Made by a program: the position numbers and the translations under genes
Notes under the pieces: generated by a model
Told to the model about the DNA's origin: nothing
The model's input: the letters and a program-made list of their open reading frames with translations, nothing else
Databases searched by the model: none
Source: Patescibacteria group bacterium
GTDB lineage: Bacteria > Patescibacteriota > Microgenomatia > Woykebacterales > RBG-16-39-9b
NCBI GenBank assembly: GCA_025449635.1
Contig: JANWIZ010000044.1
Span: 1-38,400 of the forward strand
Reading direction: 5' to 3'
Length of the DNA: 38,400 bases
Shown: one piece after another, positions 1-38,400 of the stretch
How positions within the stretch are numbered: position 1 is the stretch's first letter
Layout of the letters: each line of letters begins with the position of its first letter

Positions 1-23
1 ATACCATGTAATAAATTAGTCTT

Positions 24-884
24 ATGTCAAATCAAGCTGAACTAGACCCACGTAATCAAGAAGCGGTTGATGCTGCTCTTGAAAATAGTTGGGAAAAGGC
101 AATAAAAATTAATATTGAATTATCAGAAGAATATCCCGACGATGTAAATGTCCTCAATCGCCTTGGACATGCGTACGCAGAATTGGGTCAGGTAAACAAA
201 GCAAATTCAGTGTATAAGAAAATATTGGAGATTGACCCTTACAATCCTATTGCCCAAAGAAACTTAGAGAGGTTATCAACCTTAAGGGGCAGTAGTATTA
301 AGATAAAAGAAACCAGATCAACATTTGATCCAGACGCTTTCATTGAGGAACCTGGTAAAACTCGAGTCATTGAGGTTGTCGATTTGGCCATGCCAAAAGT
401 TTTAATCTCACTACGCACTGGGGACAAAGTTGATCTAAACCCGAACAAAAAAGATATCACAATAATCTCTGATGACAATCACCGGCTCGGAAAATTGGAA
501 TCTAGTTGGGGCGAAGAGATCTCTCAAGCTTTACGTTTAGGAAGTCAGTTTGAAGCAATTGTTAAGGCTGTCAAAGTTGGTAAAGACTCAGTCAGCTCTA
601 CTCTATCTGTATTTTTAAGAGAAGTAAAAAGGTCAAAAAAATTGGCGCACCCAACTTTCCCAATCGAAAATAACAATTTTACGCCATTTGTAAGAGAAGA
701 GTCGGTAAGCTACCTAAAAGAACACGAGGGTTCCAATAGCGACGAAACCAGTGAGATTGTCGATGAAGCAAGCCTTGAGGAACTTAACTCGGATGAAGAA
801 ACACCCACTGAACATACTCCAATTGAAGTCGAAGCGCCTCTTCCAGATATGATCGAGGACGAGGAAAATTTTTCACAGAAATAA
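24..884 (+). CDS. TPR-repeat protein of unknown function
   Basis: 286 aa. The first ~85 residues form helical tetratricopeptide repeats (LNRLGHAYAELGQVNKA then VYKKILEIDPYNPIAQRN, the typical TPR A/B helix pattern ending in D-P-x-N-P). Residues ~90-215 look like a separate folded domain of mixed beta and alpha character that I do not recognise. The last ~65 residues are very acidic (runs of E, D, S, T) and probably disordered. There is no signal peptide or membrane segment, so a cytoplasmic adaptor or scaffold is likely. A TAATAA box sits 9 nt before the ATG and no Shine-Dalgarno is visible. The gene converges on the 306-aa minus-strand gene with an 8-nt gap. The TPR assignment is firm; the role is unknown. 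Confidence 0.75.
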   Translation: MSNQAELDPRNQEAVDAALENSWEKAIKINIELSEEYPDDVNVLNRLGHAYAELGQVNKANSVYKKILEIDPYNPIAQRNLERLSTLRGSSIKIKETRSTFDPDAFIEEPGKTRVIEVVDLAMPKVLISLRTGDKVDLNPNKKDITIISDDNHRLGKLESSWGEEISQALRLGSQFEAIVKAVKVGKDSVSSTLSVFLREVKRSKKLAHPTFPIENNNFTPFVREESVSYLKEHEGSNSDETSEIVDEASLEELNSDEETPTEHTPIEVEAPLPDMIEDEENFSQK

Positions 885-892
885 CCTAATCC

Positions 893-1813
893 TTAAGCTA
901 ATTCATCTTCCTCTGGAGAAATTTCCATTGGTTTTGGTGCTACAATTGAAGGTATCACCTCGGCTGGTTTGTCTAAAATAGGAACAGTTGCGACAACAGG
1001 TTCTACTTTTTGTGGTTCTGGTTTCTTTGTCACTTCTTGCTTTGGACTTACTTCGATCGGTTTTGGTTGAGGTGTAACCTTAGGTTTTTCATCAAGTTTG
1101 ATTTCTTTCGAGGATTTATCGTCAATTACAATTTCTTTCTTTTGAACTTCTATTTTTTTCACTTCTGACTCTGCTTTGACTTCAGGTTTCGTAGATTCTG
1201 GAACTGGTTTTTGATCCACCAATAGTGGTTTTTCAGTAGCTTTCTTTTGCTCATTAGTTTTATCTTTCTCTACCTCACTTGAATTCGATTCTATCGACGC
1301 TTTTTTCTCACCTTTTAGCGATTCGATGGCAGCGTATGAAACTGTAAGATTGTTAGCCGGAAGATGTAGAACAACCTCGCTTCCAACATCTCCCCCTAAA
1401 TGCTCAACTGTAACTGGCAAAACTTTATAGGTACCTTCTGGAGTAATTGCTTTCCACTTCCCATCTTTTTTTGTAAGAATTCCATTTGTACGAAAACGTT
1501 TGACGTGCTCTATTTGTTTAAATCGTTTCTCTTTACCCTCTTCAACCAATTTCAAAGTGTCTCCAACAACCAACATACTTTTACTTGCGTAATTTGCGGG
1601 TACAGGAAAGGTCTCTCCAGTAGTTGTTACCATGTTTTCACCGTCAAAACTTCCAGTCAGACCTGGTAGATTCTTATTCTGTTCTTTATTTTGTGGGACA
1701 GCGGTTTCAATTTTTCCAGTTTCCAGGTCAGTTAGCAATTGTTTTGCCAGCTTTATGCTAGATTCAGCTGATACTAAAGCCTGCTTTATGAGATCAATGT
1801 TTTTACTGTTCAT
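893..1813 (-). CDS. Conserved CPR-type protein with Lys/Glu/Pro-rich tail
   Basis: 306 aa. Residues 1-35 form a helix (IDLIKQALVSAESSIKLAKQLL). Residues ~50-165 form a compact beta-rich domain with the segment FPVPANYASKSMLVVGDTLKL, which I recall as typical of CPR genomes but cannot assign to a function. From ~166 to the end the protein is low-complexity (K, E, P, V), probably disordered, and ends EISPEEDELA. It has no membrane segment. It starts 18 nt after the stop of the large P-loop ATPase gene on the same strand, so the two are probably co-transcribed and this may be a soluble partner of that ATPase (inference from position only). It converges with the TPR gene. Confidence 0.7.
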   Translation of the reverse strand: MNSKNIDLIKQALVSAESSIKLAKQLLTDLETGKIETAVPQNKEQNKNLPGLTGSFDGENMVTTTGETFPVPANYASKSMLVVGDTLKLVEEGKEKRFKQIEHVKRFRTNGILTKKDGKWKAITPEGTYKVLPVTVEHLGGDVGSEVVLHLPANNLTVSYAAIESLKGEKKASIESNSSEVEKDKTNEQKKATEKPLLVDQKPVPESTKPEVKAESEVKKIEVQKKEIVIDDKSSKEIKLDEKPKVTPQPKPIEVSPKQEVTKKPEPQKVEPVVATVPILDKPAEVIPSIVAPKPMEISPEEDELA

Positions 1814-1831
1814 TAATTTTTTTCTCCTTTT

Positions 1832-4800
1832 TTATCTAATTTCAGTTTTATCATGTTGCTGTATTTCACTTGATTGTGGAAAACGAAAAATCTCAACTTC
1901 CCCATTTGGATCTTGTGGTCCAACAGTTGCAGGACCTTGATGAATTGGAGGAGATTGAGTGTTTGGTATAGATGACTCTGGTGTAGCAGAACCTTGTTGA
2001 TTATCCCTCTGTGAGCCGTAGATAGTTTGATTAGGTAAAATATTTGTAGTTGGATCTGGGGATAATACTTGGGCATCATTAGGAGCAGTCATTTCTTCAA
2101 TTGTTTCAAATTTTTCAACCGAACTAACCTTTCTAGTTTCTTCTGCTAGTAAATCAGCCAATGGTGAGTCTGGTTGCGGAATGGTAAATTGCTGCTCTGG
2201 TTCTAATGGAACCACCGAAGCAACTGGAGTTTGGGGTTGTGCTGGTTCTGTAACTATTGGTTGTTGGTAAGTTTGAGATACTTGCCCCCCTTCAATTGGT
2301 TCATTAGAAACTACTGAAGTTGCTTGGGGCTGTTGATTTGGAACTATTGAAGGTTGGTTAACTGTAGTAACAGTTGTTTCCCTTGAAACTGTTGGTTCTG
2401 GTGTTGTCTCTTGCAGTGACCAAGCCGGTGGTTGAGGTGGTAGTCCCGGTCTAAATTTGGTTTCGGTCCATTTCTTAATCAGTCTTTCAACCTTTTCAAC
2501 TTCTCGACCATACTTTGCCCTAGAAGCAGCTATTGCTCTCTGAGCTAAATGAGTTGCGTCTGTTGCTGGTGGTAATGAGAGCGCCGAAAAAGGCTGGGAA
2601 CCCATATCATCAATCTGTAACCGAAGGTACATCTCAAATCGACCTAGATTAACAAAATCATTAGCCAAAAACACCGGGCTAAATTCTTTTTCCAGAAAAG
2701 CAGCATCTTGATTCCCTACTCCAAAACAAATTAATGTACCGACATTTCCAAAAATAGCGTCTCTAACAGTCTGCGGCATTTGTTCGATATATTGATGTGT
2801 GATGGTCAAATCAAGCCGGTATTTTCTGGCTTCGGAAAGAATTACTGCGAAACTATCTGTCGCAAAATTTTGAAATTCATCAGCATAAAGGAAGAAGTCA
2901 GTTCGCTGCTCTTCAGGAATATCAACCCGTCGCATCGCAGCAAATTGAAGTTGCGAAACAATCATTGCTCCAAGAAGGGACGTATTATTTGAACCGATTC
3001 GTCCTGAAGCCAAATTAACAAAGAAAAGTTTACGGTTGTTGATAATATCGTCGATTTTTATAGTTGATTTAGGTTGTCCAACAATGTTTCTGATCAATTC
3101 GCTATTTAGGAATTGACCAACCTTATTTTGAATTGGCGAAATTGCTTCCGTAATAAGACGTTCATTTTGCTCAAGCCGCGCAAACTCGTTGATCCAAAAG
3201 TTCTTCATCTGTGGATCGTTAATTAGATTAACAATGTATTTACGATAATCTTTATCTACCAATAAACGTAAAATTGACAGTAGTGAAGTGTTTGGCACCT
3301 CGAGCAATGTCAAAATACAATTCTTCAAAATATACTCAAGTCTTGGACCCCAGCTATTTTCAAAATACTTCTTGAAGACATCAAGTAGCCCATCAGCAAT
3401 TAAGGTCCTCTGTTTGGTATCAACCATTTCTAACATATTCAATGAAACTGGGTTATCGCTGTCAGCTGGGTTGAAAAGTACAACATCATCAAGTCGATTT
3501 TCAGGTACAAATTCGAGTAACTCATCAATTAACTGTCCGTGTGGGTCTAAAATCGCAACCCCATTACCAGCACGCATATCTTGAATGATCATATTCTTTA
3601 TCATCGTTGATTTACCGACACCGGTTTTACCGATGATATACATGTGTTTTCGTCGATCAGCTTTTTTAATACCAAACTTAGTCTCATGATCACGAAAATA
3701 AGTTTTGCCAATGTAAGTAACATTTTCAGAAGGAAGACTCAGTGGTGGTTCCCCTTTCTTCGATCGAGTCCAATCAATAGTTGGAGTTTCAACCGAAACA
3801 TTTGGTAAATGAAAAATCGAAGCTAGCTCTTCTATCGTTAAAACATAGTCTCCCGCCTCATTCTCAGGAAAATATCTTTCCTGATAATTTTTAAGCAATT
3901 CTGCAGTTTTTGGTCCATCAGGGTCAGATTCAAAACTATTAAGAGAGGCTGTAGAAAACTGCTTAAAAGAAGCAATTGCCGAAGCGAGTCTTTCTTGGGC
4001 AATTCCAGCAGAAGCACCTGCTGCTATCACCCTAATCTTAGTTTCAAAACCAATCTTGGAAAGTTTGTTCTCGATCATTTTTAAATCCAGCTCTTGACCA
4101 GCAGAAAGCCTTGGTGCTGGAGTATGGGCACTCGCTGCTCTTGGGTCAACTTCAGTAGGACCCTTCATCATATAAGGAACGACATTGGTTCCGACAGAAA
4201 GGATATGCTTTCCAACATCAAGCATGATTTCAGAAGCGTTTAAGGCAACTGGCTCTTTGCCCTCGCGAATCATTTTGACATAGTCATGACCTCTGTCTTG
4301 CCAAAAGTCATCTATTGGACGTACAAGAATCTGCACCCAAATTTGCTCTCCATTACGTACGCTACCAAGAGCACTAGTAACTGCAGCTAAAGGATCTACC
4401 TCAAAATCTCGAAAAGTTTTTATGGGGAAAATGAAATCTTTGGCTAAAACAAGTTCCGTACCAATAACTGAGGAGTTATCAGAAATACTCCTGGAATAAT
4501 CAACAGCCTCCCTGATTTCAGCTGTTGGATATTGAGCATAGATTTGACTTTCAACAAAACTTTTGAATTGTCGTGGAGTAAAAGCATAGAAACTAATACC
4601 TTCTGAAGAACTTACAATTTCTAATGAAACATGTTCCTGGGAGGTTGGAGAAAATTTCAACAAACCATGTAAGGAAGCAAACATTTGCTCGGCTGCGATC
4701 GGTAATTTTTCATTTTCTTTGGGTAAACGAATTGAAAGGAGAACTCCCTCAGTAATATCCGACTTCTTGCTTCCTTTAGTTTCTTGCTGTAATGCAGTTC

Positions 4801-4858
4801 TATAGGCAAAGAAGAAGGCTACAATAACAATTATGAAAACAATGATTATTAAGGCCAT
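1832..4858 (-). CDS. Membrane-tethered TraD/VirD4/HerA-like P-loop ATPase
   Basis: 1008 aa. An N-terminal membrane helix (residues ~2-20, LIIIVFIIVIVAFFFAY) is followed by a ~370-residue domain of unknown fold. The motor domain has Walker A GKTGVGKST near residue 410, the AILDPHGQLIDELL segment typical of this superfamily, and Walker B DFFLYADEFQNFA near residue 655, followed by a sensor-like ITHQYIEQMP. The last ~230 residues are P/Q/T/S-rich and probably disordered. Type IV secretion coupling proteins and HerA/FtsK relatives pump DNA or protein through membranes. No relaxase, VirB or pilin genes lie nearby, so conjugation is not supported. A TTGACT-18-TAAGAT promoter precedes the gene. The family call is good; the substrate is unknown. 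Confidence 0.85.
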   Translation of the reverse strand: MALIIIVFIIVIVAFFFAYRTALQQETKGSKKSDITEGVLLSIRLPKENEKLPIAAEQMFASLHGLLKFSPTSQEHVSLEIVSSSEGISFYAFTPRQFKSFVESQIYAQYPTAEIREAVDYSRSISDNSSVIGTELVLAKDFIFPIKTFRDFEVDPLAAVTSALGSVRNGEQIWVQILVRPIDDFWQDRGHDYVKMIREGKEPVALNASEIMLDVGKHILSVGTNVVPYMMKGPTEVDPRAASAHTPAPRLSAGQELDLKMIENKLSKIGFETKIRVIAAGASAGIAQERLASAIASFKQFSTASLNSFESDPDGPKTAELLKNYQERYFPENEAGDYVLTIEELASIFHLPNVSVETPTIDWTRSKKGEPPLSLPSENVTYIGKTYFRDHETKFGIKKADRRKHMYIIGKTGVGKSTMIKNMIIQDMRAGNGVAILDPHGQLIDELLEFVPENRLDDVVLFNPADSDNPVSLNMLEMVDTKQRTLIADGLLDVFKKYFENSWGPRLEYILKNCILTLLEVPNTSLLSILRLLVDKDYRKYIVNLINDPQMKNFWINEFARLEQNERLITEAISPIQNKVGQFLNSELIRNIVGQPKSTIKIDDIINNRKLFFVNLASGRIGSNNTSLLGAMIVSQLQFAAMRRVDIPEEQRTDFFLYADEFQNFATDSFAVILSEARKYRLDLTITHQYIEQMPQTVRDAIFGNVGTLICFGVGNQDAAFLEKEFSPVFLANDFVNLGRFEMYLRLQIDDMGSQPFSALSLPPATDATHLAQRAIAASRAKYGREVEKVERLIKKWTETKFRPGLPPQPPAWSLQETTPEPTVSRETTVTTVNQPSIVPNQQPQATSVVSNEPIEGGQVSQTYQQPIVTEPAQPQTPVASVVPLEPEQQFTIPQPDSPLADLLAEETRKVSSVEKFETIEEMTAPNDAQVLSPDPTTNILPNQTIYGSQRDNQQGSATPESSIPNTQSPPIHQGPATVGPQDPNGEVEIFRFPQSSEIQQHDKTEIR

Positions 4859-4899
4859 TTTTGCTCTCTTTTTCTCATCTCCAATCTAACACAAAGCTA

Positions 4900-4929
4900 A
4901 TCTTACTATTATTTATAGCTAAAAGTCAA
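4900..4929 (-). promoter_or_regulatory. Promoter for the TraD/VirD4-like ATPase operon
   Basis: Read on the minus strand: TTGACT (4929-4924), an 18-nt spacer, TAAGAT (4905-4900). The predicted start is near 4893, giving a leader of about 35 nt before the ATG at 4858, with a purine-rich AAGAGAG as a possible ribosome-binding site. It lies back to back with the plus-strand promoter at 4962-4990. Confidence 0.55.
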
Positions 4930-4961
4930 TTTTAGCTTATTACTTTACCCTTAATCTTAAT

Positions 4962-4990
4962 TTGACTTTTTAAAGAAATCATGCTAATAT
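4962..4990 (+). promoter_or_regulatory. Strong sigma-70 promoter for the candidate small RNA
   Basis: TTGACT (4962-4967), exactly 17 nt, TAATAT (4985-4990), with an extended -10 TG at 4982-4983. One of the best promoter matches in the window, yet no plus-strand gene follows: the next coding region (5091-6155) is on the minus strand. The predicted start is near 4997. Confidence 0.7.
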
Positions 4991-4996
4991 CGCAGT

Positions 4997-5076
4997 GATC
5001 TCTCTCCTTTCTTCCGAGGAAGGGCCAAAATAGTCCTTTCTCGTGACAGAGTCCCCTTCGGGGGGCTTTGTCGTTT
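4997..5076 (+). ncRNA. Candidate small RNA, family not recognised
   Basis: About 80 nt lie between a strong promoter and a 12-bp stem capped by UUCG (5045-5056 / 5061-5072). Upstream of that stem are two mutually exclusive hairpins sharing the GAAGGG segment: TTCTTC/GAAGGG around CGAG (5009-5024), and GAAGGGC/GTCCTTT around CAAAATA (5019-5039). The sequence does not match tRNA, SRP RNA, 6S, tmRNA or a riboswitch I know. The 3' U-run is short (GTTT), so termination may be weak or the RNA may be processed. Existence of the unit is moderately supported; its function is unknown. Confidence 0.45.
5045..5076 (+). terminator. UUCG-capped 12-bp stem, likely 3' end of the small RNA
   Basis: GACAGAGTCCCC pairs along all 12 positions (two G-U) with GGGGGCTTTGTC across a TTCG tetraloop, followed by GTTT. 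On the minus strand no U-tract follows the stem, so it fits plus-strand termination better than the end of the 5091-6155 gene. The short U-run lowers certainty for intrinsic termination. Confidence 0.45.
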
Positions 5077-5090
5077 AAAAGGGTTCTGAA

Positions 5091-6155
5091 TTAAAAATCA
5101 AAATATTTTGCTATGTCATTCCCGATATAAACTTCAGTATCAACATTAATTTTCCTGTCAATTCGATCTTTTATACCGTTTTTGAACATATTAGATAGTC
5201 TTTGATCTAAACTAGTTTTTCTTTTACTGACCAACTCACTTTTTTCAAGCACATTACCAGTCCGTACCTCTACAACACGAAGGCCAATATTGTTAAGCAT
5301 GTTTTTCATAATAGTTCCAGCTCCTTCTACTCTACTGGCGTTAACTACCGTGACTGTTAACTCCTCACTAATAATTCGACTGTCTGTTAAAATTAAGCCA
5401 AAATATTTATTTAAAGAATTGTGTTGTAGATAACCTTGAGTGTCATTACCTCCCCTAAGCTCTAAAATAGTAAACCTCTCTGGACGCAAGCTTTTTACTC
5501 TGGAAATTAACGTATTAAAATCTCCAACCGAGAGATTTGTCCTCAAATTAGAGTCAAGATGAGATTTGATGTTAAAAAAGTTTAAGAAGAAGCCAAAGGA
5601 AAAAACTTCATCTGCTACTCTCTCAAGCTGATCCTTTTTTTGCCATGAGTTTTTTTGGTCAAGCAAAATGTAACCATCGATTGGAAAACCCAAAGTTTCA
5701 ATAAGTTTAGCTGTCAGTTTTTCTAAATAAGTACTGTCATTGACTTTTAATGCGAATAATTCTTTAAGGGTGGTATCCTTTTTCTCTCCATAAATGTTTT
5801 GATTTGGGTCTAGGCTAAGTATGTGAACTTTCTTATCAGTTGGATCAAGGCTTCCTAATGATATTTCCAGTAGTTGATTTGAATAATGAGTTATCAATAA
5901 TATATTTGTTCTAAAGTTAAAATTTATATTGTTTTGGTTTACTAAATTATTCTGTACTTTTGGGAATGGTTTTGCGAAAACATTAATAATCGAAGGTAGT
6001 TTTACCAAAAAAGTAAAAACAAAAAGTCCAGAAATAATTATAAGCAGTAGCTTAAACAACCGTTTTGTCTGTTTGTTACGCTTTTCATTTAACAATGACT
6101 TACTGTTACTAAAACCATGTTGGTCGTAAAGATTAAACTTAATTTTGCTTCCCAT
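5091..6155 (-). CDS. Degenerate LCP-like membrane protein with LytR_C domain
   Basis: 354 aa. A basic N-terminus (NEKRNKQTKRL) precedes one membrane helix at ~35-55. Residues ~78-235 resemble a LytR-CpsA-Psr fold (NILLITHYSN, then VHILSLDPN where active enzymes have an SIPRD-like stretch). Residues ~260-315 match the LytR C-terminal domain (VTVVNASRVEGAGTIMKNM). LCP enzymes attach glycopolymers to the cell wall. Here the Arg and Asp that bind pyrophosphate are not visible, so an enzymatic role is doubtful. The protein is probably anchored with its bulk outside the cell. It is monocistronic, divergent from the 6253 gene. The LytR_C call is fairly secure, the LCP part less so. Confidence 0.6.
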   Translation of the reverse strand: MGSKIKFNLYDQHGFSNSKSLLNEKRNKQTKRLFKLLLIIISGLFVFTFLVKLPSIINVFAKPFPKVQNNLVNQNNINFNFRTNILLITHYSNQLLEISLGSLDPTDKKVHILSLDPNQNIYGEKKDTTLKELFALKVNDSTYLEKLTAKLIETLGFPIDGYILLDQKNSWQKKDQLERVADEVFSFGFFLNFFNIKSHLDSNLRTNLSVGDFNTLISRVKSLRPERFTILELRGGNDTQGYLQHNSLNKYFGLILTDSRIISEELTVTVVNASRVEGAGTIMKNMLNNIGLRVVEVRTGNVLEKSELVSKRKTSLDQRLSNMFKNGIKDRIDRKINVDTEVYIGNDIAKYFDF

Positions 6156-6213
6156 TTAGAGTAAATGTTACCACAGTTATACGCATTTAAGTCGAGGCCC
6201 TTAACTATATTCC

Positions 6214-6243
6214 TTGACAGAGTAAAGTCATTTTCACTACCAT
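6214..6243 (+). promoter_or_regulatory. Promoter of the 232-aa membrane protein gene
   Basis: TTGACA (6214-6219, perfect -35), 18-nt spacer, TACCAT (6238-6243). Only 9 nt separate the -10 box from the ATG at 6253, so the mRNA would have almost no leader. Confidence 0.5.
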
Positions 6244-6252
6244 GAGAGTAGT

Positions 6253-6951
6253 ATGCAACTGCCTAGTCAAATATCAGATTTGATAAAATCAACACCTGAC
6301 CCCAATGTTCCAGCAGAAAAAATAAAGAAGCAAAAGAAGCAACGAATTATTCTTATTACTCTCGCAGCTATAGCTGTACTACTTGTGTTTTTAATCTTGA
6401 TTTTATTCCTCGCTTCGCAAACTTCTAGAAAAACCTCTAAAACTATTCAAGAGTCTGATCCAAAAAAAGCTTTAGAAAAATCCCAGAAAGAAAAAGAGGA
6501 GGCTAGCAGATCAGCTACTGAGGCAGCAAAACCACTAAATCGGCTGCAAAAGGCATTTGATGAGATTATTGGATCCAATAGTCTAAAAAAGAATTTAACT
6601 ATCAATTCTAGCGGTTTAGCCGAAATTGCTTACGTAATCTCATCTACTGATGGCACTTTTATTATTAAGACCTCATACGAAAACTTTGCCGACTTTGCTA
6701 CTAAAGTTTTTAATATTAGCGACGTTCAAAAGTTAAGTATCAGTTCCTACACAACTAAATTTGTCGATCAGTATGGGCAACCAAATCAAGTAGCTTTGAA
6801 ACTAGAAATAACCAGGGAAACTAATGATAAAGTCAACTGGGCAGTAAAAAAATACGCCTACAAAGATTATCCAACTATTCTTACAACCCACCAGATAAAC
6901 TCTAACCTATCAAAAGACTACGAAAACTTACTAAAGTCCTTAAAGAGCTAA
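6253..6951 (+). CDS. Single-pass membrane protein of unknown function
   Basis: 232 aa. A short cytoplasmic segment with a basic patch (KIKKQKKQR) leads into one membrane helix at ~31-53 (IILITLAAIAVLLVFLILILFLA). A charged helical stretch follows at ~60-100 (KALEKSQKEKEEASRSATEAAK, likely coiled coil), then a ~130-residue extracytoplasmic domain of mixed alpha/beta character that I do not recognise. The near-leaderless promoter and lack of Shine-Dalgarno match several other genes here. Its 3' end overlaps the convergent Kef-type antiporter gene by 12 nt. Confidence 0.65.
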   Translation: MQLPSQISDLIKSTPDPNVPAEKIKKQKKQRIILITLAAIAVLLVFLILILFLASQTSRKTSKTIQESDPKKALEKSQKEKEEASRSATEAAKPLNRLQKAFDEIIGSNSLKKNLTINSSGLAEIAYVISSTDGTFIIKTSYENFADFATKVFNISDVQKLSISSYTTKFVDQYGQPNQVALKLEITRETNDKVNWAVKKYAYKDYPTILTTHQINSNLSKDYENLLKSLKS

Positions 6952-8643
6952 TTTCTTCATAGTTTCACGCAATTCATCTAGATGATCTTTTCTGATATGA
7001 CCTTCTCTAATCTCATCCAGTCTTGCAGGGGTTAATAAATGTGCTACTTGATGTCCTGAAAGAATTCTTGGAACAATCACATAATCAGCACCAGCGTTAT
7101 AAAACTTTACTGCCCAATCTCTTTCAGCAGCGGTAACAAAAACTGTTGGTTTTTTTGTAAGCTTAAATATATTTGCAAGAATTTCTTCAGTATCATTAGG
7201 ATCAAAAACAGTAGAAATTACCAAACTGGCTTTCTCTATTCTAGCTTCCTCCCAAATATCTGGATCAGTAATATCACCAAAAAGATAATCTATCTGCATT
7301 TCTTTTAACAACTTAACAATACTTGGATTGAAATCAACAACTAATATGTTCTGGTTTTGTTTCTGCAGTTGTTTTAATATTTCTAACCCTAATCGATCAG
7401 AACCTATAAGGACAATGTGGTCTTCAAGAGTGTTACTGATTTGCTTTTCGATTTTTATATCTCTGATTTCCAAAACTTTAAGATGCTTTTCAATTCTACG
7501 ATAGATTTTGGTCGCAAAGAATAAACCGTAACTTGAAACTGCAATGGTAATCAGAGCAGTTAATGTTACTACGTTGACAACTTCCCTATCGACCTGCCCG
7601 TTTCTAAGAGCGAGAAACAAAACTACCAAAGAAAACTCAGAGACTTGTGCCAATGACAAACCTACCATAAAGGCTGTCCGTCTTCTAAAGCCTAGCCTAC
7701 CAAGAGTAACCATTACTATTAGAGGTTTTACCAAAAGTACAAATAAACTAAACACAAGTGCTTGCCCGAGAATTACAAAATTGAAATCAAGAGCAATTTC
7801 GCTACCGAGAACGATAAAAAACAACACTACGAAAAAATCTCTCAGTGGGTGGATTCTGGCTGCTATCTGATGCTCTTGCTGCAATGCCGCAAGCCCAATA
7901 CCGGCCATAAAAGCACCTATTTCTATTGAAAAATTTACGCTGGCGAAAGCTGCCACAACAAGAAACAACCAGGCTATGCTTGATAAAAATAAGAGCTCTA
8001 AGTTTCGGGCAAGTCTTTCAAAAAGATATGGGAGTAATTTCCGCTGAAGGAAATATATTAAAGCTACTAGTACCGCTCCGACAAAAAGTGTTATCAGTAA
8101 AGAAGCAATATTAAAACCCTTGCCGTCAACGTTTATACCAGAAAGAATTACTAAAAAACCAATTGCTACCAAATCCTGAACCAAAAGTACTGTAATTGAA
8201 ATCTTACCGTGCAATGAGTCAAAATCCCGCTTTTCAGTTAAAAGTTTTACCACGATTACGGTACTAGAGAAAGTCAAACCAACTGCTATATAAAAACTAG
8301 CTACCCAATCCAAACCGACAATATTTGAAAGTAAGAAAGCTAGTCCAAACGTGACTGCAATCTGAATTACTGCAGTTTTAATCGATTCTTTTCCGAATTG
8401 CTTCAAATCATCTATTTTGATCTCAAGTCCAACTAAGAATAGCAAAAAACTTAAACCAAGCTCTTGCATTAGTTTAAAAATCTCCTGATGAGACGGTTCG
8501 TTTATCAGTAGCGGACCGACAAGAATACCTGTGATGATATAAGCCAAAATTAAGGGAAGGCGGAGAAAATTAAACCAAGCACCAAGAAAGGCTGATAAGG
8601 CAATAACGGCACCAATAATTAAAAAAACATTAGCGTCTGGCAT
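6940..8643 (-). CDS. Kef-type (CPA2) cation/proton antiporter with TrkA-N domain
   Basis: 567 aa, normal for KefB/KefC/YbaL-type transporters. Residues ~5-385 hold about 12 membrane helices of the Na+/H+ exchanger fold (LPLILAYIITGILVGPLL at the start; LGLSFLLFLVGLEIKIDDLK is a family hallmark). From ~400 a Rossmann TrkA-N domain begins HIVLIGSDRLGLEILKQL, a variant of the GxGxxG nucleotide loop, continuing with VVDFNPSIVKLL and LFGDITDP. Such proteins exchange K+ or Na+ for H+ at the inner membrane, gated by NAD(H) or another ligand. It is the last gene of the minus-strand run, 25 nt after rluD. Ion specificity cannot be read from sequence. Confidence 0.9.
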   Translation of the reverse strand: MPDANVFLIIGAVIALSAFLGAWFNFLRLPLILAYIITGILVGPLLINEPSHQEIFKLMQELGLSFLLFLVGLEIKIDDLKQFGKESIKTAVIQIAVTFGLAFLLSNIVGLDWVASFYIAVGLTFSSTVIVVKLLTEKRDFDSLHGKISITVLLVQDLVAIGFLVILSGINVDGKGFNIASLLITLFVGAVLVALIYFLQRKLLPYLFERLARNLELLFLSSIAWLFLVVAAFASVNFSIEIGAFMAGIGLAALQQEHQIAARIHPLRDFFVVLFFIVLGSEIALDFNFVILGQALVFSLFVLLVKPLIVMVTLGRLGFRRRTAFMVGLSLAQVSEFSLVVLFLALRNGQVDREVVNVVTLTALITIAVSSYGLFFATKIYRRIEKHLKVLEIRDIKIEKQISNTLEDHIVLIGSDRLGLEILKQLQKQNQNILVVDFNPSIVKLLKEMQIDYLFGDITDPDIWEEARIEKASLVISTVFDPNDTEEILANIFKLTKKPTVFVTAAERDWAVKFYNAGADYVIVPRILSGHQVAHLLTPARLDEIREGHIRKDHLDELRETMKKLAL

Positions 8644-8668
8644 AAACTAAATTATTCTGACTTCAACA

Positions 8669-9565
8669 TTATGAATCTCTAAGCTTTTTTAATAATTTAT
8701 CCAAATCATCTGGTAAACCTGATTTCAAACTAAGCTCTATTTTTGTTGTTGGGTGCTTTAGGTTTAAATTAGATGCGTGTAAAAATTGCCGGTTAAGTAA
8801 CATCCGACCACCATAGAGTTTATCCCCAACAATGGGGTGACCTATATGAGATAGGTGTACCCGGAGTTGATGTGTCCTTCCTGTCAGTGGTTCAAGCTCC
8901 AATAAAGTAAGATTATCACCAAACCGCTCCACTACTCTATACTTTGTAATTGCATCCTTACCTTCCGCAGAAACAATAAATTTAGATTTAAACTTTGGGT
9001 GTCTGATAATACTACCATTTACCTCTCCTGTTTCCTTTTTCACCTTACCTTGAACTAAGGCCAAATATTTTTTATGTACTTCCCTATTTTTAAATTGATT
9101 CTTAAGATTTTCAAGCGAGATTTTGTTTTTTGCAACGACAATTAATCCAGAGGTATCTTTGTCTAATCGATGCACAACTCCAGGCCTTAATCCAACCTCT
9201 TGTGTGACATCACCAAGATGAGATAAAAGTGCGTTTACTAACGTTCCCCTGGGGTGATCAAGGGTAGGGTGAACGATCAAACCTGGTTGTTTATCAACCA
9301 CGATCACATCCATATCTTCAAAAATAATCTTTAATGGAATTTTCTCGGGCAAAAGACTTACTTCTGGATTTACCGGAACCTCAATTTGGACAGAATCCCC
9401 TTTTGATATTTTATATGAAGGCTCTGTTTGGGAGTTATTAACTCTAATAAAACCGTCTTTAATAAGTTTTTTTGCTTTGGAACGAGTAATTTCTTTTACT
9501 TCTGAGGAAACAAATTGATCGAGTCGATCAAGCTTAGGCTTTATCTTTACCTTTAAAACATGCAT
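8669..9565 (-). CDS. rluD: RluA/RluD-family 23S rRNA pseudouridine synthase
   Basis: 298 aa, slightly shorter than E. coli RluD. An N-terminal S4 RNA-binding domain (~residues 13-70, RSKAKKLIKDGFIRVN) is followed by the catalytic domain with the signature RPGVVHRLDKDTSGL, whose first Asp (near 134) is the catalytic residue, and the late motif GRTHQLRVHLSHIGHPIVGD. These enzymes isomerise uridine in rRNA; RluD acts on helix 69 of 23S rRNA. The start codon overlaps the stop of the response-regulator gene (TAATG), implying coupled translation. The family is certain; the exact target site (RluD versus RluC-like) is inferred. Confidence 0.88.
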   Translation of the reverse strand: MHVLKVKIKPKLDRLDQFVSSEVKEITRSKAKKLIKDGFIRVNNSQTEPSYKISKGDSVQIEVPVNPEVSLLPEKIPLKIIFEDMDVIVVDKQPGLIVHPTLDHPRGTLVNALLSHLGDVTQEVGLRPGVVHRLDKDTSGLIVVAKNKISLENLKNQFKNREVHKKYLALVQGKVKKETGEVNGSIIRHPKFKSKFIVSAEGKDAITKYRVVERFGDNLTLLELEPLTGRTHQLRVHLSHIGHPIVGDKLYGGRMLLNRQFLHASNLNLKHPTTKIELSLKSGLPDDLDKLLKKLRDS

Positions 9566-9960
9566 TAAGTTGGGCTGTTTAGATTGGCTTTATTCAAAAA
9601 TACTTTAACTTCAGACAAAACTTGATCAGGATTCATAGCGGATTTTATTAAATATCCAGAAGCTCCCAGTGCAAAACCTTCTTTAATAATTGAATCTTGA
9701 CCTAAGTTTGTTAAGAGTACAACTGGTCCATTTGGTTGCTTTGCAGGTTTATCCTTCATATGTCTTAATATCTCTAATCCGTCCATTTTTGGTAACATAA
9801 TATCAAGCAGAACAAGTTCAAACCCACCTTCTCCCATATGCATCAAGCCTTCCTCACCATCAATAGCCACAGTAACCTCATAACCTTCCCCTTTGAGAAG
9901 CTCTTCGTAAAGTTCTCTTAAAAATTCATCATCCTCTACAACTAAAATTCTTTGTCCCAT
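9565..9960 (-). CDS. Stand-alone response regulator receiver domain protein
   Basis: 131 aa, a single CheY-like domain with no output domain. The acidic pair EDDEF near residues 9-11, the phosphorylation site LVLLDIMLPKMDG (Asp near 53), the switch Thr in VVLLTN and the conserved Lys in GYLIKS are all present, so it should be phosphorylatable. No histidine kinase is in the window, so its partner is elsewhere. AAGGA sits about 6 nt before the ATG, a good ribosome-binding site. It sits between a DksA/TraR-type gene and rluD, which by itself does not indicate a target. Confidence 0.88.
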   Translation of the reverse strand: MGQRILVVEDDEFLRELYEELLKGEGYEVTVAIDGEEGLMHMGEGGFELVLLDIMLPKMDGLEILRHMKDKPAKQPNGPVVLLTNLGQDSIIKEGFALGASGYLIKSAMNPDQVLSEVKVFLNKANLNSPT

Positions 9961-9981
9961 ATTTGATCCTTAATGTATTAA

Positions 9982-10323
9982 TTATGCACGAACTTGCTTT
10001 TGTTGACAAGATAAGCACAAACTTGCGCTAGGCATAATGTCCAAACGTTCTTCTGAAATTTGATTGCCACAATTGCTACATTTGCCAAACTTTCCTTGCT
10101 CAAGACGCGCTAAAGCTGCTTCTACCTCTGTTAGGGTTTTTTCAAGTTCTGTTTTTGTTGCGCTTAAGCGGTCGTGTTCTTCAGTTTCAGTAATACCATC
10201 CTCCGAGATCCCGGTTGCTCTTGTTTTGTCCGAATAAGGGTCTTCTTTTTGGTAATATTTAATTTCCTTCTCAAGATTTTCCTTTTCAGCCTTTAATTTT
10301 ACTTTAAAATGTTCCAAGTTCAT
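9982..10323 (-). CDS. DksA/TraR-family zinc-finger protein
   Basis: 113 aa, between TraR and DksA in size. Residues 1-75 form a charged helical pair (LKAEKENLEKEIKYYQ ... LEKTLTEVEAALARLEQG), the coiled coil that enters the RNA polymerase secondary channel in DksA. Residues ~80-105 are a four-Cys zinc finger, CSNCGNQ...CLSCQQ. DksA relatives tune transcription initiation, often with ppGpp; for CPR members the role is untested. The start overlaps the lgt-like stop as ATGA, so translation is probably coupled. Confidence 0.85.
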   Translation of the reverse strand: MNLEHFKVKLKAEKENLEKEIKYYQKEDPYSDKTRATGISEDGITETEEHDRLSATKTELEKTLTEVEAALARLEQGKFGKCSNCGNQISEERLDIMPSASLCLSCQQKQVRA

Positions 10324-11159
10324 TGATTTACCTTTCTTTTTGGTAATGGAATTCTCAAACGCAATTTTATACCAAGAACATATTTAGAAATAGTTCTGAT
10401 GTCCCCTGATAAATTTCGAAACTGGTAAAAGTATATAACCACTAGAGCCAGAAGAGCAACAGCAAAACTAAACAAACTAGCAAATCTAAAAGGCCCTAGG
10501 TAACTACTATCCCCTCTAAAACTTTCCAAAACGAGTCTTCCTAGATTATTAAAGAAAAGGAAATAAAAGAAAACTGCCCCACTACGAAGCTGACCGACAC
10601 GAGAAATATTAGATTTATAAAATTTATATAAAATTATTAAAAGAACCAGGTTAAATAAGGCTTCATACAGTTGGACTGGGTGTCTCGATCCTTCCAAAAA
10701 AACAGAACTCACTCCCCAAGGAAGTGAAGTAAGACTACCGTAATCATTACCTGACAAAAAACTACCGATTTTACCAACAATAATCGCTACCAAAACAGCC
10801 AGAGAACCAATGTCAGCGATCTGTAAAAAGCTCCAACGCCACTTCCTTATTAAAAAACTCCCAGCCAGCATTACGGCCACAAAGCTTCCAAAGTAAGCAA
10901 AACCACCCTCCCAAAAAAATAGTACTTTGATCGGATCAGCGGTAAAAATATTTAGATTTAATAGTGAATATAGTAGCCTACCTCCAAAAATTGCTGCTAC
11001 CAAAGCAATTACAGAAAAATCAATTAATTTCTCTTCTTGGTAGCCTTGCTTTTTACCCTCCCTCCAAAAAACGTAAGTTGCCAACAAATAAGCAATCGAT
11101 AAGAAAAATCCATAGGAGTAGATTGTAACTGGACCAAGATGGAGCAACGTTGGGTACAT
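10320..11159 (-). CDS. lgt: Lgt-like prolipoprotein diacylglyceryl transferase, divergent
   Basis: 279 aa with about seven membrane helices. Family landmarks: the start LGPVTIYSYGFFLSIAYL, GGRLLYSLL, HPVQLYEALF (E. coli HPSQLYELL) and GRLVLESFRGD (E. coli FRIIVEFFR). Lgt moves diacylglycerol from phosphatidylglycerol to the lipobox Cys at the inner membrane. Aligned by eye, E. coli His103 (SFHGG) is Phe here (AYFGS), the Arg of ELWGR is missing (NDYGS) and Tyr235 is replaced, while Arg239 is kept. It may be a divergent active enzyme or a relative with altered function. A TATAAT lies 7 nt upstream of the ATG, inside the end of the MFS gene. Confidence 0.75.
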   Translation of the reverse strand: MYPTLLHLGPVTIYSYGFFLSIAYLLATYVFWREGKKQGYQEEKLIDFSVIALVAAIFGGRLLYSLLNLNIFTADPIKVLFFWEGGFAYFGSFVAVMLAGSFLIRKWRWSFLQIADIGSLAVLVAIIVGKIGSFLSGNDYGSLTSLPWGVSSVFLEGSRHPVQLYEALFNLVLLIILYKFYKSNISRVGQLRSGAVFFYFLFFNNLGRLVLESFRGDSSYLGPFRFASLFSFAVALLALVVIYFYQFRNLSGDIRTISKYVLGIKLRLRIPLPKRKVNQ

Positions 11160-11166
11160 CTTTTAG

Positions 11167-11172
11167 ATTATA
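11167..11172 (-). promoter_or_regulatory. Possible -10 box for leaderless lgt transcript
   Basis: Minus-strand TATAAT ends 7 nt before the lgt-like ATG, the same spacing as at hisS and the 582-aa gene. The box is partly made of the MFS stop codon region (GCA GTA TAA), and only a weak -35 (TTTACC, 18 nt away) is present, so it could be chance. Confidence 0.3.
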
Positions 11173-12379
11173 CTGCTCTTTTTCTAAGACGGTAAATACC
11201 AAACGACAGAACTGTAATACCAAGTCCTAGAAGAACAGTTCTAACACCAAATGTATCACTAATTACACCGGAAACTAATACAGGTAGTGTTGCCACACCG
11301 CTGATAAAGGTACTCAAAACACCGTAAGCTCTACCTCTCAGTTCCTCTGGGGTATGTTTTTGAAAATCAGTGGTCACCGGAATTGTAATTAAAGCATTTT
11401 CAAAACCCAAAAAAAATATTAGTAAAAGTGAAAACAAATAATAGGTAGTTCCAAAATTTGCTGAACTAAGATAAGTAATCAGCAAAAAAGTCAGCCCCAT
11501 ACTAAGTAAACCTGAATTAACCATAGTTCTCTCTTTAAATCGGTGTCCAACTGTACCAATTACTATAGCTCCAAGCGCCATACCAAAAGTGGCTGGAACG
11601 ATAATCAACAAGCTAGCATCAGCCACTTTGGTTTGTAAAACCTTATCTACATACCCTGGGCCAATAGCTGCCAAAACAAGAACAATTGTAGTTGAAAGTG
11701 TTAAAAAGAAAATTGAATCTCGAATAATTTTTTTACTAAAAACAAACACTACACCTTTGACAAAATTTGCTAACATACCACCTTTTCGCTCTTCAATATC
11801 TGCCCGAATATTATCTGGTAAAAATAAATTAAAAAGCAGCGACAAAACAAACAAAACGAAAACTGAAAACAAAGTTATTTTTTCGCCGAAGAAACTCAAA
11901 GAAAACCCGCCAATCAAAAAACCAATGACTATACCGACTTGCAAGGTTAAAGAAAACAAACTATTGGCTGCGATAAGTCTCTTATCATCTACCAAAGCAG
12001 GTATTGCAGCACCTTCAGCCGGAACGAAAAACAAAGTCACAAAGGCTAATAGGAAAACCAAAATTAGTAAAATTATTGGCGAATTCATCGTGAAAAGTAA
12101 AAGCATAACCAAAATACTTCTGACTATATTCGTTAGTAACATAACCCGCTTTAGCGAAAGCTGGTCAACGTAGACTCCTGCCAAATAACCAAAAAAGATG
12201 CTTGGGAGTGTAAAAGTAAGCAACAAAATACTGACTGCTACACTTGATCTGGTCAGATCATAAATTTTAATTGTCAGGATAAAATAAAGGGCGTTCAACC
12301 CAATTTGAGAAGTAATTTGGGCCAACCAAAGTAGCAGAAAACCTCGATTAGAAATAATTTTTGTAAGGATATTTGTGAT
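11168..12379 (-). CDS. Major facilitator superfamily transporter, non-ATG start
   Basis: 403 aa if started at the ATC codon at 12379; the ORF track starts at TTG 12325 (385 aa). I prefer the upstream start because GAGGAGG lies just before ATC, and the extra residues (NRGFLLLWLAQITSQIG) complete the usual first helix of the MFS_3/EntS-like family. About 12 membrane helices follow, with the loop AGVYVDQLSLKRVMLL between helices 2 and 3 matching the MFS D-R-x-x-R/K motif. Members export siderophores, drugs or other small molecules; substrate unknown here. The frame is the same as pepA upstream, separated only by its TAA. Confidence 0.8.
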   Translation of the reverse strand: MTNILTKIISNRGFLLLWLAQITSQIGLNALYFILTIKIYDLTRSSVAVSILLLTFTLPSIFFGYLAGVYVDQLSLKRVMLLTNIVRSILVMLLLFTMNSPIILLILVFLLAFVTLFFVPAEGAAIPALVDDKRLIAANSLFSLTLQVGIVIGFLIGGFSLSFFGEKITLFSVFVLFVLSLLFNLFLPDNIRADIEERKGGMLANFVKGVVFVFSKKIIRDSIFFLTLSTTIVLVLAAIGPGYVDKVLQTKVADASLLIIVPATFGMALGAIVIGTVGHRFKERTMVNSGLLSMGLTFLLITYLSSANFGTTYYLFSLLLIFFLGFENALITIPVTTDFQKHTPEELRGRAYGVLSTFISGVATLPVLVSGVISDTFGVRTVLLGLGITVLSFGIYRLRKRAV

Positions 12380-12397
12380 GTTTCCTCCTCTGCTTTA
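12380..12397 (-). promoter_or_regulatory. Strong Shine-Dalgarno aimed at an ATC codon
   Basis: Minus strand: the pepA stop TAA, then AGCAGAGGAGGAAAC, then ATC. The GAGGAGG is among the best ribosome-binding sites in the window, yet no ATG, GTG or TTG lies within its reach in the MFS frame. It decides the start choice for the MFS transporter. Confidence 0.55.
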
Positions 12398-13822
12398 GGA
12401 TAGTTTGTCTAACAAATTTACTAGTGTTCGAACCCCTATTCCAGTAGGACCTTTGGCTAAATATGGCTTTTCATTGTCCAACCAGGCAGTACCAGCAATA
12501 TCAAGATGTACCCAAGAATTGTTTTTCTCGATAAACTCCTGCAGAAAAACTGCTCCTGCTATCACACCAGCACCCCTTGAAGGTGGTATGTTTGCCACAT
12601 CTGCGACATCACTACGCAACAACTCCTTATGTTCAGGATAAATCGGTAAAGTCCAAATACGCTCACCGACTTCTTCACCAGAGTCGACCACACTCTCAAG
12701 AAAATCTTCCTTATTTCCAAGAGCTGCTGTGGCCTCACTGCCGAGTGCAACAATTACAGCCCCAGTCAAAGTAGCCAAATCAATTATTTTGGTTGCTCCA
12801 AGCTTCTGTGACAGTACCAAACCATCTGCTAGTACCACCCTGCCTTCAGCGTCGGTATTAAGAACTTCGATAGTTTTTCCGTTTAGTGCTTTGACAACAT
12901 CACCTGGCTTTAAAGCCCCACCACCTGGAAGATTCTCAGTTAAAGGTGTGACTACTACAACGTTAATTTTTGGTTTTAATTCTCCCACTAATTTCATAAA
13001 TGCAATTGCAGTTGCAGCTCCAGCCATATCCATTTTCATTTCATGCATTCGATCACTTGGTTTTATAGAGATACCACCAGAGTCAAAAGTAATTCCTTTT
13101 CCAACAACTCCCAAAGTAAGTGCTTCTTTTTTATAAATGTATTTCAAAGCTAACATATAAGAAGGTTGGTGACTTCCTTGTGCAATTCCAACAAAAGCCC
13201 CCATTCCCTTTTTTGCTGCTTCTTTCTCATCGTAAACCTCAATTGAAAATTTATATGTTCTTGCCAACTTTTTTGCTTCCTCGACCATAGCTTTTGGGGT
13301 AATTTTGTTGGCTGGCTCTAACACAATACTTCTCGCCCAATTGGTAACCTCAACCAAATTTTGGGTTTTTTTAATTTCAGAAGCGGAGATTTTACCCAAA
13401 ACAATCAAATCGTCGATTTTTGAAGTTTTTTCTTTAGTTTTGTAAATTCCTGGATCAAATTCAGCCAAACCTATACCTTCAATTATTAAACTTGGTTTGG
13501 TATAAATTCTAGCGTCAAAGGCAATTTTTTTTAATTTGGATTTAATTATTTTTCTGGCTGCAGTTCCAGCAACATTTCTTTCTAGTCTTGCGTTAAAATC
13601 CGATTTTTTGCCAGCACCAACTAACAAAAGTTTTGGCAATTGTGGAATTAGAAAAGTTTCATATAACTTACCGCTAAAATCATTCCCCAAGTCTAACTGC
13701 TCCCTTCCCAGAATACCTTTGAGACTTTCTGGTAAGTTCTTTGTTTCCTCTTCAAACATTGGGAATATTAAAACCTCAGCAGAAATTTTGTTTAACAGCT
13801 CATCTGAAAGAGTAATTTTCAT
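12395..13822 (-). CDS. pepA: Leucyl aminopeptidase (M17 family)
   Basis: 475 aa, near the usual ~500. The N-terminal half is the macro-like domain (LPKLLLVGAGKKSDF). The catalytic half has VVGKGITFDSGGISIKPS (active-site Lys and first metal Asp), MKMDMAGAATA and the family signature NTDAEGRVVLADGL with metal-binding Asp/Glu and the Arg. The enzyme removes N-terminal residues from peptides using two metal ions, normally as a cytoplasmic hexamer, and in some bacteria also binds DNA. It lies 46 nt after the Xaa-Pro peptidase gene, so the two form a peptide-recycling pair. Confidence 0.95.
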   Translation of the reverse strand: MKITLSDELLNKISAEVLIFPMFEEETKNLPESLKGILGREQLDLGNDFSGKLYETFLIPQLPKLLLVGAGKKSDFNARLERNVAGTAARKIIKSKLKKIAFDARIYTKPSLIIEGIGLAEFDPGIYKTKEKTSKIDDLIVLGKISASEIKKTQNLVEVTNWARSIVLEPANKITPKAMVEEAKKLARTYKFSIEVYDEKEAAKKGMGAFVGIAQGSHQPSYMLALKYIYKKEALTLGVVGKGITFDSGGISIKPSDRMHEMKMDMAGAATAIAFMKLVGELKPKINVVVVTPLTENLPGGGALKPGDVVKALNGKTIEVLNTDAEGRVVLADGLVLSQKLGATKIIDLATLTGAVIVALGSEATAALGNKEDFLESVVDSGEEVGERIWTLPIYPEHKELLRSDVADVANIPPSRGAGVIAGAVFLQEFIEKNNSWVHLDIAGTAWLDNEKPYLAKGPTGIGVRTLVNLLDKLS

Positions 13823-13868
13823 TTCGAAGCTAATTCTAGCATAAAAAGCTTTTTATCAAAAGCAGCTT

Positions 13869-14954
13869 TTAACTTACAATAATTTCAGTTATTTTCTTTG
13901 GAGATTTGGTCAATTCAATTGCTGAGTTTTCTTCAATTAGATACATATCTTCAATTCTTACACCACCCCAACCAGGTTCATAAATACCTGGCTCAATTGT
14001 AATGATATTTCCAACCCCCAGCTTTTCTTTGGCTTTCTCATTTATCCTTGGAAGCTCGTGTACTTCGATTCCCACTCCATGTCCAACCGCATGAGTGAAG
14101 TAGTATTTTGACTTAGTTTTCAAAAAATCACGAGCTGCTTTGTCCAAGACTTTAGTTTTAACCCCCGCTCTCACCCTCTCAACAGCTTTTTTCTGAGCTT
14201 TCAATACTAAATTATAAACTTCTATTTGTTTTAAGGTTGGAGTCCCCAAAAAAACGACTCGAGAAATATCACAACAGTAACCTTTGTAAAAGCAGCCCCA
14301 ATCAAGCAATATAGTATCTCCTTTCTTTATTTTTCGATCTCCCGCCGGATAATGAGCCATTGATGAGTTGGGTCCTGAAGCGACAATTAAGTTATCCCAA
14401 GCGTTTTTACTCGCACCTAAATCTCGCATAAACTTCTCAATTTCCCAAGCTATTTCTCTCTCTCTCAGACCCAATTTGATATTTTTCAAAACAAATTCAA
14501 AGCTTTTATCTGCAATCGAAATCGCCTTCTTAATTAGTTTTATCTCTTCCGAGTCCTTAACTGTCCTTAGCTCTTCAATTAAATTACTTTGTGGAACAAA
14601 TTTACCTCTTGTAGCTTTGCGAAAACGCTTTAACTCTGCAAGTGAGAAGTCCAATCCTTCAACACCAACTTTGTTTAACGCTAATTCTCGAAAAAGTTTT
14701 TTCCAAAACTCTTCATCCTGACCATACTCCCTCAGCTCAAAACCAGCAACACTTTTAACTACCTCTTCAGTATAGCGACTGTCAGTAATCACAAAGTTCT
14801 GCCTTGGTGTTATCAACAAATAACCAGACTCCCTATCCCCTAACCAACCCGTTAGATAAAACCTATTTTCAGCTTTAGATACTAGAAAAGCGCCCAGTTT
14901 CTTTTCAATTATTTTTTTACGAAGATTATCGACTCGTGTGTCTGTCTTAAACAT
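13869..14954 (-). CDS. pepQ: Xaa-Pro aminopeptidase / M24B metallopeptidase
   Basis: 361 aa. A creatinase-like N-terminal domain (~1-125, FYLTGWLGDRESGYLLITP) precedes the pita-bread catalytic domain. Metal ligands are visible in order: Asp in LLDWGCFYKGYCCDISR (two Asp), His in HAVGHGVGIEVHELPR, Glu in TIEPGIYEPGWGG, and Glu in VRIEDMYLI. It cleaves peptide bonds involving proline in the cytoplasm. Whether it is an aminopeptidase (PepP type) or a prolidase (PepQ type) cannot be settled by eye; the length fits both. Its start overlaps the 3' end of the zinc-ribbon gene by 8 nt. Confidence 0.9.
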   Translation of the reverse strand: MFKTDTRVDNLRKKIIEKKLGAFLVSKAENRFYLTGWLGDRESGYLLITPRQNFVITDSRYTEEVVKSVAGFELREYGQDEEFWKKLFRELALNKVGVEGLDFSLAELKRFRKATRGKFVPQSNLIEELRTVKDSEEIKLIKKAISIADKSFEFVLKNIKLGLREREIAWEIEKFMRDLGASKNAWDNLIVASGPNSSMAHYPAGDRKIKKGDTILLDWGCFYKGYCCDISRVVFLGTPTLKQIEVYNLVLKAQKKAVERVRAGVKTKVLDKAARDFLKTKSKYYFTHAVGHGVGIEVHELPRINEKAKEKLGVGNIITIEPGIYEPGWGGVRIEDMYLIEENSAIELTKSPKKITEIIVS

Positions 14955-15579
14955 TCTTTCTTGGACGACCCCGAGGGCGTTTTACAACTGGAAGTGTGGG
15001 TAAGGGAGTTTTTCTTGGACGACCCCGACCTCTTTTGATATCAACAGGCTCTTTTGGTAAAAAAATAATTTTTCTAACCAAAGAAAGTAGAGAGTCTCTC
15101 AGTGGTCTATTTGACAAAATGGGTGCTTGCTTGATTTCGGGCAATACAGTCTGACCGACAAATACACCACAAAACGGACATTTTGCCCAAGAAATTTCTA
15201 AAGCCCGATGGCAACCTGGGCATTCCTGCTTAACAGCTGTACCACAATTCGTACAAAATAAAAACTCATCACGTAAAATTTCTGAACATTTGGGACAGGA
15301 GAAAACTTTGGATTGGCTCTCGAGAATTTTCTCTTCCAATTCTCGCAAACCCCTATCCTCAAGAGTTGTTTGTGGTCGAACAATCAAATATAAAATAAAA
15401 CCAAAAACCGAACCGATTCCCACCAATAGAATCGACCCTAAGCGTATTAACCAGCTTTTGCTTCGAGCAAAAACATCAATGGCTGCCCACGCGGTTAAGG
15501 CCAACCACAAAACAACAAGATAACCGAGTAATACGGCACTAACTAATGAGTTACTTAGGAAAGCAATTATTTCAACCAT
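14947..15579 (-). CDS. Membrane protein with zinc ribbons and two AT-hook-like motifs
   Basis: 210 aa. Two membrane helices lie at ~12-32 and ~43-67. A cytoplasmic zinc-ribbon region follows with CPKCSEILRDEFLFCTNCG and CPGCHRALEISWAKCPFCG (four CxxC pairs, two zinc sites). The C-terminus holds two AT-hook cores, KRGRGRPRK and KRPRGRPRK, the second almost at the end. AT-hooks bind the minor groove of AT-rich DNA, so this could tether DNA to the membrane (inference). The two motifs are encoded by an 18-bp direct repeat. A TTGACT-17-TATACA promoter lies 30 nt upstream; this is the first gene of the long minus-strand run. Confidence 0.7.
   Translation of the reverse strand: MVEIIAFLSNSLVSAVLLGYLVVLWLALTAWAAIDVFARSKSWLIRLGSILLVGIGSVFGFILYLIVRPQTTLEDRGLRELEEKILESQSKVFSCPKCSEILRDEFLFCTNCGTAVKQECPGCHRALEISWAKCPFCGVFVGQTVLPEIKQAPILSNRPLRDSLLSLVRKIIFLPKEPVDIKRGRGRPRKTPLPTLPVVKRPRGRPRKNV
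14957..15028. repeat. 18-bp direct repeat encoding the two GRPRK motifs
   Basis: TTTCTTGGACGACCCCGA occurs at 14957-14974 and again at 15011-15028, 54 nt apart and in the same reading frame, inside the zinc-ribbon/AT-hook gene. Identical DNA, not just identical protein, suggests recent duplication of the motif. Confidence 0.8.
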
Positions 15580-15588
15580 TTTTTATTT

Positions 15589-15618
15589 TTGACAGTAAAC
15601 TTGTTAGATGTATATAAT
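15589..15618 (+). promoter_or_regulatory. Consensus sigma-70 promoter for the 148-aa gene
   Basis: TTGACA (15589-15594), 18-nt spacer, TATAAT (15613-15618), both hexamers perfect. The predicted start is near 15625, leaving a ~53-nt leader before the ATG at 15678. Its -10 box overlaps the -10 box of the opposing promoter at 15609-15637. Confidence 0.75.
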
Positions 15619-15637
15619 AGAAGCTAAACCTAGTCAA
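15609..15637 (-). promoter_or_regulatory. Promoter for the nine-gene minus-strand run
   Basis: Minus strand: TTGACT (15637-15632), exactly 17 nt, TATACA (15614-15609). The predicted start is near 15602, about 23 nt before the zinc-ribbon ATG. The -10 boxes of this and the plus-strand promoter share 15613-15614, so both cannot be occupied at once. Confidence 0.65.
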
Positions 15638-15677
15638 GTAGTAAATTTTTAAATAGTACTGACAGGCTTTTTTATAA

Positions 15678-16124
15678 ATGCTTTCTACACCCCACTTACT
15701 AGTCGGAGCAGCAATCGTTAAGGTTATTCCAAACCCAATTATCGGCTTACCGCTTGCCTTTTTAAGCCATTTTGCACTCGACTCTATTCCTCACTGGGAT
15801 GGTTCTCCAAAAGCGCCTTTTTCAAGGAAAATTTTTGGCGGTATTTTTCTTGATTACGCTATTGGGGTCAGTGTTGTATTTGTTCTAACCAATAGTTACG
15901 AAAACCAGTATTTACTCTGGTTAGGAGCTTTTCTTGGAACTCTACCGGACTTTATTCTAGGGAGTTATAAACATTTAGAAAATATCTTTAGTCGTTTTGC
16001 AATTGTGAGAATTCCAAACGAATTTCACTTATCCATTCAAAGAAATTTACCTCTAGTTAATGGTTTGTTGACCTCAGGGTTTATTTCTTTTATTGCTGTA
16101 ATAATCTTACTTTACCGATCTTAA
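15678..16124 (+). CDS. Small membrane protein, YdjM-like metal-dependent hydrolase fold
   Basis: 148 aa. Three to four hydrophobic helices carry His/Asp residues at the start (STPHLLVGAAIVK) and at LSHFALDSIPHWDG, the pattern seen in membrane-bound YdjM/DUF457-like predicted metal-dependent hydrolases. This is a resemblance, not a firm assignment; no substrate is known. It has a perfect promoter with a ~53-nt leader but only a weak GACAGG ribosome-binding site. The last 4 nt overlap the convergent efp gene. Confidence 0.55.
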   Translation: MLSTPHLLVGAAIVKVIPNPIIGLPLAFLSHFALDSIPHWDGSPKAPFSRKIFGGIFLDYAIGVSVVFVLTNSYENQYLLWLGAFLGTLPDFILGSYKHLENIFSRFAIVRIPNEFHLSIQRNLPLVNGLLTSGFISFIAVIILLYRS

Positions 16125-16684
16125 TTTTTAACTCTTTCGATATACTCCCCTGACCTTGTATCGATTTTTACAGTGTCACCCTCGTTGATGAACAAAGGAA
16201 CCTTTACTTCTGAACCGTTTTCAAGCTTTACCGCTTTATAGACATTTGAAACAGTGTCTCCGCGAACCCCAGGAGGACTTTCAATTACTTTTAAATCAGC
16301 TGTTCTTGGTAGATCAACTTTCAATACCTCAGTTCCAAAAACCAAAAGAGAGTATTCCTGACCCTCCCTTAAATATTTTTCTGATCCTGAAAGAATTCTG
16401 ATAGGGATACTAAACTGTTCAAAGGTTTCTGGATCCATAAAACTTGCGCTTGAGTCATCAAAATACAAAAACTGACCATTTTTTTTGTCCAAATCTGCAT
16501 CATCAACTTTTGCACCAGAGGTAAAAGTTTTTTCGGTTAAGGCTCCTGTTCGCAGATTTCTAGTTTTGAGACGGATTGTCGCGGTTCCCCGACCCATTTT
16601 GGTATGAGAATATTCAAGCACTTCAAACAAATTGCCAGTTTCCTGAAAGGTTGCACCTGAGCGCAAATCATTAACGTTGATCAT
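16121..16684 (-). CDS. efp: Elongation factor P
   Basis: 187 aa, full length, three beta-barrel domains. Family markers: the N-terminal INVNDLRSGATFQETG, the domain II/III region LPRTADLKVIESPPGVRGDTVSN and the C-terminal EGDTVKIDTRSGEYIERV. EF-P enters stalled ribosomes between the P and E sites to help form Pro-Pro bonds. The loop tip that carries the modified Lys34 in E. coli reads KMGRGTA, with Arg32 at the tip, so EpmA-type lysylation is not expected. No EpmA, EpmB or EarP gene is in this window. The promoter is unclear. Confidence 0.95.
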   Translation of the reverse strand: MINVNDLRSGATFQETGNLFEVLEYSHTKMGRGTATIRLKTRNLRTGALTEKTFTSGAKVDDADLDKKNGQFLYFDDSSASFMDPETFEQFSIPIRILSGSEKYLREGQEYSLLVFGTEVLKVDLPRTADLKVIESPPGVRGDTVSNVYKAVKLENGSEVKVPLFINEGDTVKIDTRSGEYIERVKN

Positions 16685-16725
16685 GTTCTATTAGTCTATC
16701 ACTGCCTGTCTAGATTGATTGGTTG

Positions 16726-16755
16726 TTGGTTGTTATCTTTAAAATGTAATAGAAT
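16726..16755 (+). promoter_or_regulatory. Probable promoter of the orphan 161-aa gene
   Basis: TTGGTT (16726-16731), 18 nt, TAGAAT (16750-16755). The predicted start is close to the AAAGGAGG ribosome-binding site at 16764-16771. Moderate match only. Confidence 0.4.
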
Positions 16756-16777
16756 AAAATTGGAAAGGAGGAGATTC

Positions 16778-17263
16778 GTGAAATCACCGAGTGATAGCAC
16801 TATTATCACTCATGAGAAAAGCTGCCTACTAGAACTCTCACGCTATCTTCGAATTCGAAGAAAGTTTTGGGATCGATTCGGTAGCAACGGCTATTACCTA
16901 ATGGATTTCCTGATAGTACAGTCTGTTAGAGACTGTAAGAGAGCCGGGCTCATTAAACAGGCTAGAGAAATTCTCTCAAAGGCTGAGTTTGATAACGCCC
17001 AGCTACCTAAATTCAAAGAGCTGGAAACATCTGAGCTCGCAGAATTACTTCTTTCCAGATTAAAAAGAATCACACGTCTTCTGGAAAAAGGTAAACATTA
17101 CAAAAAAGCACAAAAACGACAAAAGAACCTGGAGAGGGCGCTAAAATCAACATACTCTGACCTCATAGATCTGGGTTTGGAGTTGTTAGCAATAAAAATT
17201 CTGTCAAACGCAGGTTTGGATGAGAACCAAAAAACAAGTAATCCAACACTAGCCCACCAATAA
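16778..17263 (+). CDS. Orphan 161-aa helical, Lys/Arg-rich protein, unknown function
   Basis: 161 aa from GTG at 16778. I reject the ORF-track start at 16715 because AAAGGAGG lies 6 nt before this GTG, and the upstream residues overlap the promoter. The protein is predicted almost all helical and strongly basic (LSRYLRIRRKFWDRFG, LLSRLKRITRLLEKGKHYKKAQKRQKNL), with no membrane helix, signal peptide or cysteine pattern. I do not recognise a family. It stands alone between its own promoter and an intrinsic terminator, unlike the operon-packed, Shine-Dalgarno-poor genes around it. RNA or DNA binding is possible from charge alone. Confidence 0.65.
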   Translation: MKSPSDSTIITHEKSCLLELSRYLRIRRKFWDRFGSNGYYLMDFLIVQSVRDCKRAGLIKQAREILSKAEFDNAQLPKFKELETSELAELLLSRLKRITRLLEKGKHYKKAQKRQKNLERALKSTYSDLIDLGLELLAIKILSNAGLDENQKTSNPTLAHQ

Positions 17264-17264
17264 A

Positions 17265-17309
17265 GACTTTTGGAGCAGACCTAATATCCGCCAGAGGTCT
17301 TTTTTCTTT
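17265..17309 (+). terminator. Rho-independent terminator after the 161-aa gene
   Basis: GACTTTTGG (17265-17273) pairs with CCAGAGGTC (17291-17299) over 9 bp, followed by TTTTTTCTTT. An inner alternative is AGACCT/AGGTCT. The U-tract runs into the -35 box of the tRNA promoter (17308-17313), so terminator and promoter are fused end to end. Confidence 0.75.
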
Positions 17310-17336
17310 GCAAAATTTAATTAAAAATTGTATAAT
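17308..17336 (+). promoter_or_regulatory. Promoter of the tRNA-Leu gene
   Basis: TTGCAA (17308-17313), exactly 17 nt, perfect TATAAT (17331-17336). The predicted start is near 17343, about 11 nt before the mature tRNA 5' end. Confidence 0.75.
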
Positions 17337-17353
17337 CCAAACCTAATAAATAA

Positions 17354-17440
17354 GCCGGGGTGGCGGAACTGGCAGACGCGCGGGACTCAAAATCCCGTGA
17401 TCGCAAGATCGTGGGAGTTCGACCCTCCCCCTCGGCACCA
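17354..17440 (+). tRNA. tRNA-Leu(CAA)
   Basis: 87 nt, class II. Acceptor stem GCCGGGG/CCTCGGC pairs over 7 bp with one G-U. Anticodon stem CGGGA/TCCCG encloses CTCAAAA with anticodon CAA (reads UUG). A long variable arm (GATCGCAAGATC) and T arm GGGAG-TTCGACC-CTCCC follow. The CCA end is encoded in the gene. No intron or insertion is seen. Confidence 0.96.
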
Positions 17441-17463
17441 TAAAATTACAAATGGAAATTTAA

Positions 17464-18816
17464 TTAAGCGCGGGCTTTTTCGATCGGGAAAAATCTTCTT
17501 CTCTCCCCTTTAAATTTCAAATCAATATCTCCTAGAGGACCGCTACGATGCTTAGCGATTGAAAGCTTGACGTTTTCAAAATCTTCACTATCTTCTCGAT
17601 AAAGAAACATAACGACATCGGCGTCTTGCTCGATCCCCCCAGATTCCCGCAAGTCAGAAAGCTGGGGTATCTTTGCTTGACGACTCTCCACGGCTCGAGA
17701 AAGCTGCGAGCAAGCTAGAACTGGGATTTTTAGCTCTCGTGCCAAATTTTTCAAGGCCTGTGAAATCTCCGATACTTCTTGGACTCTATTTTCGAGATTT
17801 CTCCCGTGAATTAGTTGGAGGTAATCAACGATCAAAAGCTTTAAACCCATTTCCATTTGCAATCGACGGGCTTTGGTACGCATTTCCATGATCGAAATTC
17901 CTGGGGTGTCATCAATATAAATCGGTGCTTCGGCAAGTTCACCCATAGCCTCTGACAAGCTTTCAAAGTCATCCTCCTTGAGATTGCCGGTTGTGATCTT
18001 CCAAGCATCGACTTCAGACTGACTTGCCAACATCAAGTCCACCAGTTGCTCCTTGCTCATCTCAAGAGAAAAAACCCCAACTGGAATCTTTTCTTTAACC
18101 CCTAAATGTTGGGCTATATTCATACAAAGAGTTGATTTTCCCATGGATGGTCTAGCTGCCAAAATAATAAGTGTCGAATCTTGCAGCCCAGAAAGTTTTT
18201 TGTCGAGTTCATTAAAACCAGTAGACACTCCTCGCAAACCACTTCCCTTTCGGTGCAGTTCATCAAGTCGATCAAAACTCTCTGCCAGTGCATCCTTAAG
18301 GGGAATAAAGTTTTGACGCAAATGATCTTGTGAAATTCCGAAAAGATTTTGTTCAGAAAGATCTAGCAAATCACGTATTTCGACACTTTCTCGAAAAGCT
18401 TCTTCGGTAATTTTGGCTGCTGCACCAATCAAAGCCCTCTTGGTAGCAGCTTCCTTGACAATATTAGAGTAATGTTCAATGTGTGCGCTTGTTGGAACCG
18501 AATTTACTAACGTTGTTAAATAGCTTGATCCACCGGCAATCTCAAGTTTACCTGCTTTTTTAAGAATGTCGGTGACAGTAACCAAATCAGCTGGTTGTCT
18601 CTTTTCGTACAAAACCAGTATCGCCCGAAAAATCTCGGCGTGTTGTTCACGATAAAAATGATCTGGTTTGAGACTTTCAGCAATTTTCACGATTGCATCT
18701 TTATCCAGCAACAAACTTCCGAGAACTGATTGTTCAGCCTCGATATTTTGAGGCGGAAGTTTACCCTCAATTGAGATTTTGGTTTCCAGCTTGGGTGCTG
18801 GTTTCTCTTGTGCCAT
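17464..18816 (-). CDS. dnaB: Replicative DNA helicase DnaB
   Basis: 450 aa, normal size. The N-terminal helical domain begins at PPQNIEAEQSVLGSLLLD, the classic DnaB opening. The RecA-like C-terminal domain has Walker A ARPSMGKST near residue 225, the VFSLEMSKEQLVDLML segment, Walker B LLIVDYLQLI, and the Gln/Arg region LACSQLSRAVESR followed by DLRESGGIEQDADVVMFLYR. The hexamer unwinds DNA at the replication fork. No intein is present. It starts 7 nt after the MBL-fold hydrolase gene, so both are probably one transcript. Confidence 0.97.
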   Translation of the reverse strand: MAQEKPAPKLETKISIEGKLPPQNIEAEQSVLGSLLLDKDAIVKIAESLKPDHFYREQHAEIFRAILVLYEKRQPADLVTVTDILKKAGKLEIAGGSSYLTTLVNSVPTSAHIEHYSNIVKEAATKRALIGAAAKITEEAFRESVEIRDLLDLSEQNLFGISQDHLRQNFIPLKDALAESFDRLDELHRKGSGLRGVSTGFNELDKKLSGLQDSTLIILAARPSMGKSTLCMNIAQHLGVKEKIPVGVFSLEMSKEQLVDLMLASQSEVDAWKITTGNLKEDDFESLSEAMGELAEAPIYIDDTPGISIMEMRTKARRLQMEMGLKLLIVDYLQLIHGRNLENRVQEVSEISQALKNLARELKIPVLACSQLSRAVESRQAKIPQLSDLRESGGIEQDADVVMFLYREDSEDFENVKLSIAKHRSGPLGDIDLKFKGERRRFFPIEKARA

Positions 18817-18823
18817 ATTAAAT

Positions 18824-19465
18824 TTAGGACCTTGTTAAAAGAACGATTTGTGTCTCTTCTGGGAGTTTATCAGCTGCCATACTGAGTTTTGGCAAACTTT
18901 CGACATTTTCCTTACCCATTTCTTTAAGAAATTTTTCTGGACCCTCAAGCTCAGCAATTTTTGTTTCCTCGTTTTTGAAATGCATTGGAATAATTATTTT
19001 TGGTTCAAGTTGTGAAGCAATTTTTGAAGCTTGCGCCCCATCGATAGTAAAATACCCACCAACAGGAATCAAAAGAATATCGACATTACCGATTTCCTCA
19101 ATTTGCTCTGAGGTTAAACTTTCCTGCCCCAAGTCTCCCAGATGTGCGATATTTATCTTGTCGATTTTGATATTGTAAATGGTATTTTTACCACGCTCAC
19201 TACCTTGTTTGGTATCATGGGAAGAAGCTACTCCAACAACCTCAACCCCTTTAACCTCGTACTCACCTGGACCTTTGATAATAAACGGGCTGCCGGCAAC
19301 ATTTGCCTCAGCATTATGGTCAAAATGATCATGGGTAATGGTCACTATATCTGATTCGGTTTTTGGAAATTTGATACCAATGGATTCATCAAATGGATCA
19401 GTAACTACTGTAGCAGTCTTACCTTTGATTTTAAATGAAGCATGTCCGAGAAAAACTATTTCCAT
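18824..19465 (-). CDS. MBL-fold metal-dependent hydrolase (UlaG/YtkL-like)
   Basis: 213 aa. The start MEIVFLGHASFKIKGK and the metal motif THDHFDHNA (HxHxDH) are standard for the UlaG/UPF0173 branch of the metallo-beta-lactamase fold; later ligands are in IAHLGDLGQ and IPMHFKNEE. Such proteins hydrolyse phosphoesters or lactones; the true substrate is unknown. Cytoplasmic, no signal peptide. It has its own TTGCAT-17-TAATAT promoter and leads the dnaB transcript. Confidence 0.85.
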   Translation of the reverse strand: MEIVFLGHASFKIKGKTATVVTDPFDESIGIKFPKTESDIVTITHDHFDHNAEANVAGSPFIIKGPGEYEVKGVEVVGVASSHDTKQGSERGKNTIYNIKIDKINIAHLGDLGQESLTSEQIEEIGNVDILLIPVGGYFTIDGAQASKIASQLEPKIIIPMHFKNEETKIAELEGPEKFLKEMGKENVESLPKLSMAADKLPEETQIVLLTRS

Positions 19466-19495
19466 AAAAGTTAGTTTGAGATTTTAAGTTTCTAG

Positions 19496-19524
19496 ATATT
19501 AACAAGGATTTTAAGCAAATGCAA
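19496..19524 (-). promoter_or_regulatory. Promoter for the MBL hydrolase-dnaB operon
   Basis: Minus strand: TTGCAT (19524-19519), exactly 17 nt, TAATAT (19501-19496), with the TGT of an extended -10. The leader is ~24 nt. Confidence 0.6.
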
Positions 19525-19597
19525 TTGACTAATAGCCCGTAGTTACTAGTCAAAGTTGAAAAAAGACTATCTTAATGCTAGGCTTTTTATTTGACTT

Positions 19598-20026
19598 ATG
19601 GATAATGAAGAAACTACTCGTAAGTTTACCTTACCAAAACTCTTTTTAGGTCTTTTGCTTGGTTTTGCAACTGTCGGAATTTTCATTTTATTAATTACTT
19701 TTTATTTAAATGCTAGATCTACTAACGATTTTTCCATTAAACCCAAAGTTTTTGAACTTTCGATTTCTTCTCCCAAAGAAAATATAGCAGTTAGTCAAAA
19801 GGAAATTCAAGTTACAGGCCGAACGGGAAAAGATTCAGTTGTCACAATATCCTCAGACTCTGAAACAAAAACAATTGAAACCAGAAACTCTCTCTTTTCC
19901 ACAAAGCTTACCTTAAGAGAAGGGCTAAATGTCATTCGTTTCAGCGCGTTTGATATCAAAACTGGTGAATCTCAAGTTACGAACCGCCAAATTCTTTACC
20001 TAGAGAGTGAGCTGATCAATCTATGA
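19598..20026 (+). CDS. Membrane-anchored Ig-like domain protein
   Basis: 142 aa. A short cytoplasmic N-terminus leads into one membrane helix at ~16-38 (FLGLLLGFATVGIFILLITFYL). Residues ~50-135 form a beta-sandwich resembling bacterial Ig-like domains (FELSISSPKENIAVSQ, VTGRTGKDSVVTISS, LREGLNVIRFSAFD). The bulk is therefore outside the membrane. It overlaps the next gene as ATGA, so the two are translationally coupled and probably work at the cell surface together. No enzyme motif. Confidence 0.65.
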   Translation: MDNEETTRKFTLPKLFLGLLLGFATVGIFILLITFYLNARSTNDFSIKPKVFELSISSPKENIAVSQKEIQVTGRTGKDSVVTISSDSETKTIETRNSLFSTKLTLREGLNVIRFSAFDIKTGESQVTNRQILYLESELINL

Positions 20027-20718
20027 AAAAATTTTTGAAATCATTTTTAATTATCTTGTTTTTAGCAGTTTTGTCTACAGAATTTGTCTTTGCACAAGAT
20101 GATACTGAAATCAGACTTCAACAGATCGAAACCAAAATGGCTACCAAAAGTACCAAAACCACTACAGTGAGCAGTAAGGTGGCTAACCAGAAAGCTATTA
20201 CTTTCATTGAAGGCTCGGTATTAACAATCTCAGCAAATGTATTAACAATTTCTTCAAAAAAAGATTTGAAAACTATCTACACTAGTGACAGTACTAAGTT
20301 TATTAATATTGATTCAGGTGGAAAAAAACTGGTTGGTTTTGGCGATATCAAAGTCAATGACACTATTTTGGTAGTCGGGGTGCCTCCAGCTTCTTCAACA
20401 GGATCAGCAAAGTTAATAATTCGTGATTCTAACAAAGTAGTAAAAAACTTCTCAATTCTCGGCAAAATAGCCACGCTTAAAGAAAATACTCTGACACTAG
20501 GTCACTTCTCAAGATCCGATTTGCCAAATTTCACTATAAATCTAACAACAGATAATATAATTTCTTCAAGCAAAAACAAGACTCTCGATCGAAGTACTCT
20601 TATCACAGGTCAATTCGCAATCATTACAGGAATTATTGACGATAAAGGAAGTTTTTCAAGCAAGCAGATATTTCTACCGAACTACAAAACAAAAACCGCT
20701 ACCATTTCTGGCCAATAA
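20023..20718 (+). CDS. Secreted DUF5666-like beta-rich protein
   Basis: 231 aa. Clear signal peptide (MKKFLKSFLIILFLAVLS...) with probable cleavage at VFA|QD near residue 25; no lipobox. The mature part contains repeated short beta segments (TFIEGSVLTISANVLTISS; FGDIKVNDTILVVGVP; LGKIATLKENTLTLGHFS; ITGIIDDKGSFSSKQIF), the layout of DUF5666-type OB-like repeats. Function unknown. Coupled to the upstream Ig-like protein through ATGA. Confidence 0.6.
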   Translation: MKKFLKSFLIILFLAVLSTEFVFAQDDTEIRLQQIETKMATKSTKTTTVSSKVANQKAITFIEGSVLTISANVLTISSKKDLKTIYTSDSTKFINIDSGGKKLVGFGDIKVNDTILVVGVPPASSTGSAKLIIRDSNKVVKNFSILGKIATLKENTLTLGHFSRSDLPNFTINLTTDNIISSSKNKTLDRSTLITGQFAIITGIIDDKGSFSSKQIFLPNYKTKTATISGQ

Positions 20719-20762
20719 CTCATCTTGTAAAACTTCTTAAGTCACTATCTTTTAAACTTGTC

Positions 20763-20771
20763 TGTTATAAT
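20763..20771 (+). promoter_or_regulatory. Extended -10 promoter of hisS, leaderless spacing
   Basis: TGT-TATAAT: TATAAT at 20766-20771, with only 7 nt (TTGTGAGC minus the first base) before the ATG at 20779. Transcription would start at or 1 nt from the start codon. No good -35 (CACTAT), as usual for extended -10 promoters. Confidence 0.6.
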
Positions 20772-20778
20772 TGTGAGC

Positions 20779-22002
20779 ATGGGAAAGGTTGCCGTCAACA
20801 CACCCAAAGGTTTCCGTGACTTTTTGGGAGAAGATGCAAGGCTTCGTCAGAATTTAATAGGTAAATTTGTTACTTCATTTGAACGGTTTGGCTTTGAACC
20901 GTTGCTTACCCCTGCTCTGGAATACGCTGAAATTCTCAAAGGCAAATATGGTGAGGAAGAAAAGTTGATTTATGAGTTTGAAGATCGCGGGGGTCGCCAA
21001 GTTGCCTTACGTTACGATCAAACTGTTCCACTCGCTCGAATAGTTGCCCAGTATCCAAACCTTACCAAACCGTACAAACGCTACCAAATTCAGCCTGTCT
21101 GGAGAGCCGAAAACCCTCAGAAAGGACGTTATCGTGAGTTCCTTCAGGTTGATATTGATACCGCTGGTTCAGATTCTCTTCTAGCTGACAGCGAGATCAT
21201 TGCTTGTATCATTTCCACTCTTGAGGAAATTGGCTTTTCTAGCTTTACTGTGAAAATTAACGATCGGGAGATTTTTTCAGGTATACCAAATAGCGCTATT
21301 TCCGCAATAGATAAGCTAGACAAAATCGGCGAAGAAGGGGTTATCGCTTTGCTAAAAAACCAGAGTTTTAGCGAGTTTCAGGCAAAAGACCTGCTCAAGA
21401 AAGTCACTGAAAGTGTCCCGACTGAACGGGTTAACAATTTATTTGAAATCTTAACCAATATGGGAGTTAGTAATTCCCGTTACGCTTTTGATCCCTCACT
21501 CGCCCGAGGTTTGGACTACTATACTGGTTTGATTTTTGAGGTTGAGATCGAAGGTTACACTAGCGGTAGTGTCGGTGGCGGTGGACGCTACGACCGTTTG
21601 GTTGGTACTTTTTCAGAATCAAATGTGCCAGCAGTTGGCTTTTCATTTGGTTTTGACCGAATTATTGAAGCGTTAAAAGAGCAAAATTCTAATTCTTTAG
21701 CAGTAAACGGATCTCAAGTACTTGTAACTATTTTTAATGAAGATTTACTTAAGACCTCTCTAGAGACGGTTAGCTTTCTCCGTAACAACGGTCTAAACAC
21801 AGAACTATATCTCGATCCTAAAGCTAAACTAGATAAACAACTAAAATACGCGGATAATAAAAAAATCCCGTTCGTTTTGATCATTGGTCCAAACGAAAAA
21901 GAAAAAGAATTGGTTAATATCAAAGATTTGAAAAATGCCAAGCAAGAACAAATCAAACTTAAAGATGTTATTTCTTTCATTGACGCTAAAAGCTCACTTT
22001 AA
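20779..22002 (+). CDS. hisS: Histidyl-tRNA synthetase
   Basis: 407 aa from ATG 20779; the ORF-track TTG at 20758 lies upstream of the -10 box and is rejected. Class II motifs are present: motif 1 region TPKGFRDFLGEDARLRQ, motif 2 WRAENPQKGRYREFLQVDID, the histidine-binding RGLDYYTGLIFEVEI, and motif 3 GGGRYDRLVGTF...GFSFGFDRI. The C-terminal ~85 residues are the anticodon-binding domain. It charges tRNA-His in the cytoplasm. It lies 60 nt after the DUF5666-like gene with its own extended -10 promoter. Confidence 0.97.
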   Translation: MGKVAVNTPKGFRDFLGEDARLRQNLIGKFVTSFERFGFEPLLTPALEYAEILKGKYGEEEKLIYEFEDRGGRQVALRYDQTVPLARIVAQYPNLTKPYKRYQIQPVWRAENPQKGRYREFLQVDIDTAGSDSLLADSEIIACIISTLEEIGFSSFTVKINDREIFSGIPNSAISAIDKLDKIGEEGVIALLKNQSFSEFQAKDLLKKVTESVPTERVNNLFEILTNMGVSNSRYAFDPSLARGLDYYTGLIFEVEIEGYTSGSVGGGGRYDRLVGTFSESNVPAVGFSFGFDRIIEALKEQNSNSLAVNGSQVLVTIFNEDLLKTSLETVSFLRNNGLNTELYLDPKAKLDKQLKYADNKKIPFVLIIGPNEKEKELVNIKDLKNAKQEQIKLKDVISFIDAKSSL

Positions 22003-22003
22003 G

Positions 22004-22009
22004 TATAAT
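22004..22009 (+). promoter_or_regulatory. -10 box of the 582-aa gene, leaderless spacing
   Basis: TATAAT at 22004-22009, two bases after the hisS stop and 7 nt before the ATG at 22017. The spacing would place the transcript start on the start codon. No Shine-Dalgarno can fit. Confidence 0.55.
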
Positions 22010-22016
22010 GTTCTAA

Positions 22017-23765
22017 ATGCCTGAACCTGTCCCAAGCCCAATGCCCAATAGCCAAGATTCTACCTCTACTCCTTCAACTGGAACTATAAATTTTTATACC
22101 CAAGACTTAAATCAACTCAAACAATCAGTTGAGAAATTTAAAGCGACCGGTCAAGTTGACCCCGGTGAACTTGATTTTGCCAAAAAGGAAATCTTACCTA
22201 AAATTGGACTCAAAAGTGAAGAGATAGATGATTTGGGACCAGTTGGAGTCATGGTCAGACTACAAAACGAAATTGAGAAAGGTTCGCTTGGAGATCTCGG
22301 CAATAAACCTAACACTGAAGAGAAGGACTCCACCGTAAATGTGGAGACTAGTACACCAAAACCAAACGGTACACTACCTCCAAAACAAGGAGCTGAAGCG
22401 TCTTTGCCAGAAACTTTAACAAATAGTGATATAAAAGAGTTGACCCAAAATCTCAGTAGTGAAATTGATCAGGAAATAAAGCGCCAAATCGCCGAGAAAC
22501 ATGCTCTCGATCTAGCTCAGGAAAAAATTGATAAAGTCTTAAGCAGTGACGAATCAAAACCCCTCGAACAACCTGTGGTTGAAGAAAAAATACAACCAGT
22601 CCCAGCAGCAATTCCAAACGAGAAAAAAATTGAGGTTCGAACAGAACCGTCTCCAATCCCTGATGAAATCGTGGCAAGCTTAGACCCCTTAGCTCAAAGT
22701 GTTGAACACGCCTTAAAGAATTTGAAAGAAGGTAGCAAAGTTGGCAGTGAGTGGGAGCTCAAAAAAATACTGACAACAAGTTTTGGCAATAATAAATCTC
22801 CGTTCTATGAACTTGAAAACCAGGAGGGAGCAAAATGGACGCTGAGCCCTGAAGAAATGAAAGACGCACTACGTTCGCAGATTTTAGCTGATCAAAAAGA
22901 AAAGGAAATTAAAGATGAAAAACCAACACTTGGAGTTTCGAAAATACAACACCCAGCACTGCACCCAATCGAAGCTAAAAAATTAGTTTCAAACGTAATT
23001 ACCAAACCGCTCGAGCAAATTATTAAAACCGTTCGAAAGGAAAATCCACCAAAACTTCCAATTGAAGACAAAACGGGGATCAAAAAGATCAAAATTGATT
23101 TACCAGAAACAAAACATCACGAAGACAAACCAATAGTTATTGCTGAAAAGCCCTTAGAAAAGCAAGTTGTTAATAAACCTCCTCTCCACCAAACCGAGGA
23201 GCACAAATCCAATGTAACTATCGAGTCTACAAACCTAAGCCAAAAGCAAATCGATTTTATTGCCAAAGTTCATTCTGATAAAGACAGCTGGCGCGCTTTT
23301 ACCTCTTTCAATGCAGAACAGTGGGGTAACGTTAATCAACTTTACAAAGACGGTAAATTGATTGATCTAGGAATCGATGCTCACCCGTTGATCGATAAAT
23401 TGACTGACCCAGAATTTACAGAAACTATCGATATTCGCAAAGGTGATACTTTTAGCAAAATTTTAGAGGATGCTGGCTACAATTTGTCTTACACTGCGGA
23501 TGACTCAAAAATCATTGGCTCTCATTTAATTGCAAACCATCAGTTTCTAATTGAAGCTTCAAAAAAAGCCGAGGTTAGCGGTTTTACGACTAGTAATGTC
23601 CCAACCGATAAGGAGATCATTGATCTGATACACGCAGCTCAAAACGGTAATCATGAAGCCTTTTACCAACTGCAAGAACCTTTTCATCAACTACCTGTTA
23701 ACGGTAAGTTCAGAGTGGTTAAGCCCAATAATTTAGAGGAACTTAAAAGTTTCTTTAGAAAGTAA
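22017..23765 (+). CDS. 582-aa unknown protein, disordered middle and folded C-terminus
   Basis: 582 aa. Three parts can be seen: a helical N-terminus (~20-85, FYTQDLNQLKQSVEKFKATG), a long Pro/Glu/Lys-rich middle (~85-410) with a small folded stretch near 235-290 (KVGSEWELKKILTTSF ... GAKWTLSPEEMKDAL), and a folded C-terminal ~175 residues (LSQKQIDFIAKVHSDKDSW ...). Within the latter, IRKGDTFSKILEDAGYNL weakly resembles a LysM start. No signal peptide or membrane helix, so probably cytoplasmic. Not recognised. The EamA gene follows after 8 nt, so they may share a transcript. Confidence 0.6.
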   Translation: MPEPVPSPMPNSQDSTSTPSTGTINFYTQDLNQLKQSVEKFKATGQVDPGELDFAKKEILPKIGLKSEEIDDLGPVGVMVRLQNEIEKGSLGDLGNKPNTEEKDSTVNVETSTPKPNGTLPPKQGAEASLPETLTNSDIKELTQNLSSEIDQEIKRQIAEKHALDLAQEKIDKVLSSDESKPLEQPVVEEKIQPVPAAIPNEKKIEVRTEPSPIPDEIVASLDPLAQSVEHALKNLKEGSKVGSEWELKKILTTSFGNNKSPFYELENQEGAKWTLSPEEMKDALRSQILADQKEKEIKDEKPTLGVSKIQHPALHPIEAKKLVSNVITKPLEQIIKTVRKENPPKLPIEDKTGIKKIKIDLPETKHHEDKPIVIAEKPLEKQVVNKPPLHQTEEHKSNVTIESTNLSQKQIDFIAKVHSDKDSWRAFTSFNAEQWGNVNQLYKDGKLIDLGIDAHPLIDKLTDPEFTETIDIRKGDTFSKILEDAGYNLSYTADDSKIIGSHLIANHQFLIEASKKAEVSGFTTSNVPTDKEIIDLIHAAQNGNHEAFYQLQEPFHQLPVNGKFRVVKPNNLEELKSFFRK

Positions 23766-23773
23766 TTTTTCCA

Positions 23774-24691
23774 ATGGACAAAAAAACACTTGGAGTGATT
23801 GTCTTGCTAATAACTGCTGTCATTTGGGGTTTAACTTTACCTTTAATGAAAGCAAATTTGACAGTTATTCCCCCACTAACTATAGCTTTTTTAAGATTTT
23901 TAATAGCGAGTGCGTTAGCTTTACTTTTCAGTGAACTAAAGGGTCTGAAACTTAAAGATGTAGCTTTGATCGGTCTTTGTGCAGTTTTTGGAATTAGTTT
24001 GCATATTGGTTTACTTTTAATTGGTTTGCGAAATACGAGTGCAGTTGATGCCACCTTTTTACTAGCTTTGAGCCCAATTGTTACTTCTTTTCTGGCAGTT
24101 TTAACTTTGTCTGAAAAAATCAGCACCGCTCATTTAGTCGGTTTGTTTGCTGCTTTTTTTGGTACTTTTATCTACATTGTTCTACCTGATCTAAAAAACC
24201 TCGATACAGCAATTAATTTAGGCGGTAATTTACTAATTCTTGGTTCTCTATTAACTGGGGGTATTTATATAATCGGTTCTAAAAAGCTCTTTGAAACCTA
24301 TCACCCTTCATCCATTGCCGCTGTTTCATTTATCGTCGGTATGATATCTTTCTTTCCTGGAGCAATTGTAGAATATGTACAAAACCCAGTTTGGGTTGGT
24401 CAGGTTTCACTTTTCAATGTTATTTCAATTCTGTTCTTAGGTATTTTTTCCTCTTTTATTGCTTTCTTAGCCTTTGAGTGGGGTTTATCTAAGGTAGCAG
24501 TTCATGTAAATTCTACTATCAGTTATCTGACACCAATAGTTTCAATTCTGGTTGCAACTACTTTCTTGGGAGAGCAAATTCACAGTACATTTTTGCTAAG
24601 CGTTGGCTTTATAGCTATTGGTATTTTTCTGGTCTCCAAACATCAGCCACAATTACACCCTCATTTTCACAGTCGTACTCACAGAGTTTAA
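23774..24691 (+). CDS. EamA/DMT-family transporter
   Basis: 305 aa, standard length. Ten membrane helices in two EamA repeats: the first opens LGVIVLLITAVIWGLTLPLMK, the second near INLGGNLLILGSLLTGGIYII. The typical end-of-repeat motif LALSPIVTSFLAVLTLSEK and its counterpart SYLTPIVSILVATTFLGEQ are both present. Such proteins export amino acids, nucleotides or other metabolites. The C-terminus is His-rich (SKHQPQLHPHFHSRTHRV), unusual for the family and possibly metal-binding. It starts 8 nt after the 582-aa gene. Confidence 0.88.
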   Translation: MDKKTLGVIVLLITAVIWGLTLPLMKANLTVIPPLTIAFLRFLIASALALLFSELKGLKLKDVALIGLCAVFGISLHIGLLLIGLRNTSAVDATFLLALSPIVTSFLAVLTLSEKISTAHLVGLFAAFFGTFIYIVLPDLKNLDTAINLGGNLLILGSLLTGGIYIIGSKKLFETYHPSSIAAVSFIVGMISFFPGAIVEYVQNPVWVGQVSLFNVISILFLGIFSSFIAFLAFEWGLSKVAVHVNSTISYLTPIVSILVATTFLGEQIHSTFLLSVGFIAIGIFLVSKHQPQLHPHFHSRTHRV

Positions 24692-24699
24692 CAATATTC

Positions 24700-24728
24700 T
24701 TGATTGAACCTCAATTTTGTGCTATTAT
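24700..24728 (+). promoter_or_regulatory. Promoter of rpmE
   Basis: TTGATT (24700-24705), exactly 17 nt, TATTAT (24723-24728) with extended-10 TGC. Only 11 nt remain before the ATG at 24740, so the leader is about 4-5 nt. Confidence 0.65.
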
Positions 24729-24739
24729 CCATCTCTGTT

Positions 24740-25090
24740 ATGGAAAACGAGACCGCAACTGCATCTGCAGAAGCCGAAATCAAAATTGAAAAACAAGAAT
24801 CAGTAAAGCAGCCAAGCACGATTAATTACTTTGAAGCGGCGAAGATTACCTGTGCTTGCGGAAATACTTTTACCACCGGCTCAACCAAGCCAGAGATTCG
24901 AGTTGAAATCTGCAATAATTGCCACCCCTTCTTTACAGGTCAAGAAAAATTTGTTGATACAGAAGGAAGAGTTGAACGCTTCCAAAGATTGAGTGCAGCT
25001 AAAAAAGAGCCTAAGGCAAAAAAAGAAATCGAGAAAAAATCCGAACAGCCTAAAACTCTAAAAGAGATGCTCATGTCCTTAGACAAATAA
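24740..25090 (+). CDS. rpmE: Ribosomal protein bL31 with terminal extensions
   Basis: 116 aa from ATG 24740; the ORF-track TTG at 24704 overlaps the promoter and is rejected. The core (~30-78) matches zinc-containing bL31: [36 protein letters not shown], with four cysteines for zinc. It bridges the 50S and 30S subunits. The ~28-residue N-terminal and ~38-residue Lys-rich C-terminal extensions make it much longer than the usual 66-90 aa. It begins the rpmE-prfA-prmC cluster common in bacteria. Confidence 0.92.
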
Positions 25091-25125
25091 CCTGTTTTAA
25101 AAACTCATCCCTCAAACTCCGTTTT

Positions 25126-25134
25126 TGATACAAT
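25126..25134 (+). promoter_or_regulatory. Extended -10 box of prfA
   Basis: TGA-TACAAT (TACAAT at 25129-25134), 14 nt before the prfA ATG; no clear -35. Fits the short-leader pattern seen elsewhere in the window. Confidence 0.4.
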
Positions 25135-25148
25135 CATTCTAACAAACC

Positions 25149-26093
25149 ATGGATTATTTAAAAGAGCAAATACAAAAACTAGAACAAAGAATTGCAGAAG
25201 CTAAGATTCTTCTTTCTGATACCGAACTAGCACCTTTGGCTGAAAGCGAGATAGCAAAACTCGAAGAAGAAAAAAAGTCCTTGGAATCTTCTCATGCAAA
25301 ATCCTCTCAAAGTGATTCTGAGTCTATAGATTCTCACAACTCTATTCTTGAGATTCGAGCTGCCGCTGGTGGTGATGAAGCGGGGCTGTTTGCCAGCGCT
25401 TTATATCGAATGTATACCCGGTTCGCAACGCTCAAAGGCTGGAAAGTTGAACAACTTTCAATCAATGAAGGTGGCATAGGTAACCTCAAAGAGGTAGTGG
25501 CAAAAATAACTGGAAAAGATTCGTATGGATTACTAAAGTTTGAAAGTGGGGTTCATCGCGTTCAGAGAGTTCCCGAAACCGAAAGTTCTGGACGAATTCA
25601 TACTTCGACAATAACTGTAGCCGTCCTACCAGAACTTGAAGATAAAGATTTTCATATAAATGAGTCTGACCTGAAGATCGATACTTTTCATGCTAGTGGT
25701 CATGGTGGTCAAAATGTTCAAAAAGTAGAAACTGCTGTCCGTATCACTCATATCCCAACAGGCACGATTGCTAGCTGTCAAACTGAAAGGTCACAATTTC
25801 AAAACAAGGAAAAGGCTTTGGCTATTGTACGATCAAGAGTTTATGAAGCCGAGCAGGAAAGAAAAATGTCGGCTATCGCTAAGGATCGCAAACTTCAAGT
25901 TGGTACTGGCGATCGAAGCGAAAAAATTCGAACCTACAACTACCCACAAGACCGTATCACAGACCATAGAATTTCTAAATCTTGGCACAATATAGAGGAA
26001 ATACTTGATGGATCTCTTGAACAACTTTTATCCGACCTTCAGAAAGCTAACGAAGAAAGCAGTGGTGATGTTGACAATAGCTCAAGCTCTTAA
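25149..26093 (+). CDS. prfA: Peptide chain release factor 1
   Basis: 314 aa, shorter than the usual ~360 because the N-terminal helical domain is reduced. Markers: the [22 protein letters not shown] domain start, the stop-codon recognition region [17 protein letters not shown] (a PxT-type tripeptide, so RF1 not RF2), and the catalytic [18 protein letters not shown] with GGQ. RF1 releases peptides at UAA and UAG. Its likely modifier PrmC is encoded directly downstream, overlapping by 26 nt. Confidence 0.95.
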
Positions 26094-26823
26094 AAACTCA
26101 AAGATTCCTTTGGTTGAAGCCGAGATTATACTCGCTTTTTTATTAAAGAAAGACCGTAGCTACCTCAATGCTTATTCTGAGCAGAAGTTATTACCTCAAA
26201 CTAAAACTCTATTTCAGAACTTTGTAAAACGCCGCAAAAGCAGCGAACCATTAGCTTATATTCTCGGTTTTAAAGAGTTCTTTGGACTTAAATTTATTGT
26301 AAACAATTCTGTTTTAATCCCAAGACCAGAAACAGAAGAAATGGTGATGAAGGCGCTTTCGTTTATTAAAACTAAGAAAAACCCACTTGTAGCTGATGTT
26401 GGAACTGGATCAGGCTGTATTGCTATAGCAATCGGAAAGAGCAACCCAAACTCAATTGTATTAGCAAGCGATGTCTCAACTGCGGCTCTCAATATGGCGC
26501 GAAAGAATGCGAAATTGAATAATGTCACTAATATTGAGTTTAGGAAGCAAGATTTGCTCTCTGGGTCAAAAGAAAAATTTGATTTAATTGTTTCAAATTT
26601 GCCGTATATACCAACTTCAAAATGGCGCCGGTTGGAAAAAAATATTAAAACTTTCGAGCCTAGACTGGCACTCGATTCGGGAGAAAATAGCATGCAGATT
26701 TACAATAGGCTTTTCAAGCAAGCTGTCGGTAAGTTAAGAAAAAACGGGAAACTTTTTTATGAGTTAGACGGAAAAGTTATTGAACTTTCGGCGGACGATC
26801 TAGCGGAAACGGCTCGGGAATAA
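26068..26823 (+). CDS. prmC: Release-factor glutamine methyltransferase PrmC, short C-terminus
   Basis: 251 aa from ATG 26068; the ORF-track start at 26005 is inside prfA and the protein from 26068 already begins like the family ([21 protein letters not shown]). Substrate-recognition helices are followed by [26 protein letters not shown], the SAM motif [15 protein letters not shown] and the catalytic-site SNLPYIP, where PrmC normally has NPPY. It methylates Gln of GGQ in release factors. After [11 protein letters not shown] only ~15 residues remain, about 25 fewer than E. coli PrmC, and the 3' end overlaps the convergent cohesin-like gene by 47 nt. Confidence 0.85.
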
Positions 26824-27472
26824 ATACATCCTCTTTTGGTTTTCTATTCTTTAGAACATACCAAGCTCCAAGAGCCAAAGCAATCACAATCAAAAGAAAA
26901 ATTGGTAGTGGATTAATTGGTTTTGAAGCAGCTTGCTTCCTTGCAGCCTCGATTTTCTCTGGACTCGCAGTTACCGAGTAGTTACCATTTTTTACTTCTG
27001 TGAGAGAATCCTTAGAACTTGTGTGCAAAACTACATTTGAGTCAGTTGTAGACCCGCTGGTAAAAGAAAGATCTACTCTCGTACCTCCAGTGTTTATGAC
27101 TTCAAAGATAGCTGTAAGAACCACGACTTCATTTGTTATCAAAAGTCCCTCTGCTGGCGAGATTGCAGACACTTTCAACTGCCCTCCGTCGACCACTTCT
27201 TTTGGATAATTCGAAAAGAAGGTTCCTTTCTTTACCTCCTTTACCTTCAAGGTTTTGGTTTCAAAGGTTAGTACAATATCGACACCATCTACCACTTCTC
27301 CATTGGCTTGAAGCACAACATCAACAACTAAATCCTTGCCTTCCTCAACATTCCCAAAAGGCGGGTTTAATACCAAACTTGAGGCTTGCACTAGGGACAA
27401 AATTGGTATGCTCAAGAAAATCAAACCAAGCAACGGAAGAAAAATAATTTTGAATAGCAGAATTAACTTCAT
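26777..27472 (-). CDS. Secreted cohesin-like domain protein with C-terminal anchor
   Basis: 231 aa. Signal peptide (LLGLIFLSIPILSLVQA, cleavage near residue 30). Residues ~33-165 read as a cohesin-type beta sandwich (LNPPFGNVEEGKDLVVDVVLQANGEVVDGVDIVLTF ... LKVSAISPAEG ... AIFEVINTGGTRVDLSF). A single membrane helix (LPIFLLIVIALALGAWYVL, ~190-208) and a short Pro-rich tail follow, so the domain is displayed outside. Cohesins bind dockerins in cellulosomes, but stand-alone cohesin folds occur widely in bacteria without them. No dockerin is seen here. It is next to htrA, on the same strand. Confidence 0.65.
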   Translation of the reverse strand: MKLILLFKIIFLPLLGLIFLSIPILSLVQASSLVLNPPFGNVEEGKDLVVDVVLQANGEVVDGVDIVLTFETKTLKVKEVKKGTFFSNYPKEVVDGGQLKVSAISPAEGLLITNEVVVLTAIFEVINTGGTRVDLSFTSGSTTDSNVVLHTSSKDSLTEVKNGNYSVTASPEKIEAARKQAASKPINPLPIFLLIVIALALGAWYVLKNRKPKEDVFIPEPFPLDRPPKVQ

Positions 27473-27557
27473 TATTTTAAGTAATAATTTAAGTTTACCA
27501 AAAAAAATGAAGAATCTACAGAATCAATCACGAATAATTGTTTAAATAAGGTAATTT

Positions 27558-28739
27558 TTAATTAGCAGTATTTTCTGTCAGAGTTGCTGTTAGCTTTATT
27601 TTTTTCTTATCTCGATCTATCTCGATCGAAACTTTTTGACCAACCTTTAGTTTGTTCAAAATTGCAACTATGTCATTATTCTCATTTACGCTTTCCTCAT
27701 TTAATTTGGTGATAATATCTCCAGGAACAACCCCAGCTTTATCAGCTGGAGATCCGCTCACAACCCGTCTAACAAAAGCGCCTGCAGCAAGATTCTGAAC
27801 TTTTGCAACTGCTTGATCAATGATTTGGTAAGCAATACCGAGATAAGGCTTAATGATTCGCCCATCTTTCTTGTACTGATCCAAAATCTCCTTAACCTGA
27901 TTAATTGGAATAACAAAACCAATATTTTGTGCATTAGTTGAAACTGCAAAATTAACTCCGACGACTTTTCCAGATAGGTCTAAGAGTGGGCCTCCGGAAT
28001 TTCCGGGATTCAAGGCAGCATCTGTTTGAATAACATTTTGGAGGGTTTCTCTTCCTGAGGATTGATTGCTACAACTTCCACCACCTGCCGTTATCCCACG
28101 ACCAAGTCCAGAGACTACTCCAACAGTCACGCTATTCTGAAACTGACCCAAAGCATTTCCAATTGCGATTACTCTCTGTCCTGGTCGTAAAGAACTCGGG
28201 TCACTGCTACCAAACTCTAACGCTGGCAAGTCTTTGGCACTAACTTTTAATATAGCGATATCATTGGAAGGGTCAAGATCAATTTGCTTTACGTCATATG
28301 TTTTTTGATCCTTTGTAACAACTGCGTAATCATATTGGTTGTCACAAACAACATGGTTATTGGTTATTATGATTCCACTAGAATCCACAATAAATCCTGT
28401 ACCGATACCTTCTTGATCTGAAACTGAACCTCTATCTGGATCGAAACTAACGGTTTTGGCAACAATCGACACTACAGAAGCTGATGATTTTTCAACAACA
28501 TCGATAATTGCCGATTCTTCAACTGTACGAACAATTTTTTCGCCAAATTTTATACTTTCGGTTGTTTGGGGCTTTAGAAAACTAGGAATACTACTTTTGA
28601 AAGGTAGACTTTGATACCAAGTCGGATAAGATATTCCGATAATAATCCCAGCTAAAAGTCCACCGAATGCCAATACACCTATTCCAACAATAAAGATTAT
28701 TCTCTTATCAATTTTTTGATAGACAGATTTCAGTTCCAT
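27558..28739 (-). CDS. HtrA/DegP-family serine protease with one PDZ domain
   Basis: 393 aa. N-terminal anchor helix (~14-36, IIFIVGIGVLAFGGLLAGIII), then the trypsin-like domain with the catalytic triad: His in IIITNNHVVCDN, Asp in PSNDIAILKV, Ser in NPGNSGGPLLD. One PDZ domain covers ~295-385 (AGAFVRRVVSGSPADKAGVVPGDIITKLN). This is the DegS/HtrA layout: a membrane-tethered protease acting outside the membrane on misfolded proteins. It has its own TGT-TATAAT promoter and follows the Ctp protease on the same strand. Confidence 0.95.
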   Translation of the reverse strand: MELKSVYQKIDKRIIFIVGIGVLAFGGLLAGIIIGISYPTWYQSLPFKSSIPSFLKPQTTESIKFGEKIVRTVEESAIIDVVEKSSASVVSIVAKTVSFDPDRGSVSDQEGIGTGFIVDSSGIIITNNHVVCDNQYDYAVVTKDQKTYDVKQIDLDPSNDIAILKVSAKDLPALEFGSSDPSSLRPGQRVIAIGNALGQFQNSVTVGVVSGLGRGITAGGGSCSNQSSGRETLQNVIQTDAALNPGNSGGPLLDLSGKVVGVNFAVSTNAQNIGFVIPINQVKEILDQYKKDGRIIKPYLGIAYQIIDQAVAKVQNLAAGAFVRRVVSGSPADKAGVVPGDIITKLNEESVNENNDIVAILNKLKVGQKVSIEIDRDKKKIKLTATLTENTAN

Positions 28740-28748
28740 TTTCGAATT

Positions 28749-28760
28749 TTTATTATAACA
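28749..28760 (-). promoter_or_regulatory. Extended -10 promoter of the htrA-like gene
   Basis: Minus strand TGT-TATAAT (TATAAT at 28757-28752), 12 nt before the ATG at 28739. No good -35. The leader would be ~5 nt, with no room for a Shine-Dalgarno. Confidence 0.6.
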
Positions 28761-28812
28761 TTTTAGTCACAGATCCCAGTTGCTAAAAAAACAAATTTAC
28801 GCTCTCCCCACT

Positions 28813-30027
28813 CTATTTCAAAATCTCCATAGCTTTGTCCATCTGAGGATCCCTCTCAGCTGATATATCGTCTTCAGTTAGCTTGATTTCTGTATCGGGT
28901 TTTATACCCTTTTCGTGAATCCAATTGCCGTTAGGTGTCAGCCATTTAGCGACAGTAATATGCAAGCCACCCCCATCCTTGAGATCTGTCACTGATTGAA
29001 CCACTCCTTTACCAAAACTTTTTTGCCCAACAATTGTAGCCTTCTTGTAGTCTTGTAGTGCGCCAGCAACTATTTCCGAGGCTGAAGCACTACCCTCATT
29101 GATTAGTACAACAACATTTACACCAATCAACCTACCAGTTCGATTTGAGGTTAGTTTTTCCTGTTTTCCATTGTAATCTTCTTGAATCACGACAACACTA
29201 TTTTGAGGCAAAAATTCTCCAGCAACATAAATTGCAGAATCTAACCTACCACCTGGATCATTACGCAAATCCAAAATCAATTTTTGACTTCCAGAAACCT
29301 TAATATTATTCACAACACTATCCCATTCCGCATTAGTATTATCACCAAATCTACTAATGGAAACGACCTTAGTATCACCTTTCGTTTCCTCTTTTACAGT
29401 TTTGATTGTAATTTTGTCTCGAGTTAATTCAAAATCAAGAGGTTCAGTTTTACCTTCTCTGACAATTGAAAGTTTTACTTTTGTACCAGCTTTTCCTCGA
29501 ATAAGTTTTACTGCATCAGCAATAGTAAATTTACTAGTATCTTTATCATCAATTAAAACAATCTGATCTCCTGCTTTGATTCCAGCCTTACTGGCTGGAG
29601 AACTATCAAGCGGGGCAACAACAACTAACTTGCTTTCCTTAACTCCTAGTTCAATCCCAACCCCCTCGAAAACCCCGGATAGTTCGTTGGTAAATGTTTT
29701 GTTCGATTCCGGATCGTAATAAGAAGTGTACGGATCACCAGCCGCTTCAACCAGACCAGAAATTGCCCCTTGTACCAATTTTTGACCTGACAGATCGCTT
29801 TTATTTAAAAATGTAGTATTTAACTTATCCCATACTTCCCAAAATGTAGAAAAATCAACTTCATCTTTAGAATAAAGCTTGCTTAGCACATTGTATTTTG
29901 GCTGCTCATTACCCGGCAAAAAAGGCAGTTCAACACTCCTGCCAACCCAAATACCCAAGACAAACAGAAAAATTGCTAAAATAAACTTTGTAAAATTTTG
30001 GTTAAAATAGTTCTGTTTTGGTTCCAT
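28813..30027 (-). CDS. S41 C-terminal processing peptidase (Ctp/Prc family)
   Basis: 404 aa from ATG 30027; the ORF-track start at 30090 runs back into the upstream gene. One membrane helix (~14-32, FILAIFLFVLGIWVG). A PDZ domain lies near 120-200 (GVFEGVGIELGVKESKLVVVAPLDSSPASKAGIKAGDQIVLI). The catalytic domain has Ser in GSASASEIVAGALQD (near 314) and Lys in GQKSFGKGVVQ (near 339), the Ser-Lys dyad of this family. It trims C-termini of exported proteins. It follows the 352-aa gene by 16 nt. Confidence 0.94.
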   Translation of the reverse strand: MEPKQNYFNQNFTKFILAIFLFVLGIWVGRSVELPFLPGNEQPKYNVLSKLYSKDEVDFSTFWEVWDKLNTTFLNKSDLSGQKLVQGAISGLVEAAGDPYTSYYDPESNKTFTNELSGVFEGVGIELGVKESKLVVVAPLDSSPASKAGIKAGDQIVLIDDKDTSKFTIADAVKLIRGKAGTKVKLSIVREGKTEPLDFELTRDKITIKTVKEETKGDTKVVSISRFGDNTNAEWDSVVNNIKVSGSQKLILDLRNDPGGRLDSAIYVAGEFLPQNSVVVIQEDYNGKQEKLTSNRTGRLIGVNVVVLINEGSASASEIVAGALQDYKKATIVGQKSFGKGVVQSVTDLKDGGGLHITVAKWLTPNGNWIHEKGIKPDTEIKLTEDDISAERDPQMDKAMEILK

Positions 30028-30043
30028 TAAAATCTGTCTTTGT

Positions 30044-31102
30044 TTAGGAAATAATTTCCAAATTAGCTGCTGGAGCTTTGACTCTCGCACCTGAGAGAAA
30101 TTTGATCGTTGCCAATACGGCTGGCAAACCAGATTCTAATTCTATCTCATTTTCACTTACTTCTTCAACCACACCGACTAACTCTTCAGCGTCAGCTCGA
30201 AAATACCGCACAACATCACCAATTTTTAATTCTCGCCAAAGTTCATGTTGTAAAGGCTTGTTATCAACTATTTTTTTATTCTCTGGAACTAAAACGCTTC
30301 TCTCTAAACCATTAGCAAAAGCAAACTTATCATTTAGCTTTAAAAATGCTTCGTAAATATCTTTCCCCATTGCTACGTTCCCAAACCCTTCTGTAACTAC
30401 AATAGTGATCCCAACATCACTATTTACCCCTAAACTTAAGAAATCTCTGTAATCTATACCGCCGACCACAATTCCTTTAACTCCGATTGTTAGGGCTTTT
30501 TCAATTGTTGCCCGATCTAAGTACGACCCTCCAACAACAATTTTACCCTGACAACTAGCGTCAATTTTTTGTGGGATTATAAATTCATTAGCTTTTCCAA
30601 TCACTTTCACTACACCTTCTCTTGTCTTTCCAAGACCTGAAGCACCTCTTATCTCTGTTCCAAAAGTTCTCACCGTGATGGAATCCTCTCGAACATTAGT
30701 AACCAATCCTGAGGCCCCTGCGACTAGTCTGATGGGCATCGGGAGAAACTTAACGATGATGTCACCATTCTGATCAATATCAGTTATTACCCCATCAACT
30801 GGACTTCGTAACTCCCTTTTGCCAACGCCCAAAACCCCTTTTTTCCTAGCGATGATTTCACCCTGATAAATTCGATCACCAATTGACCGTAGAAGGTGTT
30901 TTTTTACGCTTCTGCGACTGATTCCCAAAATATGAGCCACTTTTACCAATCTTTGACCCGCCGAAACTTCGCAGTGAGCCACAACACTCTCTGCATCTAC
31001 CTTATCACCTTCCTTTACCGAAGGCGTACAGTGACCAATGTAGGGACGCACGAGGTCAAATTGGCTATCATAATAAACTCTTCTCCAAACAGGGCAGATC
31101 AT
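30044..31102 (-). CDS. 352-aa barrel-sandwich/SH3-like protein paired with ASKHA gene
   Basis: 352 aa, no membrane segment. Residues ~15-115 contain two barrel-sandwich-like (lipoyl/biotinyl-type) stretches: VKEGDKVDAESVVAHCE and IGDRIYQGEIIARKKG ... RSPVDGVITDID, with no biotin or lipoate Lys motif. Residues ~200-270 look alpha/beta (GKIVVGGSYLDRATIEKALTIGVKGIVVGG), and the C-terminal ~60 residues an SH3/KOW-like barrel (LKIGDVVRYFRADAEELVGVVEEV). I do not recognise a named family. The start overlaps the ASKHA gene stop as ATGA, strong evidence for a joint function. Confidence 0.6.
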   Translation of the reverse strand: MICPVWRRVYYDSQFDLVRPYIGHCTPSVKEGDKVDAESVVAHCEVSAGQRLVKVAHILGISRRSVKKHLLRSIGDRIYQGEIIARKKGVLGVGKRELRSPVDGVITDIDQNGDIIVKFLPMPIRLVAGASGLVTNVREDSITVRTFGTEIRGASGLGKTREGVVKVIGKANEFIIPQKIDASCQGKIVVGGSYLDRATIEKALTIGVKGIVVGGIDYRDFLSLGVNSDVGITIVVTEGFGNVAMGKDIYEAFLKLNDKFAFANGLERSVLVPENKKIVDNKPLQHELWRELKIGDVVRYFRADAEELVGVVEEVSENEIELESGLPAVLATIKFLSGARVKAPAANLEIIS

Positions 31103-32151
31103 TCCATCATCTCCACTTTTTCAATTGCTTCTTGCCAACGCTCCAGTGCAGATCGGCTCTCTGTTTTACCAAAAGCCAATCTCAATGGTTTAGTACGACC
31201 GTCTAGAAGGACTCCAAATGACCCTCCTGTAACTGTAATTTTTTTCTTTTCTTTAGAGTCTGGGAAGACGATCTTTATCTTTTGCTCTTTTGGTGATGGT
31301 AACAAAGCGATTTCATCTTCAACAATCGAAATTTCTTGATTATCTGCAAAACCATAATCTAGTGTAACTCTCCCATGTCCTCCAAAAGAAATAAATGCTC
31401 CAAGGTCCTTTAAAAACTCTACTTCCCAATCGGCTATCTCAGGATGCTGTTTCAATAAAGCCCCAAAGCTGTGTAAAAACAATTTTGTATCCAGCTTAAC
31501 CTGTGCTACCCGACCCTTTGACAAAATATCCAAAATTACTAAAGCTAAACGGGTCTTTTTTGGTGCTTTTGAGAAATATGCTCCTGAGATAACTACATTT
31601 ATAACATCACTTTTGCTAGAAACAAAATTATTATTACTTGAAAAAACAATTCTATAAAAAGCCTCCTCAATATCAAGCTCGATCGGTTTCACGGGTAAAG
31701 ATTGTGGTTTGATAGATTTATTACCAAAATAATTCTCAATATCAGTTTCACTAATTTCTTTGGTTACAAATGCCCCAATATTTCCGACCTTTATTGTTGG
31801 ATTGTAGGAGTAACTGCCAGCATCAAGAATAACTGCTCCCTTAAAACTATTCTTCTCTAACCAACTGGTTACCTCTTTTGTTGTATCATCCTGAGATACA
31901 AAAATAGCCCCGTAATCCTTAGCTTGTGTTTCAGCTTCGGGCAGGGATCCAGTAAATATTTTGGGAATTTCTTGACTGACATTAAGTTGTCCGATAATAG
32001 TGTTTAGTGTAAAAGCTAAATCACCATTTGACGTAGGTAGACTAAGTTTTTTTTCAATTACGAGGGAATTCTTGTCATTAGACACAATAAACGCATCTGT
32101 ATATGATCTACCGATATCGACGACAAAAGTTTTCGGAAAGGGCTGGCTCAT
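31099..32151 (-). CDS. ASKHA-fold ATPase resembling MutL/GlmL
   Basis: 350 aa. The actin/Hsp70/sugar-kinase landmarks are visible: phosphate 1 loop FVVDIGRSYTDAFIV near residue 10, phosphate 2 AVILDAGSYSYNPTIKVGNIGA near 115, and a Gly-rich adenosine motif region VVISGAYFSKAP near 185. MutL/GlmL proteins pair with glutamate mutase in clostridia as a chaperone-like ATPase, but no mutase or B12 gene is here. It sits 24 nt after rpsR and is coupled to the 352-aa gene. The fold call is moderately secure; a chaperone-like role is inference. Confidence 0.65.
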   Translation of the reverse strand: MSQPFPKTFVVDIGRSYTDAFIVSNDKNSLVIEKKLSLPTSNGDLAFTLNTIIGQLNVSQEIPKIFTGSLPEAETQAKDYGAIFVSQDDTTKEVTSWLEKNSFKGAVILDAGSYSYNPTIKVGNIGAFVTKEISETDIENYFGNKSIKPQSLPVKPIELDIEEAFYRIVFSSNNNFVSSKSDVINVVISGAYFSKAPKKTRLALVILDILSKGRVAQVKLDTKLFLHSFGALLKQHPEIADWEVEFLKDLGAFISFGGHGRVTLDYGFADNQEISIVEDEIALLPSPKEQKIKIVFPDSKEKKKITVTGGSFGVLLDGRTKPLRLAFGKTESRSALERWQEAIEKVEMME

Positions 32152-32175
32152 TTTGGCTTTTACTAAATTACAATC

Positions 32176-32409
32176 TTATCGAACCACAACGCTGAATGGC
32201 AAAAGTGCCATATAACGACTCTTTTTGATAGCATTACTTAAATTCTTCTGATGCTTAAAGCAAACTCCACTTTTTACTCGGGCTACGATCTTACCCCGAT
32301 CTGTAACAAATCGACGTAGAGAAACACTGTCTTTAAAATCAGGTTCAAGACTATCTTTGCAAAAACCACAATATTTTTTTCTAATTGGTCTAAATTCTCG
32401 TTCTTTCAT
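32176..32409 (-). CDS. rpsR: Ribosomal protein bS18
   Basis: 77 aa, full length. Family core RRFVTDRGKIVARVKSGVCFKHQKNLSNAIKKSRYMALLPF. It has a zinc-binding form, with KKYCGFCKD near the start and CFKH later (CxxC plus Cys/His). It binds S6 on the 30S platform, and its gene follows rpsF and ssb. It lies 2 nt after ssb. No rplI follows, in contrast to the classic operon. Confidence 0.95.
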   Translation of the reverse strand: MKEREFRPIRKKYCGFCKDSLEPDFKDSVSLRRFVTDRGKIVARVKSGVCFKHQKNLSNAIKKSRYMALLPFSVVVR

Positions 32410-32411
32410 AT

Positions 32412-32945
32412 TTAAAATGGAATATCATCAATATCAATTTCATCGCTAGAACTTCCTTCTTCGTTTTCCTCTTTCTTACCTTTTTTATCTTTTTTCTTGT
32501 CTTCCTTCTCCTGAGAGTCACTTTCGGAATCCTCTTTTACCTCAGGCACAGCAGCATCCTCTACAACAACTGCTTCTACATTTGAACCAGGAGCTGCTGC
32601 ATCTTTTCTGGAATCTAGAAGTACCATATCCTCAGCTACAACTTCAGTCGCTTGTCTTTTTTCACCTTCTTGACCCTCCCAACTTCGAGTCTGGAGTCTA
32701 CCTTCTATGTAAACCTTACGACCCTTAGTCAAAAGTTGACCACAAAGTTCTGCAAGTTTGTTCCAAGTAACAATGCGGTGAAATTCAGTTTCTTCCTTTC
32801 TTTCGCCGCCTTCCCCGCTAGCCCAGCTTCGATTTGTTGCAAGACCAAAAGAACAAACTGCTGTTCCGTTTGGTGTATAACGAAGTTCAGGATCTCTTGT
32901 AAGATTTCCAATCAACATGACTTTATTAAGCGATCGACTAGACAT
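32412..32945 (-). CDS. ssb: Single-stranded DNA-binding protein
   Basis: 177 aa. OB-fold of ~108 residues (LNKVMLIGNLTRDPELRYTPNGTAVCSFGLATNR ... KVYIEGRLQTRSWEGQEGEKRQATEVVAEDMVLLD), an acidic disordered linker and the conserved tip DEIDIDDIPF that recruits partner proteins. The protein coats single-stranded DNA during replication and repair. It sits between S6 and S18 as in many bacteria, 9 nt after rpsF with AGGAGG immediately upstream, one of the few strong Shine-Dalgarno sites here. Confidence 0.97.
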   Translation of the reverse strand: MSSRSLNKVMLIGNLTRDPELRYTPNGTAVCSFGLATNRSWASGEGGERKEETEFHRIVTWNKLAELCGQLLTKGRKVYIEGRLQTRSWEGQEGEKRQATEVVAEDMVLLDSRKDAAAPGSNVEAVVVEDAAVPEVKEDSESDSQEKEDKKKDKKGKKEENEEGSSSDEIDIDDIPF

Positions 32946-32954
32946 ATTCCTCCT

Positions 32955-33299
32955 TTACCGAATTATTTCAGTAGTAACAACTTTCTTTTTCGAAACTTTC
33001 TTTGGCTTTTTGGAAACCACTTTTCTTTCAATAATATAACGTAAAACACTATCTTCAATACGCAAACCATCATTAATTATCTTAGGAAGTTTTGATTCCC
33101 CAGAAACATTCAATAACCAGAAAAACGCATTTTTGTCTTTCTTGATAGTAAAGGCTAGGGATCTTTTACCCCAACTCTCTGAATGAGTAACACTACCCTT
33201 AGCCTTCTCTATTAAATTTTCTAGGTCTTTTATTGTCTTTTTTTGCTCTTCTTCTGTCAGTTTCTCTGAAAGAGCAATCAGTACTTCGTAATCAAGCAT
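32955..33299 (-). CDS. rpsF: Ribosomal protein bS6
   Basis: 114 aa. The ferredoxin-like S6 core is seen in YEVLIALSEKLTEEEQKKTIKDLENLI, GSVTHSESWGKRSLAFTIKKDKNAFFWLLNVSG and the C-terminal IEDSVLRYIIERKV, followed by a Lys-rich tail. It pairs with S18 in the 30S platform. First gene of rpsF-ssb-rpsR, with a TTGCGG-17-TATACT promoter and a ~30-nt leader. Confidence 0.95.
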   Translation of the reverse strand: MLDYEVLIALSEKLTEEEQKKTIKDLENLIEKAKGSVTHSESWGKRSLAFTIKKDKNAFFWLLNVSGESKLPKIINDGLRIEDSVLRYIIERKVVSKKPKKVSKKKVVTTEIIR

Positions 33300-33336
33300 A
33301 AATTCAATTTAAAATAAAGTTAATTTTTCGAGAGCG

Positions 33337-33365
33337 AGTATATCATAGCTACCAACTCCCCGCAA
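33337..33365 (-). promoter_or_regulatory. Promoter of the rpsF-ssb-rpsR operon
   Basis: Minus strand: TTGCGG (33365-33360), exactly 17 nt, TATACT (33342-33337) with extended-10 TGA. It starts 1 nt after the ychF stop codon. The leader to the rpsF ATG is about 30 nt. Confidence 0.65.
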
Positions 33366-33366
33366 G

Positions 33367-34440
33367 CTAAACATTAAATTTAAAAACAGTAGTGTCGCCT
33401 TCTTGAAAAATGTAGTCCTTTCCCTCGAGTCGTACCCAACCTTTTTCTCTTGCCTGATTCCAACCACCAGCTTCAATTAACTTATCCCAATTTATTACTT
33501 CCGCTTTGATAAAACCCTTCTCAAAGTCCGTGTGAATCACTCCTGCTGCTTGCGGTGCTTTAGTTCCTGAAGAAATAGTCCATGCACGAACCTCCTTCTC
33601 TCCAGCAGTAAAATAAGTTTGCAACCCTAACAGTTTGTAAGAGACTTGAATTAGTTTTTCTAACCCCGACTGCTCTACTCCAGCATCTTTTAGATATTCT
33701 CTTTGCTCCTCTGGCTCTAATGCTGCCAATTCTGCCTCCATTTTGGCTGACAAATAAACAAACGGTTGAAATTCTTTAATCAATGTTTCAACCTCGGGAG
33801 TCAGATTTTTAACGTTCTCCTCAGAAACATTAAAGACATAAATAACGCTTTTATTTGTAATCAAAGGTAGTCTGTTTTTAAATATTAGATGCTTCTCTTC
33901 AATCTCAATATCTTTAGCCAAAATTTCTCGTTCCAAACCAGCTCTCACTTTCTTTAGAACTTCGAGATTTCCAATTGCTTCTTTTGAAGTTTTTATTTCT
34001 TTTTCTGTCCCGTCAATCAACTTTTGGATTGTTTCCAAGTCTGCCAAAAGCAGCTCAATATTGATTGTTTGGATATCAGTTTTTGGATCAATTCCAGAAC
34101 GAATTACATCACTATCTTCAAACGCTCTAACAACGTGAACAATTGCATCTACTTCTCGGATATGGGAAAGGAATTTGTTCCCTAAACCCTCCCCACTTGC
34201 AGCCCCTTTTACAAGCCCAGCAATGTCAACAAACTCAACTGCAGCTGGAATAATTTTCTCGGTCTTCACAACCTCCGCAAGCTTGACTAAACGTACATCT
34301 GGAACTTCAACAACACCGATATTAGGATCAATTGTCGTAAACGGATAATTAGCTGCCTGAGCAACCTGTTTTTTGAGTAGGGCATTAAAAAGTGTGGACT
34401 TTCCCACGTTTGGTAGACCAACTATCCCAACTTTCAACAT
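33367..34440 (-). CDS. ychF: Ribosome-associated ATPase YchF
   Basis: 357 aa from ATG 34440, where LKVGIVGLPNVGKSTLFNAL begins as in all family members; the ORF-track extension to 34494 is rejected. G1 GLPNVGKST, the G2/G3 region PFTTIDPNIGVVEVPD and FVDIAGLVKGAASGEGLGN, and the altered G4 IYVFNVSEEN (NxxE, giving ATP over GTP) are present. The C-terminal TGS domain ends DYIFQEGDTTVFKFNV. YchF binds ribosomes and takes part in stress responses and start-codon selection. It has an extended -10 promoter ~45 nt upstream. Confidence 0.96.
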   Translation of the reverse strand: MLKVGIVGLPNVGKSTLFNALLKKQVAQAANYPFTTIDPNIGVVEVPDVRLVKLAEVVKTEKIIPAAVEFVDIAGLVKGAASGEGLGNKFLSHIREVDAIVHVVRAFEDSDVIRSGIDPKTDIQTINIELLLADLETIQKLIDGTEKEIKTSKEAIGNLEVLKKVRAGLEREILAKDIEIEEKHLIFKNRLPLITNKSVIYVFNVSEENVKNLTPEVETLIKEFQPFVYLSAKMEAELAALEPEEQREYLKDAGVEQSGLEKLIQVSYKLLGLQTYFTAGEKEVRAWTISSGTKAPQAAGVIHTDFEKGFIKAEVINWDKLIEAGGWNQAREKGWVRLEGKDYIFQEGDTTVFKFNV

Positions 34441-34484
34441 GACTGTGAAAACTTTCCGAAGTTTGATACTTTCAGCATTGGCTA

Positions 34485-34493
34485 AGTATAACA
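34485..34493 (-). promoter_or_regulatory. Extended -10 promoter of ychF
   Basis: Minus strand TGT-TATACT (TATACT at 34490-34485), weak -35. The leader is ~37 nt and carries GGAAAG as a weak ribosome-binding site. It lies between the ATPase stop and ychF. Confidence 0.45.
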
Positions 34494-34509
34494 AAAGTGT
34501 AAACTAAGT

Positions 34510-37143
34510 TTAGGTGAGGTCTACGAGAAGAGTGTCTGTTTTATTGCTGTATATCTTTAGCAAATCATAAATCAAAATAATCAAAACAGCTCCGTACAAA
34601 GGTATGATCCAGTCATATACCCCCAATGGAACAGTTTCAAATACCGACCGCGCTCCGGTATAGAGAATTACCAATGTTGCAAAAAGCGACCCTGTGGAAG
34701 CAAAAACCAAATATTTGTTCACAAATAGCGATCTCCCAAGCACTAGGTATCTAAATGATCTGAAGTTAAAAGCACTAGCTATTTCAAGCATTATTAAAGT
34801 AACCAATGCTATGGTTCGTGAAGTTTGATCATCGTTACCCAAAATATTAAAGGATATAAAGTAAGCAATTAACGTAAAGGTTGCCATCAGGGCTCCGTTA
34901 AAAAGTACCAGTGTGATTAGTTTTTTCGATAAAATCTGGGCGTTTTTCCTCGGCTTTTCTTTCATAATATCTTTTGAGGAAGGATTGAAACCAAGTGTGA
35001 TAGCTGGCAAATTATCAGTTATTAAATTCATGAATAAAATATGCAGAGCCAGAAGTAAAGGAATCTCCCACCCTAAAAATGGTGAGAGCAAAACACCAAC
35101 GAACAAAATTGCCAGTTCCGAGAGATTACAAGAAAGTTGATAGCTAACAAACTTTCTTATGTTATTAAAGATTGATCTACCTTCTTTAATTGCAACAACA
35201 ATTGTCGCAAAATTATCATCCTTAAGAGTCAAATCGGCAACTGATCGCGAGACATCTGTACCGTTTTTTCCCATCGCTACTCCAATGTGAGCCTCTTTCA
35301 AAGCCGGGGCGTCGTTTACCCCGTCTCCTGTCATAGTTACAATCTCTCCACTATCTTTTAATGCTTTTACAATTCTTAACTTATGCTCGGGACGTACTCG
35401 AGCAAAAATTGTCGTATCAGCAATTTTTGTAGCTAATTCAGCATCACTAAGCTCGTCTATCTCAGACCCTAAAAGCACCTTTCCATCTAGCCCTACTTGC
35501 TTGCTGATTGACAGAGCTGTTTCTCGATTGTCGCCGGTTATCATTTTTACCCTAATACCTGCTTTGTATGCTAATTCAATTGCTTCTTTAGCCTCTTCTC
35601 TTGGAGGATCTTCCATGGCAACTATCCCTAATAACACAAGTTCGTCCTCTTTATAATTGACCTCTACACTTGGTAAAACTTTATAAGCTATAGCTAAGGT
35701 TCGAAAGGCTTTTTCGTTTATCTGCATGTTTGTAGCAAGCAAACTTTTCTTTTCTTCTTCAGTTAATTTCTCTGCTTTTCCAGCTACTAGAATATGCGTG
35801 CATTTTTGTAGAATAATTTCTGGGGCTCCTTTTGCGAAACAAGTATTTTGCCCATTCTCTTTATATAGAACTGACATCATCTTCCGATCTGAACTAAAAG
35901 GCATTTCTTCAATTCTTTGGCCTTCTAAATTTTCTTTAAATTCTTCTGCTTTTGCTGCTAGAACAAGTAAAGCACCTTCAGTTGGAGTACCTAAAACCCG
36001 ATACTCCATATCGTCTCCGGTTCTTTCGATTTTAGCGTCATTACAGGCAACACCAGCTCTTAGTAACAATTCGAGATTTTTATTCTCCTTAGAAGAAATC
36101 TTGTTACCGTCGATAGAAAACTCCCCTTTGCCCTCAAAACCAGAACCACTGACATCAATTATTTTGTGATCAGTAAAAATCTGTTTGACAGTCATTTCCC
36201 CCTGAGTCAAAGTACCAGTTTTATCAGTGCAGATAACGGTAGTTTCCCCTAAAGTTTCTATAATGGACATTCGATTCACTATTGCGTTTTGTTTTGCCAT
36301 CTTTGCAGCTCCGCTTGCTAAAGTTGTAATCAAAACAACAGGAAACCCTTCCGGAAAAGCCGATACTGACAAGGCGATTATTAAGATTAGGACTCCAGTT
36401 AAGGTCTCAGCATTTAGTGATTCTGCTTGTAAAAGCATAAATAGACCAGTTAGAATCGAAACAGTAATAGCCACAAATACCATATACTTTGCGATATTAT
36501 TTACTTTTTTTTCCAAAGGAAGTTCTTTTTCCGCCGATGAGATCATTTTGGCGATTTTTCCAAATCTGGTATTCATACCGGTGTGAACAACCTGAGCTAA
36601 ACAGCGTCCATTTACAATAAAAGTTCCCATAAACAGTTTATTTGTTTCACTATCTTTCTCAGTCGTTTTTTTAACATCAATTGACTCTCCAGTTAAAACA
36701 GACTCGTCCACCCGAATTTCTTTTTCTTCCAAAACAATGCAGTCTGCCGGTATCCGCTCTCCATTTCCAAGAATTACTAAATCCCCTGGAACTAATTCTG
36801 AAGACGGCACCTCTATTTCTTTCCCACCACGACGTACTATTGAAACAGGCATAAGCATATTCTTGAGAGATGCAACTGCTTTCTCGGCTCTATATTCTTG
36901 AAAAAAACCAATGAGGATAACCATTAGAACAACCCCAGAAATAGTGTAAGCAGTAACTTGCTTTCCAACTAAGAAGGAGATGGATATGGCTACAACTAAT
37001 AGATAGACTATGAAATTTTTCTTTACTTGTCTGAAGAGAATTCGAAGCGGTGAGGTTTTGCTTGTATCTTTGATTTCGTTGGGGCCAAATTTTTTGAGTA
37101 AAGCCCCTACCTCTTCCTGTGGCAGACCAGCGAGTGAATTCAT
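34510..37143 (-). CDS. P2A (calcium-type) P-type ATPase
   Basis: 877 aa, full length. The cation-ATPase N-terminal domain (LPQEEVGALLKKFGPNEI) and actuator motif VLTGES precede the ion helix 4 motif FPEGFP (near 266), the phosphorylation site CTDKTGTLT (Asp near 306) and the hinge VTMTGDGVNDAPALKEAHIGVAMG (near 606). Calcium-site residues of SERCA are kept: Glu in PEG, Asn/Glu in SCNLSELAI (helix 5) and Asn/Thr/Asp in NLITDNLPAITLGFNP (helix 6). It pumps Ca2+ (or possibly Mn2+) out of the cell using ATP. It has its own promoter with an 11-nt gap to the ATG. Confidence 0.93.
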   Translation of the reverse strand: MNSLAGLPQEEVGALLKKFGPNEIKDTSKTSPLRILFRQVKKNFIVYLLVVAISISFLVGKQVTAYTISGVVLMVILIGFFQEYRAEKAVASLKNMLMPVSIVRRGGKEIEVPSSELVPGDLVILGNGERIPADCIVLEEKEIRVDESVLTGESIDVKKTTEKDSETNKLFMGTFIVNGRCLAQVVHTGMNTRFGKIAKMISSAEKELPLEKKVNNIAKYMVFVAITVSILTGLFMLLQAESLNAETLTGVLILIIALSVSAFPEGFPVVLITTLASGAAKMAKQNAIVNRMSIIETLGETTVICTDKTGTLTQGEMTVKQIFTDHKIIDVSGSGFEGKGEFSIDGNKISSKENKNLELLLRAGVACNDAKIERTGDDMEYRVLGTPTEGALLVLAAKAEEFKENLEGQRIEEMPFSSDRKMMSVLYKENGQNTCFAKGAPEIILQKCTHILVAGKAEKLTEEEKKSLLATNMQINEKAFRTLAIAYKVLPSVEVNYKEDELVLLGIVAMEDPPREEAKEAIELAYKAGIRVKMITGDNRETALSISKQVGLDGKVLLGSEIDELSDAELATKIADTTIFARVRPEHKLRIVKALKDSGEIVTMTGDGVNDAPALKEAHIGVAMGKNGTDVSRSVADLTLKDDNFATIVVAIKEGRSIFNNIRKFVSYQLSCNLSELAILFVGVLLSPFLGWEIPLLLALHILFMNLITDNLPAITLGFNPSSKDIMKEKPRKNAQILSKKLITLVLFNGALMATFTLIAYFISFNILGNDDQTSRTIALVTLIMLEIASAFNFRSFRYLVLGRSLFVNKYLVFASTGSLFATLVILYTGARSVFETVPLGVYDWIIPLYGAVLIILIYDLLKIYSNKTDTLLVDLT

Positions 37144-37154
37144 ATTGATTATTA

Positions 37155-37183
37155 ATTCTATCCTATCCGATTTGAAAATTCAA
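37155..37183 (-). promoter_or_regulatory. Promoter of the P-type ATPase gene
   Basis: Minus strand: TTGAAT (37183-37178), exactly 17 nt, TAGAAT (37160-37155). Only 11 nt lie between the -10 box and the ATG at 37143, giving a ~5-nt leader. Confidence 0.55.
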
Positions 37184-37239
37184 AATTATTAAATTGTAAA
37201 AATAATTTCCTAAGCGGTTGCTAATTAACCTATAGTTTA
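37184..37239. other. Spacer between divergent ATPase and helicase promoters
   Basis: The 259-nt gap between the ATPase gene and the helicase gene holds the two promoters listed and the helicase leader. This central AT-rich stretch shows no ORF or clear hairpin. Confidence 0.4.
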
Positions 37240-37268
37240 TTGCTTTGCTGGATATAGTGTGTTATACT
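37240..37268 (+). promoter_or_regulatory. Promoter of the DEAD-box helicase gene
   Basis: TTGCTT (37240-37245), exactly 17 nt, TATACT (37263-37268) with extended-10 TGT. The predicted start is near 37275, giving a long leader of about 128 nt, an exception to the short leaders elsewhere. Confidence 0.6.
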
Positions 37269-37274
37269 ACCTTT

Positions 37275-37402
37275 TGAAATAGATTCGAGCTAAACAACGG
37301 TTTCTACCTTCATTTACTACACTTTATGTGGTTAAGGTTTATCTTTGATACTAGCTCCTAAGATTAGCCTTAATTAATTTTAGTTTCTCTTTCAGAAAAA
37401 TT
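37275..37402 (+). promoter_or_regulatory. Long 5' leader of the DEAD-box helicase mRNA
   Basis: About 128 nt, AT-rich, no ORF and no Shine-Dalgarno before the ATG (TTTCAGAAAAATT). Long leaders are common on cold-induced helicase and cold-shock genes, where temperature or autoregulation acts on the RNA; that is an analogy only. I see no strong long hairpin by eye. Confidence 0.35.
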
Positions 37403-38400
37403 ATGTATAACAACACCAGAAACTCTGGCTTTAAACGTCGTGGCAACGCTAATCGAAATCGATTTGGTCGTTCTTTTAACAAGTTTCCAAGTCGAGGTTT
37501 CTCTAATTCTAATCAGAATACTACTAGCCGGTATGGTCCGTCTAATCCTAAAGGTAGACTTGGAACAGGAGATCTCAGCATCTTTATTAAAAAAGCTGCA
37601 CAAATTACTACTGAGGAATCTTACAAGCCTCACAACAGTTTTGCAGATTTTCGAATTAACGATTCTCTAAAAAGAAATATTATTAAGCGGGGTTACAGTC
37701 ACCCTACTCCGATTCAAGATAAAGCAATCCAACCAATACTTGATGGTAAGGATATTATTGGTTTAGCCAATACTGGAACTGGAAAGACTGCTGCTTTTTT
37801 GATTCCTTTGATTGACAAAATTGTGAAGGATCGCAATCAACGAGTGTTAGTTTTGACTCCGACTAGAGAGTTGGCTGGTCAGATCAACACCGAGCTTAAG
37901 GAATTTTCATTTGGAATGAACATTTATTCTTCTTTGGTTATTGGTGGGGCTAATCTTCACCGCCAAATCGGAGATTTAAAACGCCGACCAAACGTCGTCA
38001 TTGGAACACCAGGAAGGATTAAGGATCTAATTCAAAGAAAGGCACTTTTTCTTAGTGACTACAAAAACTTCGTTCTTGATGAAGTCGATCTGATGGTCGA
38101 TATTGGCTTTATTGCGGATGTAAAATACTTTATTTCCCTATTGCCAACGCAACGACAATCTTTATTCTTTTCCGCAACCATCCCACCAAAAGTGCAGGAG
38201 CTTTTACAAGCTTTTGTAAAGGACGCTATTACTGTTTCTGTTCAGACCCAACCAACTAGTGAAAATGTTGACCAAGATGTCGTCAAAGTCGTTGACCGAA
38301 GTAAAAAAGTCGATCAGCTTCATGATTTACTAAATCAAGATCACTTTAACAAAGTCATGATTTTTGGTCGAACTAAACACGGTATTGAAAAGTTAAATAA
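37403..38400 (+). CDS. DEAD-box RNA helicase, 3' part beyond window
   Basis: 332 codons visible, open to the window end (missing from the ORF track because it is incomplete). An N-terminal ~60-residue Arg/Gly/Asn-rich tail (FKRRGNANRNRFGRSFNKF) precedes the core: F/Q motif SFADFRIN and HPTPIQDKAI, motif I ANTGTGKT, Ia PTRELAGQ, Ib TPGRI, motif II LDEVD (Val in place of the Ala in DEAD), motif III SAT. The second RecA domain begins at VMIFGRTKHGIEKLNK. RNA remodelling, ribosome assembly or decay in the cytoplasm. Here the RG-rich tail is N-terminal, whereas bacterial relatives usually carry it at the C-terminus. Confidence 0.93.
   Translation, partial: MYNNTRNSGFKRRGNANRNRFGRSFNKFPSRGFSNSNQNTTSRYGPSNPKGRLGTGDLSIFIKKAAQITTEESYKPHNSFADFRINDSLKRNIIKRGYSHPTPIQDKAIQPILDGKDIIGLANTGTGKTAAFLIPLIDKIVKDRNQRVLVLTPTRELAGQINTELKEFSFGMNIYSSLVIGGANLHRQIGDLKRRPNVVIGTPGRIKDLIQRKALFLSDYKNFVLDEVDLMVDIGFIADVKYFISLLPTQRQSLFFSATIPPKVQELLQAFVKDAITVSVQTQPTSENVDQDVVKVVDRSKKVDQLHDLLNQDHFNKVMIFGRTKHGIEKLN

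Follow-up and report, generated by a model that had tools for sequence, protein, structure and literature searches.

Several CU-rich small RNAs, namely RsaE, LhrC, the csRNAs and rhizobial AbcR, act against the Shine-Dalgarno sequence; each combines a pyrimidine-rich single-stranded seed, complementary to that sequence, with a Rho-independent end. The AbcR1/2 network is the subject of PMC8844928. Yfr1 of cyanobacteria is an RNA of 54-69 nt that is near-universal in its group and has a Rho-independent terminator hairpin (PMC2190773; PMC6778093). It contains an ultraconserved unpaired 11-mer, ACUCCUCACAC, that includes CUCCU (PMC2190773), and it represses translation initiation of a target, as tested in E. 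coli (PMC2190773; PMC6778093). For CPR bacteria, which are ultra-small, have minimal genomes and are mostly uncultured, our literature search gave no conserved regulatory RNA, and the open papers searched held no account of the present RNA or of any conserved sRNA in these bacteria.

Here we describe a small-RNA family that is uncatalogued, being absent from Rfam 15, and that has one member at positions 4962-5076 (+) of the window, the whole stretch of 38,400 nucleotides that was analyzed. Judged from its sequence, this stretch is very probably a genuine conserved RNA gene, and the RNA is probably a genuine regulator in a group of bacteria for which no earlier report was found. The finding is larger than the earlier note on this DNA had seen, as the family extends over multiple CPR lineages.

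The RNA gene and its conserved parts

The window contig is C44 of a 760-kb genome in which the RNA is single-copy. The unit lies between a TraG/HerA-like ATPase with an N-terminal hydrophobic segment (1832-4858, minus strand; Pfam TrwB_AAD_bind/DUF87), which is divergent from the RNA, and an LCP-like protein with a C-terminal LytR_C-like domain (5091-6155, minus strand), which is convergent with it; the LytR_C match of the window's copy is weak (E = 0.008, under the gathering score), and relatives score above the cut-off. These are the neighbors that the earlier note had described as the promoter of a secretion-type ATPase and the 3' end of an LCP-like gene, and no plus-strand gene lies downstream in the window, as it had also said. 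A protein-coding reading was rejected, since no plus-strand ORF of at least 60 aa covers the unit. The earlier note could match no known RNA family, and Rfam 15 likewise gave no match for the window stretch, even at E ≤ 10. None of seven loci (the window stretch and six divergent members) matched an Rfam 15 covariance model, and a known Rfam family was rejected for them.

The promoter (4962-4990, +) was present as previously described and is identified by sequence and by conservation. It consists of TTGACT (4962-4967), a 17-nt spacer and TAATAT (4985-4990), the latter preceded by the TG (4982-4983) of an extended -10, TG-C-TAATAT. Of 31 distinct members scored, 30 have a TTGAC[A/T] -35 and 30 have the 17-nt spacer, by a script that demanded TTGA at the right distance and left uncounted four further members with a TATAAA-type -10. 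The promoter was absent from every search model and pattern, yet it is conserved. The transcript is predicted to begin with the first bases of GAUCUCUC / AGUACUCUC, and from this predicted 5' end on, a conserved segment (GAUCUCUCUCCUUUC, 4997-5011, +) is unpaired in the predicted fold. Within it lies the 12-nt CUCUCUCCUUUC (5000-5011), which is exact in 30 of the 31 distinct members, one member lacking a CU, and invariant in A6; this invariance is partly ascertainment because the models and patterns used that segment. The unpaired segment is complementary to Shine-Dalgarno sequences and is conserved across members, reading GATCTCTCTCCTTTCTTCCG in four order relatives (G002, G004, G006 and G009) with one T fewer in a fifth (G003).

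The RNA at 4997-5076 folds at -38.4 kcal/mol, compared with -23.0 ± 3.2 for dinucleotide shuffles (z = -4.8, 0/200), and the fold of about the same stretch on the minus strand is unremarkable (z = -1.0). In the dominant fold, the unpaired 5' segment is followed by two consecutive hairpins. Hairpin 1 (CGAGGAAGGGC-CAAAAUA-GUCCUUUCUCG, 5015-5043, +) has 11 pairs between 5015-5025 and 5033-5043 around the loop CAAAATA, and model R1 matches 4997-5041 at 67.9 bits. By sequence comparison it is the family's defining hairpin, with a conserved C-CAAA(A)U(U)A-G loop that reads CCAAA(A)U(U)AG across members. Hairpin 2 (5045-5072, +) pairs 5045-5056 with 5061-5072 around a UUCG loop (5057-5060). The earlier note had called it a perfect 12-bp stem; the 12 pairs are there, and they are perfect only if two G-U wobbles count. 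This hairpin is probably the 3' end or terminator of the RNA; its stem is strong but only GTTT follows in the window, so that the T-run after it (GTTTAAAA) is weak. Equivalents of hairpin 2 occur in 8/8 members of the window's order and are absent from the WWE3 and CPR3 members, in which hairpin 1 usually runs directly into a T-rich tail. The predicted RNA is about 75-80 nt in the window genome and about 45-55 nt in WWE3/CPR3 members.

Covariation argues strongly for hairpin 1. In an alignment of 28 members, all 252 of 252 stem cells form standard pairs, and two-sided changes are found in 85 cells versus 26 ± 4 in shuffles. Eight of nine pairs covary and the ninth, the loop-closing C-G, is invariant; the first 13 members gave the same outcome. 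The loop motif served to register the alignments by hand, and missing bases were written as N. Slid controls were 48-65% paired; that contrast is flattered by a register picked for its pairing, which does not account for the two-sided changes. The earlier note had proposed a new small RNA and had staked the proposal on covariation and conservation of the stems in relatives that keep the neighboring genes. Both are seen in such relatives, and the proposal is strongly supported.

Distribution and orientation in CPR genomes

Orthologues of the ATPase and the LCP-like gene led to the same intergenic region in relatives. Beyond the order, further true members in WWE3, CPR3 and other CPR lineages came from scanning about 85,000 genomes with a pattern and from searching phylum by phylum with models. 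The family was traced in about 41 CPR genomes in total; certain handles and named contigs stand for one and the same genome, and the count includes G588 with a divergent loop. In the window's order (Woykebacteria/Woesebacteria), 8 of 10 genomes carry the promoter-RNA unit, 31 of 45 genomes match in the class holding WWE3, and further members come from CPR3 GWF2_35_18 and one other lineage. Five order relatives (G002, G003, G004, G006, G009) have a TTGACT or TTGACA promoter, the 5' segment, a hairpin with a CCAAAAT(T)AG loop and a second GC-rich hairpin; the arms of their hairpin 1 differ in sequence with complementarity kept. Two more, G007 and G008, came from pattern and model searches, and in both the RNA again adjoins the LCP-like gene. 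The two order genomes without the RNA (G001 and G005) gave no LCP-like match either. Presence of the RNA tracks the long ATPase orthologue, in that G446, G680 and five genomes of family f48, all of the WWE3-holding class, have neither. Five genomes of that class that do have this orthologue gave no RNA match (G620, G581, G658, G734, G628), and other families of the window's own class have an ATPase paralogue in another context, without the RNA.

Several candidates were rejected during these searches. Elsewhere in the class, the region upstream of the ATPase paralogue has a different gene context and offered no convincing divergent homologue. Weak class-level matches of model R1 outside the order (≤30.5 bits) are attributed to chance, the top ones being either coding or without promoter and hairpin. 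Exact-pattern matches in Firmicutes, Planctomycetes and other groups and on one viral contig had no hairpin or promoter, and L126 (G524) was excluded with the proper promoter and loop missing. In G588 (L127) the promoter and 5' segment are kept, the loop is a different one (UAAUU) and an apparent tRNA gene lies downstream of the hairpin.

In nearly all members the RNA is found at the 3' end of the LCP-like gene, usually beside the ATPase, in a longer conserved neighborhood whose genes were named from domain matches and from sequence by eye. The order of genes RluA-type pseudouridine synthase / KefB-like exchanger or tgt / LCP-like / RNA / ATPase / small conserved gene recurs in several CPR lineages (window 1832-9565; loci L073, L080, L082, L088, L091, L102, L211).

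The orientation of the unit within this neighborhood varies. It is convergent with the LCP gene in G000, G007, G008, G009, CPR3 and G400 and in tandem with it in G002, G004, G006 and the WWE3 type; relative to the ATPase, it is inverted in G000, G009 and CPR3 and in tandem in others. The RNA's own promoter is kept in relatives and inverts along with the RNA. The finding of both orientations argues for an autonomous unit, and the flips fit a trans-acting one and exclude a leader role in the window. In the WWE3-type tandem genomes the last codons of the LCP gene run into the promoter; coding constraint fails to explain it because in inverted genomes the promoter is intergenic. Synteny, flips and the gene unit are all read from sequence, as are the promoter, the covariation of the hairpin and the invariance of the unpaired segment. 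Comparison of loci L036, L100, L088, L082 and L114 with L034, L073, L104 and L080 indicates that the unit was inverted in place between the same neighbors more than once, even within a family (G000 versus G002/G004/G006). In G007 (L100 1222-2860), two ORFs separate the RNA from the ATPase and the RNA is still beside the LCP gene.

Possible modes of action

We infer the RNA's transcription, pairing mode and targets as follows. The unit would be an autonomous sRNA gene, transcribed from its own sigma-70-type promoter, whose RNA would end in one or two stable hairpins and whose unpaired 5' end carries the almost invariant CUCUCUCCUUUC, which resembles the anti-Shine-Dalgarno tail of 16S rRNA. The 5' segment, with CUCUCUCC included in the pairing part, would pair in trans with GA-rich ribosome-binding sites (RBSs; core GAAAGGAGAG), and this pairing would block or tune translation initiation of a set of mRNAs, the adjacent ATPase mRNA plausibly among them. 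The role of the hairpin with the CCAAAUUAG loop would be to stabilise the RNA or to terminate it, and this hairpin may also have a binding partner. Likeness to the 16S tail and complementarity to RBSs together make blocking of the Shine-Dalgarno sequence the most economical mechanism, and anti-Shine-Dalgarno regulation in trans has, in our judgment, an even chance of being the mode of action. A broader proposal, that an ancient sRNA of WWE3, CPR3 and Woykebacteria/Woesebacteria imitates the 16S 3' tail and controls the initiation of translation, the neighboring DNA-translocase-like ATPase being one of its targets, is put forward tentatively; if true, the radiation, for which no sRNA regulator was found described, would have a conserved one.

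The most suggestive target lead is the predicted pairing with the RBS of the ATPase. This RBS ranks higher for the RNA than for the 16S tail in all seven order genomes examined, at percentiles (of G004 genes) of 0.7-29 with the RNA versus 11-61 with the 16S tail, in a post hoc ranking that takes one genome's genes as background and whose rows are related. The pairing reaches -22 kcal/mol in G003 and G006. A conserved-target scan of 162 ortholog triples from three genomes (one main contig of 938 kb, one complete genome of 878 kb and 580 kb from a third genome) gave no target that stood clearly above shuffles, with a top-5 mean of -12.9 versus -12.3 ± 0.6. Its top row, the ATPase itself, was discarded, as internal starts had been mis-called for this gene in two of the three genomes. 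In the window's genome, complement sites resembling GAAAGGAGAGAG are not enriched (five beyond the RNA gene at ≤2 mismatches versus three for the reversed control), and AAAGGAGAG is over-represented in the RBSs of only one WWE3-class genome, where 14 of 30 genomic sites are in RBS position. A CU-rich RNA generically complements GA-rich RBSs, which counts against the anti-Shine-Dalgarno reading.

The excess of AAAGGAGAG lies mainly before small lineage-specific genes and is clustered in G510:C1 (L188-L231), with starts, for example, near 131780, 132687, 135416, 138589, 501317, 504037 and 507521 (strand-wise script coordinates). Very short leaders are suggested by the TATA-like box that closely precedes several of these genes.

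An alternative hypothesis is that the RNA is a decoy, its CU-rich 5' segment and CCAAAUUAG loop titrating a protein with no pairing to mRNA. Both the single-stranded pyrimidine segment and the loop sequence are conserved, 12 nt that hardly vary between lineages are easier to square with one constant partner than with mRNA targets that drift, the three-genome scan gave no conserved targets, and the 5' segment resembles the 16S tail. However, the protein partner is only putative and complementarity to the Shine-Dalgarno sequence would be left as a coincidence, and we consider this rather unlikely; S1-, KH- or cold-shock-type proteins or a factor that recognizes the 16S 3' end would be candidate partners.

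Less probable still is a cis-acting leader or attenuator of a downstream ATPase gene, in which the hairpin would limit read-through or cover the start codon. The ATPase start codon of many genomes in the WWE3-holding class comes about 10-30 nt after the hairpin, often with no separate Shine-Dalgarno sequence, and the T-tract is weak in several members. However, the unit faces away from the adjacent ATPase in the window, in G009 and in CPR3, and in G007, G008 and G400, where no ATPase was seen next to it, it faces the LCP gene; all six retain the promoter, the 5' segment and the hairpin, and in the window no plus-strand gene is available downstream to be led. A leader role could hold in tandem genomes only. 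At L118, L121, L122, L125 and L128, all loci of the WWE3-holding class, the ATPase start lies about 0-25 nt past the hairpin with no clear Shine-Dalgarno sequence.

The earlier note had pointed to two hairpins that share a GAAGGG segment and exclude each other, and had read them as a regulatory feature. The mutual exclusion stands, but the regulatory reading is not supported. In favor of a metastable switch, pairing between the 5' segment and the G-rich 5' arm of hairpin 1 is feasible in the window's order (-6 to -11 kcal/mol), but the alternative at 5009-5024 is weaker (-7.5 versus -10.1 kcal/mol for the 9-bp core of hairpin 1), as it is in all members, and it depends on the G-rich arm, which no member outside this order has. 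Members from WWE3 and its relatives mostly have a C-rich arm instead, and their alternative reaches about 0 to -3 kcal/mol versus -15 to -21 for the main hairpin; absent or negligible there, it is no family feature. The competing hairpins are limited to the window's order and probably incidental. They are most simply taken as a side effect of a 5' end rich in pyrimidines lying opposite an arm rich in purines, and a switch is very improbable.

We also find it hard to believe that the element is a mere transcription terminator of the LCP gene with incidental promoter-like boxes and no regulatory RNA: tandem genomes do have a GC-rich hairpin and T-rich tail within tens of bases of the LCP stop, and the WWE3 type has TTGACA in LCP 3'-end codons, but the conserved TTGACA-17-TANNNT and CUCUCUCCUUUC are foreign to a terminator, invert with the hairpin and are non-coding in inverted genomes.

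With its fixed promoter, its 12-nt segment that scarcely varies and its strong covariation, all at a single syntenic locus, the family provides a searchable model and a predicted transcript start, and it allows a direct test of whether riboregulation is an old trait of the CPR radiation. Likeness to the 16S tail poses a specific question of translation control for organisms with few known regulators.

Comparison with known systems

How does the CPR RNA compare with described regulators? A cis-acting leader or riboswitch lies upstream of a gene and on its strand, an arrangement found in the tandem relatives only and not in the window. The 3' tail of 16S rRNA in relatives, GGAUCACCUCCUUUCU, shares CUCCUUUCU with the 5' segment of the RNA, and in the window's order the preceding GAUC is shared as well (GAUCUCUCUCCUUUCU versus GAUCACCUCCUUUCU); however, the 16S tail has a CCUCC core, whereas the RNA has CUCUCC and is encoded as a separate small gene. 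With RsaE, LhrC, the csRNAs and AbcR the RNA has in common a pyrimidine-rich unpaired seed complementary to the Shine-Dalgarno sequence, but its synteny, loop and lineage are unlike theirs and the seven loci have no Rfam match.

By analogy, the closest relative in kind is Yfr1. Membership in the Yfr1 family was rejected, as the undecanucleotide ACUCCUCACAC is absent (the segment being CUCUCUCCUUUC) and so is the 5' stem-loop: Yfr1 has a hairpin before its unpaired segment, whereas the CPR RNA has a free 5' end. Unlike Yfr1, the CPR RNA has the longer CUCUCUCCUUUC and a conserved loop in its 3' hairpin, occurs in other phyla and has putative targets only. What the two have in common is a similar size, near-universal presence in a radiation, an ultraconserved unpaired motif containing CUCCU and a terminator hairpin, which in the CPR RNA is a probable one.
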